Assembly: GCA_028714495.1 (NCBI GenBank)
Contig: JAQTMH010000001.1
Coordinates: 137,721 to 179,813, forward strand
Length of the DNA stretch: 42,093 nucleotides
Reading direction: 5' to 3'
Source of the DNA: Patescibacteria group bacterium
Lineage (GTDB): Bacteria; Patescibacteriota; Patescibacteriia; JAHIZJ01
Shown: in pieces, positions 1-42,093 of the stretch
How the letters are laid out: each line of letters opens with the position of its first letter
How positions within the stretch are numbered: the stretch's first letter is position 1
The notes under the pieces: model-generated
Seen by the model: only the letters and a program-made list of their open reading frames with translations
Told to the model about the DNA's origin: nothing
The model's database searches: none
Made by a program: the position numbers and the translations under genes

Positions 1-2
1 CT

Positions 3-362
3 ATCGAGGCTCCTGCTCTCAAGGTGAAAAATCTGAATATCGAGGTAAATGGTTCGGGCAAGGTAAACATGCACCTTGAGGCCGAAGAAGTTATCTCAAA
101 AATATCTGGTTCAGGCAATTTCTTGCTGACCGGCACAACCACTAAGCAAGAACTCGACATCAGCGGCTCGGGAAGTTATCTGGCTCGGGACTTGAAAAGC
201 AAACAAGCCAAAGTGGAAATCAGCGGCTCGGGCAAAGCCGAGCTTAATGTCGAGGAGGCTCTCAATATCAAAATCAGCGGTAGCGGTACGGTTAGATATC
301 TGGGAACTCCGAAAATCGATCAGGAAATTTCCGGCTCGGGAAAGATTGAGCGGTTGGAGTAA
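3..362 (+). CDS. DUF2807-type adhesin-like protein, 5' end cut by the window
   Basis: The reading frame is open from the first bases of the window, so the N-terminus lies outside. The visible 119 residues are a run of short beta-strand repeats built around I-S-G-S-G (at least seven copies). This is the pattern of the DUF2807 'putative auto-transporter adhesin, head GIN domain' family, a right-handed beta-helix usually exported and anchored at the cell surface. No membrane segment is visible in this part. A GTG at 24 could serve as a start but has no ribosome-binding site. An intrinsic terminator follows directly. Function beyond a surface or adhesion role is not known. Confidence 0.75.
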   Translation: MEAPALKVKNLNIEVNGSGKVNMHLEAEEVISKISGSGNFLLTGTTTKQELDISGSGSYLARDLKSKQAKVEISGSGKAELNVEEALNIKISGSGTVRYLGTPKIDQEISGSGKIERLE

Positions 363-375
363 AGTAAATTATTAA

Positions 376-406
376 CAAAAAGTCCGGTTTATCCACCGGG
401 CTTTTT
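376..406 (+). terminator. Intrinsic terminator after the DUF2807 gene
   Basis: A hairpin with arms AAAAAGTCCGGT and ACCGGGCTTTTT (one G-T pair) around a short loop ends in a T-run, 14 nt after the stop codon. Confidence 0.75.
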
Positions 407-451
407 ATGTTACAAGTAACCGAGATACGTGTTTTTGCCAATAATCTGGTC

Positions 452-480
452 TTGACAGACTTATATCCTGTTTATATTAT
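452..480 (+). promoter_or_regulatory. Sigma-70 type promoter of the 487-793 transcript
   Basis: TTGACA (452-457), 17-bp spacer, TATTAT (475-480). This is a near-consensus vegetative promoter; the predicted start is around 487. Confidence 0.7.
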
Positions 481-486
481 TAATAT

Positions 487-793
487 TATTGGGGGAGGAC
501 TGCGCTGTGAGTGGTCTGCGGGCGGCCACTTCCAAAGAGAAAGCGGCACCTTAAGGGCGTCGCTGACCTAAAAATCGCAACCGCTGACCGGTTGCCCGAG
601 AAGGGGCAGCCATTGATGACCGCGGCCCTCGTCTGCAAGGACCGCATCCGTGAGGTAAGCGATATCGTTCGTCGAACGAGCCGCCCGCAGACCTGCGCAC
701 TTATCCATCCAACACTAATCAGCACCTTCATCCTGCACAGCGGATTCACCGCTGTCACGGAAGCCTGTGTACTCACACTAGGCTTCTCTTTTT
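487..793 (+). ncRNA. Candidate structured RNA (or small mRNA with structured 3' part)
   Basis: A unit of about 305 nt is bounded by a good promoter and a strong terminator. GGTCTGCGGGCGGC (513-526) is perfectly complementary to 680-693, a 14-bp long-range stem. The same 5' segment can instead form a local hairpin, AGTGGTC/GGCCACT. Further hairpins are GGTTGCCC/GGGCAGCC (about 591-614) and ACAGCGG/CCGCTGT (about 735-753). A purine-rich SD (GGAGG, 494-498) stands 8 nt before GTG 507, which would encode only 15 residues (MSGLRAATSKEKAAP). The longer open frame 511-942 runs through the terminator and lacks a well-placed SD. I do not recognise RNase P RNA, tmRNA, 6S or SRP signatures. Either a structured RNA or a micro-peptide mRNA fits. 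Confidence 0.4.
760..793 (+). terminator. Intrinsic terminator of the 487-793 transcript
   Basis: Stem GAAGCCTGTGT / ACACTAGGCTTC with a short loop and one bulge, followed by TCTTTTT. Confidence 0.75.
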
Positions 794-852
794 ATACAGG
801 ACAAACCAACAAAAGTGATGAGTGGAAGTTTATAATTATTGTCAGCTTAATG

Positions 853-985
853 TCGAAGCCACTGCAAATAATCCACCAAAGGCCTCTTATATTACCTAAC
901 TTTACGTCCCCGCAAATTCAATTTGCGGGGACGTTTAGATAACCTCGGCACTTAGGGCCGGGGAAGGCGGATAAACGATGACTTG
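853..985 (-). repeat. Dispersed intergenic repeat, copy 1
   Basis: This AT-rich stretch shares segments with three other places. TCGAAGCCACTGCAAATAA (853-871) recurs inverted at 14585-14603 and, slightly changed, at 14760-14781. The palindrome-centred block 897-942 (arms around GCAAATTCAATTTGC) recurs at 21067-21112 with few changes. Its far end GGCGGATAAACG recurs inverted near 14664. No gene is visible between 794 and 1046. Confidence 0.6.
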
Positions 986-1046
986 CCATAATACATTTTA
1001 CTATGTTTGGTCAACCGTAGGCGGGTATGTTTATACGAGGAGCCAA

Positions 1047-1286
1047 ATGCCGAAACCCATGGCAAAATTTACCCTCGACCTGATCGAAGATAACCCGTAG
1101 CCACCTTTACCATACGCTATTGACATAAAAACGATTTCAGATAATATGCAGGCAGATGCTTTCGTGGCAGCGAAAGCCGATAACCCTGAAGACGCGCGAA
1201 TTGCTTTCATGCATACGCGCCCGTCAGACGCACCTTCCACTCAAAACCGCGCCAATAGCTCTCATGCCTTGGCGAGGAGGTTATGA
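1047..1286 (+). pseudogene. Small ORF interrupted by one in-frame amber codon
   Basis: ATG 1047 follows an SD-like GAGGAG and opens a frame that reads MPKPMAKFTLDLIEDNP, then TAG (1098-1100). The same frame continues without a stop for 61 codons to TGA 1284-1286. That final TGA overlaps the ATG of the next gene (ATGA at 1283-1286), the usual sign of translational coupling. Reading through the TAG gives about 79 residues with ordinary-looking composition, for example KADNPEDARIAFMHTRP. This suggests either a gene broken by a nonsense mutation or an amber read as sense. Against it, a good promoter match lies inside this frame (1120-1147), so the second half may instead be the leader of the downstream gene. 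No homolog recognised. Confidence 0.35.
1120..1147 (+). promoter_or_regulatory. Promoter candidate for the 1283 gene
   Basis: TTGACA (1120-1125), 16-bp spacer, TAATAT (1142-1147). The predicted start near 1154 would give a leader of about 130 nt before ATG 1283. Confidence 0.6.
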
Positions 1287-1861
1287 TGCTCCCTGATTTC
1301 CAAACCCCTTCATTCGCTGACTCCTGCATCAGTTTCCTCAGTCTGATCCAGCGTGGCTTGGTCATCCGGTATGTTGAAAAGCTGCATGTTCAGCGACTCC
1401 TCTCAGGCCCCGAATATGTGCAGTACCGGATTGATCTTGTCACAACCAATGGCGGAGAACAATTTCCGGATCGGTACCTCTGGTTGTCCTATGTAGGAGT
1501 TCAGCACATTCAGGATGGAGTTCGCGGAGTGTTTGACCGTATGAGCTTCGAGCGCAATGAATCCGGCGCGTTTCAAAAAGGCACTTGCCCCACACTCGTT
1601 GAAAATTGGCAGGCGTGGACGCCGCACTTCCTCCGGACCTGGCCATTTGTTGGCATCACATCGCTCGAACGCAAGGAACGCTTTGTGGGCTCGGACCTTC
1701 TCTGTCCCCAGGATGCGTGGGTCCAGCGGCAGCTCGCGATCATCCTCGGCATGCTCTATCAGAGCGGCAAGCTCGCGTTCGAACTCGGCATCGCCGATGA
1801 ACTTGGCCGCTTCATGAAAGATGCCAACCGGAAAGCCGCCCAAGTCGGCATCCGCCAATAA
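1283..1861 (+). CDS. Hypothetical soluble protein, 192 residues
   Basis: ATG 1283 (or the adjacent ATG 1286) is preceded by a strong SD, GAGGAGG (1274-1280). The protein is mixed alpha/beta with several Trp and aromatic residues in the middle (NWQAWTPHFLRTWPF) and a helical, charged C-terminus. No signal peptide, membrane helix or known motif is seen. The gene is clearly more GC-rich than the flanking spacers and DUF4342. It has its own promoter and terminator, so it is transcribed alone or with the amber-interrupted ORF upstream, whose stop overlaps this start. I do not recognise the family. Confidence 0.75.
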   Translation: MMLPDFQTPSFADSCISFLSLIQRGLVIRYVEKLHVQRLLSGPEYVQYRIDLVTTNGGEQFPDRYLWLSYVGVQHIQDGVRGVFDRMSFERNESGAFQKGTCPTLVENWQAWTPHFLRTWPFVGITSLERKERFVGSDLLCPQDAWVQRQLAIILGMLYQSGKLAFELGIADELGRFMKDANRKAAQVGIRQ

Positions 1862-1872
1862 CGCTCTCCCAC

Positions 1873-1896
1873 CCACCGCTGCCACGGTGGTTTTTT
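1873..1896 (+). terminator. Intrinsic terminator
   Basis: CCACCG (1873-1878) and CGGTGG (1885-1890) around a 6-nt loop, then six T. Confidence 0.8.
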
Positions 1897-1970
1897 ATAT
1901 TATCGGTAAATTAATTACTAACTGAATTACGATTACTGTAATCCGACCGACACGGTTTCGTAATAATGAA

Positions 1971-1998
1971 AGCAGGCGAGCGTTAACGCTCGCCTGCT
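1971..1998. repeat. 28-bp perfect palindrome
   Basis: The two arms AGCAGGCGAGCGTT/AACGCTCGCCTGCT are perfect complements. It lies downstream of the minus-strand DUF4342 gene and may act as a bidirectional transcript end, though no T-run follows. A close relative (GGCGAGCGTCAACGCTCGCC) is at 41441-41462, so this is a small dispersed palindromic unit. Confidence 0.6.
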
Positions 1999-2032
1999 TA
2001 GCTTATTGTTCTTAGACTTTTAACCTATTACT

Positions 2033-2284
2033 CTAATCTCTCTTCTCCACTACAATCGTGCATTTAGTTAATAACGCGGCCATGGCTCCGAGAGCCGCGA
2101 ACACAGGAAGAACAACCGCGCCCACAGCCGCGAAGGTGACTGGAATTTCCAGGAGCGACTTGCCTTCTTCGTTCTTAATGATAATCCGGCGAATATTACC
2201 CTGGTGAATCAGCTCTTTGACTTTGTTCACCAGCTCTTCGCCGTTGATCTTGAATTCTTCGGTCTTTGGGTTATTTTTGATCAT
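2033..2284 (-). CDS. DUF4342 domain protein
   Basis: An 83-residue protein with the DUF4342 pattern: an N-terminal charged helix (FKINGEELVNKVKELIHQGN), an RRIIIKNEEGKSLLEIPVT strand segment, a Gly/Ala-rich hydrophobic stretch of about 20 residues (roughly 50-72), and the end TKCTIVVEK. The family is small, found across bacteria, and of unknown function. The hydrophobic part suggests membrane association. There is no SD before the ATG; the upstream DNA is AT-rich. The length matches the family. Confidence 0.85.
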   Translation of the reverse strand: MIKNNPKTEEFKINGEELVNKVKELIHQGNIRRIIIKNEEGKSLLEIPVTFAAVGAVVLPVFAALGAMAALLTKCTIVVEKRD

Positions 2285-2367
2285 AGTTTTTTATTTAATT
2301 ATTAGCTAATTAATATTGTACATCAATCGCATCAGATAGTCATCCACTCCGAATAAAGTCTTCTGAT

Positions 2368-2396
2368 TTGTCTTAATTGAATTTTAAGATTATTAT
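2368..2396 (+). promoter_or_regulatory. Promoter giving a leaderless start for the C39-like gene
   Basis: TTGTCT (2368-2373), 17-bp spacer, TATTAT (2391-2396). Only 6 nt separate the -10 from ATG 2403, so transcription should begin at or next to the start codon. Confidence 0.65.
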
Positions 2397-2402
2397 GCAA
2401 AC

Positions 2403-3227
2403 ATGACAAATACGAAAAGAAAGGCAATTATCTGGGCGATCATCGTTGTTGTTATTGGCGTTGGCTTATCTCTAGGCTACCAAAAACGCGCTGCCCTGAG
2501 CGAATGGTGGGATAGCCTCACAAAACCGGACATCCCCGCGGCCCAACCAAGCACCAGCTTTACTAATGCCAATGCCAATTCCCTGGCAAATGTGAATACA
2601 AACACGAACATCAATAATAACGCCGCCCCAGAACAAAAATCCCTTCCGGTAGAAATAAATCTGAAGGTCCCCTTCACCTCCCAGGCGCCGTTTGCTAATT
2701 GGGATCTGCCATATCAGGAGGCCTGCGAAGAAACAGCCAGCCTAATGGTTCATCATTACTTGCAGGATAAACCCTTTGCCTCAAAAGATGAAGCGGATAA
2801 AGAAATACTTGAGCTGGTGGATTTTGAAAATGAAAAATACGGCGCTTATGAACACACGACAGCCAAACAAACAGTCCAGCTGATCAAAGACAAATGGGGC
2901 TATAAACAAGTCGATTTATTGCTTGGAAGCGAGGTAACTATTGAACGGATTAAGCAAGAGGTGGCTAACGGCTACCCGGTTATTGTCTTGGCCGCGGGCC
3001 GAGAACTGGGCAACCCGAATTACAAACAACCCGGACCGCTTTACCACGCCTTAGTAATCAAAGGCTACCTCAAAGACGGCACGATAATTACAAATGATCC
3101 GGGCACGCGCAAAGGCGCTGATTATCTCTACGCACCTAATACACTGCTTGAGGCCATTCATGACTGGAACAACGGTGATGTGCCAAATGGTCAGAGAAAT
3201 ATGATTATCGTCAGGCCAAATGATTGA
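2403..3227 (+). CDS. Membrane-anchored C39-like cysteine peptidase
   Basis: A 274-residue protein. Residues 8-25 form one N-terminal membrane helix (cytoplasmic KRK before it). Residues 50-75 are an Asn/Thr/Ala-rich low-complexity linker. Residues 88-270 are a peptidase_C39_2 type domain (papain-like fold). Catalytic candidates are Cys108 in QEACEETAS, His215 in YHALVIKGY and Asp232 in TNDPGT, in family order. The domain should lie outside the membrane and cleave a peptide bond, or act as a related amidase; the substrate is unknown. There is no SD: the ATG stands 6 nt after the -10, so the mRNA is probably leaderless. The promoter of the next gene overlaps its stop codon. Confidence 0.82.
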   Translation: MTNTKRKAIIWAIIVVVIGVGLSLGYQKRAALSEWWDSLTKPDIPAAQPSTSFTNANANSLANVNTNTNINNNAAPEQKSLPVEINLKVPFTSQAPFANWDLPYQEACEETASLMVHHYLQDKPFASKDEADKEILELVDFENEKYGAYEHTTAKQTVQLIKDKWGYKQVDLLLGSEVTIERIKQEVANGYPVIVLAAGRELGNPNYKQPGPLYHALVIKGYLKDGTIITNDPGTRKGADYLYAPNTLLEAIHDWNNGDVPNGQRNMIIVRPND

Positions 3228-3251
3228 CAAATATTAGCTGGCTGGTAAAAT
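3224..3251 (+). promoter_or_regulatory. Promoter for the 3279 gene, overlapping the upstream stop codon
   Basis: TTGACA (3224-3229), 16-bp spacer, TAAAAT (3246-3251); the -35 box includes the TGA stop of the C39-like gene. Confidence 0.65.
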
Positions 3252-3278
3252 CAAATCACAATTATTAATTTATATTTT

Positions 3279-3623
3279 ATGCCAAGCTTAGAACAAGGCG
3301 GTGTTCCTGGACCAGAACAACTGGATCAAAAACCAACATTTGAAGGACTTCTTCAGGAAGCCGGAACTGGCCTCGAAAAAATTGATCCTGAAGAAAAGCC
3401 ATTTCCCGGCGCCAGTATTTTTAACGCCTTACAACAGGCTGAATCTTTCACAGCCGACGCTGGCCGAATCGAGGAAATCACTAGCCGCAAAGCCGCGCTG
3501 ACTGGACAATTCGAGCAATTAACCGACTCTACGGCCAGAGAACAAATAGCAGCCGAGGTAAAGACCGAGCTAACTGACTGGCACGCCCGATTACAAAATC
3601 CGACTGAAAGCGAAGTAAAATAG
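3279..3623 (+). CDS. Hypothetical small soluble protein, 114 residues
   Basis: An acidic, helical, hydrophilic protein without a signal peptide. The N-terminal 35 residues are Gln/Pro/Gly-rich (PSLEQGGVPGPEQ). The remainder (about 45-110) predicts as two helices that could pair (RIEEITSRKAALTGQFEQL; AAEVKTELTDWHARL). There is no SD and an AT-rich 5' region, like the other core-class genes here. It has its own promoter and a short terminator. Family not recognised. Confidence 0.6.
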   Translation: MPSLEQGGVPGPEQLDQKPTFEGLLQEAGTGLEKIDPEEKPFPGASIFNALQQAESFTADAGRIEEITSRKAALTGQFEQLTDSTAREQIAAEVKTELTDWHARLQNPTESEVK

Positions 3624-3642
3624 TTATTCTGCGAAACCCAGC

Positions 3643-3677
3643 AAAGTGCCGTTTGTCTAGCGGCATTTTGTGTTTTT
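3643..3677 (+). terminator. Intrinsic terminator
   Basis: Short stem GTGCCG / CGGCAT followed by TTTTGTGTTTTT. Confidence 0.6.
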
Positions 3678-3708
3678 ATTAATATTTGTTCCCCTTTTCG
3701 TCTTAATT

Positions 3709-3870
3709 AGGACTTACGCGTTTGAGCCAAGTTCAAGGAAAAATGCGAGGATTTTGCGAGGCGTAGTCAAACTACGACGAGCAAAAACGAAGCATTTTGA
3801 CGAAGAAATTGGCCAAAGCCGCTTACTGACCCGGCTTCGCCGGGCCGAAAGCGGCAAGCGCGTAAGTCCT
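3709..3870. mobile_element. MITE-like element, 162 bp, with 12-bp terminal inverted repeats
   Basis: The ends AGGACTTACGCG (3709-3720) and CGCGTAAGTCCT (3859-3870) are perfect inverted repeats, flanked by TAATT/ATTAATT. The interior folds further: AAATGC with GCATTT, TTTTGC with GCAAAA, and CGTAGT-CAA-ACTACG at the tip. CCGGCTTCGCCGGGCC is a small hairpin near the right end. It encodes no transposase, so movement would need one in trans. The terminal sequence resembles ends of some IS elements known from other bacteria, from memory. The rightmost 40 bp recur at 21261-21300. The open frame 3670-3924 across it is a by-product. Confidence 0.7.
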
Positions 3871-3891
3871 ATTAATTATCAACATACCTCA

Positions 3892-3919
3892 TTGACAAAT
3901 TCTTATTATATAATATTAT
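3892..3919 (+). promoter_or_regulatory. Promoter of the beta-barrel gene pair
   Basis: TTGACA (3892-3897), 16-bp spacer, TATTAT (3914-3919). The predicted start near 3926 leaves a leader of about 108 nt, which contains a hairpin around 3948-3984 (CGAAAA..TTTTCG with CAGC..GCTG inside). Confidence 0.75.
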
Positions 3920-4034
3920 TGTAGCGCTCTTTCACAACCAGTTTGCCGAAAATGTCAGCGATTGTTGCTGCTTTTCGCCGACTAGCAATGAGCTTAACTG
4001 TCTTTCGGGTTAACCACAGACACGGGAGGGAGTG

Positions 4035-4370
4035 ATGAGAACCCAGGCGGCGGCACAGGAAATAGGGGCAAGGGTTGATAGCCTTATGCCTATGCCCATT
4101 GGTTCAGTTATCACCTATTACTCTTCGGTCAAGGTTGTCGGTGTTGCCTTTACGCCTGGCTGTCGTCAGGTGGTTCGTGTCGGTGATCAACTGCAATTCG
4201 GTCCCCACCCCAAATCGGCCCACGGACGGGCCAAGCGGCTGACGGTCAGCTCCATGGAGAGATGGCACGAATCGATCGAAGAGGCCAGTGGCCCTGAAGC
4301 GGTCGCTATCTTCACAGGTTTTCATGTTCGTCGCGGCACCCCGGTCTTTCTCTTGGTCAAACCTGTCTGA
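4035..4370 (+). CDS. EF-Tu domain-2-like beta-barrel protein (paralog A)
   Basis: ATG 4035 is chosen over GTG 4032 because the SD GGGAGGG (4024-4030) fits it well; the product is 111 residues. Residues about 20-110 follow the pattern of the small translation-factor domain 2 beta-barrel: a start IGSVITYYSSVKVVGVAF, then RVGDQLQF, then VSSMERWHESIEEASGPEAVAIF, then VRRGTPVFLLV. Stand-alone proteins of this type are often annotated 'translation elongation factor-like'; they lack the GTPase domain and their role is unclear. The next gene is a paralog. The assignment rests on pattern order, not on a search. Confidence 0.6.
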   Translation: MRTQAAAQEIGARVDSLMPMPIGSVITYYSSVKVVGVAFTPGCRQVVRVGDQLQFGPHPKSAHGRAKRLTVSSMERWHESIEEASGPEAVAIFTGFHVRRGTPVFLLVKPV

Positions 4371-4401
4371 AAGCAACCAGTTGGAATTTCCTGTAGGTAC
4401 A

Positions 4402-4445
4402 CCAGTCTGATGCGTGGGATCCTAACTCCAAGGAAGGAGGACTGG
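4402..4445 (+). promoter_or_regulatory. Hairpin that can cover the SD of the second beta-barrel gene
   Basis: CCAGTC (4402-4407) pairs with GACTGG (4440-4445), and CTCC (4426-4429) pairs with GGAG inside the AAGGAAGGAGG SD. Folding would hide the ribosome-binding site, suggesting translational control or coupling. This is inference from complementarity only. Confidence 0.35.
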
Positions 4446-4449
4446 CTTC

Positions 4450-4815
4450 ATGTCTAGAAACTCGGCTGGCCCCTCGGGTACTAACCGCCAAACTGGAAGA
4501 CTCGCCGCCTTGACCCCAAGAATAATCGGCACCATCTCCAACCACCACTCTGACGGCAGGCAACATTTCATCGACGTCGCCCTGGATGATGGACACACTC
4601 TATGCAAGGGTGATGTCGTATGTATCGGCATACCCGCGCCTGAAAGCCGCGAGCCGCCCCTTTTCACCATTAATAGACTCCAGCACAGAGGCCGGATAAT
4701 TCCAAGCGTCGCTGGACCCGCTGCTATCTGCTTTTCAACCAGGAACAACCGCCGGATGATTCTAGGCGAACCGATCATTCTGATTGTATCCTCTCCGGCG
4801 AGAAGCCGGGGTTGA
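4450..4815 (+). CDS. EF-Tu domain-2-like beta-barrel protein (paralog B)
   Basis: A 121-residue protein; start ATG 4450 follows the SD GGAAGGAGG by about 10 nt. The first 20 residues are basic and disordered (SGTNRQTGRL). The rest aligns by eye with paralog A: IIGTISNHHS / LCKGDVVCI / FTINRLQHRGRIIPSVAGPAAICF / ILGEPIILIV against IGSVITYYSS / VRVGDQLQF / LTVSSMERWHESIEEASGPEAVAIF / VRRGTPVFLLV. The two form a tandem duplication with a 79-nt spacer and no terminator between, so they are probably co-transcribed. Function unknown; binding to RNA or a translation factor partner is possible. Confidence 0.6.
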   Translation: MSRNSAGPSGTNRQTGRLAALTPRIIGTISNHHSDGRQHFIDVALDDGHTLCKGDVVCIGIPAPESREPPLFTINRLQHRGRIIPSVAGPAAICFSTRNNRRMILGEPIILIVSSPARSRG

Positions 4816-4829
4816 GGAAACACTTCAGA

Positions 4830-4869
4830 CCCGTGGATGAAGATACGTCTTCGTCTGCGGGATTTTTTT
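4830..4869 (+). terminator. Strong intrinsic terminator
   Basis: CCCG / CGGG outer stem, GATGAAGA-TACG-TCTTCGTC inner stem (one G-T pair), then seven T. Confidence 0.85.
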
Positions 4870-4886
4870 ATACCTCATCTTGATTG

Positions 4887-4895
4887 TGGTATAAT
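4887..4895 (+). promoter_or_regulatory. Extended -10 promoter of the surface-protein gene
   Basis: TGG-TATAAT (4887-4895), an extended -10, with no clear -35. A small hairpin CCTCC-TAAAG-GGAGG lies in the leader before the real SD AAAAGGAGG. Confidence 0.6.
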
Positions 4896-4946
4896 AACTT
4901 ATATTGGATTATTAACCCTCCTAAAGGGAGGAAAAGGAGGCTAATT

Positions 4947-6002
4947 ATGAGGAAAAAAATCGTTTCAGTCTGCCTAGTAGTCGCCATAGCCACATTGGCT
5001 TGCGTAACCGTCGCGTCGGCTGCTACCCGACACAATATTACGGGTACGCTCGGCGGCGTAGTTGACGACTACTTTGACCTCGATGGCACGTTGACTGTTC
5101 ACTCGATCAAAGTCGGCGAGCAGGGAGTCGGCGGTGTGACCTTTTTTAACGGCACCATCGTTAATAGCACGACTGGAACAGGCGGAACTGACAAACCGGT
5201 CACCTTCGGCGACAACGTCAGAATCGACGGAACAATTTTCCGTGGCGCCACCGAGGGTCCGGGCGATGTCTATCCCCTCAAGCTCAATGATGATGTAAGT
5301 GTTTACGGCACCTTAAATGTTTCTGGAGCAACTACTTTAACCGGCGCCACCACTTTCAATGGCAATGTCACGGTTGGCACTGGCAAAACCCTAACCCTGA
5401 CCGGCGCCACCACTACCGGCCTCTTCGATGCTGCCCAAACGATTACCGCCGACTGGGTCAATACTGCCCACCCCTGGACTTCGTCCGAGATTGCCAATAT
5501 CACCCGGAAAGTGGATGTCCCATTTGGTTCAATCTATGGCCTAAATGGCGCCACAACCATTAGCCCGCTTACCTCCGCTACAACTCCAAACCTCACCTAT
5601 ACAGCTATTCAAGGCGCTCACCTGGTTTATTCGGAAGATGACACTGATAGCCTTGTCGCTTCAATTGTAGTGCCGGTAGATTATTCAAGCGGCGGAGCAT
5701 TCAAAATGATTACTGACACCAGCGCGGCTATCGTAACTGATTGGAATTTTGATTATGAAGTTGCCATCAGTAAAACCAGTGGGACCGCGGCCTGGGATGT
5801 CGCTGTGGATGATGAAACCCCAGTTGATGTCCCTGACAGCCCGGGTGAGCCAAGCACCATTACCTTCACCCCGACTGATCAGGCGGATATTTCGGCCGGC
5901 GACATTGTGAATATCAAAATCACTCCCGACTCAAATACCGCTACCGGCGAACCCGATGTTGAAATCTATGGCCTCTGGTTCGAATACACAGCCACGCAAT
6001 AA
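4947..6002 (+). CDS. Secreted surface protein with beta-repeat region
   Basis: ATG 4947 is taken as the start because of the SD AAAAGGAGG (4932-4940) and because it begins a classic signal peptide: MRKK, a hydrophobic core, and an ASA-A cleavage site around residues 24-27. The frame extends further upstream, but into the promoter. The mature protein is about 325 residues, Thr/Gly/Ala-rich and low in Lys. Residues about 45-170 are short beta-strand repeats (LTVHSIKVG, TLNVSGATTLTGATTFNGNVTVG). The C-terminal 150 residues look like a beta-sandwich (DWNFDYEVAISKTSGTAAWDVAVDD). It is likely an exported structural or adhesive protein, with no anchor seen. Followed by a strong terminator. Confidence 0.75.
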   Translation: MRKKIVSVCLVVAIATLACVTVASAATRHNITGTLGGVVDDYFDLDGTLTVHSIKVGEQGVGGVTFFNGTIVNSTTGTGGTDKPVTFGDNVRIDGTIFRGATEGPGDVYPLKLNDDVSVYGTLNVSGATTLTGATTFNGNVTVGTGKTLTLTGATTTGLFDAAQTITADWVNTAHPWTSSEIANITRKVDVPFGSIYGLNGATTISPLTSATTPNLTYTAIQGAHLVYSEDDTDSLVASIVVPVDYSSGGAFKMITDTSAAIVTDWNFDYEVAISKTSGTAAWDVAVDDETPVDVPDSPGEPSTITFTPTDQADISAGDIVNIKITPDSNTATGEPDVEIYGLWFEYTATQ

Positions 6003-6021
6003 AAATCGATAAAATACAAAA

Positions 6022-6057
6022 AACCAAACCCCCGCTTAAAAAACGGGGGTTTTGGCA
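6022..6057 (+). terminator. Intrinsic terminator after the surface-protein gene
   Basis: CCAAACCCCCG / CGGGGGTTTTGG, an A/T-flanked GC stem. Confidence 0.85.
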
Positions 6058-6058
6058 T

Positions 6059-6091
6059 AAAAAAAGGGGTTTGCGTTAAAACACAAACCCC
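6059..6091 (-). terminator. Minus-strand terminator of the HD-domain gene
   Basis: On the minus strand GGGGTTTG / CAAACCCC is followed by seven T. It stands back to back with the plus-strand terminator. Confidence 0.85.
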
Positions 6092-6102
6092 GAGGCTAGC
6101 CT

Positions 6103-6789
6103 CTAGCCATCTCCAGCCTTACCCAGCCGTGGCATTCGGCTGATTGTTTTCAGTTCTGGCCGGCTGAAAAAAGCAGCTAGACTCCCTGATTCATCCTGAT
6201 AATCGTCGCCCGCCAAACGCTGGAGCTCCTCAATCCAGGACCGAACCGGCTCAAGACCGCCATACATCGATCCACAAATCCAGCCGGCCATGGGCAGAAG
6301 CACATCAATTGTTTCCTGGGCGTGGCGCTGACGGCTGTTTTTGGACATTGCCCTCCTGGTTCGGAAATAATGGAGCCGGTCAAACAGCTTGATCAGAAGA
6401 ATCCGGGGATCCGCCCGAGCATAGTACCAAAGCTTGAAGAAGTGCCAGAACGACTGCTCCTCCCAGTCTGATTCACCAAAGTCCGGCTCATGGGTCAAGC
6501 CATCAACCAAAAAGGCGACTGTCGGGCCAAACTGTTTTTCGATCGCCGAGATTAGCAAACCAGTATCTTCGGGCAGGTCGTGAAGCACCCCGGCAATAAC
6601 GACTTCATCACATTGGCAAATCTGGAGCAGCATTGACGCGATTTCATAGGAATGTTCCACGGCTGGTTCACCTGAGCAGCGGTTGCGCCCCCTAAGCCTG
6701 GTGTCAGCCAACTCAATCGCCTCTCTTAAGTCTGCGTGATTTCCTGAACCGCGCGATGACAGAAGCCGGATCAAACCTTCCTTGGTCAT
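6103..6789 (-). CDS. HD-domain phosphohydrolase (RelA/SpoT hydrolase-like)
   Basis: The start MTKEGLIRLL (ATG at 6789) is preferred because GGAAGGGGG lies just upstream; the 30 residues that could be added in frame are read through a terminator hairpin. Of 228 residues, 40-150 carry the HD pattern: His46 (EHSYEIA), His70-Asp71 (GVLHDLPEDT) and a late Asp in LIKLFDRLHYFRT. This matches the (p)ppGpp hydrolase family HD_4, although the usual RLHN is RLHY here. No synthetase, TGS or ACT domain follows. A small alarmone or nucleotide hydrolase is likely. The leader may be regulated (see 6839-6996). Confidence 0.75.
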   Translation of the reverse strand: MTKEGLIRLLSSRGSGNHADLREAIELADTRLRGRNRCSGEPAVEHSYEIASMLLQICQCDEVVIAGVLHDLPEDTGLLISAIEKQFGPTVAFLVDGLTHEPDFGESDWEEQSFWHFFKLWYYARADPRILLIKLFDRLHYFRTRRAMSKNSRQRHAQETIDVLLPMAGWICGSMYGGLEPVRSWIEELQRLAGDDYQDESGSLAAFFSRPELKTISRMPRLGKAGDG

Positions 6790-6838
6790 GTCAGACCACC
6801 CCCTTCCTTTTATAAAGATCTTATTGCCTTGTCTAAAC

Positions 6839-6862
6839 AAAAAATCGCCTGGTTCAGGCGAT
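6839..6862 (-). terminator. Terminator hairpin inside the leader of the HD gene (candidate attenuator)
   Basis: On the minus strand ATCGCCTG-AAC-CAGGCGAT is followed by six T. It starts right after the stop codon of a 33-codon leader frame and about 50 nt before the HD start codon. Confidence 0.6.
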
Positions 6863-6865
6863 CGT

Positions 6866-6967
6866 TTATTGGCACACACCTTCTCCCTGGGGAATGACGA
6901 GTCTGTTCAAATGGCTCCGGTCTCTTCCCCGCATCTGACTGATGTTAGGGAATGTTTCTGCCTTCAT
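6866..6967 (-). CDS. Possible 33-residue leader peptide
   Basis: ATG at 6967 opens MKAETFPNISQMRGRDRS... ending in VCQ and TAA at 6866-6868, directly before the terminator hairpin. There is no SD ahead of it. The order promoter, short ORF, terminator, main gene is that of an attenuated operon. It could equally be a chance frame in the leader. Confidence 0.3.
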   Translation of the reverse strand: MKAETFPNISQMRGRDRSHLNRLVIPQGEGVCQ

Positions 6968-6990
6968 GGCTTTGTATTTACTTTGCCGAC

Positions 6991-7018
6991 AGCATAACAC
7001 AGGTCAATCTCCTGTCAA
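6991..7018 (-). promoter_or_regulatory. Minus-strand promoter of the HD transcript
   Basis: On the minus strand TTGACA (7018-7013), 16-bp spacer, TATGCT (6996-6991); start near 6984. A weaker second candidate (TAGACA..TATAAA) lies after the terminator hairpin, near 6805-6835. Confidence 0.65.
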
Positions 7019-7048
7019 GTGAATTTCTGGTATGACATAATAGGTCAT

Positions 7049-7077
7049 TTGATTTATACCTAGGGGCGTGGTAAAGT
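7049..7077 (+). promoter_or_regulatory. Promoter of the calcium-repeat protein gene
   Basis: TTGATT (7049-7054), 17-bp spacer ending TGG, TAAAGT (7072-7077). Confidence 0.5.
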
Positions 7078-7106
7078 AGTGGCAGATTTGGCCTTAATTA
7101 AATAAT

Positions 7107-7886
7107 ATGAATCGAAAAACTTTTACTTCAATTATCACTATTTCAGTCATTTTGGTGGTCAGTTTCGGCGCTTTAACCGCGCTCGTCTATCTGCCCCAAC
7201 GGAAGACCAAAGATGACGCTCAAATCAAGGGCGCAAAAACTACAAATGTTTTAGAAGCTTCTATCGATTACCTGGCAAATCAAGTAGTGGGATTGAAAGA
7301 TGTCGAGAGAAATTTGCTCCGCGCCAAGTCTGTCCTGGCGGCCGATTCTTCGCAAATAGAAAATCAGCTTACTTGGTCAACCAATTCCCGGCTCGAATTT
7401 CTCAGCCTCAAAGCCAAATCCCAGAGCTGGGATATTCCTGATGGCGCGTCGGATGCTCAAGCGCTCTATCAGCAAATGCTCGATCAATACATTCTTATGT
7501 ATCAATCTTATATCAACGCCTTCAATCAACAGGCTGGTCAAGACACGCAAGCCCAATTTTCTCTGGTTGAAGCCGAGCGCGCTGACGCCCGAGGCGACGA
7601 GCTGCTAAACCAATTAAAGACGGCTAATGGCGAGATTCTTCAAAACGCGGGCTCAACCTTTACCGATACTGACGGGGATAAATTACCAGACGTCTGGGAA
7701 CAGGTGGCTGGCACCGACTTTACTCTGGTTGATACTGACGAGGATGGGATAACTGACGCCGAGGAATTTAATCTTTATCTGACCAAGCCAACGGTTCCGG
7801 ACACTGATTCGGACGGTTTTATTGACGGCGTTGAAGTGGCAAACGGATTTAATCCCCTGGGCGAAGGGCTGTTAATCATCCATTAA
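7107..7886 (+). CDS. Membrane-anchored coiled-coil protein with thrombospondin type 3-like calcium repeats
   Basis: A 259-residue protein. Residues 7-29 are one membrane helix with a short cytoplasmic N-terminus. Residues 45-180 are mostly helical, with heptad-like stretches. Residues 188-250 hold three Asp-rich calcium loops, DTDGDKLPDVWE, DTDEDGITDAEE and DTDSDGFIDGVE, ending in NGFNPLG. These are thrombospondin type 3/dockerin-like repeats common in exported proteins. The outward-facing part probably binds calcium and may cross-link or tether surface material. There is no SD and the 5' region is AT-rich. Stand-alone gene, followed by a terminator-like hairpin. Confidence 0.75.
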   Translation: MNRKTFTSIITISVILVVSFGALTALVYLPQRKTKDDAQIKGAKTTNVLEASIDYLANQVVGLKDVERNLLRAKSVLAADSSQIENQLTWSTNSRLEFLSLKAKSQSWDIPDGASDAQALYQQMLDQYILMYQSYINAFNQQAGQDTQAQFSLVEAERADARGDELLNQLKTANGEILQNAGSTFTDTDGDKLPDVWEQVAGTDFTLVDTDEDGITDAEEFNLYLTKPTVPDTDSDGFIDGVEVANGFNPLGEGLLIIH

Positions 7887-7913
7887 ACCATTCGACATTG
7901 ACATAATGCTGCA

Positions 7914-7966
7914 GGCGAGGATAGTTTCCGTATCAAGTGCGGGATGAGCCGTCCTCGCCTTTTGCT
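7914..7966 (+). terminator. Terminator-like hairpin with long loop
   Basis: AGGCGAGGA / TCCTCGCCT, a 9-bp stem closing a loop of about 30 nt, followed by TTTGCTTTC. Confidence 0.6.
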
Positions 7967-8034
7967 TTCTTTATGGTGAGAAGGGGTCAATTAAGGTATA
8001 ATAAAAAGGGTTTAATAAATTACCTTAAGGGGGC

Positions 8035-8063
8035 TTGATTATTCTCAATCGGTTTGCTATAAT
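8035..8063 (+). promoter_or_regulatory. Promoter of the 8145 gene
   Basis: TTGATT (8035-8040), 17-bp spacer ending TTTGC, TATAAT (8058-8063). The predicted transcript starts near 8070, directly at a GC hairpin. Confidence 0.7.
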
Positions 8064-8072
8064 TCACAATTC

Positions 8073-8111
8073 CCCGCCCGACTGCCCTAAAGCAGGTCGG
8101 ATGCGGGCGGG
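8073..8111. repeat. GC-rich hairpin at the 5' end of the 8145 transcript
   Basis: CCCGCCCGAC...GTCGG..GCGGGCGGG nested inverted repeat. A segment with the same left arm (CCCCGCCCGACT) lies at 28675-28686. Confidence 0.5.
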
Positions 8112-8144
8112 TCGAATTTTGCCCGAGAATGCCATATTATTGCC

Positions 8145-9731
8145 ATGAGCCAAGAAGAACAACTTACTCCGATCCAAAAATTAATCCGCGCTTATCAGCA
8201 GCCAAATTTTGATTTTGCCACCTCTCCCGGTGAACCGTCTATCCAGGTCAGCCGGATGGCTAGTCGGATGGCTTTTGTTTATGAAAGGGTCCGTAACGCA
8301 CTCGAATATCAGGAAGTCCATCTGATCAGAAAAAACGCCATCGAGCGCATTATGAAACGCCGCTTGATCACTCGGATCAAGCCCTCCGCCCTAGCCCAGG
8401 ATTTGCTTTATGAGCTTATCCGCGGGCGCTATCTGCCAAATGGCCAAGTGCCTGAGCATAAAATTTCCGAGGTAGCCGCGATATTGAATAAATATTTTTA
8501 TCTTTTCAACCGGCTGCCGCTCTATTTGTCAGGCAAAGAAAAGCGTAAAACCTACAAATGGCTTTTGGGGATCGCGGCGGTTGAAATTGACCATTGCCTT
8601 GTCTCACCTCACCAAATTCAGGCTCTGGTTGATTTCATGTACAATACCATCCAACAAAATGTTCTCTTAGACAAAAAAATTCCGGAGCTTGATAGAAAAA
8701 TTCAAATCTACCTGGCGGTCCAGCGGGCGCTCCTTCGCTCCGACCAGCCAATTTTGCGTTATCACCTTTTCCGCTATTACAACCAGGGTTGGTTTACGGC
8801 TGACCGGGAGCTGGTGGATAATGTCGCCAAAAACATTCGAGCCATCAAAGACCAGGTTGAACATCAAGTTAGCCATCCGATCGGCGACAGCCTTTTTCGC
8901 TATTTAAAAAAATACACCATTTACTTTCATGTGATAAAGGACGTAGTGGCTGAAGATCCAATGACCGCTGAACGGCGTTTGAAAGATCAAACCGCCCTTG
9001 AGGCCAGCAGCATTGAGGCCTGCACCAAAAGATACAAGCTGGCCAGAGATAAATTGCGCCGCGGAGCGATCAGAGCGATTATCTACATCTTCCTTACAAA
9101 AATGATGCTCGCCCTAATTCTCGAAGTGCCGTACGATCTTTATCTATACAGCAAACTCAATCTCTACGGCCTGGGCGTTAATGTCATTTTTCACCCATTT
9201 TTGCTTTTCTTAATCGCTTTGACGGTCCGCATCCCGGCCAAGGAAAATACTGAGCAGGTTTTCAAGGGAATTGTCAGTATTTTAACCAACGGCGACGCCC
9301 GGGAGGTTCTAATCCGACGGGTGTTCAAAAGGCGCAAGATCCTTACCTCGATCTTCAGTTTTATCTACTCAATAACCTTCATAGTTTCTTTTAGCGCCCT
9401 TATCTATATTCTTAACCGCTTCAATTTCAACCCGCTAAGCATCGCCCTGTTTATCCTTTTCTTAACCCTGGTCAGCTTCTTCGGCATTAGAACCCGCGAA
9501 GAAGCCAAAGAATACATTGTCGTGGCTAGGAAAGAGAGCCTCTTCGGTTTCCTCATAGATTTATTCTCTATGCCGATTGTCCGGGCTGGCCGGTGGCTAA
9601 GTATCAAGGCACCAAAGATCAATGTCATTATATTTGTCTTCGACTTCATCATCGAAGCGCCGTATAAAACCATAGTAAATATTTTTGACGAACTGACAAA
9701 GTTTATCCGCGAGAAAAAAGAGGAGCTGTAA
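8145..9731 (+). CDS. Large conserved-type membrane protein, function unknown
   Basis: A 528-residue protein. Residues 1-300 are hydrophilic, basic and helix-rich, presumably cytoplasmic. Residues about 305-425 hold four membrane helices in two pairs (IIYIFLTKMMLALILEV / VIFHPFLLFLIALTV and ILTSIFSFIYSITFIVSFSALIYIL / LSIALFILFLTLVSFFGI). Another short hydrophobic segment occurs near 490. The C-terminus is charged (KFIREKKEEL). There is no SD and the composition is AT-rich. It is transcribed alone. I do not recognise a domain; the size and shape resemble large membrane proteins seen in Parcubacteria. Confidence 0.7.
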   Translation: MSQEEQLTPIQKLIRAYQQPNFDFATSPGEPSIQVSRMASRMAFVYERVRNALEYQEVHLIRKNAIERIMKRRLITRIKPSALAQDLLYELIRGRYLPNGQVPEHKISEVAAILNKYFYLFNRLPLYLSGKEKRKTYKWLLGIAAVEIDHCLVSPHQIQALVDFMYNTIQQNVLLDKKIPELDRKIQIYLAVQRALLRSDQPILRYHLFRYYNQGWFTADRELVDNVAKNIRAIKDQVEHQVSHPIGDSLFRYLKKYTIYFHVIKDVVAEDPMTAERRLKDQTALEASSIEACTKRYKLARDKLRRGAIRAIIYIFLTKMMLALILEVPYDLYLYSKLNLYGLGVNVIFHPFLLFLIALTVRIPAKENTEQVFKGIVSILTNGDAREVLIRRVFKRRKILTSIFSFIYSITFIVSFSALIYILNRFNFNPLSIALFILFLTLVSFFGIRTREEAKEYIVVARKESLFGFLIDLFSMPIVRAGRWLSIKAPKINVIIFVFDFIIEAPYKTIVNIFDELTKFIREKKEEL

Positions 9732-9746
9732 ATAATTAATTTAGAT

Positions 9747-9842
9747 TTAAAATTCAAAAGGTAAAATGAAGGTAGACCGCCTTGGGCGGGCACAATTATT
9801 TTGAATTTTAATTATTAATTTTGTCCCCGATTTAATCGGGGA
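9747..9842. repeat. Inverted-repeat spacer between convergent genes
   Basis: TAAAATTCAAAA and TTTTGAATTTTA (about 9758-9769 and 9799-9812) are inverted repeats around a GC hairpin (ACCGCC..GGGCGG). They are followed by CCCCGATTTAATCGGGG. A related short palindrome (CCCCGACTAGATCGGGG) is at 40925-40941. No gene is seen here. Confidence 0.4.
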
Positions 9843-9847
9843 TTGAA

Positions 9848-9881
9848 TTAAAAAAGGGGTTCCAGACGGAATCCCCTTTGT
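9848..9881 (-). terminator. Minus-strand terminator of the activase-like gene
   Basis: On the minus strand AAGGGGATTCC-GTCT-GGAACCCCT is followed by six T. Confidence 0.8.
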
Positions 9882-9904
9882 GGTACAAACGGTGCGAAAG
9901 AGCC

Positions 9905-12900
9905 TCAAACGACTTCGGAGACAGTTTGAGTCAAAGAACCTCGCGGCAGGGAATTGATCCCGCCCTGGCCGCGACTTTCATGAAGGACCCAGGCATAACC
10001 GGCCAGCTGATCACGGTCAATCGGATCGCCGTCGACATAGAGCGTCTTGACGACGTCGCTCGACGAACAATGATGCAGCTGCGCTTCAGCGTATTTGGAC
10101 ACCATACAGCCCTGTGGACCAACCGCGATTCCCCCGTCTAAGAGTTCAGCGATGGTTAGCGCGGCTTCGCCTTCGGGCGCGTCAGTGAAGTAGGGTCTAG
10201 CCTTCTCAATCAGTGGTTCGATCCTGGTGTGTGTCTCCCGATTCAAGGCCTCGGCAACCGGCTTGTCCAAACTCCAGAATATCCACCACTGCAGAAAAGC
10301 CTTGATCCTGACTTTCCAGGGATTGAACTGCTTCCGTTTGTGGCCATGTCCCTGGGTCCAGGTAAGATACTGGATCCAAGTACTGACCCTGGAGCGATGA
10401 ACACGTACGTTATGATCCGCTAGAATCCTGACTACGCCGCCGTTAACATAGGAGTCCCGTACCACATAGATTTCCCCGGCTAGGTTTGTGGCTACGACAG
10501 TGCGGCTCCGTTCCGGGTCTAGCTTGATCTTCTGAAATTCCTGGATTGCGCGCCGAATGAACTTCTCCAGACCCCAAACCTGGAAAAAGTCCCAAGCTTG
10601 CGCCCACGAAGTTTTGGCCGGTGACCGGCGCAGATATTCCACTGCCCAGCCCATGACTCGCTGATGGATTCTATCAACCTGATCAGGATCACGAGCGATA
10701 GGCAAAAAGTAGCACCACAATTCATCCAGCAGATCAGCCAGCATTACTCCGGCACAACCCTTCAACCGCAGGTGGCTTCCGAAGACGCCGTCATAGCCGC
10801 TGTCCGAAGACGTAGCAAACATATGAACGGTTCTCTTAGGATCCAGCGCCTCAAGGATGATACCGTGCTGGGTGCGATAAGACCCGAATCGACAAGGACC
10901 AGTAGTCCCCGGCATGAACCAGTAAATGTGCTCCAGTTCCGGATGCCGAGGAACAAGGTTTTTCAGCACATACTCCATGGCTCCGGTAACACTGATGTAC
11001 GGTACGCACTCTTTTCCGGTAGCATACTGGCGGCCCAAACGCAGGATTTCCTCGTTCGTAACCGGACCGGGTATCGACCTGATGCCGGCTGACTCGAAAA
11101 TACTGGCCAGGATCGGCTCAAGATTGCCAAACTGACACAGTACTATGGCTGATTTTTCATCACCCGGTTTGAAGACCGGGCCGGCGTCATGCATCTGCAA
11201 GGCTTTCAGATTCTGGATCGGCTCGCGCCTGTCTCCATCCCTGAGATGCCTCTGCATGGCATAAACGCTTGACTGGATGCGCGTGGTAAATCCGCCCATG
11301 CCCGTATGCCCATCAGTTTCGATGATACAGTAGGGCACATCGGCCAGATATTTCAGCCAATGCTCAGTGAAGCTGTCCGGTCCGCACGAATAGCAGGTGA
11401 GCATCAGGGGATATACGCCAGGCCGATTATGGAGATCAACCACCGCCCGTAGAATCCTCTGAACTTCACCCCAGTATACCAGATCAAGGAAAGCGGTATC
11501 GTCCTGGGTCGGATAGCAATCAACTGGAATAGCCACTACTCCGCAACTCTGGATGATCTGGGGGATCTGCCCGTTGATCGCCGGGGAATGAATGGCATAG
11601 AGACGGCCAAGTACTACAACAGCTGGGATCTTTTGTTCTGCCGCGTAGCGCAGAGCGCGTTCTCCAATCGCTAGACATTCTCGCTGGAAATCAAGCTGGG
11701 CTTGGATGGCAGATCTAAAGGCTGCTTGGCATTCTCCCTTGGTCTTGCCGACCTTCCGGCCCATTCTGATAAAAGCCTGTTCCAGTTGTCTGTCTTCAGT
11801 CCAGTTCAGACCGAATTTCAGGACTGGAGCCAAAACCTTTATCTTCTCGGGCCCATGTTGATTCACTCCGTTAATGGCGGCGTCAACCATTTGAGGCGTT
11901 CCCTGAACCAGCGGGCAGGTGCTGCCGATGTCTCTTTGATTCAGTCTGGGAAGGATAACCAGCTTGGGAAAACAGAGAAAATCGATCCTCTGCTCGACAG
12001 CTTCAGCCGCCAAACCATGGGCTAGCTTAACCGGCGCGCAGAGATCTTTACCAGTGCAGGTGTCCTCCCCTCTCAAAAGCGTACCAGCGCCAGCTTCGAT
12101 CACTCTCACGTTCAAGCCGAGCGAGGACCAGTAAAACGTGAGCAATGGTCCGAACCTGACATCGCCTAACGCCATCGGGACAGCCACAGTCGGCTGGCCC
12201 TGTATTCTCGTTGGCAATTGACTCGCCAGCCTCCGCCAAAGAGCTTGACGCTCATGGAAAGGCTTGGGCGCGTCTGTCGGCAGTTTGTCTCCGGCGGCGG
12301 CGCCTTCATGCAACGGGCACATCCCGCCGGACTTAACTCGAACAATCTCATGGCCAACCCGGATCTGGGCAGTTTCAATCTTGCAGCCCGCGCCACAATC
12401 TCGGCTTCCGCAGGCAAAGTGCGCGCGCTCGACCACTTCAACTTCAAGAAACCGCCGAAGATCAAAAGACTGATCCAAGACGATTCCCTCTCGACAGGCT
12501 TGGTCTCGCTCCAGCAAGGCAATACCGACAGCACCAGTCGCTCCAGGCCGCGGAGGCACAATTACTTCCCGGCCCGTGACAGCGGCGATAGCCAAAGGTA
12601 AAGCGATATTGTTGGCTGGCATGCCCAGGACAAAGATCTTGCGTTCCAAACCCATCTGCCCAACCAGACGATTGAGCCAGTTGAGCGCGATAAACCAGTA
12701 TCGGCCGGCCGCGGCGTCACACACGGTCCATCCTTCACTCAGCGCGCGATCGATTGTGTCGGTCGAGAAAACCGTACAAGTCTGGCCAATGTCAACCGGA
12801 TGAGTGGATCGAAGCGCCCACCGACCGAATTCCTGAACATTCGTGCCGAATCTCAACGCGTCATATCCTGCTTCAGCACCAGTGCCGGCGGAACATGCCC

Positions 12901-14260
12901 TGTTCATGTCTGCTGCGATTATCCGGCCACGGCGCAGCTTGATCACTTTGGCATCTTGTCCCCCCAGTTCGCAGACCGTCAGAGAGTCAGCTTCATCCGG
13001 GTCATAGTGACGAGCCCCCTCGGCATGAGCGATGATCTCAGTCTGAACCAGCATACGATCAAGCTGATCTCCAAAACACGCCCGGGCCACGCTGTAAACC
13101 GCCTGCCTGCCTGAACCCGTAAACCCCAGACCAACTATCACAGCCCGGCTACCTACGACCTCAAGCATGCGTCTGACAATCTCCTGAGCCGCCGCAACCG
13201 GATTGCTGTTTGTCGGGATATAGTCGTCCCATACCCGGCAACCCGTTGTCACGTCAACTAAGGCGCCTTTGGTTCCAGTCGAGCCGGAATCAATACCCAA
13301 GACAACCCGTCCTCCCGGCCAAGAAGCAAGAGCAAACTCCGGTTCCGTCATCTGATGCACCAGGTGACGGAAATCATTCAGCGGCGGGAAAGTATTGATT
13401 GTCCGCTCACGTTGGCTGATAACCTGATCTGGATCAGCGGAATAGGCCAGCGATAGGCCGCGCGATTCTGCAATGTCACTCGCGATCAAAGCCGCGCCAT
13501 GGGCTTCGAAATAGTCGGAATCCGGACGAATCTCAAGTTCGCGGCCGATCAGATTCTGTAGAGAATCCATGACCAGCCGGTTTTTGCTGACTCCTCCGAT
13601 CACGACGACTCGTCCATCCACGCAGTGCTTGCGAAAAAGCGCATAAATCAATCCGGCAATTCCGGATAGATAACCTCGCAGAACCCAGTCCTTCGGTTTG
13701 CCTTCATTGACCAAATGCGTGACTTCAGTCTGCGCGAACGCGGAACACCGGGAATGGACTGGAATCTCTCCGTCCGCCAGCTCAGCCGCCGCAAGCGCGG
13801 ATTCCAAATCCGCATATCCGGCGCGGGCGCACAGTTTTGTGATCGCGTCGCCAGTTCCGGCCGAACACCTTTCCGTAGGCGAATGTCGATACCGCCCCTC
13901 CTTATCACGAGCCATCACGGCATAACCACCGGCGCTGATTCGGATGACGTTCAGGGAACTCGGGTCCTGGTAGAAATGTCCACAGGCTCTTTCCAAGGCA
14001 GCATTTCTGGGAATATCCGACAAAGCCGGTTTTCCCATAACATGTCTGAGGCTTCCGGTCACTACTACCATGCCCAGACGCGGGTGATCCAACCGAGACC
14101 AAATTCGACTGACTGCTTCTCTCGGGTTCCGCTGGTGGGACTCGAATAGTTTCATCACTAACGACCAGCCCGAACCATTGGATTCCAAGACAATTGCGGC
14201 CACGGTGGTCTTACCCACCTTAAGGCCGACCACTTGATCGCCGTGGGTAAGACTCTTCAT
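9905..14260 (-). CDS. Giant acyl-CoA dehydratase activase-like protein (BcrAD/BadFG + DUF2229)
   Basis: The start at 14260 (MKSLTHGDQVVGLKVG) is chosen because GCGGAGG lies 6 nt upstream; the product is 1451 residues. Residues about 5-285 and 320-590 are two BcrAD/BadFG ASKHA ATPase domains. The first has a weaker P-loop-like start (GLKVGKTTVAAIVL) and ERCSAGTG. The second has the canonical GIDSGSTGTKGALVD and NRACSAGTG, whose Cys holds a [4Fe-4S] cluster in HgdC-type activators. A Cys-rich stretch follows near 615 (CGSRDCGAGCK), then a DUF2229/2-hydroxyacyl-CoA dehydratase-related part with many Cys (TCTGKDLCAPVKLAHG, LTCYSCGPDSF, GKECVPYIS). In the family, ATP hydrolysis drives low-potential electron transfer to a dehydratase. 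No HgdA/HgdB-like gene is in the window, so the substrate is unknown. Own promoter and terminator. Confidence 0.88.
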   Translation of the reverse strand: MKSLTHGDQVVGLKVGKTTVAAIVLESNGSGWSLVMKLFESHQRNPREAVSRIWSRLDHPRLGMVVVTGSLRHVMGKPALSDIPRNAALERACGHFYQDPSSLNVIRISAGGYAVMARDKEGRYRHSPTERCSAGTGDAITKLCARAGYADLESALAAAELADGEIPVHSRCSAFAQTEVTHLVNEGKPKDWVLRGYLSGIAGLIYALFRKHCVDGRVVVIGGVSKNRLVMDSLQNLIGRELEIRPDSDYFEAHGAALIASDIAESRGLSLAYSADPDQVISQRERTINTFPPLNDFRHLVHQMTEPEFALASWPGGRVVLGIDSGSTGTKGALVDVTTGCRVWDDYIPTNSNPVAAAQEIVRRMLEVVGSRAVIVGLGFTGSGRQAVYSVARACFGDQLDRMLVQTEIIAHAEGARHYDPDEADSLTVCELGGQDAKVIKLRRGRIIAADMNRACSAGTGAEAGYDALRFGTNVQEFGRWALRSTHPVDIGQTCTVFSTDTIDRALSEGWTVCDAAAGRYWFIALNWLNRLVGQMGLERKIFVLGMPANNIALPLAIAAVTGREVIVPPRPGATGAVGIALLERDQACREGIVLDQSFDLRRFLEVEVVERAHFACGSRDCGAGCKIETAQIRVGHEIVRVKSGGMCPLHEGAAAGDKLPTDAPKPFHERQALWRRLASQLPTRIQGQPTVAVPMALGDVRFGPLLTFYWSSLGLNVRVIEAGAGTLLRGEDTCTGKDLCAPVKLAHGLAAEAVEQRIDFLCFPKLVILPRLNQRDIGSTCPLVQGTPQMVDAAINGVNQHGPEKIKVLAPVLKFGLNWTEDRQLEQAFIRMGRKVGKTKGECQAAFRSAIQAQLDFQRECLAIGERALRYAAEQKIPAVVVLGRLYAIHSPAINGQIPQIIQSCGVVAIPVDCYPTQDDTAFLDLVYWGEVQRILRAVVDLHNRPGVYPLMLTCYSCGPDSFTEHWLKYLADVPYCIIETDGHTGMGGFTTRIQSSVYAMQRHLRDGDRREPIQNLKALQMHDAGPVFKPGDEKSAIVLCQFGNLEPILASIFESAGIRSIPGPVTNEEILRLGRQYATGKECVPYISVTGAMEYVLKNLVPRHPELEHIYWFMPGTTGPCRFGSYRTQHGIILEALDPKRTVHMFATSSDSGYDGVFGSHLRLKGCAGVMLADLLDELWCYFLPIARDPDQVDRIHQRVMGWAVEYLRRSPAKTSWAQAWDFFQVWGLEKFIRRAIQEFQKIKLDPERSRTVVATNLAGEIYVVRDSYVNGGVVRILADHNVRVHRSRVSTWIQYLTWTQGHGHKRKQFNPWKVRIKAFLQWWIFWSLDKPVAEALNRETHTRIEPLIEKARPYFTDAPEGEAALTIAELLDGGIAVGPQGCMVSKYAEAQLHHCSSSDVVKTLYVDGDPIDRDQLAGYAWVLHESRGQGGINSLPRGSLTQTVSEVV

Positions 14261-14319
14261 CACATACCTCCGCATTTATTGGTTTTTTCGACTTATTGAC
14301 TGATGTCAATGAACAACAA

Positions 14320-14334
14320 GCTCCGGTTTGGAGC
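14320..14334 (-). promoter_or_regulatory. 5'-terminal stem-loop of the activase mRNA
   Basis: GCTCC / GGAGC around a 5-nt loop, 1-2 nt inside the predicted transcript start (about 14336). Confidence 0.45.
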
Positions 14335-14342
14335 TATCTAAC

Positions 14343-14371
14343 TTTTTACCAGTATTTCATCGCCTTGTCAA
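14343..14371 (-). promoter_or_regulatory. Minus-strand promoter of the activase gene
   Basis: On the minus strand TTGACA (14371-14366), 17-bp spacer ending TGG, TAAAAA (14348-14343). Confidence 0.7.
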
Positions 14372-14474
14372 AAGTAAAAAGTGCTTAAACGGTTAAGGAA
14401 TATAAAATACTCCGTAGCCCGAAATCTTTGTTTTGGGCGAACATTAAAATGCCAACGGTGGGTATAAATACGAT

Positions 14475-14587
14475 ACCCCGCCCCTATCCCAGTAATGCCC
14501 CAGGTATTTCATGGACGTAAGGCAAAGCCGCCTAGCGGCTATGCTTTTATTATTACGACAGACATCATTAGGATAGGGGCGGGGTTA
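14475..14587. repeat. 113-bp element bounded by about 20-bp inverted repeats
   Basis: ACCCCGCCCCTATCC (14475-14489) is complementary to GGATAGGGGCGGGGT (14571-14585), and TAATG/CATTA extends the stem after 3 unpaired bases. The interior has another hairpin (AGCCGC-CTA-GCGGCT). It may be a small non-autonomous mobile or structural element. The whole gene-free spacer 14261-14898 holds this element, the dispersed repeats, a promoter and terminators. Confidence 0.5.
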
Positions 14588-14603
14588 TTTGCAGTGGCTT
14601 CGA
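14585..14603 (+). repeat. Dispersed repeat, copy 3 (end fragment)
   Basis: TTATTTGCAGTGGCTTCGA, identical to the inverse of 853-871. Confidence 0.6.
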
Positions 14604-14663
14604 TAAAAAAACTCCTTAAACCACCATATACAAGAAATCAATATACTTGAGTGGTTAATTAGC

Positions 14664-14783
14664 GTTTATCCGCCTACGGCCGTTGTCTAATATCTCTTTC
14701 TCTATTTCATAATCCAAACATTTCTATTTCCAGATAGGTTATCCAGGTGGTCCTTCGGCGGATTATTTGCTTTGGCTTCGACG
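14664..14783 (+). repeat. Dispersed repeat, copy 2
   Basis: Begins with GCGTTTATCCGCCT and ends with GGATTATTTGCTTTGGCTTCGA, in the same order as the inverse of copy 1 (853-985). The middle, including the palindrome, is replaced. Confidence 0.5.
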
Positions 14784-14840
14784 ATGTAGTTACTGAAGAA
14801 TCATCTTCCGCTCATTACTTTTGTTGGTTCTACGCAAATA

Positions 14841-14873
14841 AAAAAACGGCTTGAGCGCATGGCCCAAGCCGGA
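14841..14873 (-). terminator. Minus-strand terminator of the GAPDH gene
   Basis: On the minus strand CGGCTTG / CAAGCCG around an 11-nt loop, then seven T. Confidence 0.85.
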
Positions 14874-14898
14874 AAGGTTCTATCCGGAACATCTGTGT

Positions 14899-16002
14899 CT
14901 AGACAGGATCGCCGAAGTGGTATCGATCCACCAGCGAACTCATCCGCTGCTTCCAGTCCTCAGGATTGAGGAACCGAGCAGTAGCCGCCACTGAAGTCAG
15001 CAGGGAATTTCCGTCCTGCGGAGTGAAGCAGAAGCCAACGATGTGGTTGCCCACGACTGAGATGGTCTTGACCGCGACCACAGTCTGGTCGAGAATCCGG
15101 CCATTGAATCCGCAGTCACGCGCTTCGGAGAAGATCTGTTCCGCAGTCATGCGCTGGGTGATCGCCACATACGGCCGGCTGGCGAAGGCGTCGACGACCT
15201 GCTGGGCCGTCGGCGGATTGTCAACCCGGATGTTGAACCGAATCACGTGCATGTACTGGGTCGGGACCTGGAGCGACGAAGAGAAGAGCGGCAAATCAAG
15301 GCCAAGCGTCTGATAGACCCGCCAGGCATCCTTGGCGTGGTGCGTGCCGAAACGCTCATCCTTGTGACCGTCCACCTTCGGTGAGGCAATCATCTCAGCC
15401 TGGCTGATGTCCGTGCACCGGCGGATCGCCACGAAGTCGCCGTCCAAGATCTTGAGGCCCATCCCCTTGATGACATCCACGATGACCGAAAGGTTGTGGG
15501 TGTTGCAGGAGACGATCTGAAGCTTCTGGACTCCGTTGGTCGGCTCTTCATTGATGCCCAGGGCAAACGGCATACCGAAGCCCTCTTCCGAACCTTGGGC
15601 GAAGAAACCGCGCACACGGTCTTGAACCGGTTCGTACCATGCCTCGCCTTCCGTCACAACCTTCCTGCCCGTTGCCTTGTCCTTCCTGACATACTTGCCG
15701 TTCATGTGACCCAGTCCAGCTGGCGTGCAGTCTGCCACCACGTCAGCCCACTGGAGGGCTTCGGGTCGAGTCATGCTCGGATTCAATCCCCAGCCCCTGA
15801 ACGCATCGACGGTTGACTCCTCGGTCACCAACTGAACTGCCCCGCGGGAAAGCATCCGTTTGACAGCGCCGACAGTCGTCTCCTGCGGACTGTTCTTGTG
15901 CACTGCCAAACCAGTGATGCCCAGCGGTTCACTCCACTTCTCGAGCAATCCCAGAAGCGGTCGGCCGATCGTACCAGTACCTACGACGAGGACATTTCCC
16001 AT
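14899..16002 (-). CDS. gap: Type II (archaeal-type) glyceraldehyde-3-phosphate dehydrogenase
   Basis: The start at 16002 is set by the SD AAGGAGG about 10 nt upstream; the product is 367 residues. Residues 3-13 are the Rossmann nucleotide-binding motif (VLVVGTGTIGRP). ADVVADCTPAGLG matches the archaeal DATPGG(V)G segment. Cys166 in IVSCNTHNLS is the catalytic cysteine (archaeal SCNTTGL). THHAKDAW matches the archaeal HHGPD segment, and VPTQYMHV with SVVGNHIVGF match late conserved blocks. In the family it converts glyceraldehyde-3-phosphate to 1,3-bisphosphoglycerate using NAD(P)+. The canonical bacterial type I motif (ASCTTNC) is absent. Own promoter and terminator, SD class. It may be this organism's glycolytic enzyme or an addition to a type I enzyme elsewhere. 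Confidence 0.87.
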   Translation of the reverse strand: MGNVLVVGTGTIGRPLLGLLEKWSEPLGITGLAVHKNSPQETTVGAVKRMLSRGAVQLVTEESTVDAFRGWGLNPSMTRPEALQWADVVADCTPAGLGHMNGKYVRKDKATGRKVVTEGEAWYEPVQDRVRGFFAQGSEEGFGMPFALGINEEPTNGVQKLQIVSCNTHNLSVIVDVIKGMGLKILDGDFVAIRRCTDISQAEMIASPKVDGHKDERFGTHHAKDAWRVYQTLGLDLPLFSSSLQVPTQYMHVIRFNIRVDNPPTAQQVVDAFASRPYVAITQRMTAEQIFSEARDCGFNGRILDQTVVAVKTISVVGNHIVGFCFTPQDGNSLLTSVAATARFLNPEDWKQRMSSLVDRYHFGDPV

Positions 16003-16082
16003 ACTCCTGACCTCCTTGTTGCGTTGTGTATCAACGCGATTTCTGGACCCCGAACCCATGCCTTCATATTGAAAAGAACGAA

Positions 16083-16115
16083 AGAAAGGCAGAGATTAGA
16101 TATCCTGCGCTTTCT
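16083..16115 (-). promoter_or_regulatory. 5'-terminal stem-loop of the GAPDH mRNA
   Basis: AGAAA...GCAG / CTGC...TTTCT; its outer edge coincides with the predicted transcript start (about 16115). Confidence 0.45.
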
Positions 16116-16121
16116 GAACAT

Positions 16122-16150
16122 ATCCTACAACGTAAGACATAGTATGACAA
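16122..16150 (-). promoter_or_regulatory. Minus-strand promoter of the GAPDH gene
   Basis: On the minus strand TTGTCA (16150-16145), 17-bp spacer, TAGGAT (16127-16122); the leader is about 113 nt. Confidence 0.6.
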
Positions 16151-16262
16151 GTCTATTTTTCCACAGTTGCTTGACCAGCGCTATTTTCACGCGGTATATT
16201 ATTTGCTAAGATAAAGCTCGTGCCAAAAACGCTTTTATTTTTTTATTCTTTTTTTCAACAAA

Positions 16263-16577
16263 ATGATTTTCGAAATACTCTGGTATGACCAGCAAACAAG
16301 CTCCTCTTTTCAGCCTACCAGTTTTGATCTGCCTAAAATTGATTTTTCTAATGTTTTAGTCCCGGGCGCGATGACGATTATCTCAGCCGTGATCTTTATC
16401 ATGCTTACTGTTCTGATGTACAACTTATTTAGATTGTTAAAAATATCGGGAGGCGATGAAGAAATAACCGCGAAAGCAAAAGTAAATATAAAAAACTCTC
16501 TGATATTTATTTTTATTTCCTCCCTTTCCTGGGTTGCCCTTTCAGTTATTCTCCACAGATTCTTGGTTGAAAATTAA
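16263..16577 (+). CDS. Small two-helix membrane protein (TrbC/VirB2-like)
   Basis: A 104-residue protein. Residues about 34-58 and 79-99 are membrane helices. The loop between is polar and basic (ISGGDEEITAKAKVNIKNS). This layout, with a GG-DEE...AK..IKNSL segment before the second helix, is that of small TrbC/VirB2-type pilin-like proteins frequent in Patescibacteria; there is no clear signal peptide. No other secretion gene is adjacent. There is no SD (AT-rich 5' side). The following spacer (16578-16890) shows no gene. Confidence 0.6.
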   Translation: MIFEILWYDQQTSSSFQPTSFDLPKIDFSNVLVPGAMTIISAVIFIMLTVLMYNLFRLLKISGGDEEITAKAKVNIKNSLIFIFISSLSWVALSVILHRFLVEN

Positions 16578-16890
16578 TAATAAAAAGTCGTCGCCATTTT
16601 TTGGCTAATATTATTTTATTAGCTTTTTTCTTTATTTAAACAATCCTCCTGGCTAGCTAACCCACGAGAACGCGTCTTCCGGGTTACCAATGACTAGCTG
16701 AGTGAAAAATTCATTGCGGTATAACGCGTGAACTGGGCAAGAATCAAACGTTTTATATTATTCAATAATTAATTTGGCTAATATTAGCATAATAAATATA
16801 ATTAGTTAGTATTTCCATTTACTTTCTTTTTTCTTGATGGATTACAGAATACTAATATGCTTCTGAGAAAACCCCGCTGCTGATAATAAT

Positions 16891-16919
16891 TTGTCAAATT
16901 ATTAAAAACTCATTATAAT
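16891..16919 (+). promoter_or_regulatory. Promoter of the HSP20 gene
   Basis: TTGTCA (16891-16896), 17-bp spacer, TATAAT (16914-16919). No CIRCE-like inverted repeat is seen. Confidence 0.75.
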
Positions 16920-16947
16920 TAATACGAAGATAAACTCCCTTTATTAT

Positions 16948-17415
16948 ATGGATAACAATAAATTCGCTACCAGGTTAGATGAGCTGAGTGATCCGGTTGA
17001 TGAGGATAGTAATTCGAACCAGCCAAAAATTTTCGTTACTGATTCATCCCTAGCTAATGAAGAGATGCTTGGGGATGATTATTCGGGTCAATTGGCTGTT
17101 GACGTCTATCAGACACCGAAGGAAATAATTATAAAATCGACCATCGCCGGTGTTCAGCCCGAAGACCTCGATATTTCAATTAATAACGACATGGTGATAA
17201 TCAAGGGCTACCGCCGTCAGGAAGAGACTGTTTCAGAAGATAATTATATATACAAGGAATGTCATTGGGGAGGTTTTTCTCGTTCAATTATTTTACCAGT
17301 AGACATAAAGGAGGATAAGGTTAAGGCAAGTTTAAAAAACGGCGTCTTAACAATCATCCTGCCGAAATCGGGTAAATCAAAAGTCCGGGTAGTCGAGGTT
17401 CAAGATGAGGCCTAA
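16948..17415 (+). CDS. hsp20: HSP20 / alpha-crystallin family small heat-shock protein
   Basis: A 155-residue protein. Residues 1-45 are an acidic, disordered N-terminal arm. Residues 48-145 are the alpha-crystallin domain: LAVDVYQTPKEIIIKSTIAGVQPEDLDISI, then VIIKGYRR, YKECHWGGFSRSIILP and the closing motif LKNGVLTIILPK. The W in HWG takes the usual place of the E..YG.F..S segment. An ATP-independent holdase that keeps unfolding proteins soluble. The gene has a good promoter, a short leader of about 22 nt and no SD. The next gene starts 21 nt after the stop, so they may be co-transcribed. Confidence 0.9.
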   Translation: MDNNKFATRLDELSDPVDEDSNSNQPKIFVTDSSLANEEMLGDDYSGQLAVDVYQTPKEIIIKSTIAGVQPEDLDISINNDMVIIKGYRRQEETVSEDNYIYKECHWGGFSRSIILPVDIKEDKVKASLKNGVLTIILPKSGKSKVRVVEVQDEA

Positions 17416-17436
17416 AAATATATATTATCAAATAGC

Positions 17437-18657
17437 ATGAAATCAAAAAAAATAGTTTTTGTATTCGGCCTTATTTTTGCCTGGCTGATCCTAGCGAATG
17501 GCGTTGTCGCCGATACTATCACCGACGATCCGGAAAAGGATTTGGCCCTCAATAAAGACCTGAAAGCGGCCAAAACTGAATTACAAAGCGGTAAACAGTT
17601 TTTGAGAGACTCTCGGATAAACTGGGAAAAAAATCGCGACGCCTATTTTCAAGATGGCTCGGAAGCAAATTTGGCCAACGCCAAAAAATACGCCAAGCAG
17701 TTGATAAATCAATCAATCGACCTGCTCGATCAGTATTATGATCTCTTGACCGTCGAGATAAATAATTTGACTGGGATTGAAGTCAGCGATAAAAATTCCA
17801 TGATCAGCGATTTAAAAAATGAAAAAGCCTGGCTTCAAACTCAGCGCGTGGCCATTACCGAATCTAATGACGCGTTAAAAATTACCGGAGTGGCCGATAC
17901 CCTTGACGCCTACCGGCAGAACAAACAGCCTTTATTCTACCGGATCATCGGCATTATCGCGGCTTCTCGCGTGAATAAAACGATAACGATTAACACTGAC
18001 GCGCTAGACCGTTTTGAGGCTGGTCTGGGTATCCTGACCGATCTAAACAGAACAGTCGGCACGCCCCAAAATCTGTTCAATCAATTAAGCGACCAGGTAG
18101 CTCAAGCTAAGGAAAAATACACCGCGGCGCTTAACGGTTTCCGATCGCTAAACTCAGTCACCACCGCCCAGACAGATTTTGAATCCGAGCGCTCAAGCCT
18201 CAACCAATCCCGCGATCTTCTGACTGAAGCTCAAACCTCCCGGCAAAACCTGATAACTGAACTAAAAAAGATAAAAGGCTCAAAAATCGGCGGGAGCGGT
18301 GAACTGGCGGCTCAAGGAAACGGTTCGTTTGTGATTTCGAATAACGGATCGGTTTCTCTTAAAGCCGACGGCGAGGTTACACTCCAGCTCTACGACTGGG
18401 CTGGCGACGCAGAAGTGACGACAACCGGCAATGCTTCAATTGAATCAGCCGATAAAAAAACAACCTACCGGGGTTTTACCGAGGCCACGATTACCGGTAA
18501 AGAATACCTCATCCTAGTAAAAGGCTCGGTCACGGAATTGTCTGCCGAAGGTGGCGGTCGAGCTTTCTTGTCCGGTACCGGCACCTATCAAATCGAGGGC
18601 GGCACCGCTCAAAGTTTTGAGGGGGCTAACGGGGTTATCTTCACTATCTCATCTTAG
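17437..18657 (+). CDS. Exported coiled-coil protein with C-terminal beta-rich domain
   Basis: A 406-residue protein. A signal peptide or anchor covers residues 1-25 (MKSKK, hydrophobic core, VVADT). Residues 30-290 are helical with long heptad-like stretches (DLKAAKTELQSGKQFLRDS; SERSSLNQSRDLLTEAQTS), probably coiled coil. Residues 295-406 are Gly/Ser/Thr-rich short strands (GGSGELAAQGNGSFVISNNG; EGGGRAFLSGTGTYQIEGG), resembling a beta-helix such as the DUF2807-type repeats at the window start. Likely a surface or envelope structural protein. No SD. It is the head of a run with the next three genes (spacings 23 nt, overlap, 21 nt). Confidence 0.7.
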   Translation: MKSKKIVFVFGLIFAWLILANGVVADTITDDPEKDLALNKDLKAAKTELQSGKQFLRDSRINWEKNRDAYFQDGSEANLANAKKYAKQLINQSIDLLDQYYDLLTVEINNLTGIEVSDKNSMISDLKNEKAWLQTQRVAITESNDALKITGVADTLDAYRQNKQPLFYRIIGIIAASRVNKTITINTDALDRFEAGLGILTDLNRTVGTPQNLFNQLSDQVAQAKEKYTAALNGFRSLNSVTTAQTDFESERSSLNQSRDLLTEAQTSRQNLITELKKIKGSKIGGSGELAAQGNGSFVISNNGSVSLKADGEVTLQLYDWAGDAEVTTTGNASIESADKKTTYRGFTEATITGKEYLILVKGSVTELSAEGGGRAFLSGTGTYQIEGGTAQSFEGANGVIFTISS

Positions 18658-18680
18658 ACTAACGGCTAATCAATATATTT

Positions 18681-18950
18681 ATGAAAAAAGGGGCTAGCGC
18701 AACTCTGATAATCATCATAATTCTAATCGTGGCTGCGGTTGGCTGGTATTTTTTCTTCCGAGGCGACAAAACTAAGGGTAAAGCCGACACCAACCAAACT
18801 AACCAAACCGAGGACCTGGGTTTAGATAGCGTCATTGATACTACGACCCTAGGCGAGATTGACACTGAATCAGATCTCGAAGATGTTGACAACTATATTG
18901 AAGACTTGACTCCGCCCGACACTAATCTCGACATAAAATTTACTCAATGA
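18681..18950 (+). CDS. Small single-pass membrane protein
   Basis: An 89-residue protein. Residues 7-27 form one hydrophobic helix (SATLIIIIILIVAAVGWYFFF). A short basic stretch follows, then an acidic Asp/Glu/Thr-rich tail of about 50 residues. The basic residues flanking the helix on both sides leave topology uncertain. The stop overlaps the next start (ATGA), so translation is coupled to the DUF3006 gene. No SD. Function unknown. Confidence 0.65.
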   Translation: MKKGASATLIIIIILIVAAVGWYFFFRGDKTKGKADTNQTNQTEDLGLDSVIDTTTLGEIDTESDLEDVDNYIEDLTPPDTNLDIKFTQ

Positions 18951-19171
18951 ACCAACAACCCTTGATCGAAGCAGTAGTCGAGAGCTTGGATAAATCTTCC
19001 GCGACTCTCCAGATTTTTGATCAAAAAATAAATTGGCCGATCGATAAGCTTCCAGCCGGGGTAAAGGCGGGCGATCGAATCTGTTTTTACCTAAGTAAGA
19101 CTGGGCCGATCGAACAAGAAAAGCTAGCCAAATCAATCCTGAATGAAATTCTCAAAGACGAGGAGGCTTAA
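18947..19171 (+). CDS. DUF3006 family protein
   Basis: A 74-residue protein with the DUF3006 pattern: an N-terminal strand VVESLDKSSATLQIF, the WPIDKLPAGVKAGDRICFYL segment (LP.GVK.GD), then a helical tail. The family is small, probably an OB-like barrel, with no firm function. It is often found beside envelope or competence-type genes. The start overlaps the stop of the upstream membrane protein. Confidence 0.75.
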   Translation: MNQQPLIEAVVESLDKSSATLQIFDQKINWPIDKLPAGVKAGDRICFYLSKTGPIEQEKLAKSILNEILKDEEA

Positions 19172-19192
19172 ATAAAGACCCAAAAAAAAGTT

Positions 19193-21049
19193 ATGGCCAA
19201 AAAAAAGCCACAATCCAAAGCAAGTGGACATTGGCTTGCTCCAGTTTTGACCATTTTTTTTATAATAATACTAGTTCTGGGAGCCGGCGCTGGCTATTTA
19301 TTGTACCGCTATCGCGCCCGGGTAATTCCAAATGTCGAATTGGCTGGCCGAACCGTCGAGAGGCTGTCCCGAGAAGAAATTTCCGACTTAGTTGAAACCT
19401 ACGCGCAACAGATTGAAACAGATGGCCTGATATTCGCTTATCAGGATAAAACTGTCTCAATCAATCCAACCATCCTTTCGGCAACTGACCCGGATTTAAC
19501 TTATAAAATTCTCTCTTTTGAGCCGGCCAAAACGGCTGAGGCGGTATTTCAGTATGGCCACCGGAAAAACTATTTCCGGAGCCTGGCTGATTTTATCCTA
19601 GCCTTTGTTCGGGGAATTAAGGTTGCCCCAAGTTACAGCCTTGACCGTGTCGAGCTGAATAAAATTCTTCGCGATAATTTTTCCGAATTGGAATCCCCGG
19701 CCAAAAACCCAAAAATTGTTTTGTCTGAAAATGGAAATATTACCGTATCGCCAGAACGCGACGGCGAGATCTTAGATTACGCCTCGGGAATCGAAGAGCT
19801 GACAAATTTGATTAGCACTCTTGAAGCGAAAGTCATCGAATTGAATAAAATTCCTGATTTGCCCTCAGTCACCGTCGGAGAAACCAACACTGCCCAAACA
19901 CAGCTCAAACAAATATTAACAAATCGCCTACCCTGGATTCTCGTCTCGGGGGAAAGCCGCTGGGCCGTGGGACAAGCTGAAATTACCAACTGGTTTACTT
20001 TTTCAAGAAATAGCGACGATCAGGTCAAACTCGATTTCGACGAACCCGAAATTATCAAATACCTCCAGGCTACGCCCGGCCAAACACTGAATCTCGAACC
20101 AAAAGAAGGTAAATTTAAAATGGAAAACAATCGGGTGACTGAATTTCAAATGAGCCAAAAAGGGGCAAAGATCAACTACGCCCGGACGCTGGAACAAATG
20201 CGCCTTGATCTATTAGACGCCACCGGCTCTGAAACACGAATTATTGTCGATCCGCTTGAACCAACTAGCTTCACCCGCGACGTCAACGAACTGGGAATTA
20301 TTGAGCTGGTGGCTGTCGGAAAAACCAATTTTAAAGGCAGCCCAAAAAACCGCGTCTACAATATTACCGTAGGCGCTAATAAGCTGAATGGCCTTTTAAT
20401 CAAGCCGGGCGAAGAATTCTCATTGGTTAAGGCGATCGGCGAGGTTGACGCCTCGACCGGCTTCTTGCCTGAGCTGGTTATTAAGGGCAACCGAACTATC
20501 CCCGAATACGGCGGGGGTTTGTGCCAGATCGGAACAACTGCCTTTCGGGTGGTTCTCAATGCTGGCTTGCCAATTCTCGAGCGGCAAAACCATTCATACC
20601 GGGTTTCGTATTACGAGCCGCCGGTTGGCATGGACGCCACTATCTACAGCCCAAAGCCTGACTTCCGGTTTGTCAATGATTTTAATAAAACCTTGCTCCT
20701 GCAAACCCGGATTGAAAAAACTGAACTAATTTTCGAATTCTACGGCACCAAGGATGGCCGCGAAATAACCTTGAGCGACCCAAAAGTCACAAACTACGTG
20801 AAGCCTGGACCAACCAAGTATGTGGAAACTGAAGATTTGGCCCCTGGTCAGACCAAATGCACCGAAAAGGCGCACACCGGCGCTGACGCTGAATTTACCT
20901 ACACCGTCAAATATCCAGATGACCAAACTAAAAGCGTGGTATTCGAGTCCCACTACAAAGCCTGGCCTGAAGTTTGTCTGGTGGGCAAACAACCTGTGGT
21001 TGAAGCACCGGCTGAAACTCCGCCCGTCGAAGAAAATACTACACCCTAA
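19193..21049 (+). CDS. VanW family envelope protein
   Basis: A 618-residue protein. Residues 16-42 are one N-terminal membrane helix after a Lys-rich start. Residues about 50-365 hold two putative peptidoglycan-binding (PG_binding_4-like) regions. Residues about 385-520 are the VanW domain: LIKPGEEFSLVKAIGEV, IPEYGGGLCQIGTTAFRVVL, ERQNHSYRVSYYEPPVGMDATIY. Residues 530-600 resemble a G5-like beta domain with two Cys, and the end is Pro/Glu-rich. VanW proteins are extracytoplasmic and linked to cell-wall or glycopeptide phenotypes without a proven reaction. No SD. Last gene of the 17437-21049 run. Confidence 0.88.
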   Translation: MAKKKPQSKASGHWLAPVLTIFFIIILVLGAGAGYLLYRYRARVIPNVELAGRTVERLSREEISDLVETYAQQIETDGLIFAYQDKTVSINPTILSATDPDLTYKILSFEPAKTAEAVFQYGHRKNYFRSLADFILAFVRGIKVAPSYSLDRVELNKILRDNFSELESPAKNPKIVLSENGNITVSPERDGEILDYASGIEELTNLISTLEAKVIELNKIPDLPSVTVGETNTAQTQLKQILTNRLPWILVSGESRWAVGQAEITNWFTFSRNSDDQVKLDFDEPEIIKYLQATPGQTLNLEPKEGKFKMENNRVTEFQMSQKGAKINYARTLEQMRLDLLDATGSETRIIVDPLEPTSFTRDVNELGIIELVAVGKTNFKGSPKNRVYNITVGANKLNGLLIKPGEEFSLVKAIGEVDASTGFLPELVIKGNRTIPEYGGGLCQIGTTAFRVVLNAGLPILERQNHSYRVSYYEPPVGMDATIYSPKPDFRFVNDFNKTLLLQTRIEKTELIFEFYGTKDGREITLSDPKVTNYVKPGPTKYVETEDLAPGQTKCTEKAHTGADAEFTYTVKYPDDQTKSVVFESHYKAWPEVCLVGKQPVVEAPAETPPVEENTTP

Positions 21050-21066
21050 GCCATGGGCTCCTAATG

Positions 21067-21170
21067 TTATTTAACTTTACGTCCTCGCAAATTCAATTTG
21101 CGGAGACGTTTAGACAATCCCAGACGCCGAGCCCCGGGTCTCTGTGCCGGGGGAGGCGGGTAAATAAGGA
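21067..21170 (-). repeat. Dispersed repeat, copy 4
   Basis: 21067-21112 matches 897-942 closely, including the palindrome around GCAAATTCAATTTGC. The following GGCGGGTAAATAAG matches GGCGGATAAAC of copy 1 after a longer GC-rich insert. It may also end the VanW transcript. Confidence 0.6.
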
Positions 21171-21260
21171 CAAGGAATTCCCATCCAGGCTAAAGCCTTT
21201 TCAACCCGAACTTAAGTTCGGTCTTTAGAAGAAATCCAAAATTAACAATTTATAATGGAA

Positions 21261-21300
21261 CCGGCTCTGCCGGGCCGAAAGCAGCAAGCGCGTAAGTCCT
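21261..21300 (+). mobile_element. Right-end fragment of the MITE-like element
   Basis: Matches 3831-3870 over 40 bp with three differences and ends with the same terminal CGCGTAAGTCCT. The left part of the element is missing. Confidence 0.6.
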
Positions 21301-21302
21301 AA

Positions 21303-21482
21303 TAAAAACAGCCGGTCGGGTATCTGCAGTCAAGAAGGTCTTACTAAGGAGAAAGAAAAGGGCTATTGCCCTGTTCGATCCTCGGAAAAACCCCCATGCT
21401 TTTCGTGACTGCAGATACCTAGCCAGCTGTAACAGATTAAACAATTCCACCCAGTCAAATGATTGCTCGGATTCTTCAATAA
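21303..21482 (-). ncRNA. Candidate structured small RNA with its own promoter and terminator
   Basis: On the minus strand a promoter (21517-21489) points to a start near 21482, about 180 nt before a T-run (21308-21301). The 3' two thirds fold into one long hairpin. CAGCTGG (21429-21423) pairs with CCGGCTG (21315-21309), a 3x3 internal loop follows, and then GGTATCTGCAGTC (21419-21407) pairs perfectly with 21331-21319. Inside there is GGGC-AATA-GCCC and a GAGGA/TCTCC helix. The outer stem plus T-run is also the terminator. An 82-codon frame crosses the region but has no SD and cannot be reached from this promoter. Shape and length recall 6S-type RNAs, but I see no specific signature. Confidence 0.45.
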
Positions 21483-21488
21483 CTGGCC

Positions 21489-21540
21489 ATCTTAGCATAC
21501 CCAGTAAACCTTGTCAAGACCCGCGAAAATGTGCTAGACT
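21489..21540. promoter_or_regulatory. Divergent promoters sharing one -35 site
   Basis: Plus: TTGTCA (21511-21516), 18-bp spacer ending TGC, TAGACT (21535-21540), for the NIF3-like gene. Minus: TTGACA (21517-21512), 17-bp spacer, TAAGAT (21494-21489), for the candidate RNA. The two -35 hexamers overlap on TTGTCAA. Confidence 0.55.
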
Positions 21541-21570
21541 AAGGTGACAAAATTAATTCCGACAAACAAT

Positions 21571-22551
21571 ATGACTATCGGACAAATCTACAATCTGGCG
21601 ATTAAAATGGGCATTGCCAGCGACCTGCGCGGGCGACCAGCCGTGATAAAAAAATTACGAAAAGAGAAGGCGAAATACGAATCACTTCGGGGAGAAGAAC
21701 GCGCAGAATTCGATACCGAGAGATTGATCAATCCCTATTCTGACACCCGCATCTATTACGGCAATCCCGATCAGCCGGTGAAGCGCGTTCTGGCCGGGAT
21801 TGACATCGAGTCTGCGGAAATTCTCATGGCTAAAGAGCTCGGCCAGAAAAAGCCGATCGATCTTATTATTTCTCATCATCCGATCGGCGTCGGCCTGGCT
21901 GGCCTGGACGAGGTGATGCAAATGCAGGCCGAGATCTACGCGCTCTATGGCGTGCCGATCAATATTGGCGAATCGCTGCAGCTCAAGCGGATAAGTGAAG
22001 TCGCCCGGTCCCTCTCCGCGGAAAATCACAACAAAACTGTTGATACGGCCCGCTTGATGGATATGCCGCTCATGTCCATGCACACGGCCACCGACAATCT
22101 CGTGGCCAAATATCTTGACAACCTCTTCAAACGCCAGCGCGCCTCCCTCGATACCGTTGAAGATCTGATGAAGCTTTTAAAAACTATTCCGGAATATCGC
22201 ATCGCCACGCAGCTCAAAGCCGGACCGAAGCTTTTTGCCGGACATCTGGATCATTCACTGGGTAAAATCGCCCTGTCAGAAGTTACCGGTGGCACGTCCG
22301 GAGCCAAGGAAATTTTCGCCGAGCTGTCCCGGGCCGGCATCGGCACGATTGTCGGCATGCACATGTCCGAAAAACACAAAGAGGAGGCGGAAAAAAATCA
22401 TATCAACGCGGTTATCGCCGGTCACATTTCTTCAGACTCGATTGGGATGAATATATTCCTGGATGAGCTTGAAAAAAGAGGTATCGAAATTATCCCCTGC
22501 TCGGGTCTGATCCGTTATAAACGATATAAAAAGCCAGCCAAACGAAAATAG
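21571..22551 (+). CDS. NIF3-like (DUF34) dinuclear metal protein
   Basis: ATG 21571 is chosen because GTG 21544 would lie upstream of the predicted transcript start. Of 326 residues, conserved NIF3 segments in order are GIDIES.., the metal-binding ISHHPIG, SMHTATDN, GMHMSEKH and AGHISSDSIGMN. The family binds two metal ions; some members have GTP cyclohydrolase type 2 annotation, but the biological role is unsettled. Residues 1-50 are a helical extension ahead of the usual start. No SD. The ruvB start follows 3 nt after the stop, so the pair is an operon. Confidence 0.85.
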   Translation: MTIGQIYNLAIKMGIASDLRGRPAVIKKLRKEKAKYESLRGEERAEFDTERLINPYSDTRIYYGNPDQPVKRVLAGIDIESAEILMAKELGQKKPIDLIISHHPIGVGLAGLDEVMQMQAEIYALYGVPINIGESLQLKRISEVARSLSAENHNKTVDTARLMDMPLMSMHTATDNLVAKYLDNLFKRQRASLDTVEDLMKLLKTIPEYRIATQLKAGPKLFAGHLDHSLGKIALSEVTGGTSGAKEIFAELSRAGIGTIVGMHMSEKHKEEAEKNHINAVIAGHISSDSIGMNIFLDELEKRGIEIIPCSGLIRYKRYKKPAKRK

Positions 22552-22554
22552 CCT

Positions 22555-23577
22555 ATGCCACCAGAGCGCGTTGTCTCGGCCAAGGAAAAACAGGAAGACG
22601 CCAAACTCGATCAAACTCTGAGACCCCGGAATTTGAAGGATTATGTTGGCCAAAATAAAATCAAAGAAAATCTTCATATCTTCATGTCCGCGGCTAAGCA
22701 GCGCCGCGAGCCGATTGAGCATGTCTTGCTTCACGGCTCACCCGGCTTGGGCAAAACCACCCTGGCCCATATTATCGCCCGCGAAATGGGCGTCAACATC
22801 CGGGTTACCTCCGGGCCGGCCATCGAACGGGCTGGCGATCTGGGCTCGATCTTGACCAATCTCGAAGACCACGACATTATCTTTATCGATGAAATCCATC
22901 GTTTGAACCGGACAGTCGAAGAAACTCTCTACCCAGCCATGGAAGAATACGTAATCGATGTGATTCTGGGGAAGGGCCTGGGCGCTCGGACTATGCGACT
23001 TGATTTGCCGAAATTCACCCTCATCGGCGCGACCACCCAAATCAGTAAACTTTCTTCGCCCTTGCGCGACCGCTTCGGCAATACTTTCAGGCTGGAATAT
23101 TACCTGGATGAAGACATCGAGAAAATTATCAACCGTTCAGCCAAAATTCTCAAAATACCAATTGAAGGCGACGCCACCAAGGCCATTGCCAAACGCAGCC
23201 GGAAAACCCCCCGGATCGCCAATCGTCTGCTCAAGCGGGTTCGCGACTATGCCCAGATGAAAAATCACGGCCGGATCACAGTTGAATCAGCCGAAAAAGC
23301 GCTCGACCTGCTGGGAATAGATCACTATGGCCTGGACAATACTGACCGTCTGATTTTAGAAACAATCATCGATAAATTCAGCGGCGGACCGGTTGGCTTG
23401 AATACCGTCGCCGCCTCAACTTCCGAAGAAATGGATACGATTGTCGAAGTCTATGAGCCTTTCTTGCTCCAGATCGGCTTCCTCGCCCGCACGCCTCGCG
23501 GCCGCGTGGTCACCAAACACGCCTATGACCACTTGGGACGCAAAGCACCAAAAAATCTTCAGGATAAGCTGATTTAA
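22555..23577 (+). CDS. ruvB: Holliday junction branch migration ATPase RuvB
   Basis: A 340-residue protein, full length for the family. Residues 20-80 hold RuvB's lead-in ([12 protein letters not shown]) and Walker A ([10 protein letters not shown]). Walker B is IFIDEIH, sensor 1 is GATTQ, and the arginine finger region is LRDRFG. The C-terminal winged-helix part contains [12 protein letters not shown] and ends with RGR.VT..A. The protein forms hexamers that drive branch migration with RuvA. In this copy 'GATT' is followed by QISK rather than RAGL. No SD. Second gene after the NIF3-like protein; no clear terminator follows. Confidence 0.96.
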
Positions 23578-23582
23578 ATAAC

Positions 23583-23611
23583 TTGACGTCAAACCGATGA
23601 CGTGGTAAGAA
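23583..23611 (+). promoter_or_regulatory. Promoter of the 23767 gene
   Basis: TTGACG (23583-23588), 17-bp spacer, TAAGAA (23606-23611). The predicted start falls at the stem-loop GCGTCC-ATTT-GGACGC (23616-23631). The leader is about 150 nt. Confidence 0.6.
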
Positions 23612-23766
23612 ACAAGCGTCCATTTGGACGCCTTCTTTCATAACCGCTGATGTCGGATGATCCTGGAAAATCTTCAGGATGAACCGCGCCAGCATCGATG
23701 CTTGTCAGTCAGTGCATTGTCGGGAAACCGCGATTGCCAGTACTGCGAGCATAGGAGGATGGTTGT

Positions 23767-24699
23767 ATGTCGGTGAAAAGAGGGGGCACAGAGCAAAGTG
23801 AGCCCACTTTCTGCCAAAAGCTCAGCCAGAAAAGAGCAGGGCGCTGGGCGGAAACTGCGGAATGGCTGGGAGCGATCGTGGCGTTGCTTGGTGGCCTATT
23901 ACTCATCTTTACCGCGTCCAGCTGGCAGGTTGGCGTCATTGTGATCGCTGCAACCTTGGTCTTTACGATGATTAGGCGTCGGACATTCTACTGGAATGCC
24001 CCATACGTCACTAAGTGGCGTAATCTGGAGACCGGTAACACAACAGTCCACATCCACGAGGAGAATCCTCGTTGGGGTGATCCGCAATGCCCCTGGTATC
24101 CATATCATCCCCCGGATCGAGAAGAGTGCCTTCTGCAACTTGGCATGGAGAGAACGGTTGTCATCGAGGGTCCCATTCTCAGGGCATATCTGAATGGCAT
24201 CTTCTGCCCCCGGAGAACGGTCCTCATGCCGCCGCCCGGTGATTGGTCGCAACGCTGTGGACGCATTCGTCGTGACGGCAAGATCGTGCTACACGACAAT
24301 CTTGGTGGTTTGACTGAGCCGCTTACACTGGAAGAAGCGTTCGAAGTCCTTAAATTAACCTGGGACGTCAGGCATCGCACAATGGCTCTGCAGGCTGCAC
24401 TAGACGACTTCCCGGGTATACGCGTGTGGGTGCTGGCGGTCAAGTGGTTTCTTGGCGATATGGCCAGTCAGCACAACTCACGCATCGCCTTTCGCGCTGC
24501 CGACATGCTCCATCATATCCTTCATGTGGAGGACAAACTCGGGAGCGCCATCGGTTACAATGTGACCGCCGATGAATTGCGTGCCAAGCGTGCCGACATC
24601 GAACGCCAGTGCCCTATCGCTCCCGCCATCGGCCGATGGATTAAAGGAGACGAATCAGAAGGGTTGGCGCAGGATACCGCTCCAACGCCCACATCCTGA
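23767..24699 (+). CDS. Hypothetical membrane protein with two N-terminal helices
   Basis: A 310-residue protein; ATG 23767 follows the SD AGGAGG. Residues 1-30 are basic and cytoplasmic. Residues about 34-48 and 52-68 are two closely spaced hydrophobic helices (WLGAIVALLGGLLLIF; WQVGVIVIAATLVFTMI). The rest is soluble. It includes a Pro/Trp/His-rich stretch (NPRWGDPQCPWYPYHPPDREE), a middle beta-like part and a helical C-terminus (ILHVEDKLGSAIGYNVTADELRAKRADIE). GC-rich compared with ruvB just upstream. Own promoter, long leader and terminator. Family not recognised. Confidence 0.7.
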   Translation: MSVKRGGTEQSEPTFCQKLSQKRAGRWAETAEWLGAIVALLGGLLLIFTASSWQVGVIVIAATLVFTMIRRRTFYWNAPYVTKWRNLETGNTTVHIHEENPRWGDPQCPWYPYHPPDREECLLQLGMERTVVIEGPILRAYLNGIFCPRRTVLMPPPGDWSQRCGRIRRDGKIVLHDNLGGLTEPLTLEEAFEVLKLTWDVRHRTMALQAALDDFPGIRVWVLAVKWFLGDMASQHNSRIAFRAADMLHHILHVEDKLGSAIGYNVTADELRAKRADIERQCPIAPAIGRWIKGDESEGLAQDTAPTPTS

Positions 24700-24716
24700 T
24701 TGAAGAGATCAGACGT

Positions 24717-24753
24717 GAGCGCGTGAATGGTTTAGCCATTTGCGCGCTTTTTT
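24717..24753 (+). terminator. Intrinsic terminator
   Basis: GAGCGCG / CGCGCTT outer stem with AATGG-TTTAG-CCATT inside, then six T. Confidence 0.85.
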
Positions 24754-24761
24754 ACGCTCTA

Positions 24762-24789
24762 TTGACTTTTTCTCCCAGTCCTGTAAAAA
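24762..24789 (+). promoter_or_regulatory. Promoter of the 24854-25884 pair
   Basis: TTGACT (24762-24767), 16-bp spacer, TAAAAA (24784-24789), directly after the preceding terminator. Confidence 0.55.
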
Positions 24790-24853
24790 GACCCTGTAGG
24801 AGGGGTCGGAGATGCCGATCCTTGACAATAGAATCAACGACGGAGGTCGAAAG

Positions 24854-25300
24854 ATGACCAGGGGAACTCGACCGAGCGGGAGTGTAAACACCCCACGTGT
24901 ATCGAGAACAAAGGGAAAGCGTCCATCCGGCAAAGAGGCGCTGCTGGATTCGAAGGCGCTGGGTCTTCTGGTTTTGCTCGATGCCCGCCTCACCGAACTT
25001 AGCGGCAAGGGCATTGTCGAAGCATTCCAAGAAGAAGGGGTCTTCCATGATCTCACCATGATCATGACAAAGGCGAAAGAGGCGCCACCGCCTGGGAGAT
25101 TGACGTTTAAAGAGAGACGCATCCTGGCATTTGTGGCACTCATACGGGCGCACTTCAATGCCACATGGGTACCCAAAATCGACGAGGCGATGAGAGCTGC
25201 CGAAAAGGAAGCGTCTGAAGGCCTCGACGAGATCATCGAAGAGGTGAGAAGAACGCATCCGAGGGGAGAGCGGCCTAGACGAAAAGCTCAAGAACTCTAA
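24854..25300 (+). CDS. Hypothetical basic helical protein, 148 residues
   Basis: The start is set by the SD CGGAGG (24841-24846), 7 nt before ATG 24854; the frame also runs upstream to 24812 without an SD. Residues 1-28 are Arg/Lys/Ser/Thr/Pro-rich and disordered. Residues 30-135 are helical and amphipathic (ALGLLVLLDARLTELSGKGIVEAF; KIDEAMRAAEKEASEGLDEIIEEVRR). The C-terminus is strongly basic (RGERPRRKAQEL). No known motif. A nucleic-acid or protein-binding role is possible from charge alone. The next gene starts 29 nt later with its own SD, so they form an operon. Confidence 0.65.
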   Translation: MTRGTRPSGSVNTPRVSRTKGKRPSGKEALLDSKALGLLVLLDARLTELSGKGIVEAFQEEGVFHDLTMIMTKAKEAPPPGRLTFKERRILAFVALIRAHFNATWVPKIDEAMRAAEKEASEGLDEIIEEVRRTHPRGERPRRKAQEL

Positions 25301-25329
25301 CCGGGTCAATAAGTGAGGAGGGATGGACA

Positions 25330-25884
25330 ATGCGAAGTTTCGCTGTGGCTCTCGTCTGGATACTTGGTTTGGCCAGTTCGGTTTCCGCAGACCAGCGGAT
25401 TTTCTTCAAAGATGGCGTGGATACTGATCTGTATTCCGCCACTAACTGTGTTTACATCCACCTCGGATTTGGACCTCTGGCTCTGACCCAATACGACTCA
25501 AGCTATGTGCTCAACGAACACTGTGTCGCGGTGTCGGTCCGTATCGATGATTCGAACTGCGCCTGGGAGATCATCCACACAATCAACGCGAAGACGGACG
25601 ATGATGATCAGCCCTACTCCTCGTTCTTTGTCCGGTTCATCAGTGGGACTGAGCCGGTCTGCCGGAGCGTGACCCGCGCCTTGGTGGATTGGTGGCTGCC
25701 AGACACTTCGGATAGTCTGTTCGAATCCCGCCTGACGCTGGCCGGGGTGACCGAGTATTTTGCCGACATCGGCCCAATCTACGATGCGGATTTCACTGAC
25801 GTGGAGCGGGCGATCCATGAGTTCTATCGACCGTCATACAGCGTCAAGGGAGTCAATGTCACCCTGCAGGACTGGACACCTTGA
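25330..25884 (+). CDS. Hypothetical exported protein with signal peptide
   Basis: A 184-residue protein; SD GAGGAGGG before ATG 25330. Residues 1-20 are a clear Sec signal peptide (MRSFAVALVWILGLASSVSA, cleavage after ASSVSA). The mature part is acidic and rich in Asp, Ser and aromatic residues, with four Cys that could form disulfides (TNCVYI, NEHCVAVS, DSNCAWE, EPVCRS). It is probably a small soluble domain in the envelope or outside the cell. Second gene of the pair with 24854; ends at a strong terminator. Family not recognised. Confidence 0.7.
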   Translation: MRSFAVALVWILGLASSVSADQRIFFKDGVDTDLYSATNCVYIHLGFGPLALTQYDSSYVLNEHCVAVSVRIDDSNCAWEIIHTINAKTDDDDQPYSSFFVRFISGTEPVCRSVTRALVDWWLPDTSDSLFESRLTLAGVTEYFADIGPIYDADFTDVERAIHEFYRPSYSVKGVNVTLQDWTP

Positions 25885-25918
25885 AACGATCAGAAACGCC
25901 GATTGTTCTTGCCAAGGC

Positions 25919-25958
25919 ATCCCCTAAGCTTATCCTTTGAAAGCTGGGGGATTTTTTT
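25919..25958 (+). terminator. Intrinsic terminator
   Basis: ATCCCC-(T)-AAGCTT / AAAGCT-(G)-GGGGAT, then seven T. Confidence 0.85.
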
Positions 25959-25970
25959 ATTTAAATAATT

Positions 25971-25995
25971 CACCTTTTAGTTAAAAGGTGTTTTT
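25971..25995 (+). terminator. Second terminator-like hairpin
   Basis: CACCTTTT-AGTT-AAAAGGTG then TTTTT. The same core (CCTTTTAGTTAAAAGG) occurs inside queA at 28084-28099. Confidence 0.6.
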
Positions 25996-26010
25996 GGAAA
26001 AAATACATTC

Positions 26011-26039
26011 TTGCTTAGTTAAAATAAATTACCTATAAT
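26011..26039 (+). promoter_or_regulatory. Promoter giving a leaderless queH start
   Basis: TTGCTT (26011-26016), 17-bp spacer, TATAAT (26034-26039); exactly 6 nt to ATG 26046. Confidence 0.7.
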
Positions 26040-26045
26040 TCTTCT

Positions 26046-26639
26046 ATGACCAAGCCAAGGCTTTTCCTTCACGCCTGCTGCGCGCCCTGCGCCTGCTACC
26101 CAGTTGAATTGCTTAGAGGTGAATACGACATCACCCTGTTTTTTTATAATCCTAACATTTATCCTGAAGAGGAATTCAATAAACGCTTAGAGGAAATCAA
26201 GCTTTTCTGCAGGCGAACTTGGCCAAGTTCGCCTACGAATCATTTGATTGTCGGTGAATACGACAGCCGACACTGGTTTGAGCTTGTAAAAGGACTCGAA
26301 AATGAACCCGAGCGCGGCCGGCGGTGTGACATCTGCTATGAAATGCGCCTGCGGAAAACCGCCCAGCAGGCTAAAGCCGAAAGTTATGATTATTTTGGAA
26401 CTGATCTAAGCATCAGCCCGCACAAAAAAGCTGATAAAATCAATGAGCTTGGCCGACAGCTTGAAAAAGAGTTTAGTATCAAATACTTCGAAGCTGATTT
26501 TAAAAAGAAAGACGGATTCAAAAAGAGTCTGGAAATCAGCCACCAACATAATTTCTACCGTCAGAATTACTGCGGCTGCGTGTTCTCGAGAGCGGGGCGG
26601 GAGGTAAAGAAGTGTCAGCACACCACGACTATTTCTTGA
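26046..26639 (+). CDS. queH: Epoxyqueuosine reductase QueH
   Basis: A 197-residue protein with the QueH (DUF208) signature cysteines in order: LHACCAPC (residues 9-15), RRCDICYEMR in the middle and FYRQNYCGC near the end. In the family these bind an iron-sulfur cluster and a second metal. The reaction is reduction of epoxyqueuosine to queuosine at the wobble base of certain tRNAs, the last step of the pathway; QueH is an alternative to cobalamin-dependent QueG. queA, the step before it, lies 0.8 kb downstream, separated by one orphan cassette. Leaderless, no SD. The promoter of the next gene overlaps its stop codon. Confidence 0.93.
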   Translation: MTKPRLFLHACCAPCACYPVELLRGEYDITLFFYNPNIYPEEEFNKRLEEIKLFCRRTWPSSPTNHLIVGEYDSRHWFELVKGLENEPERGRRCDICYEMRLRKTAQQAKAESYDYFGTDLSISPHKKADKINELGRQLEKEFSIKYFEADFKKKDGFKKSLEISHQHNFYRQNYCGCVFSRAGREVKKCQHTTTIS

Positions 26640-26684
26640 CAAAACTGGCCGCAATGCTAGTATTAGAATGTTCTTGAGAAGAAC
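26636..26684 (+). promoter_or_regulatory. Promoter and 5'-terminal stem-loop of the 26740 gene
   Basis: TTGACA (26636-26641, overlapping the queH stop), 16-bp spacer, TAGTAT (26658-26663). The stem-loop GTTCTT-GAG-AAGAAC (26670-26684) begins at the predicted transcript start. Confidence 0.65.
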
Positions 26685-26739
26685 GAACGGGGGTCGAATG
26701 ACGCTCGTTTATTTGGTAACTCGAGCAGAGGAGGTCTGG

Positions 26740-27354
26740 ATGTCGAAACCATGGCCGATGCATATTTCGCTTGTCGGTGGAGAGTACCTTGAGGGCATGG
26801 AGGAGATCGTCAGCGGGATTATTACCGCCTGTGGCAGAAGAAACAACTCGGTCATCTTCCATTACTACTCCGGCAGAAACGAACGAAGACTAGGGGAAGC
26901 AGTAGAGCAGATTGATCCGCATGATCTAGAAAGGCTTCACCTCCTGGTTCGTGAGCAACTGCCGGAAGGCCTTCACCGTGGAGCTGGTCCGGAAGACTGG
27001 GGGAATCTATTCGGCCGGCTGGCATATACACACGGAATCATCATTTTAGCCGGAATGAGCTGTGAGTTACTGAGTCTTTTCTTCTTTGCGCTCTCGACGC
27101 ACGCGAACAATGACCTGCTTCCGGGAAACCGGCTGCCGCTCCGAATCGCCTATCTGGTTCCGGAAGGATGCGACCCGACGATCTTGTCGAGTTGGGATGG
27201 ATTCCTTCTGAAATTCCTGGCCATAGAAAACAAACCGTTCTGTTTCCGCCCTTTCCTCCTGAAGGTCACCAATGCCGAAGATGCTGTTAACTGGGCACTG
27301 GAAGGAAGACGCCCGGCTGTACCAACCAAGGAAGTATCAGCCGCCTGCCATTGA
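26740..27354 (+). CDS. Hypothetical protein, possible divergent LOG/SLOG-type Rossmann fold
   Basis: The start ATG 26740 is set by the SD GAGGAGG; in-frame ATGs at 26668 and 26698 are less likely, the first being at the transcript start. Of 204 residues, the order of elements recalls LOG proteins: an N-terminal ISLVGGEYLEGMEEIVSGII, a central hydrophobic strand HGIIILAGMSCELLSLFFF where LOG enzymes have P-G-G-x-G-T-x-x-E, and a late VTNAEDAVNWAL. The PGGxGT nucleotide-binding motif is absent, so it would be a degenerate member if related. This is a weak assignment. GC-rich, SD class, own promoter and terminator, placed between queH and queA. Confidence 0.65.
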   Translation: MSKPWPMHISLVGGEYLEGMEEIVSGIITACGRRNNSVIFHYYSGRNERRLGEAVEQIDPHDLERLHLLVREQLPEGLHRGAGPEDWGNLFGRLAYTHGIIILAGMSCELLSLFFFALSTHANNDLLPGNRLPLRIAYLVPEGCDPTILSSWDGFLLKFLAIENKPFCFRPFLLKVTNAEDAVNWALEGRRPAVPTKEVSAACH

Positions 27355-27365
27355 ACCTCATCCTT

Positions 27366-27420
27366 GCTCCCGCGGACCATCATTACTCTGGTTATGGCGT
27401 CCTCGGGAGCATCTTTTTTT
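27366..27420 (+). terminator. Intrinsic terminator
   Basis: GCTCCCG (27366-27372) / CGGGAGC (27404-27410) with an inner GGAC/GTCC pair; T-run 27413-27420. Confidence 0.8.
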
Positions 27421-27456
27421 ATATTGACAACAACCAGAAAAACTTAAGTTAGTATA

Positions 27457-27465
27457 TGGTACAAT
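27457..27465 (+). promoter_or_regulatory. Extended -10 promoter giving a leaderless queA start
   Basis: TGG-TACAAT (27457-27465), 6 nt before ATG 27472. No good -35 at 17 bp; a TTGACA at 27424-27429 is too far away. Confidence 0.5.
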
Positions 27466-27471
27466 ATAATT

Positions 27472-28557
27472 ATGAAATTATCCCTGTTTAATTATTACCT
27501 ACCTAAAGATTTCATTGCCCAGAAACCTGTCCGGCCGCGCGACCATTCGCGGCTTTTGGTATTAAACCGCCAAACCGGGAAAATCGAGCATCGCCATTTT
27601 TACAATATCGCGGAATATTTAAAACCCGGCGACGTGCTTGTTCTCAATAATTCAAAGGTGTTTCCGGCCCGGTTAATCGGCCGAAAACCAACCGGTGGGA
27701 AAATCGAAGTGTTTTTGTTGCACCAAGAGAATTCAAACACATGGTCGTGCCTCCTGGGCGGAAAAGGCCGGCGGGTGGGGTTACATATTACCGTAGGCGA
27801 AAATGGCCATTCTCGCCTCCAAGAAAATTTCGAAAGCGGGCAAACGTTTGCCCGCCTGCGTGGTACGATAACCAAACATCTTCCCGACGGCACTTGGCAC
27901 ATTCGTTTCAACCACTCCGGCCAAAAACTCCAATCTCTAATTAACCGACTTGGCCAGGCCCCCACCCCGCCTTATATCAAACGCGCCTCAAATTTAACCG
28001 AGTACCAGACAGTCTACGCCCAAAAAACTGGGTCTGTCGCCGCTCCGACCGCCGGTTTTCATTTTACGAAAAACCTTCTTAACCTTTTAGTTAAAAGGTT
28101 AACGATTGAATATATCACCCTCCATGTCGGCTACGGAACGTTTCAACCGGTAAAATCGACCGAAATTGAAAAACACAAAATGCACCCGGAATTTATTGAA
28201 GTGGACAAGGCAACTCATCAACGGCTGCTTCAAGCTAAAAAATCTGGCCGGCGGATTATCGCGGTCGGCACCACCAGTGTGCGAGCACTGGAAAGTCTAT
28301 CTCAAATCCCCCAATCAACAAACAAACCTCAGCCAAAGACTGATCCGCCTCGGGCGGAAATCAACCTTTTTATTTATCCCGGTTACAAATTCAAAATGGT
28401 TGATGCGATGATAACTAACTTTCACCTGCCCAAATCAACTCTCTTGATGCTTGTCTCGGCTTTTGCCGGCCGTACAAAAATTCTAAAGGCATATAAAACA
28501 GCGATAAGAAATAAATACCGGTTTTACTCTTTTGGGGATTCGATGTTGATATCATGA
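27472..28557 (+). CDS. queA: S-adenosylmethionine:tRNA ribosyltransferase-isomerase QueA
   Basis: A 361-residue protein, normal length. Typical blocks in order: YYLPKDFIAQKPVRPRDHSR at the N-terminus, LKPGDVLVLNNSKVFPARLIG, LGQAPTPPYIKR, the TVYAQKTGSVAAPTAGFHFT block, LHVGYGTFQPV, and the C-terminal TNFHLPKSTLLMLVSAFAG with SFGDSMLI. It transfers the ribosyl part of SAM to preQ1 in tRNA to make epoxyqueuosine, the substrate of QueH. The catalytic family is well defined. Leaderless, no SD. An AACCTTTTAGTTAAAAGGTT palindrome lies inside the gene at 28082-28101. The spacer downstream carries a relic of another queA end. Confidence 0.96.
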   Translation: MKLSLFNYYLPKDFIAQKPVRPRDHSRLLVLNRQTGKIEHRHFYNIAEYLKPGDVLVLNNSKVFPARLIGRKPTGGKIEVFLLHQENSNTWSCLLGGKGRRVGLHITVGENGHSRLQENFESGQTFARLRGTITKHLPDGTWHIRFNHSGQKLQSLINRLGQAPTPPYIKRASNLTEYQTVYAQKTGSVAAPTAGFHFTKNLLNLLVKRLTIEYITLHVGYGTFQPVKSTEIEKHKMHPEFIEVDKATHQRLLQAKKSGRRIIAVGTTSVRALESLSQIPQSTNKPQPKTDPPRAEINLFIYPGYKFKMVDAMITNFHLPKSTLLMLVSAFAGRTKILKAYKTAIRNKYRFYSFGDSMLIS

Positions 28558-28592
28558 TTAAAGTTGAAAAATCATGCCAAGCGGACCGGGGT

Positions 28593-28665
28593 CTGGGGGA
28601 AATCTTGAGCGTCATCGTAAACTGTACAACATGGCTATGCTAATGAGAGCGAATATTTCCCCCAG
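28593..28665. repeat. Long hairpin with 11-bp closing stem
   Basis: CTGGGGGAAAT (28593-28603) is a perfect complement of ATTTCCCCCAG (28655-28665). First of three hairpins filling the spacer 28558-28778. Confidence 0.5.
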
Positions 28666-28682
28666 CAGTTCTTTCCCCGCCC

Positions 28683-28773
28683 GACTCGCTAGCGCTCGCA
28701 AGCGGGGCGAGTCTGCCATCTTTTCTTGCTTGTCCCGCACCTAACATGGTGCGGGGCTGTCAAGAAAAGTGGC
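28683..28773. repeat. Two further GC-rich hairpins downstream of queA
   Basis: GACTCGC (28683-28689) / GCGAGTC (28707-28713). Then GCCA-(T)-CTTTTCTTG with CCCGCACC / GGTGCGGG and CAAGAAAAG-TGGC (28716-28773), a long stem with one bulge and one internal loop. Confidence 0.5.
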
Positions 28774-28778
28774 AAGCT

Positions 28779-28819
28779 TATCGTTTTTGCTCGTTGGTGA
28801 TGCGATGTTGATTAAATAA
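28779..28819 (+). pseudogene. queA: Relic of a second queA 3' end
   Basis: With one base missing after codon 5, this stretch reads YRFCS-(F)-GDAMLIK-stop, matching the real queA end YRFYSFGDSMLIS. At DNA level about 28 of 39 positions agree, with most differences at codon third positions. It lies 222 nt after the intact queA stop. This suggests that DNA carrying a new queA 3' end was inserted or recombined here and left the old end behind. Confidence 0.5.
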
Positions 28820-28823
28820 AAAA

Positions 28824-28859
28824 ATGCAACCGGTCATCGTTGACGGCTATAACAAATAG
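28824..28859 (+). pseudogene. Possible truncated start of a YacP/NYN-type gene
   Basis: ATG 28824 gives MQPVIVDGYNK then TAG. VIVDGYN is the usual N-terminal motif of YacP-like NYN ribonucleases. Only this stub remains; the next bases belong to the leader of the SD-class gene at 28967. At 11 residues, chance cannot be excluded. Confidence 0.3.
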
Positions 28860-28966
28860 TGATTAACTGTTCTTGCTCGAAGGGAGGGCCGGAAATTCCG
28901 ATCTTTCCCAATTAATGGCGCTTATCCTGCGAACCCGCAATAGGGATCGCGAAAAGGAGGCGTTTC

Positions 28967-29785
28967 ATGGAACCTACGGTTATCACACAAAGGCCGAGTG
29001 ATTCTTTTGAGGCGCTCTGCCGAGATTATTTCACCATGTCAGAGGTACGCGCGCCGGGGTTACTCCACGCTATAGCCCGATTCCCTGGCGACCCGACTGT
29101 CTTTGCCAAAGCTGCCGCTTTTCTCGCCAAGGTCGGAAATGAACAGGAAATCTTCGAACCGAACGAGGATTTGCGAAGCCAAGCTGTCCACTTGATGGTT
29201 CGTTTCCCGATGAAGCGGTGGCTGGATTCCGATCCAGAATGTCTTCTGCTCATCGTGACCATGGTGCGATTCTTCGCTGTCCACCCCCGACACTTCTATC
29301 GCTGTCGCTGCTATCAGGGAGACGCCGAGGTCGTCCAGCAGTTTCTCACGACCTGCTGGAATTCGTTCGTCGCACGCCAAGACCCGAGCGTTAAGCACTC
29401 ATGGATGGTTCCGGACGCGGTGTTGGTGGACGCCTTGATTAACTGCCAGGTTGCGCGACCACTCTGCGCTATGTCAGCTAGCATCCCGCGGCTATACGAT
29501 CGCGTGGTGACCGGCGTTCTCACGGGTAGTATCGAACGGCTAGGCCAAAAAGGTTGGGAATGGCGCGATGCGTTTACCGATGATCAATTCGGCATAGGCC
29601 CAAAAAGCTCCGCCCCCCAAGCAATCGCCTCACGCTTTTTCACGCTAGGTCAACTCTGCGCGCTAGCCAAAAGAGTTGGTGACGATCAATTACGCTGGGA
29701 AGCGAAGACTCTAATCGACGCAGTCCAGCACTTCATCGACAGGAGCCTGGAGTCAGGTCCTCCTACTGTGAAAGTGAGGTCCTGA
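28967..29785 (+). CDS. Hypothetical soluble helical protein, 272 residues
   Basis: ATG 28967 follows the SD AAAAGGAGG. The protein is predominantly helical and has no signal peptide or clear membrane helix. A His/Cys/Arg-rich stretch is near residue 105-120 (FFAVHPRHFYRCRCYQGD), and a long amphipathic C-terminal helix (DQLRWEAKTLIDAVQHFIDRS) is present. The repeated helix pairs could form an alpha-alpha solenoid. Own leader of about 100 nt with a weak promoter candidate (TTGACG at 28839-28844) and a strong terminator. GC-rich against the AT-rich queA upstream. Family not recognised. Confidence 0.7.
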   Translation: MEPTVITQRPSDSFEALCRDYFTMSEVRAPGLLHAIARFPGDPTVFAKAAAFLAKVGNEQEIFEPNEDLRSQAVHLMVRFPMKRWLDSDPECLLLIVTMVRFFAVHPRHFYRCRCYQGDAEVVQQFLTTCWNSFVARQDPSVKHSWMVPDAVLVDALINCQVARPLCAMSASIPRLYDRVVTGVLTGSIERLGQKGWEWRDAFTDDQFGIGPKSSAPQAIASRFFTLGQLCALAKRVGDDQLRWEAKTLIDAVQHFIDRSLESGPPTVKVRS

Positions 29786-29803
29786 CCGCTCCAAGTAACG
29801 CAC

Positions 29804-29834
29804 AAGACCAATCCCGCGGGATTGGTCTCTTTTT
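29804..29834 (+). terminator. Intrinsic terminator
   Basis: GACCAATCCCG / CGGGATTGGTC, a perfect stem, then TCTTTTTT. Confidence 0.85.
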
Positions 29835-29913
29835 TATTCTGGTTAATGTGTTGATTGTATAAAAAAACCACAAGTCAATAACGCTTCTGGTCGTTTATGT
29901 TTTTAGAATGGAT

Positions 29914-30225
29914 CTAAACTCTTTCGGCTAAAAGTTCGGCAAAGTTAGTAATGGCCTTTTTCTGGGGCTCATCCAAATCCGTGAAAGACCGGTGGAGAAT
30001 GCAAAACGCGATTGCTTCCAAATATAATATCGGATTTCGACCATGATTGAGCCGTTTGTCGCGTAAATAGTGCCGGGCGCAAGAAAATAGATCACCCATC
30101 TGGGGAGAGTGTTCGGTTGGAACCTTTACCTCATCGCGAAAAAAACCCTGTTGAATGAGATAATTTTCCATCTCGTCGTGTTTTAGTTCGCTCGGGTGCA
30201 ATGGCGTGTCTTTTTGGTTGTCCAT
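29914..30225 (-). CDS. Hypothetical small soluble protein, 103 residues
   Basis: The start is supported by the SD GAGGAGGG just upstream. The protein is hydrophilic, with an acidic N-terminal 30 residues and helices later (LYLEAIAFCILHRSFTDLDEPQKKAITNFAELLAERV). No motif recognised. It begins 15 nt after the stop of the SpoIID gene on the same strand and probably belongs to its transcript, yet it has an SD while the SpoIID gene has none. Confidence 0.65.
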   Translation of the reverse strand: MDNQKDTPLHPSELKHDEMENYLIQQGFFRDEVKVPTEHSPQMGDLFSCARHYLRDKRLNHGRNPILYLEAIAFCILHRSFTDLDEPQKKAITNFAELLAERV

Positions 30226-30240
30226 TTTACCCTCCTCTTG

Positions 30241-32301
30241 TTAATAAATTTTCTTTACACTGGTGCCGGTATAAAAATAGGCTAATATCTCCGTAAAGGT
30301 GCGTTCTTCCTCGGCCTGTTGTCGGGCTCCCAGGGCGCTTAAACCGACGCCGTGGCCGAGCATGGCCAGGCCGGCACTGGCTGGATCAGGGACTGAAATC
30401 AGCCAAGGATAGGGACCGCCAGACCAGACCTCTTCCCAAGCTCTGGTCCGACCGTCGCTGTGTGAAAAGTACGGGGTAACGACTATCTCATCGTTATACA
30501 CAACCATTGTCCCGGCTGTTTCGGCTACGTATTTACTGATATTTGGGGAACGTAATTCGAAATTGTAGCCGCGGTATACCTGATCATAGGTCGCGTCAAT
30601 TGTATAATTTTCTGTCACGTGCTTTGTCCCGGTATTAATGTGGTACTGGGCATAAGTTCTTTCAGCGATAATCAGAGCCTTGAGATATTCCGGCTGATCA
30701 TCATTCGAAGCTTCGGCCACGCCCCGAAGGTACTGTTCGAGCGGCAGCTCATTGATGACCCAGAGTTTTTGCGTGGCCGGGGCATAGTGAATTTCTATTT
30801 CTCCGCGAAACCGATTGTCGTTGAGCTGGGTATTCCACTCCGGCCGGTTGGAATAATTTTTCACTTCGAAAACCGCGGTTCTTTCCTGGGGGACAAACCG
30901 AACATAGCTTTCGCTGATCAATGTTTGAGTCGGAAATTGAAGAGTGTATTTTCCTTCAGCGTAAGTCGTCGCCACCACTTCGCCTGCCTGCAGATTGCCG
31001 ATCAGATTAGCCTTTCCATCAACCACCTTAAACGGCGCGTCAGCGGTTATTTGAACCGGCTCGCTGGCCGCGAAAAGGCCCACCCTGATCTCCGGCTCAT
31101 TCGGTTGTTCATCGACTATCGGCTTGGTAACAGTAATCGGCAGAACAAACCGACCGCCTTCAATCCAGGTTTTATTCTCAACCACTAGAGCGAAGCTTTC
31201 GGTATATTCACCGGGCTCGAGCGGCGCCTTTAAAGTAAAGCTGAAGCGGCCGATCCAATTTGGCGGCACCTCGGCCACTGCCAAACGGGTTGGCCGGTAA
31301 TAGAACTCCGTCCAGCTTTCGTGGATAAAAGGCGAGTGCCGGCCAGCCGGATCGGTCACATTGAGCGCTACATAATTCTGGCCGGTATTTGTCCAGGCGT
31401 TCGCGCCCGTATTTTTAAAATCAGCCCAAACTGAAAATATTTCGCCGGGCGAGACGCTTATTTTCTCGTGGCTTTGCCCGACCAATTCAGTTCGATAGGC
31501 CGGCGGCTGCAAAACAACCTTGATCGGCAAAGTAACATGACCACCCTGAATCCAAGTCAGATTTTCCGCCACCAGTCCAAAATTTTCCGTATACTGGCCG
31601 GCTTGCGCTGGAGCTTGCAGAGCGAATCGAAAAGTGCCGGTTTCTCCAGGTTTTACCACGGCTTCTTTCAGCCGAGCTGGCCGGTAATAATATTCTTTCC
31701 AGGTTGCGTGCTGAAAAGATGAGTGTCGGCCAGCCGGATCAGTGACATTAAAAGCTACAAAATGCTTACCATTATTAGTCCAGGTGGCGTTTCCGGTGTT
31801 TTTAAAGCGAACTTCGAAAGTAAAGGCCCGGCCAGCCAAAATGGTCATGTTCGGATAGTTTTGAGAAACCAGTTCGGCTTTATACTGGCTTGGCTGTTCT
31901 GTTTTTGGGTGAGCCAGGACTGATTCAGCAGCGCTATTTCGGTAAGTGCGGGCAGCTAAAACCCTGGCCACATTTTCTTCTATCGGAGCGGCGGCTAAAC
32001 TGTCTATCCCACTAGGCAAGGGCTGCCCCAGGTAATTACCCACGTATCCCTGGCTAATTGTTTCACGCACCAGGTTATTGCTAAATATGACCACCTGGTT
32101 ATCGGACGTGAAATAATTAGTTTGGATAAAATTCAGAAGTTGAGCGGCCGTTAATACCCCGATCATGAAAATGGTTAAGCGGAGGACTTTCTCGGCTACA
32201 GTTGAACCGGAGTTTTTCTTACTAAAAAAGGGACCCTTAGAATTATCTAAAATTCCCTTACTATAACAAGTATGCCAAATAGTGTTTTGTTTTTGTTTCA
32301 T
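30241..32301 (-). CDS. SpoIID/LytB-domain envelope protein with two NBR1-type Ig-like domains
   Basis: A 686-residue protein. Residues about 38-60 are one membrane helix. Residues about 155-265 and 270-395 are tandem Ig-like repeats of the 'next to BRCA1' type: each has FTFEVRFKNTGNATWTNNG / FSVWADFKNTGANAWTNTG, then VTDPAGRHS, YYRP and GQYTENFGLVAEN / GEYTESFALVVEN. A short beta region follows. Residues about 490-686 are the SpoIID domain: LPLEQYLRGVAEASNDDQPEYLKA (catalytic Glu region), ALIIAERTYAQYH, YFSHSDGRT, and GHGVGLSALGA at the end. SpoIID enzymes cleave glycan strands of peptidoglycan lacking stem peptides. It acts outside the membrane; the Ig-like pair probably positions it. No SD. 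Confidence 0.87.
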   Translation of the reverse strand: MKQKQNTIWHTCYSKGILDNSKGPFFSKKNSGSTVAEKVLRLTIFMIGVLTAAQLLNFIQTNYFTSDNQVVIFSNNLVRETISQGYVGNYLGQPLPSGIDSLAAAPIEENVARVLAARTYRNSAAESVLAHPKTEQPSQYKAELVSQNYPNMTILAGRAFTFEVRFKNTGNATWTNNGKHFVAFNVTDPAGRHSSFQHATWKEYYYRPARLKEAVVKPGETGTFRFALQAPAQAGQYTENFGLVAENLTWIQGGHVTLPIKVVLQPPAYRTELVGQSHEKISVSPGEIFSVWADFKNTGANAWTNTGQNYVALNVTDPAGRHSPFIHESWTEFYYRPTRLAVAEVPPNWIGRFSFTLKAPLEPGEYTESFALVVENKTWIEGGRFVLPITVTKPIVDEQPNEPEIRVGLFAASEPVQITADAPFKVVDGKANLIGNLQAGEVVATTYAEGKYTLQFPTQTLISESYVRFVPQERTAVFEVKNYSNRPEWNTQLNDNRFRGEIEIHYAPATQKLWVINELPLEQYLRGVAEASNDDQPEYLKALIIAERTYAQYHINTGTKHVTENYTIDATYDQVYRGYNFELRSPNISKYVAETAGTMVVYNDEIVVTPYFSHSDGRTRAWEEVWSGGPYPWLISVPDPASAGLAMLGHGVGLSALGARQQAEEERTFTEILAYFYTGTSVKKIY

Positions 32302-32333
32302 TTTTTGGTTTTTCTTTTTGTTTTACTGTTTTA

Positions 32334-32362
32334 ATCTTATCATATTTTTTGGTTTTTGTCAA
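32334..32362 (-). promoter_or_regulatory. Promoter of the SpoIID gene
   Basis: On the minus strand TTGACA (32362-32357), 17-bp spacer, TAAGAT (32339-32334); the leader is about 26 nt without an SD. Confidence 0.75.
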
Positions 32363-32470
32363 CGGTTGGAGCCTTTATTCCTCAGGGCAACTTACTTTTA
32401 TTTGATCAAACAAAACAATCAAAATACAAAAAAACACATTTTCATCATACGAAATGGGGCTATTTATCAG

Positions 32471-32491
32471 ATGAACAACTCTATTGTTCAT
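32471..32491. promoter_or_regulatory. 21-bp palindrome upstream of the polysaccharide operon
   Basis: ATGAACAA-CTCTA-TTGTTCAT, perfect 8-bp arms, ending 19 bp before the -35 box. The position and symmetry suit a regulator-binding site; a short hairpin is the alternative. Confidence 0.4.
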
Positions 32492-32510
32492 TGACCTGAC
32501 GAAGCTTGGT

Positions 32511-32539
32511 TTGCCAAAAGCGTTTGACGATGGTATGAT
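32511..32539 (+). promoter_or_regulatory. Promoter of the surface polysaccharide operon
   Basis: TTGCCA (32511-32516), 17-bp spacer ending TGG (extended -10), TATGAT (32534-32539). Confidence 0.7.
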
Positions 32540-32559
32540 TTTAAATGAAATAAACGTCC

Positions 32560-33981
32560 ATGAGCCTAACCCGGCAAATCGCCCACAATACTATTTTCCA
32601 GCTCGTCGGGAAAATTATCTCTACCTTTCTCGGAATTATTGTAATTGGGCTGCTGACGCGTTATCTTGGCGCTGAAAAATACGGATACTATTCTACCGTG
32701 ATAGCCTTCCTCCAAATTTTTGCCGTCTTGCTCGATCTGGGGCTCTATATCATCTTGATCAAAAAAATTTCCGAGCCAAACGCCCAGACTGATCATCTGG
32801 TCAATAATATTTTTACCCTGAGATTTTTTTCAGCCATTATCTTTCTGGGTTTAGCCCCGCTGGCTTCCCTGGCCTTCCCTTATCCGACAATCGTTAAAAT
32901 CGGCATTGCCCTAGCTTCGCTGTCCTATCTTTTTGTTTCGTTAAACCAGGTTTTAACCGGCTTGTTTCAGAAAAATTTAAAAATGAATAAAGTCGCCCTG
33001 GCTGAAGTTCTGGGTCGAATCGTACTGCTTGGAGCGACGGCTTTGGTGCTTTTTTTCAAACTTGGGCTGCTGTCAGTGCTGGTGGCTGTGATTCTGGGAA
33101 GTTTTGTCAATTTTCTTTATGTCTTTATGGCGGCCCGGCGTTTTGTCAAAATCCGCTTTGTCTTTCATATGCCAACCTGGCGGAATATTCTAGCCGAAGC
33201 CTGGCCGATTGGCCTTTCCGTGGCCTTTAATCTGATCTATTTCAAAGGCGATACGGTCATCCTTTCGCTGTACCAGCCAGCCGCGGATGTCGGTATTTAT
33301 GGAGCGACTTATAAGGTTTTGGAGATACTGATTACTCTGCCGGCCATGTTTGCCGGCCTGGTTATGCCCTTATTAACCACGGCCTTTGCTCTGGGTGACA
33401 CGCTTCGCTTTCAAAAGCTCATTCAAAGAAGCGTCAACTTCCTTATCTTAATGTCTCTACCGCTGATTGTGGGCGTTCAATTCGTGGCCAAGCCCCTGAT
33501 GCTTCTAATCGCCGGCAATGAGTTTGCCGCCGCCGGCAATGTTTTAAGAATACTGGTGGTGGCCACCGGAATTATTTTTGTCGGAAGCCTTTTTGGAAAC
33601 GCCGTCGTTTCAGTTAATAAGCAAAAGTCGATGATCTGGGTCTATTTCTTGGTCGCCGCCATTTCGTTAACCGGCTATTTAATTCTGATTCCGCGATACA
33701 GTTATTATGGAGCGGCCGCCATCACCGTTTTATCAGAATTCCTGATCATGCTGGGAAGCGCCTTGATGGTTCGCCAGGCCATACGCTTCCGTTTCGAACT
33801 TACCGGACCGATTCGAATTCTCCTGGCCACTCTAGCCATGGCTTCCTGCCTCTGGTTATTCAGAGAATTCCACTGGCTGGTGCTCATCCTAGTCGGATTT
33901 ATCAGCTACTCTTTGTTCCTGGTGCTTTTCAAGGGAATAAGCAGGGCTGAGATAAAAGAAATTTTGAGTTTGCGCGGATGA
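32560..33981 (+). CDS. Polysaccharide flippase (Wzx/MATE-like)
   Basis: A 473-residue protein with about 12-14 membrane helices along its length. The N-terminus (RQIAHNTIFQLVGKIISTFLGIIVIGLLTRYLGAEKYGYYS) is the typical start of the polysaccharide_synt family: amphipathic helix, then a long helix ending in RYLG...YG. It moves lipid-linked oligosaccharide units across the membrane. No SD, leader about 14 nt. Its stop overlaps the start of the glycosyltransferase (ATGA), making it the first of four co-transcribed genes for a surface polysaccharide or glycosylation system. Confidence 0.9.
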   Translation: MSLTRQIAHNTIFQLVGKIISTFLGIIVIGLLTRYLGAEKYGYYSTVIAFLQIFAVLLDLGLYIILIKKISEPNAQTDHLVNNIFTLRFFSAIIFLGLAPLASLAFPYPTIVKIGIALASLSYLFVSLNQVLTGLFQKNLKMNKVALAEVLGRIVLLGATALVLFFKLGLLSVLVAVILGSFVNFLYVFMAARRFVKIRFVFHMPTWRNILAEAWPIGLSVAFNLIYFKGDTVILSLYQPAADVGIYGATYKVLEILITLPAMFAGLVMPLLTTAFALGDTLRFQKLIQRSVNFLILMSLPLIVGVQFVAKPLMLLIAGNEFAAAGNVLRILVVATGIIFVGSLFGNAVVSVNKQKSMIWVYFLVAAISLTGYLILIPRYSYYGAAAITVLSEFLIMLGSALMVRQAIRFRFELTGPIRILLATLAMASCLWLFREFHWLVLILVGFISYSLFLVLFKGISRAEIKEILSLRG

Positions 33982-35105
33982 AAAAAATCCTGATTTTAAA
34001 ATTTCCCTACCGATCAAGCTTCGGCGGCGGCGAAAGCCACACCCTGACGCTGGTGGAAGAATTATCCAAAATGGGATATCAATTCCGGCTGATTTCCTCA
34101 TGCCGCGTGCTCCTCGCCGAGTTCAAAAAACGCGACTGGCCAGCCAAGAAAATCTGGGCTTTGCCCGAACCGGTCGCCAAATGGTCGCTGCTCGTATTTC
34201 CTTTTTTAGCCATACCTATGTTTCTGTATCTTTCTCTGATTCTTTTAATCCAGAGGTTCAGAGGCGTGCGGGCAATCTACTGCCTGTCTTTGACGGAAAA
34301 AATACTGGCCACGTTGCCGGCTCGACTTTTTGGCCTGAAAGTTTTCTGGATGGAACACGTGGGCTTCCGGCGCTGGCTGACTTTAAACCCGCTTCGTATT
34401 TTTTACCGACTTTTTTCCAGGCTGGCCACCGTGGTTGTAATCTCCCAGGCGCTACAGCAGCAACTCCGCTGGCTGGGATTGAAGGAAAAAAATATCAAGG
34501 TGATTTACAATGGTTTTGACTTTTTACGCTTCCAGAAATTGAGGCTGGCCGAACGAATCCAGGATGAGAATCACTTCATCGTCGGCACAGTCTGCCGCTT
34601 GGAAAAGGAAAAGGGATTGGAATTTCTGCTGCTGGCCGCTCAAAAAGCCAAAACCATAATCCCAAATCTGAAGCTGATCATCGTGGGCGACGGCCGGGAG
34701 CGAAAACGCCTCGAGTGGCTGGCCCGCAATCTTGAAATAACCAATTGGACACAGTTTGTCGGCTGGCAGAAAGACGCGGCCCAATGGATTAAGGATTTCG
34801 ATATCTTCGTTCTGCCGTCGGTTGGCCGGGAATCGTTCGGCAATGTCCTGGTCGAAGCCCTGGCGCTAGAGCGGCCGATAATTACTTCCGCCCTCGAGGG
34901 CACTCCGGAAATTGTCCAATCAATGCAAACCGGGATCCTGGTCGAACCGGGAAAATCGGAAGAATTGGCCCAGGCGATAATCTATCTGGCGCAAAACCCG
35001 GCCCTGGCCAGGCAACTGGCCGAAAACGGCCGCGTCTTTGTGGAAAAAAACTTTCCCAAGGAAAAAATGATCCACGATTTCTTTCAACTTTTTGCCACTA
35101 TCTAG
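33978..35105 (+). CDS. Glycosyltransferase, family 4 (GT-B fold)
   Basis: A 375-residue protein. The N-terminal domain begins with KILILKFPYRSSFGGGESHTLTLVEEL, the usual first strand and Gly-rich loop. A hydrophobic patch at 68-90 suggests membrane association. The C-terminal domain carries the family 4 blocks FIVGTVCRLEKEKGLEFLLLAA, LIIVGDGRERKRLE, FVLPSVGRESFGNVLVEALALERPII (the E-x7-E region) and EGTPEIV. It transfers a sugar from a nucleotide donor to a lipid-linked glycan at the cytoplasmic face. Overlaps the flippase by 4 nt; the next gene starts directly after its stop. Confidence 0.92.
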   Translation: MKKILILKFPYRSSFGGGESHTLTLVEELSKMGYQFRLISSCRVLLAEFKKRDWPAKKIWALPEPVAKWSLLVFPFLAIPMFLYLSLILLIQRFRGVRAIYCLSLTEKILATLPARLFGLKVFWMEHVGFRRWLTLNPLRIFYRLFSRLATVVVISQALQQQLRWLGLKEKNIKVIYNGFDFLRFQKLRLAERIQDENHFIVGTVCRLEKEKGLEFLLLAAQKAKTIIPNLKLIIVGDGRERKRLEWLARNLEITNWTQFVGWQKDAAQWIKDFDIFVLPSVGRESFGNVLVEALALERPIITSALEGTPEIVQSMQTGILVEPGKSEELAQAIIYLAQNPALARQLAENGRVFVEKNFPKEKMIHDFFQLFATI

Positions 35106-36536
35106 ATGGATTTGATTCTCAAACAACTGAATCGCAAAACCCTGGTCTGGCTCAGCCTATTGTTCTTGATATTGGCTGTCGGCCTGGGCTTTTTTACCAG
35201 CCGGTTTGATTTGGTAATGGTCCTGGGCTTGCTTGTTACCGTTATAATTTTCCTCGTGGTTTACCGCTCGCCGTTTTTTGGTTTGCTGGCTGTCACTTTC
35301 TTTTTGCCGTTTGAACGGATCGGCTCATACGACATATCCAGCATAACCATCAGGGCCAGCCAGCTTGTCACCTTGGTCTTGATTATAGCTTGGCTGATAA
35401 AGGGGATCATCAACCGCGATTTGAAATTTACGAAAAATCCCCTGCTTTGGCCTTCGCTCGCCTTTCTCTCAGTCAATCTCATGGCCATCACCAACGCGCT
35501 TAACCTCGAACGATCAATCCTGGTTCTCGCTTTTACTATCTTTACCATGGCCTTTGGCTATATTATCCCGCAAATAGTCACCGACGAAAAAAAACTGAGG
35601 AAATTGATCTCCATATTATTGGTAACGACATCGCTTGTCTGTCTTTTCGGCCTCTGGCAATTTTTCGGCGACATGATCGGCCTGCCCGCAACTTTGACTG
35701 GTCTGCGCGAACATTACACCAAGAGTGTTTTCGGCTTCCCGCGAATTCAATCCACCGCTCTTGAGCCTCTCTATTTTGCCAATTTTCTGCTCTTGCCCCT
35801 GGCCCTGGTCTACGCTTTTTTAGTCAGCCGTTCAAGCAGCCTGAAACTTGTCCGCCTCATGCCTCTTTTTATCCTCATTGGTTTAAACATGGTCTTGACC
35901 GTGTCGCGCGGCGGCTATCTCGGCACTTTGGTAATCATCTTAGCTTTAAGCCTTTTCTACTTTAAAAAAGTCTTTCGTTGGAAATTTATTGTTCCCGTGG
36001 TCATCGGCCTGGTCGTGGTCGGATTTCTTGCTGCCTGGGCTCTGGGTTTCGGCGATATTTTCCAATTGAACGTTGACACCTTTGTCACTCACGTAAGCGA
36101 AGCCTTTTCCGGACCAGCCTATTTCGAGCGGATTGAAACCTTTGAGTGGGCTAAGCAGGCCTGGCTGGATTCGCCCTGGATCGGCATCGGTCCAGGCCAA
36201 TACGGCCCTTATGTCGCGGCCCACCCCTTCCTGGAACCGACCGAAGGCTGGAAAATCGTCAATAACGAATTCATCGAGCTCCTGGCCGAAACCGGAATTC
36301 TGGGCCTGGCCGCCTTTTTGCTGATTTTAATACTCCTGGTTGTCCGCTCGATTAAAGCCTTGGTCCGCGCTTCGAATTCCTATTTGAAAGCCGTAATGGC
36401 CGCGCTCCTGGCTGCCTTGTTCGGCGTGATCGCCCAATACCAGACCTTTTCCATCCTCTATATCATGCACGTCTGGTTTTTAATCGGCCTGATCCTGGCC
36501 GTGCAAAATCTAATTCTTGTCCCCAGAAAACCATGA
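35106..36536 (+). CDS. O-antigen ligase/polymerase-type membrane protein, first copy
   Basis: A 476-residue protein with about 11-12 membrane helices. Between helices near residues 335-400 is the large outer loop typical of the Wzy_C (O-antigen ligase) family: FERIETFEWAKQAWLDSPWIGIGPGQYG...NNEFIELLAETGILGL, including the H/N-x-x-x-E-L...G..G motif in the form NNEFIELLAETG. It polymerises glycan units or transfers a finished glycan to an acceptor outside the membrane. The ATG follows the upstream stop without a gap. Its stop overlaps the next gene (ATGA). Confidence 0.87.
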   Translation: MDLILKQLNRKTLVWLSLLFLILAVGLGFFTSRFDLVMVLGLLVTVIIFLVVYRSPFFGLLAVTFFLPFERIGSYDISSITIRASQLVTLVLIIAWLIKGIINRDLKFTKNPLLWPSLAFLSVNLMAITNALNLERSILVLAFTIFTMAFGYIIPQIVTDEKKLRKLISILLVTTSLVCLFGLWQFFGDMIGLPATLTGLREHYTKSVFGFPRIQSTALEPLYFANFLLLPLALVYAFLVSRSSSLKLVRLMPLFILIGLNMVLTVSRGGYLGTLVIILALSLFYFKKVFRWKFIVPVVIGLVVVGFLAAWALGFGDIFQLNVDTFVTHVSEAFSGPAYFERIETFEWAKQAWLDSPWIGIGPGQYGPYVAAHPFLEPTEGWKIVNNEFIELLAETGILGLAAFLLILILLVVRSIKALVRASNSYLKAVMAALLAALFGVIAQYQTFSILYIMHVWFLIGLILAVQNLILVPRKP

Positions 36537-37813
36537 TTTGGTATATTTTATCCCTTTGCCTTTTCTTTCTGCTCGCCTTGCTGAAAACTAAAATGGCGGC
36601 CTATTTGCTGGCCCTGCTACTGCCCACCTACCTCCTTCGTTTTTCCATCGCCGGATATCCCACAACAATTCTCGAAGGAATGATTCTGGTTTTAGTCGGA
36701 GTATTTCTGGTAAAAAGCCTGGCCCTGGGAAATTTTCGGAAAATCAAAATACCCTGGAAATGGCTTTTGCTTCTTTTGCTGGCCGCGGCCACTACCTCAA
36801 TCTTCGTTTCTTCTGAAACCCGCTCAGCCCTCGGCCTCTGGAAAGCCTATTTTATCGAACCGATCCTGCTTTTCATCGTCTTGGTAAATCTCTTGGAGAC
36901 ACCCCGAGACCGTCGCCGGCTGGTTTATAGCCTGGGGCTTTCGGCAATAATTATTTCGTTGGTCAGCCTGGCTCAATATTTCGGATTTTTATCCAGTCCC
37001 GAACCCTGGATAAAAGAAACACCCAAGCGGGTTACTTCGGTCTTCGATTATCCGAACGCGGTCGGGCTGTTCCTGACCCCGATCATCGGGCTGTTCCTCG
37101 GCTTCCTGACTCTGCGCAACCATAAATTCAATCATCTTTTTTCAGCCCTGGTCATTGTCACCGGTCTGGCCGCCCTCTTCTTTTCCTACACCCGGGGCGC
37201 CGCCCTGGGCTTGGCCGCGGCTTTGGTTTTTCTGGCTTTCTTCAGCCAGAGGAAAAATTGGGTTTGGCTGGCGCTTGTCCTATTCGCCGCCACCCTGATA
37301 ATTCTGCCAGCTGGCCGTCATTTGGTCAGCTCGGTTTTAACTGTCTCTGATGTTTCAACCGATGTCCGAGTGGTTTTGTGGCAAGGCACCTGGAATCTTT
37401 TGAAAGCCCATCCGATTTTAGGCGCTGGTTTGGCTGGTTTTCCCGCGCTTTATGACCAGTACCGCCTGATTAAACATACCGAGCTGGTGCTCTATCCCCA
37501 CAATATCTTCCTGAATTTCTGGGTGGAAATCGGTCTGGCCGGTCTAATCGCAATTTTAATTATTCTAGCCGCGTATTATTGGACTGGTTTTCGCAACCGA
37601 GCCAGGAATATAAATCCGGTCTTATCAATCGGCCTGCTTTCAGCCATGACTGCTTTAATCGTCTATGGCCTGGTCGAAGCTCCCTATTTCAAAAACGACC
37701 TCGCCACCCAATTCTGGATCCTCTGCGCTTTGCTGGTCGGCGCAAAAGCCAACCGACTGGAAAATACCGTCAGCCCCGAGACCGCGGCCAGGCTGAAGAA
37801 GTCGAGGGTGTAA
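36533..37813 (+). CDS. O-antigen ligase/polymerase-type membrane protein, second copy
   Basis: A 426-residue protein with about 11-12 membrane helices. The outer loop has VRVVLWQGTWNLLKAHPILGAGLAGFPALYDQYR and the family motif PHNIFLNFWVEIGLAGL (H-N-x6-E-x-G). It is clearly related to the gene before it but not a recent duplicate. A common division of work is that one copy polymerises and the other ligates to lipid or protein; which does which cannot be told. Last gene of the operon. Its 3' end carries a short repeat found again at 38930. Confidence 0.87.
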   Translation: MIWYILSLCLFFLLALLKTKMAAYLLALLLPTYLLRFSIAGYPTTILEGMILVLVGVFLVKSLALGNFRKIKIPWKWLLLLLLAAATTSIFVSSETRSALGLWKAYFIEPILLFIVLVNLLETPRDRRRLVYSLGLSAIIISLVSLAQYFGFLSSPEPWIKETPKRVTSVFDYPNAVGLFLTPIIGLFLGFLTLRNHKFNHLFSALVIVTGLAALFFSYTRGAALGLAAALVFLAFFSQRKNWVWLALVLFAATLIILPAGRHLVSSVLTVSDVSTDVRVVLWQGTWNLLKAHPILGAGLAGFPALYDQYRLIKHTELVLYPHNIFLNFWVEIGLAGLIAILIILAAYYWTGFRNRARNINPVLSIGLLSAMTALIVYGLVEAPYFKNDLATQFWILCALLVGAKANRLENTVSPETAARLKKSRV

Positions 37814-37821
37814 GGTTGAAA
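37791..37821 (+). repeat. Short repeat spanning the end of the ligase gene
   Basis: GGCTGAAGAAGTCGAGGGTG plus following TAAGGTTGAA; recurs with few changes at 38930-38959. Confidence 0.5.
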
Positions 37822-37837
37822 TAATGGTAAGCCGATA

Positions 37838-37864
37838 AAAAAAGAGAGCCGGTTAAGCTCTCTA
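37838..37864 (-). terminator. Minus-strand terminator of the zinc-ribbon gene
   Basis: On the minus strand AGAGAGC / GCTCTCT around TTAACCG, then T-run. Confidence 0.8.
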
Positions 37865-37886
37865 GCCAAGGAACGATCTCGCGGCC

Positions 37887-38075
37887 CTACCCCTGCGGCC
37901 GGGTCCCAAGCGCCTCTTCACGAGACAAGCCGCAGCCAATACACTCGAGAAAGCCCGGCATGATCTCTTCTCCGCAGTTATGGCAGGTGGGCACGGCCTC
38001 CATCTTGCCCCCGCAGGTCGAACAGGTTTCCGCGTCTTCCTCTGAAGCAAGCCTGCATTTCGAACAATAAGTCAT
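37887..38075 (-). CDS. Double zinc-ribbon small protein
   Basis: A 62-residue protein with four CxxC knuckles: CSKC (residue 4), CSTC (18), CHNC (31) and CIGC (45), i.e. two zinc-ribbon units. ATG 38075 has an SD (GGGAGGGG). No other domain; the end is EEALGTRPQG. Such proteins bind one zinc per ribbon and usually contact nucleic acid or a partner protein; the partner is unknown. Own promoter and terminator, SD class. Confidence 0.8.
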   Translation of the reverse strand: MTYCSKCRLASEEDAETCSTCGGKMEAVPTCHNCGEEIMPGFLECIGCGLSREEALGTRPQG

Positions 38076-38135
38076 GTCAGTCCCCTCCCTGGTATCAGCT
38101 GACCCGAGTATCAGCCCATGACTAAACGACTTAAC

Positions 38136-38164
38136 ATAATATATGAATTATCCAAATTTGTCAA
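38136..38164 (-). promoter_or_regulatory. Promoter of the zinc-ribbon gene
   Basis: On the minus strand TTGACA (38164-38159), 17-bp spacer, TATTAT (38141-38136). Confidence 0.75.
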
Positions 38165-38254
38165 GCATTTGGCAATTATTATCCTCCGCGCTCGTGCCTG
38201 AGATATTGAGAGGTTAAGGGAGTATACGATAAAGTAACTACACCGAAACCAGCC

Positions 38255-38914
38255 ATGACACGAACGCTCACAAATATTATGAACAATCTCCCACATATTA
38301 AAAAACCTGGCCTAGCCATCGATATCGATGAGACGCTTTCCTGGACCATCGGCTATTGGGTCGCAAAGATGCAGGAGAAATTCGGCAATCCTGAAAACCT
38401 TACAATCAAGGAAATAATCGAGAAGTACCGCTATACCCAGAACGTCCCCTACTGGCAGTCGGACGAAGCCAAACAATGGATCCAGGACAAAATCCATTCC
38501 GACGATCTGCAAAAGGAACTGCCGCTGATCGAGGGCGCCAACGCGTATCTGAACAAGATTAACGAAATAATTCCCATCGCAGCCTATATTACCGTCCGAC
38601 CGGAAAAGGTAATAAACGGCACCCAGGACTGGCTTGATAAACACGGTTTTCCAAAAGCTCCAATCATCTGCAAACCAATGGAAGTCAGCCATCAAAATGG
38701 CAATCAATGGAAAGCCGAAGTCCTGCAAAAACTCTATCCTGACATCCTAGGAATGATCGACGACAACGCCAAATTGCTAGAATATTTGGCTGAGGATTAC
38801 AAAGGAATTATCTTTTTATACGATCATACAAATATCGATAGCAAATTCAATGTCATCGCCTGTAAAAACTGGTTAAATGTTTATGTGGAGATGAAGAAAT
38901 ATTTTAAAAAATAG
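38255..38914 (+). CDS. HAD-superfamily phosphatase (5'-nucleotidase-like)
   Basis: A 219-residue protein. Motif I is AIDIDETLS with the nucleophile Asp23 and general acid Asp25. Motif II is the Thr in AAYITVRP. A Lys (EVSHQNGNQWKAE) precedes motif III, GMIDDNAKLLEYL. A helical cap lies between motif I and II (residues 35-90). The arrangement fits small nucleotidase-type HAD enzymes (NT5C-like) that remove phosphate from nucleotides; the substrate is not certain. An alternative start is ATG 38279. No SD. Followed by a bidirectional terminator hairpin. Confidence 0.8.
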   Translation: MTRTLTNIMNNLPHIKKPGLAIDIDETLSWTIGYWVAKMQEKFGNPENLTIKEIIEKYRYTQNVPYWQSDEAKQWIQDKIHSDDLQKELPLIEGANAYLNKINEIIPIAAYITVRPEKVINGTQDWLDKHGFPKAPIICKPMEVSHQNGNQWKAEVLQKLYPDILGMIDDNAKLLEYLAEDYKGIIFLYDHTNIDSKFNVIACKNWLNVYVEMKKYFKK

Positions 38915-38929
38915 TTTTCCGCGGCGAGT

Positions 38930-38959
38930 GGCTGAAGAAGTTGAGGGGGTAGGTTAAGA
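38930..38959 (+). repeat. Short repeat, second copy
   Basis: GGCTGAAGAAGTTGAGGGGG plus following TAGGTTAAGAA, matching 37791-37821; here it is intergenic. Confidence 0.5.
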
Positions 38960-38960
38960 A

Positions 38961-38997
38961 AAAAATATCTCTCGACTTCGTTCGAGAAATATTTTTT
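38961..38997. terminator. Bidirectional terminator hairpin
   Basis: AAAAAATAT-C-TCTCGA-ACTTCG-TTCGAGA-ATATTTTTT type stem with A and T tails on both sides. Confidence 0.7.
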
Positions 38998-39005
38998 ATT
39001 AAATT

Positions 39006-39034
39006 AAAAAGACCCTTATTTATACTCCTTGGGT
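39006..39034 (-). terminator. Minus-strand terminator of the 39057 gene
   Basis: On the minus strand AGACCC / GGGTCT then TTTTAAT. Confidence 0.65.
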
Positions 39035-39056
39035 CTCGATAGGAGTGAACCGGCCT

Positions 39057-39332
39057 TCAAACGCCGGTCGACAGGTACTGTACCACCGCCTGCTTCCAGT
39101 CGGCGCTGGCCGGATCTCCCAGCACTGCACCGCAGGCCTGGCAGATGGCTGTGACGCGTTGGCGATCCACCTCCGTGAACTGCTCCGGCGTCGTGTAGGG
39201 CAGACTGCCCTGAGGAATGGGGGAAGCCTCCAATATCGCATTGAAGCGCCTCTTTAATTCCTCCTTCTCCGGAGCCGTATCGGGGACGCGCGCAAGCACG
39301 CCATCGACGATCTCACGCGGTGAACGGTTCAT
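39057..39332 (-). CDS. Hypothetical small helical protein, 91 residues
   Basis: The start at 39332 (MNRSPREIVDGVLARV) is set by the SD GGAAGGAGG about 8 nt upstream; the 18 in-frame residues before it are not needed. The protein is soluble and helical. There are two Cys in AICQACGAVLG near residue 65, which could form a redox pair or half of a metal site. PYTTPEQFTEVDRQRV forms the middle. Own promoter (TTGACA at 39428-39423 on the minus strand, -10 TATAAG at 15 bp) and terminator. Family not recognised. Confidence 0.65.
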   Translation of the reverse strand: MNRSPREIVDGVLARVPDTAPEKEELKRRFNAILEASPIPQGSLPYTTPEQFTEVDRQRVTAICQACGAVLGDPASADWKQAVVQYLSTGV

Positions 39333-39448
39333 GACTGCCTCCTTCCGTGAAGATGGTAGTGACGGGACAGACCAAGACAGCGGCATTTATGAACCGGATA
39401 ACTTATAATATTTTTCAGAAAATGTCAAGAGCTTAAGGTGATGCCACC

Positions 39449-39477
39449 TTGCGTATCTATTCATCCTGAATTACGAT
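39449..39477 (+). promoter_or_regulatory. Promoter giving a leaderless start for the hydrolase gene
   Basis: TTGCGT (39449-39454), 17-bp spacer, TACGAT (39472-39477); 6 nt to ATG 39484. Confidence 0.55.
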
Positions 39478-39483
39478 AAGAAT

Positions 39484-40104
39484 ATGAAAAGCCGAAAAAC
39501 CCAAATATTCTTCGTAAACGGCGGTTCAACCCATCATAATAACCGCGCCTATCAGCGCTTCCTGAAGACCCGGCCGATAACCATCGAGAAAAAGATCTCC
39601 TGGAACGACGCCTATCTTGACCAGGCGCTAGGCCCGACTTTTCACATCATCCGGCCCCGGATGCCGCTCCAAGACAACGCGAAATACCAGGACTGGGCTA
39701 TCCATTTCGAACGCTTTTTCCCGAAGCTGAAAAATAATCTCATTCTCATTGGCCAGTCGCTCGGCGGCGGCTTCCTGGCTAAATACCTCTCGGAGAATAA
39801 ATTCCCCAGGAAAATCCTGTCGGTTTACCTGGTCTGTCCGCCGTTTGACGATACCCTGCCGAGCGAGCATCTGGCCGGCGGATTCAAGCTGAAGTCAGAT
39901 TTGTCGCTGATGGAAAAGAACGCGAAAAAACTGTATCTGCTTTTTTCGAAAAATGACGATGTTATCCCGGTGGTCCACGCCGCCAAGTACGCGAAAAAAC
40001 TGCCGAACGCGAAAGTCATTGTTTATAAGCACATCAAAGGGCATTTCCGCGTAGCCAAGTTTCCCGAAATCGTCAGGATGATAAAAAGGGACGCGAGGCG
40101 TTAA
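39484..40104 (+). CDS. Alpha/beta hydrolase (RBBP9/YdeN-like)
   Basis: A 206-residue protein. It begins with a strand and oxyanion-type loop (IFFVNGGSTHHNN). The nucleophile elbow is ILIGQSLGGGF with Ser92. The acid is Asp158 or Asp159 in LFSKNDDVIPV, and the base is His187 in IKGHF. The length and the position of the GxSxG motif suit small serine hydrolases of the RBBP9/YdeN type. Substrate unknown. No SD, leaderless promoter. The spacer after it (40105-40266) holds only a GAGGTT/AACCTC hairpin (40185-40200). Confidence 0.82.
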   Translation: MKSRKTQIFFVNGGSTHHNNRAYQRFLKTRPITIEKKISWNDAYLDQALGPTFHIIRPRMPLQDNAKYQDWAIHFERFFPKLKNNLILIGQSLGGGFLAKYLSENKFPRKILSVYLVCPPFDDTLPSEHLAGGFKLKSDLSLMEKNAKKLYLLFSKNDDVIPVVHAAKYAKKLPNAKVIVYKHIKGHFRVAKFPEIVRMIKRDARR

Positions 40105-40266
40105 ATGAGGGTGATTCTAAGTGGAAATATAAGCAATAATATTTGTCCGATTGAGACGCGAGCAATCCATGACTAAACGTAAGTGAGGTTGGCTAACCTC
40201 GCCTGCTGATTTGTAATGTCAAATACTCAAAATACGATCGCATTGATCCTATAAAATATACTATTC

Positions 40267-40295
40267 TTGACAAAAAACATCATATTTATTAAGAT
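40267..40295 (+). promoter_or_regulatory. Promoter of the lipoprotein gene
   Basis: TTGACA (40267-40272), 17-bp spacer, TAAGAT (40290-40295). Confidence 0.75.
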
Positions 40296-40358
40296 GCTCC
40301 CATCGTGTTCTTTGAAGTAGTTAGTGGCAATATGGTCTTTTCACGAAAGGAGTCGAGA

Positions 40359-40880
40359 ATGTCCTATCAGGCCGTGGTGGCGCGCGTGTTTCTGTCTCTC
40401 TTTTTCCTCCTGCCAATGGTGGGGTGCGGCGGGAATGATCGGAATGAAGTCCAGAAGGATCCGAGCAACGAGACCGCCGGTGCCCAAGCAACGGCCGGTG
40501 ACAGCCTCGTCATGTTCGATGTCAGCGTCGAAGGCTGCATGTGCACTGACTACGACTATTTCTTGGTCCGGTGGAGTGGGGGCGACAATGCCTTCGTGAA
40601 TGTCGCTGGGCTGGAATCCGTCCTGCGCTACGGCGATGCGAACGGCCTGCTCCTCTGCGACTGCCACGAAGGTGATGGCGCCGGGCTCAAGTCCATGATC
40701 AAAGAAATCGTGGCGCTGGAAGACGGACCGGGTCTCAGAATCAACCTGGTCCAGAAGGTCTATCTTGACGGCGACCAAGTCATCCCCAAAGTAAGCAAGC
40801 TCTTTCAGCAATACCAGTACTATTTCGTCATTGGGTCGAAGGTCCCATTCGTTCGGATCGCCGGCGCCCGGAAAATTTAA
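40359..40880 (+). CDS. Hypothetical lipoprotein, 173 residues
   Basis: ATG 40359 is chosen for the SD AAAGGAG and because it begins a lipoprotein signal peptide: VVARVFLSLFFLLPMVGC with the lipidated Cys at residue 23 (lipobox MVGC). A disordered Asn/Asp/Ala/Thr-rich linker covers residues 24-50. The mature domain has four Cys (EGCMCTDYDYF; LLLCDCHEGD) in two CxC pairs, suggesting a metal site or disulfides. The end is VIGSKVPFVRIAGARKI. Cytoplasmic-membrane anchored, facing outside. Own promoter; the terminator overlaps the stop. Confidence 0.72.
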   Translation: MSYQAVVARVFLSLFFLLPMVGCGGNDRNEVQKDPSNETAGAQATAGDSLVMFDVSVEGCMCTDYDYFLVRWSGGDNAFVNVAGLESVLRYGDANGLLLCDCHEGDGAGLKSMIKEIVALEDGPGLRINLVQKVYLDGDQVIPKVSKLFQQYQYYFVIGSKVPFVRIAGARKI

Positions 40881-40896
40881 TCCGGGCCCTTTTTAT
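40866..40896 (+). terminator. Intrinsic terminator overlapping the lipoprotein stop codon
   Basis: GCCCGG / CCGGGC then CCTTTTTA. Confidence 0.75.
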
Positions 40897-41099
40897 TTGG
40901 GCCAGGGAAGAAATTCAGAATTTATCCCCGACTAGATCGGGGATCAGAAGGAATAATTATTGAAGTCCCGCAACGGGACAGCCGACATTCTTACTTCTAC
41001 ATTCTGAATTCTGCATTGCCCGATGATACCCACATTCTACTTTCTGTCTTCTGAATTATTAATTAGCAAATGGCGGGGTTACGATTATAGATCTCACAT

Positions 41100-41128
41100 T
41101 TGACGGTTTGCATCAGCCAGTATAAGAT
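41100..41128 (+). promoter_or_regulatory. Promoter of the 41174 gene
   Basis: TTGACG (41100-41105), 17-bp spacer, TAAGAT (41123-41128). The upstream spacer 40897-41099 has a CCCCGA/TCGGGG palindrome and pyrimidine-rich CATTCTACTT-type repeats but no gene. Confidence 0.6.
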
Positions 41129-41173
41129 GCTATCAGCTTTTGACCCAAAACCAGTTCACGAGGAGGAGGGAAG

Positions 41174-41377
41174 ATGCGGAACATTGAATTGGAGAGGTGG
41201 TACAATGATGACGTCATCGTCACGGCCAATGCAGGAGGGCTGAAGCCGGGCGATGTGGTCATGCTGCCCTTTGTCGTGAAGGCCGCCTGTCCTGCTCTCG
41301 GCGAAAACTATTTTGAGGTCATGCGCCTGGGCCAGGTTTTCCAGGCAGTCGTTCCCGAAGCCAGAACCTCTTCCTAA
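41174..41377 (+). CDS. Hypothetical small protein, 67 residues
   Basis: ATG 41174 follows an unusually strong SD region (GAGGAGGAGGG). The product has strand-rich character (DDVIVTANAGGLKPGDVVMLPFVVKAA), a short KPGD turn and one Cys; it may be a small beta-barrel. No motif recognised. Own promoter and a terminator that overlaps the stop codon. Confidence 0.6.
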   Translation: MRNIELERWYNDDVIVTANAGGLKPGDVVMLPFVVKAACPALGENYFEVMRLGQVFQAVVPEARTSS

Positions 41378-41391
41378 CCGAAGAGGTTTTT
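41367..41391 (+). terminator. Intrinsic terminator overlapping the stop codon
   Basis: AACCTCTTC / GAAGAGGTT around CTAACC, then T-run. Confidence 0.85.
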
Positions 41392-41412
41392 TATTCCCAG
41401 CAAATCACGCAA

Positions 41413-41462
41413 GCGCGCCTTCAGGCGCGCATTTAAATAACGGCGAGCGTCAACGCTCGCCT
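41413..41462. repeat. Two adjacent palindromes
   Basis: GCGCGCCTTCAGGCGCGC-type hairpin (about 41413-41431), then GGCGAGCGTCAACGCTCGCC (41441-41462), the latter related to 1971-1998. Confidence 0.55.
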
Positions 41463-41489
41463 GCGTGAATTTACGGCTTACCCCCTGCC

Positions 41490-41518
41490 TTGACATCTGA
41501 TAACCTTTTTGATACATT
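41490..41518 (+). promoter_or_regulatory. Promoter of the 41610 gene
   Basis: TTGACA (41490-41495), 17-bp spacer, TACATT (41513-41518). A hairpin AGCAAC/GTTGCT (41534-41576) lies in the leader. Confidence 0.7.
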
Positions 41519-41609
41519 AGTCAGCCAACTAATAGCAACGCACCTTGTTAAATATAGGCATTGCCGTGAGGTTGCTAGGGCAGATAAACAGAATAAGGGG
41601 GAGCTAGCC

Positions 41610-42093
41610 ATGGATTTCTCGATTCCGTCAAACGCCCACAGTGTTACTCTGCTTGTGCGCCGGAGCAAGGCACACAATGACGTGCCAGCCGAAAGCCGCA
41701 GTCTCACGGACGCGGGCATCTCACTCTGTGAAGACGTTCAACCGTACTTGGAAGATGTGGTCGGTTCTCTGGGCGCCCGTTTCGGCGTGCCGCACTACTA
41801 CTGCGGCCCTTCGCCAGCCATGTTGATCACTTGTTTCATCCTCTTCGAGCCGAAGCAGATGACTGTCCACCCGCACCTGACCGTCACGGCCAGCGTGAAG
41901 CATCTACAGGGCGGCCGCTGGTTCGCGGAGATGCTGGCGGCCAAACAGAGTCGGGTTCAGATCATGCGAACGGCTCTGAAGGACATTACTCTCTGGGGCG
42001 GAGAGCCATTCGGACAAGAGAGCGGTCGGCTTTACCAGTTCCTCACGGAGGAAGGCAATGAGTCATTCCGGATTGCCGTCGCTGATGAACCGG
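41610..42093 (+). CDS. Histidine phosphatase-like protein lacking the catalytic His, 3' end cut by the window
   Basis: ATG 41610 follows the SD AAGGGGGAG; the frame stays open to the window edge (161 residues seen). The pattern follows the histidine phosphatase (phosphoglycerate mutase-like) fold: VTLLVRRSKAHN at the place of the L-R-H-G-E-T motif, SLTDAGISLCEDV, then HYYCGPSPAMLIT at the place of V-x-S-S-P-L-x-R-A-x-x-T. ES-GRLYQFLTEEGNESFRIAVADEP takes the place of the strand ending in V-S-H-G. Both histidines are replaced (RRS, VAD), so it would be a non-catalytic relative. This is pattern recognition only. GC-rich, SD class. Confidence 0.6.
   Translation, partial: MDFSIPSNAHSVTLLVRRSKAHNDVPAESRSLTDAGISLCEDVQPYLEDVVGSLGARFGVPHYYCGPSPAMLITCFILFEPKQMTVHPHLTVTASVKHLQGGRWFAEMLAAKQSRVQIMRTALKDITLWGGEPFGQESGRLYQFLTEEGNESFRIAVADEP

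Follow-up and report, generated by a model that had tools for sequence, protein, structure and literature searches.

A 4.4-kb gene of a small-genome bacterium encodes, with a probability that we put at roughly two in three, a one-chain enzyme of the PlsA/Ger family that reduces glycerolipid esters at the expense of ATP. The gene lies in a window of 42,093 nucleotides (the whole stretch of DNA analysed here) from a Patescibacteria assembly. PlsA and Ger are known from published work to convert the ester linkage of diacyl phospholipids reductively into a vinyl or alkyl ether, and it is from this activity, together with the shared layout and Cys set, that the reading is drawn. We infer the lipid substrate, the product, the cluster types and the electron path. 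As judged from sequence, the gene joins a known family that is patchily present in small-genome bacteria, and its own clade, the third of the family, is biochemically unexplored; we know of no experimentally tested member of it.

The initial annotation had described a double activase with DUF2229 and a dehydratase-related C-terminus, carried by a single gene of a reduced genome, and had suggested ATP-driven, low-potential electron transfer on the protein's own C-terminal half. The domains were recovered by Pfam and profile comparison, the ORF is intact in a genome of 1.165 Mb (98.9% complete), and the electron transfer remains the best mechanism. The reduction of glycerolipid ester bonds known for this family had not been reached.

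Gene and domain architecture

The features are collected in Table 1. The longest form of the ORF (9905-14275, minus strand, 1456 aa) begins at an in-frame ATG at 14275. This start is less likely than the ATG at 14260, which is preferred because GGAGG lies 6 nt upstream of it and because the orthologue begins at the equivalent residue. Residue numbers of Cys and domains run from ATG 14275, and subtraction of 5 gives the likely protein numbering. Since a strong intrinsic terminator ends the upstream gene, the DNA sequence points to separate transcription of the giant gene, in line with the regulation of its own that had been proposed for it. The region upstream of it is strongly structured (z -4.4), yet the structure is not conserved in the sister genus, and no Rfam match to an RNA regulator was obtained there. 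The ORF is not a product of chance, because an orthologue with 68% identity and the same neighbours keeps the reading frame open in a second genus of the same family, and because the 76 long homologues share 14 invariant Cys.

Table 1. Features of the giant gene and its surroundings (positions in the window; residues counted from ATG 14275).
Feature	Position	Strand	Remarks
Giant PlsA/Ger-type protein gene	9905..14260	-	1451 aa, intact; ORF calls, RBS, orthologue start
Ribosome-binding site	14267..14271	-	GGAGG; direct sequence reading
Intrinsic terminator of upstream gene	14847..14871	-	Strong; separates upstream gene from giant gene
Activation domain 1	13376..14236	-	Residues about 14-300; Cys137, Cys177
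Activation domain 2	12506..13312	-	Residues about 322-590; canonical GIDSGSTGTK and GGQDAK; Cys461, Cys500
Four-Cys insert	12296..12439	-	Cys622, 627, 631, 653, all invariant
Reduction module Red1	11186..12208	-	DUF2229/COG3580-like, HgdA/B-related; residues about 690-1030; Cys746, 787, 964
Reduction module Red2	9968..11170	-	COG3581-like, HgdA/B-related; residues about 1036-1436; Cys1090, 1128, 1390
Upstream neighbour	14899..16059	-	Divergent archaeal-type (type II) GAPDH-like protein; kept beside giant gene in second genus
Downstream convergent neighbour	8145..9731	+	528-aa membrane protein, family unknown; conserved in three genera

BcrAD_BadFG is found twice in the protein (Pfam, E 5e-45), and the N-terminal half is predicted to fold as HgdC-type activases do. 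By its motifs this half holds an HgdC-type ATPase with the Cys of a putative [4Fe-4S] cluster, as HAD/BCR enzymes do. Activation domain 1 carries GLKVGKT in place of the usual GIDxGST; because the Asp is replaced, this domain probably has little or no ATPase activity. The four-Cys insert is a possible site for a further [4Fe-4S] cluster or for Zn.

The C-terminal half contains DUF2229 (Pfam, E 1e-39). In profile comparisons the probability of homology is 97.5% between Red1 and Red2 and 93-94% between these modules and HGD-D proteins, with controls below 4%. In the alignments, Cys964 and Cys1390 occupy the position of the third cluster Cys in YjiM/DCCP, and three Cys are invariant in each module among the long homologues. 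The structure prediction that had been suggested earlier gave an activase fold for the N-terminal half, but a Foldseek search with the C-terminal model returned no HAD/BCR structure and no informative match, so this half is assigned from sequence profiles and from the order of its secondary structures. A basic, aromatic helix in Red2 (residues 1319-1343) is suggestive only of an amphipathic membrane helix, its hydrophobic moment being low, and this candidate was set aside.

On these profiles the C-terminal half is the supposedly missing partner. Since a fused, usually stand-alone layout is also standard in this large and widespread bacterial family, the missing partner, taken initially as an anomaly, is none. 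The lack of an HgdA/B neighbour holds genome-wide: the two BcrAD_BadFG domains of the giant protein have no counterpart elsewhere in the genome, and an HGD-D domain is absent from it. Similarly, the hidden dehydratase operon raised as a possibility by the initial annotation was found nowhere in the genome, and the phylum sample held no bona fide HgdA/B proteins. HgdA/B-type subunits do not occur as separate genes, as they do for HAD/BCR enzymes; the modules are fused instead.

These observations bear on two other readings. The protein could be a one-chain BCR/HAD member, a dehydratase or an enoyl- or aryl-CoA reductase, whose substrate is a soluble CoA ester. The activator and HgdA/B-like modules are the same as those of BCR/HAD, and the relatives carry the database names acyl-CoA dehydratase activase and 2-hydroxyacyl-CoA dehydratase. 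Nevertheless, the full-length architecture and the Cys set fit PlsA/Ger rather than HAD/BCR, whose separate subunits are encoded in operons whereas the window gene is an orphan, and the phylum sample argues in the same direction; we regard a CoA ester substrate as unlikely. Alternatively, the protein could activate some other protein or a cofactor by reduction, or could reduce small molecules at a double cubane, since the BCR/HAD relatives include DCCP/YjiM and related ATP-driven activation machines. This is highly improbable: the Cys count per module rules out a double-cubane active site, and no conserved partner gene lies beside family members across 80 loci.

Placement in the PlsA/Ger family

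Layout and Cys set both favor a PlsA/Ger-type reductase of glycerolipid esters. One chain joins the two BcrAD_BadFG domains to DUF2229 and to a further reduction module, as in PlsA/Ger; the published Ger layout consists of two PF01869 domains and reduction domains in about 1,450 aa or 150-160 kDa (PMC13274423, PMC11150832, PMC12838417). All 14 Cys also occur in the PlsA-type proteins of Listeria, Collinsella, Acetoanaerobium and Haliovirga and in the Ger-type homologues of Thermotogae and Desulfatibacillum, these close relatives having stood in for the tested Ger sequences in our comparisons. In E. coli, Ger of Thermotoga maritima and of D. alkenivorans yields alkyl ethers (PMC13274423, PMC11150832) and PlsA from four species yields plasmalogens. 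No ether lipid was obtained in E. coli with Ger2, a close Ger paralogue of D. alkenivorans, possibly for reasons of expression (PMC11150832). A literature search on plasmalogens in CPR bacteria, with thin coverage of subscription journals, returned nothing relevant.

Within the family, the tree places the window clade as sister to the Ger clade and apart from PlsA. It forms a third clade of its own with Myxococcota, Acidobacteriota, Actinomycetota and others, and the closest relatives are not clostridial, so that the clostridial origin at issue in the initial annotation is rejected. Identity to the sampled PlsA/Ger proteins is low (about 23-30%). A vinyl-ether-forming plasmalogen synthase, PlsA proper, in place of an alkyl-ether-forming Ger would belong to the same family, and the two are described as inseparable by sequence alone (PMC13274423). 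Of 68 alignment columns diagnostic for PlsA versus Ger, the window protein is PlsA-like in 12, against 28 that are Ger-like and 28 that are neither. However, the tree groups it with Ger, and its Red2 motifs KECVP, GPCRFG and GPQGCM resemble those of Ger and not the NDACYP, GGCRATN and QPFACLP of PlsA-type proteins. We regard PlsA proper as an unlikely identity.

Genomic setting

Contamination of the assembly or decay of the gene would agree with the patchy distribution and with the GC content, 55% in the giant gene vs 41-52% in most other window genes. The gene sits, however, inside a 344-kb contig beside a GAPDH-like gene of similar GC; the orthologue in the second genus is syntenic, frame and 14 Cys are intact in both, and in a third genus the giant gene alone is absent from the same site. 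At the level of these assemblies such an origin, which had been a concern from the outset, is refuted, and we give it almost no credence.

The functional tie to the GAPDH-like neighbour is weak, with a terminator between the two genes and one genus that has the GAPDH-like gene without the giant gene. No lipid gene adjoins the giant gene here and none does so consistently in relatives; viral copies were searched for and none was found.

Proposed reaction and known systems

The two activation domains may pair within the chain as a pseudo-dimer that binds a single [4Fe-4S] cluster through Cys137, 177, 461 and 500 and receives electrons from reduced ferredoxin. ATP hydrolysis, mainly in domain 2, would deliver these electrons at very low potential to the putative three-Cys [4Fe-4S] sites of the C-terminal half, one in each HgdA/B-like module (746/787/964 and 1090/1128/1390). 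The modules would then reduce an acyl ester of a membrane phospholipid through a ketyl-type radical to an alkyl ether, as in Ger; alternatively, loss of water would end in a vinyl ether, as in PlsA. Encoded in the genome are a 63-aa ferredoxin, a 2-oxoacid:ferredoxin oxidoreductase and a NifU_N/IscU-type FeS assembly protein.

Members of this small-genome phylum are usually thought to borrow their lipids. A tentative proposal, about which doubt outweighs confidence, is that a small-genome CPR-like bacterium turns its own or host-derived membrane phospholipids into ether lipids via one self-contained ATP-driven reductase of the third PlsA/Ger clade. If so, such lineages would produce bacterial ether lipids and might contribute unnoticed to ether-lipid biomarkers. 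Bacterial ether lipids matter for the 'lipid divide' and for brGDGT climate proxies, the makers of which are still debated. A Ger/PlsA-type enzyme, patchily distributed in about 2-3% of the sampled genomes of the phylum, points to lipid remodelling there, and that so few of these bacteria have it makes the case mildly surprising. The third clade may be useful for finding what decides between alkyl and vinyl ether products. The database name 'acyl-CoA dehydratase activase' misleads, as it conceals a complete putative lipid reductase.

With the double-cubane cluster protein and YjiM (with YjiL), the window protein shares the HGD-D fold and the aligned third cluster Cys, but six Cys in one subunit hold the double cubane there, against three invariant Cys per module here. 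BCR/HAD enzymes (HgdC/HadI with HgdAB/HadBC, class I benzoyl-CoA reductases) have the same activator fold, cluster Cys and three-Cys [4Fe-4S] modules; they are separate subunits that act on CoA esters, whereas the window protein has four units fused and no known CoA role. PlsA and PlsA-PlsR (Clostridium perfringens, Enterococcus faecalis EF1327, Listeria, Lactococcus cremoris) agree in domain order and in the Cys set of the single-gene form (Listeria, Collinsella), but differ in clade and motifs, with about 23% identity, and C. perfringens has two genes. Ger (Thermotoga maritima Tmari_0479; Desulfatibacillum alkenivorans SHJ90043) is likewise one chain of about 1,450 aa with two PF01869 domains, DUF2229 and two reduction modules; its Thermotogae and Desulfatibacillum homologues have the 14 Cys in common with the window protein, and the Red2 motifs are similar in this sister clade. 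Unlike Ger, with which it shares about 23-30% identity, the window protein belongs to a separate clade, comes from a 1.17-Mb genome and has a first activation domain without the usual Asp.

Gene limits and lineage

The gene lies in a single long open frame (table). GGAGG precedes the in-frame ATG at 14260 and the start of the orthologue corresponds to this position, so that ATG 14260 is the likelier start. The predicted protein would then have 1451 aa, and the coordinates of the initial annotation, 9905-14260, are borne out. Pfam assigns two BcrAD_BadFG domains and DUF2229; NCBIfam names it, at domain level, an acyl-CoA dehydratase activase. A terminator is present behind the upstream GAPDH-like gene, and to judge from sequence the giant gene therefore forms its own transcription unit. 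The 0.6-kb region upstream of it shows an unusual degree of structure (z -4.4): a long GC-rich inverted repeat encloses a nested hairpin. This region is not conserved in the sister genus.

Another genus of the same family (G002) carries a full-length orthologue, 68% identical, flanked, as here, by the GAPDH-like gene on one side and the gene for the 528-aa membrane protein on the other. In a third genus (G001) both neighbours are present just 136 bp apart, which is a natural empty site. The giant gene therefore belongs to this lineage, and was either gained before the split of the genera or lost once. At the level of these assemblies, contamination is ruled out by the orthologue in the same context together with the empty site, and a decayed gene by the frame and the 14 cysteines, intact in both genomes. 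As to the neighbours themselves, the divergent GAPDH-like gene is conserved in the three genera of this family and was not seen in other sampled genomes of the class; the source genome also encodes a normal GAPDH elsewhere. The membrane protein is ~70-75% identical across the three genera.

Features discussed, with locations (window coordinates unless a locus is named; residues count from ATG 14275)
Feature	Location	Strand	Remark
Giant gene, open frame	9905-14275	-	
Structured upstream region	14276-14846	-	
GAPDH-like gene	14899-16059; L018 1556-2635; G001 contig 70 end	-	archaeal-type (type II), divergent; strand is that of the window copy
528-aa membrane protein gene	8145-9731	+	no Pfam match
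QueH and QueA, near each other	26046-28557	+	final queuosine synthesis steps
Polysaccharide flippase, glycosyltransferase, two Wzy_C O-antigen-ligase-type genes	32560-37813	+	consecutive
2-oxoacid:ferredoxin oxidoreductase	L167 2347-4955		in source genome
Ferredoxin, 63 aa	L168 2287-2478		in source genome
Invariant Cys, activation domains	137, 177; 461, 500		domain 1; domain 2
Invariant Cys, insert	622, 627, 631, 653		
Invariant Cys, C-terminal half	746, 787, 964; 1090, 1128, 1390		Red1; Red2
Split genes, heat-shock operon	L021 12885-15969; L022 7958-10942		another family of class
Very divergent 1585-aa relative	L020 7441-12198	-	another genome of class
Tandem giant genes	L039 9854-18559		Rhodospirillaceae MAG

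A partner within the protein

The initial annotation had seen an activase-like giant gene with no visible dehydratase partner. This holds for the source genome (1,165,373 bases, 6 contigs, 98.9% complete), where no further BcrAD_BadFG domain and no HGD-D protein was found. Among 380 genomes of the phylum, the HGD-D-like matches at examined loci are only split relatives of the giant protein, most below the family cut-off; those loci cover all but a few weak, low-scoring matches.

The puzzle of the missing partner dissolves, since the C-terminal half corresponds to an HgdA/B-like pair. Profile comparison gives a probability of 97.5% that its two modules are homologous to one another. Against the split COG3580-like and COG3581-like proteins the values are 100 and 99.9%, and against HGD-D proteins 93 and 94%, whereas the controls, six unrelated families and an HGD-D profile in reverse, all stayed below 4%. 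Exactly fourteen cysteines are invariant in an alignment of 64-76 long homologues from many phyla. The third cluster cysteine of YjiM aligns with C964 and C1390, that of the solved DCCP with C1390. In the solved BzdO, Cys95, Cys128 and Cys380 hold the active-site [4Fe-4S] (PMC11971306), the spacing pattern that the Red2 cysteines show as well. Homology and matching cysteines together argue that the predicted protein carries an HgdA/B-like pair of its own. The AlphaFold models have high confidence scores (pLDDT 89.6 and 88.2); in Foldseek the N half groups with HgdC/HadI, BcrAD-type and DCCP-R activases, and the C-half model gave no useful match, which limits this line of evidence.

Reduced ferredoxin would deliver electrons to a [4Fe-4S] shared by the activation-domain pair, ATP hydrolysis would drive them on to Red1/Red2, and these would reduce an acyl ester. 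The motifs GIDSGSTGTK and GGQDAK of domain 2 are replaced in domain 1 by GLKVGKT and SAGGY, pointing to domain 2 as the likely ATPase. The four-cysteine insert may hold a further cluster. Judged from gene content, electrons could be supplied by the encoded oxidoreductase and ferredoxin. For FeS assembly the genome has a NifU/IscU-type system and lacks SufBD.

Occurrence and split forms

Matches to the giant protein occur in 5 of the 192 near genomes and, phylum-wide, in 13 of 380; DUF2229 occurs in 8 of 381 genomes of the class. Genome sizes of 0.5-1.4 Mb agree with the CPR affiliation suggested in the initial annotation, without proving it. Other families have split three-gene versions, some located in the dnaK operon and some between gyrase genes. 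At L021 and L022 the COG3580-like, COG3581-like and activase genes lie between dnaK on one side and a DUF3467-like gene plus dnaJ on the other; at L128, L130 and L131, from one family, they adjoin or separate gyrA and gyrB. The 1585-aa relative sits on a tree branch of more than 4 changes per column. The tandem copies of L039, both full-length, perhaps serve sn-1 and sn-2, or two products. A Black Sea survey (PMC11868695) reported that many phyla have Ger homologues and that, of 428 Patescibacteria MAGs, 3 encode Mss.

Comparison with PlsA and Ger

Plasmalogen synthase (PlsA) and glycerol ester reductase (Ger), both assigned to the BCR/HAD family (PMC12838417), share the domain layout of the protein, including the two PF01869 domains reported in Ger (PMC13274423). 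PlsA is one gene in facultative anaerobes and PlsA-PlsR in C. perfringens. PlsA genes of four species yielded plasmalogens in E. coli (PMC12838417) and Ger of T. maritima or D. alkenivorans alkyl ethers (PMC11150832, PMC13274423, PMC11604127). A Ger2 paralogue was inactive there, possibly for reasons of expression (PMC11150832). All 14 cysteines are common to the Listeria, Collinsella, Acetoanaerobium and Haliovirga proteins and to the Thermotogae and Desulfatibacillum homologues. We therefore assign the gene to an enzyme type that is already known, here in a setting where it was not expected, and predict, with moderate confidence, a function in lipid ester reduction, which is the new and testable point. 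The Red2 motifs KECVP, GPCRFG and GPQGCM are nearer Ger than PlsA. Of 68 diagnostic columns, 28 agree with Ger, 12 with PlsA and 28 with neither. Alkyl and vinyl products, as authors stress, are not distinguishable from sequence (PMC11868695, PMC13274423). The tree resolves into a PlsA-type clade, a Ger clade and, as sister of the Ger clade, one further clade in which the protein stands with Myxococcota, Verrucomicrobiota, Acidobacteriota, Actinomycetota, Chloroflexota and Thermodesulfobacteriota.
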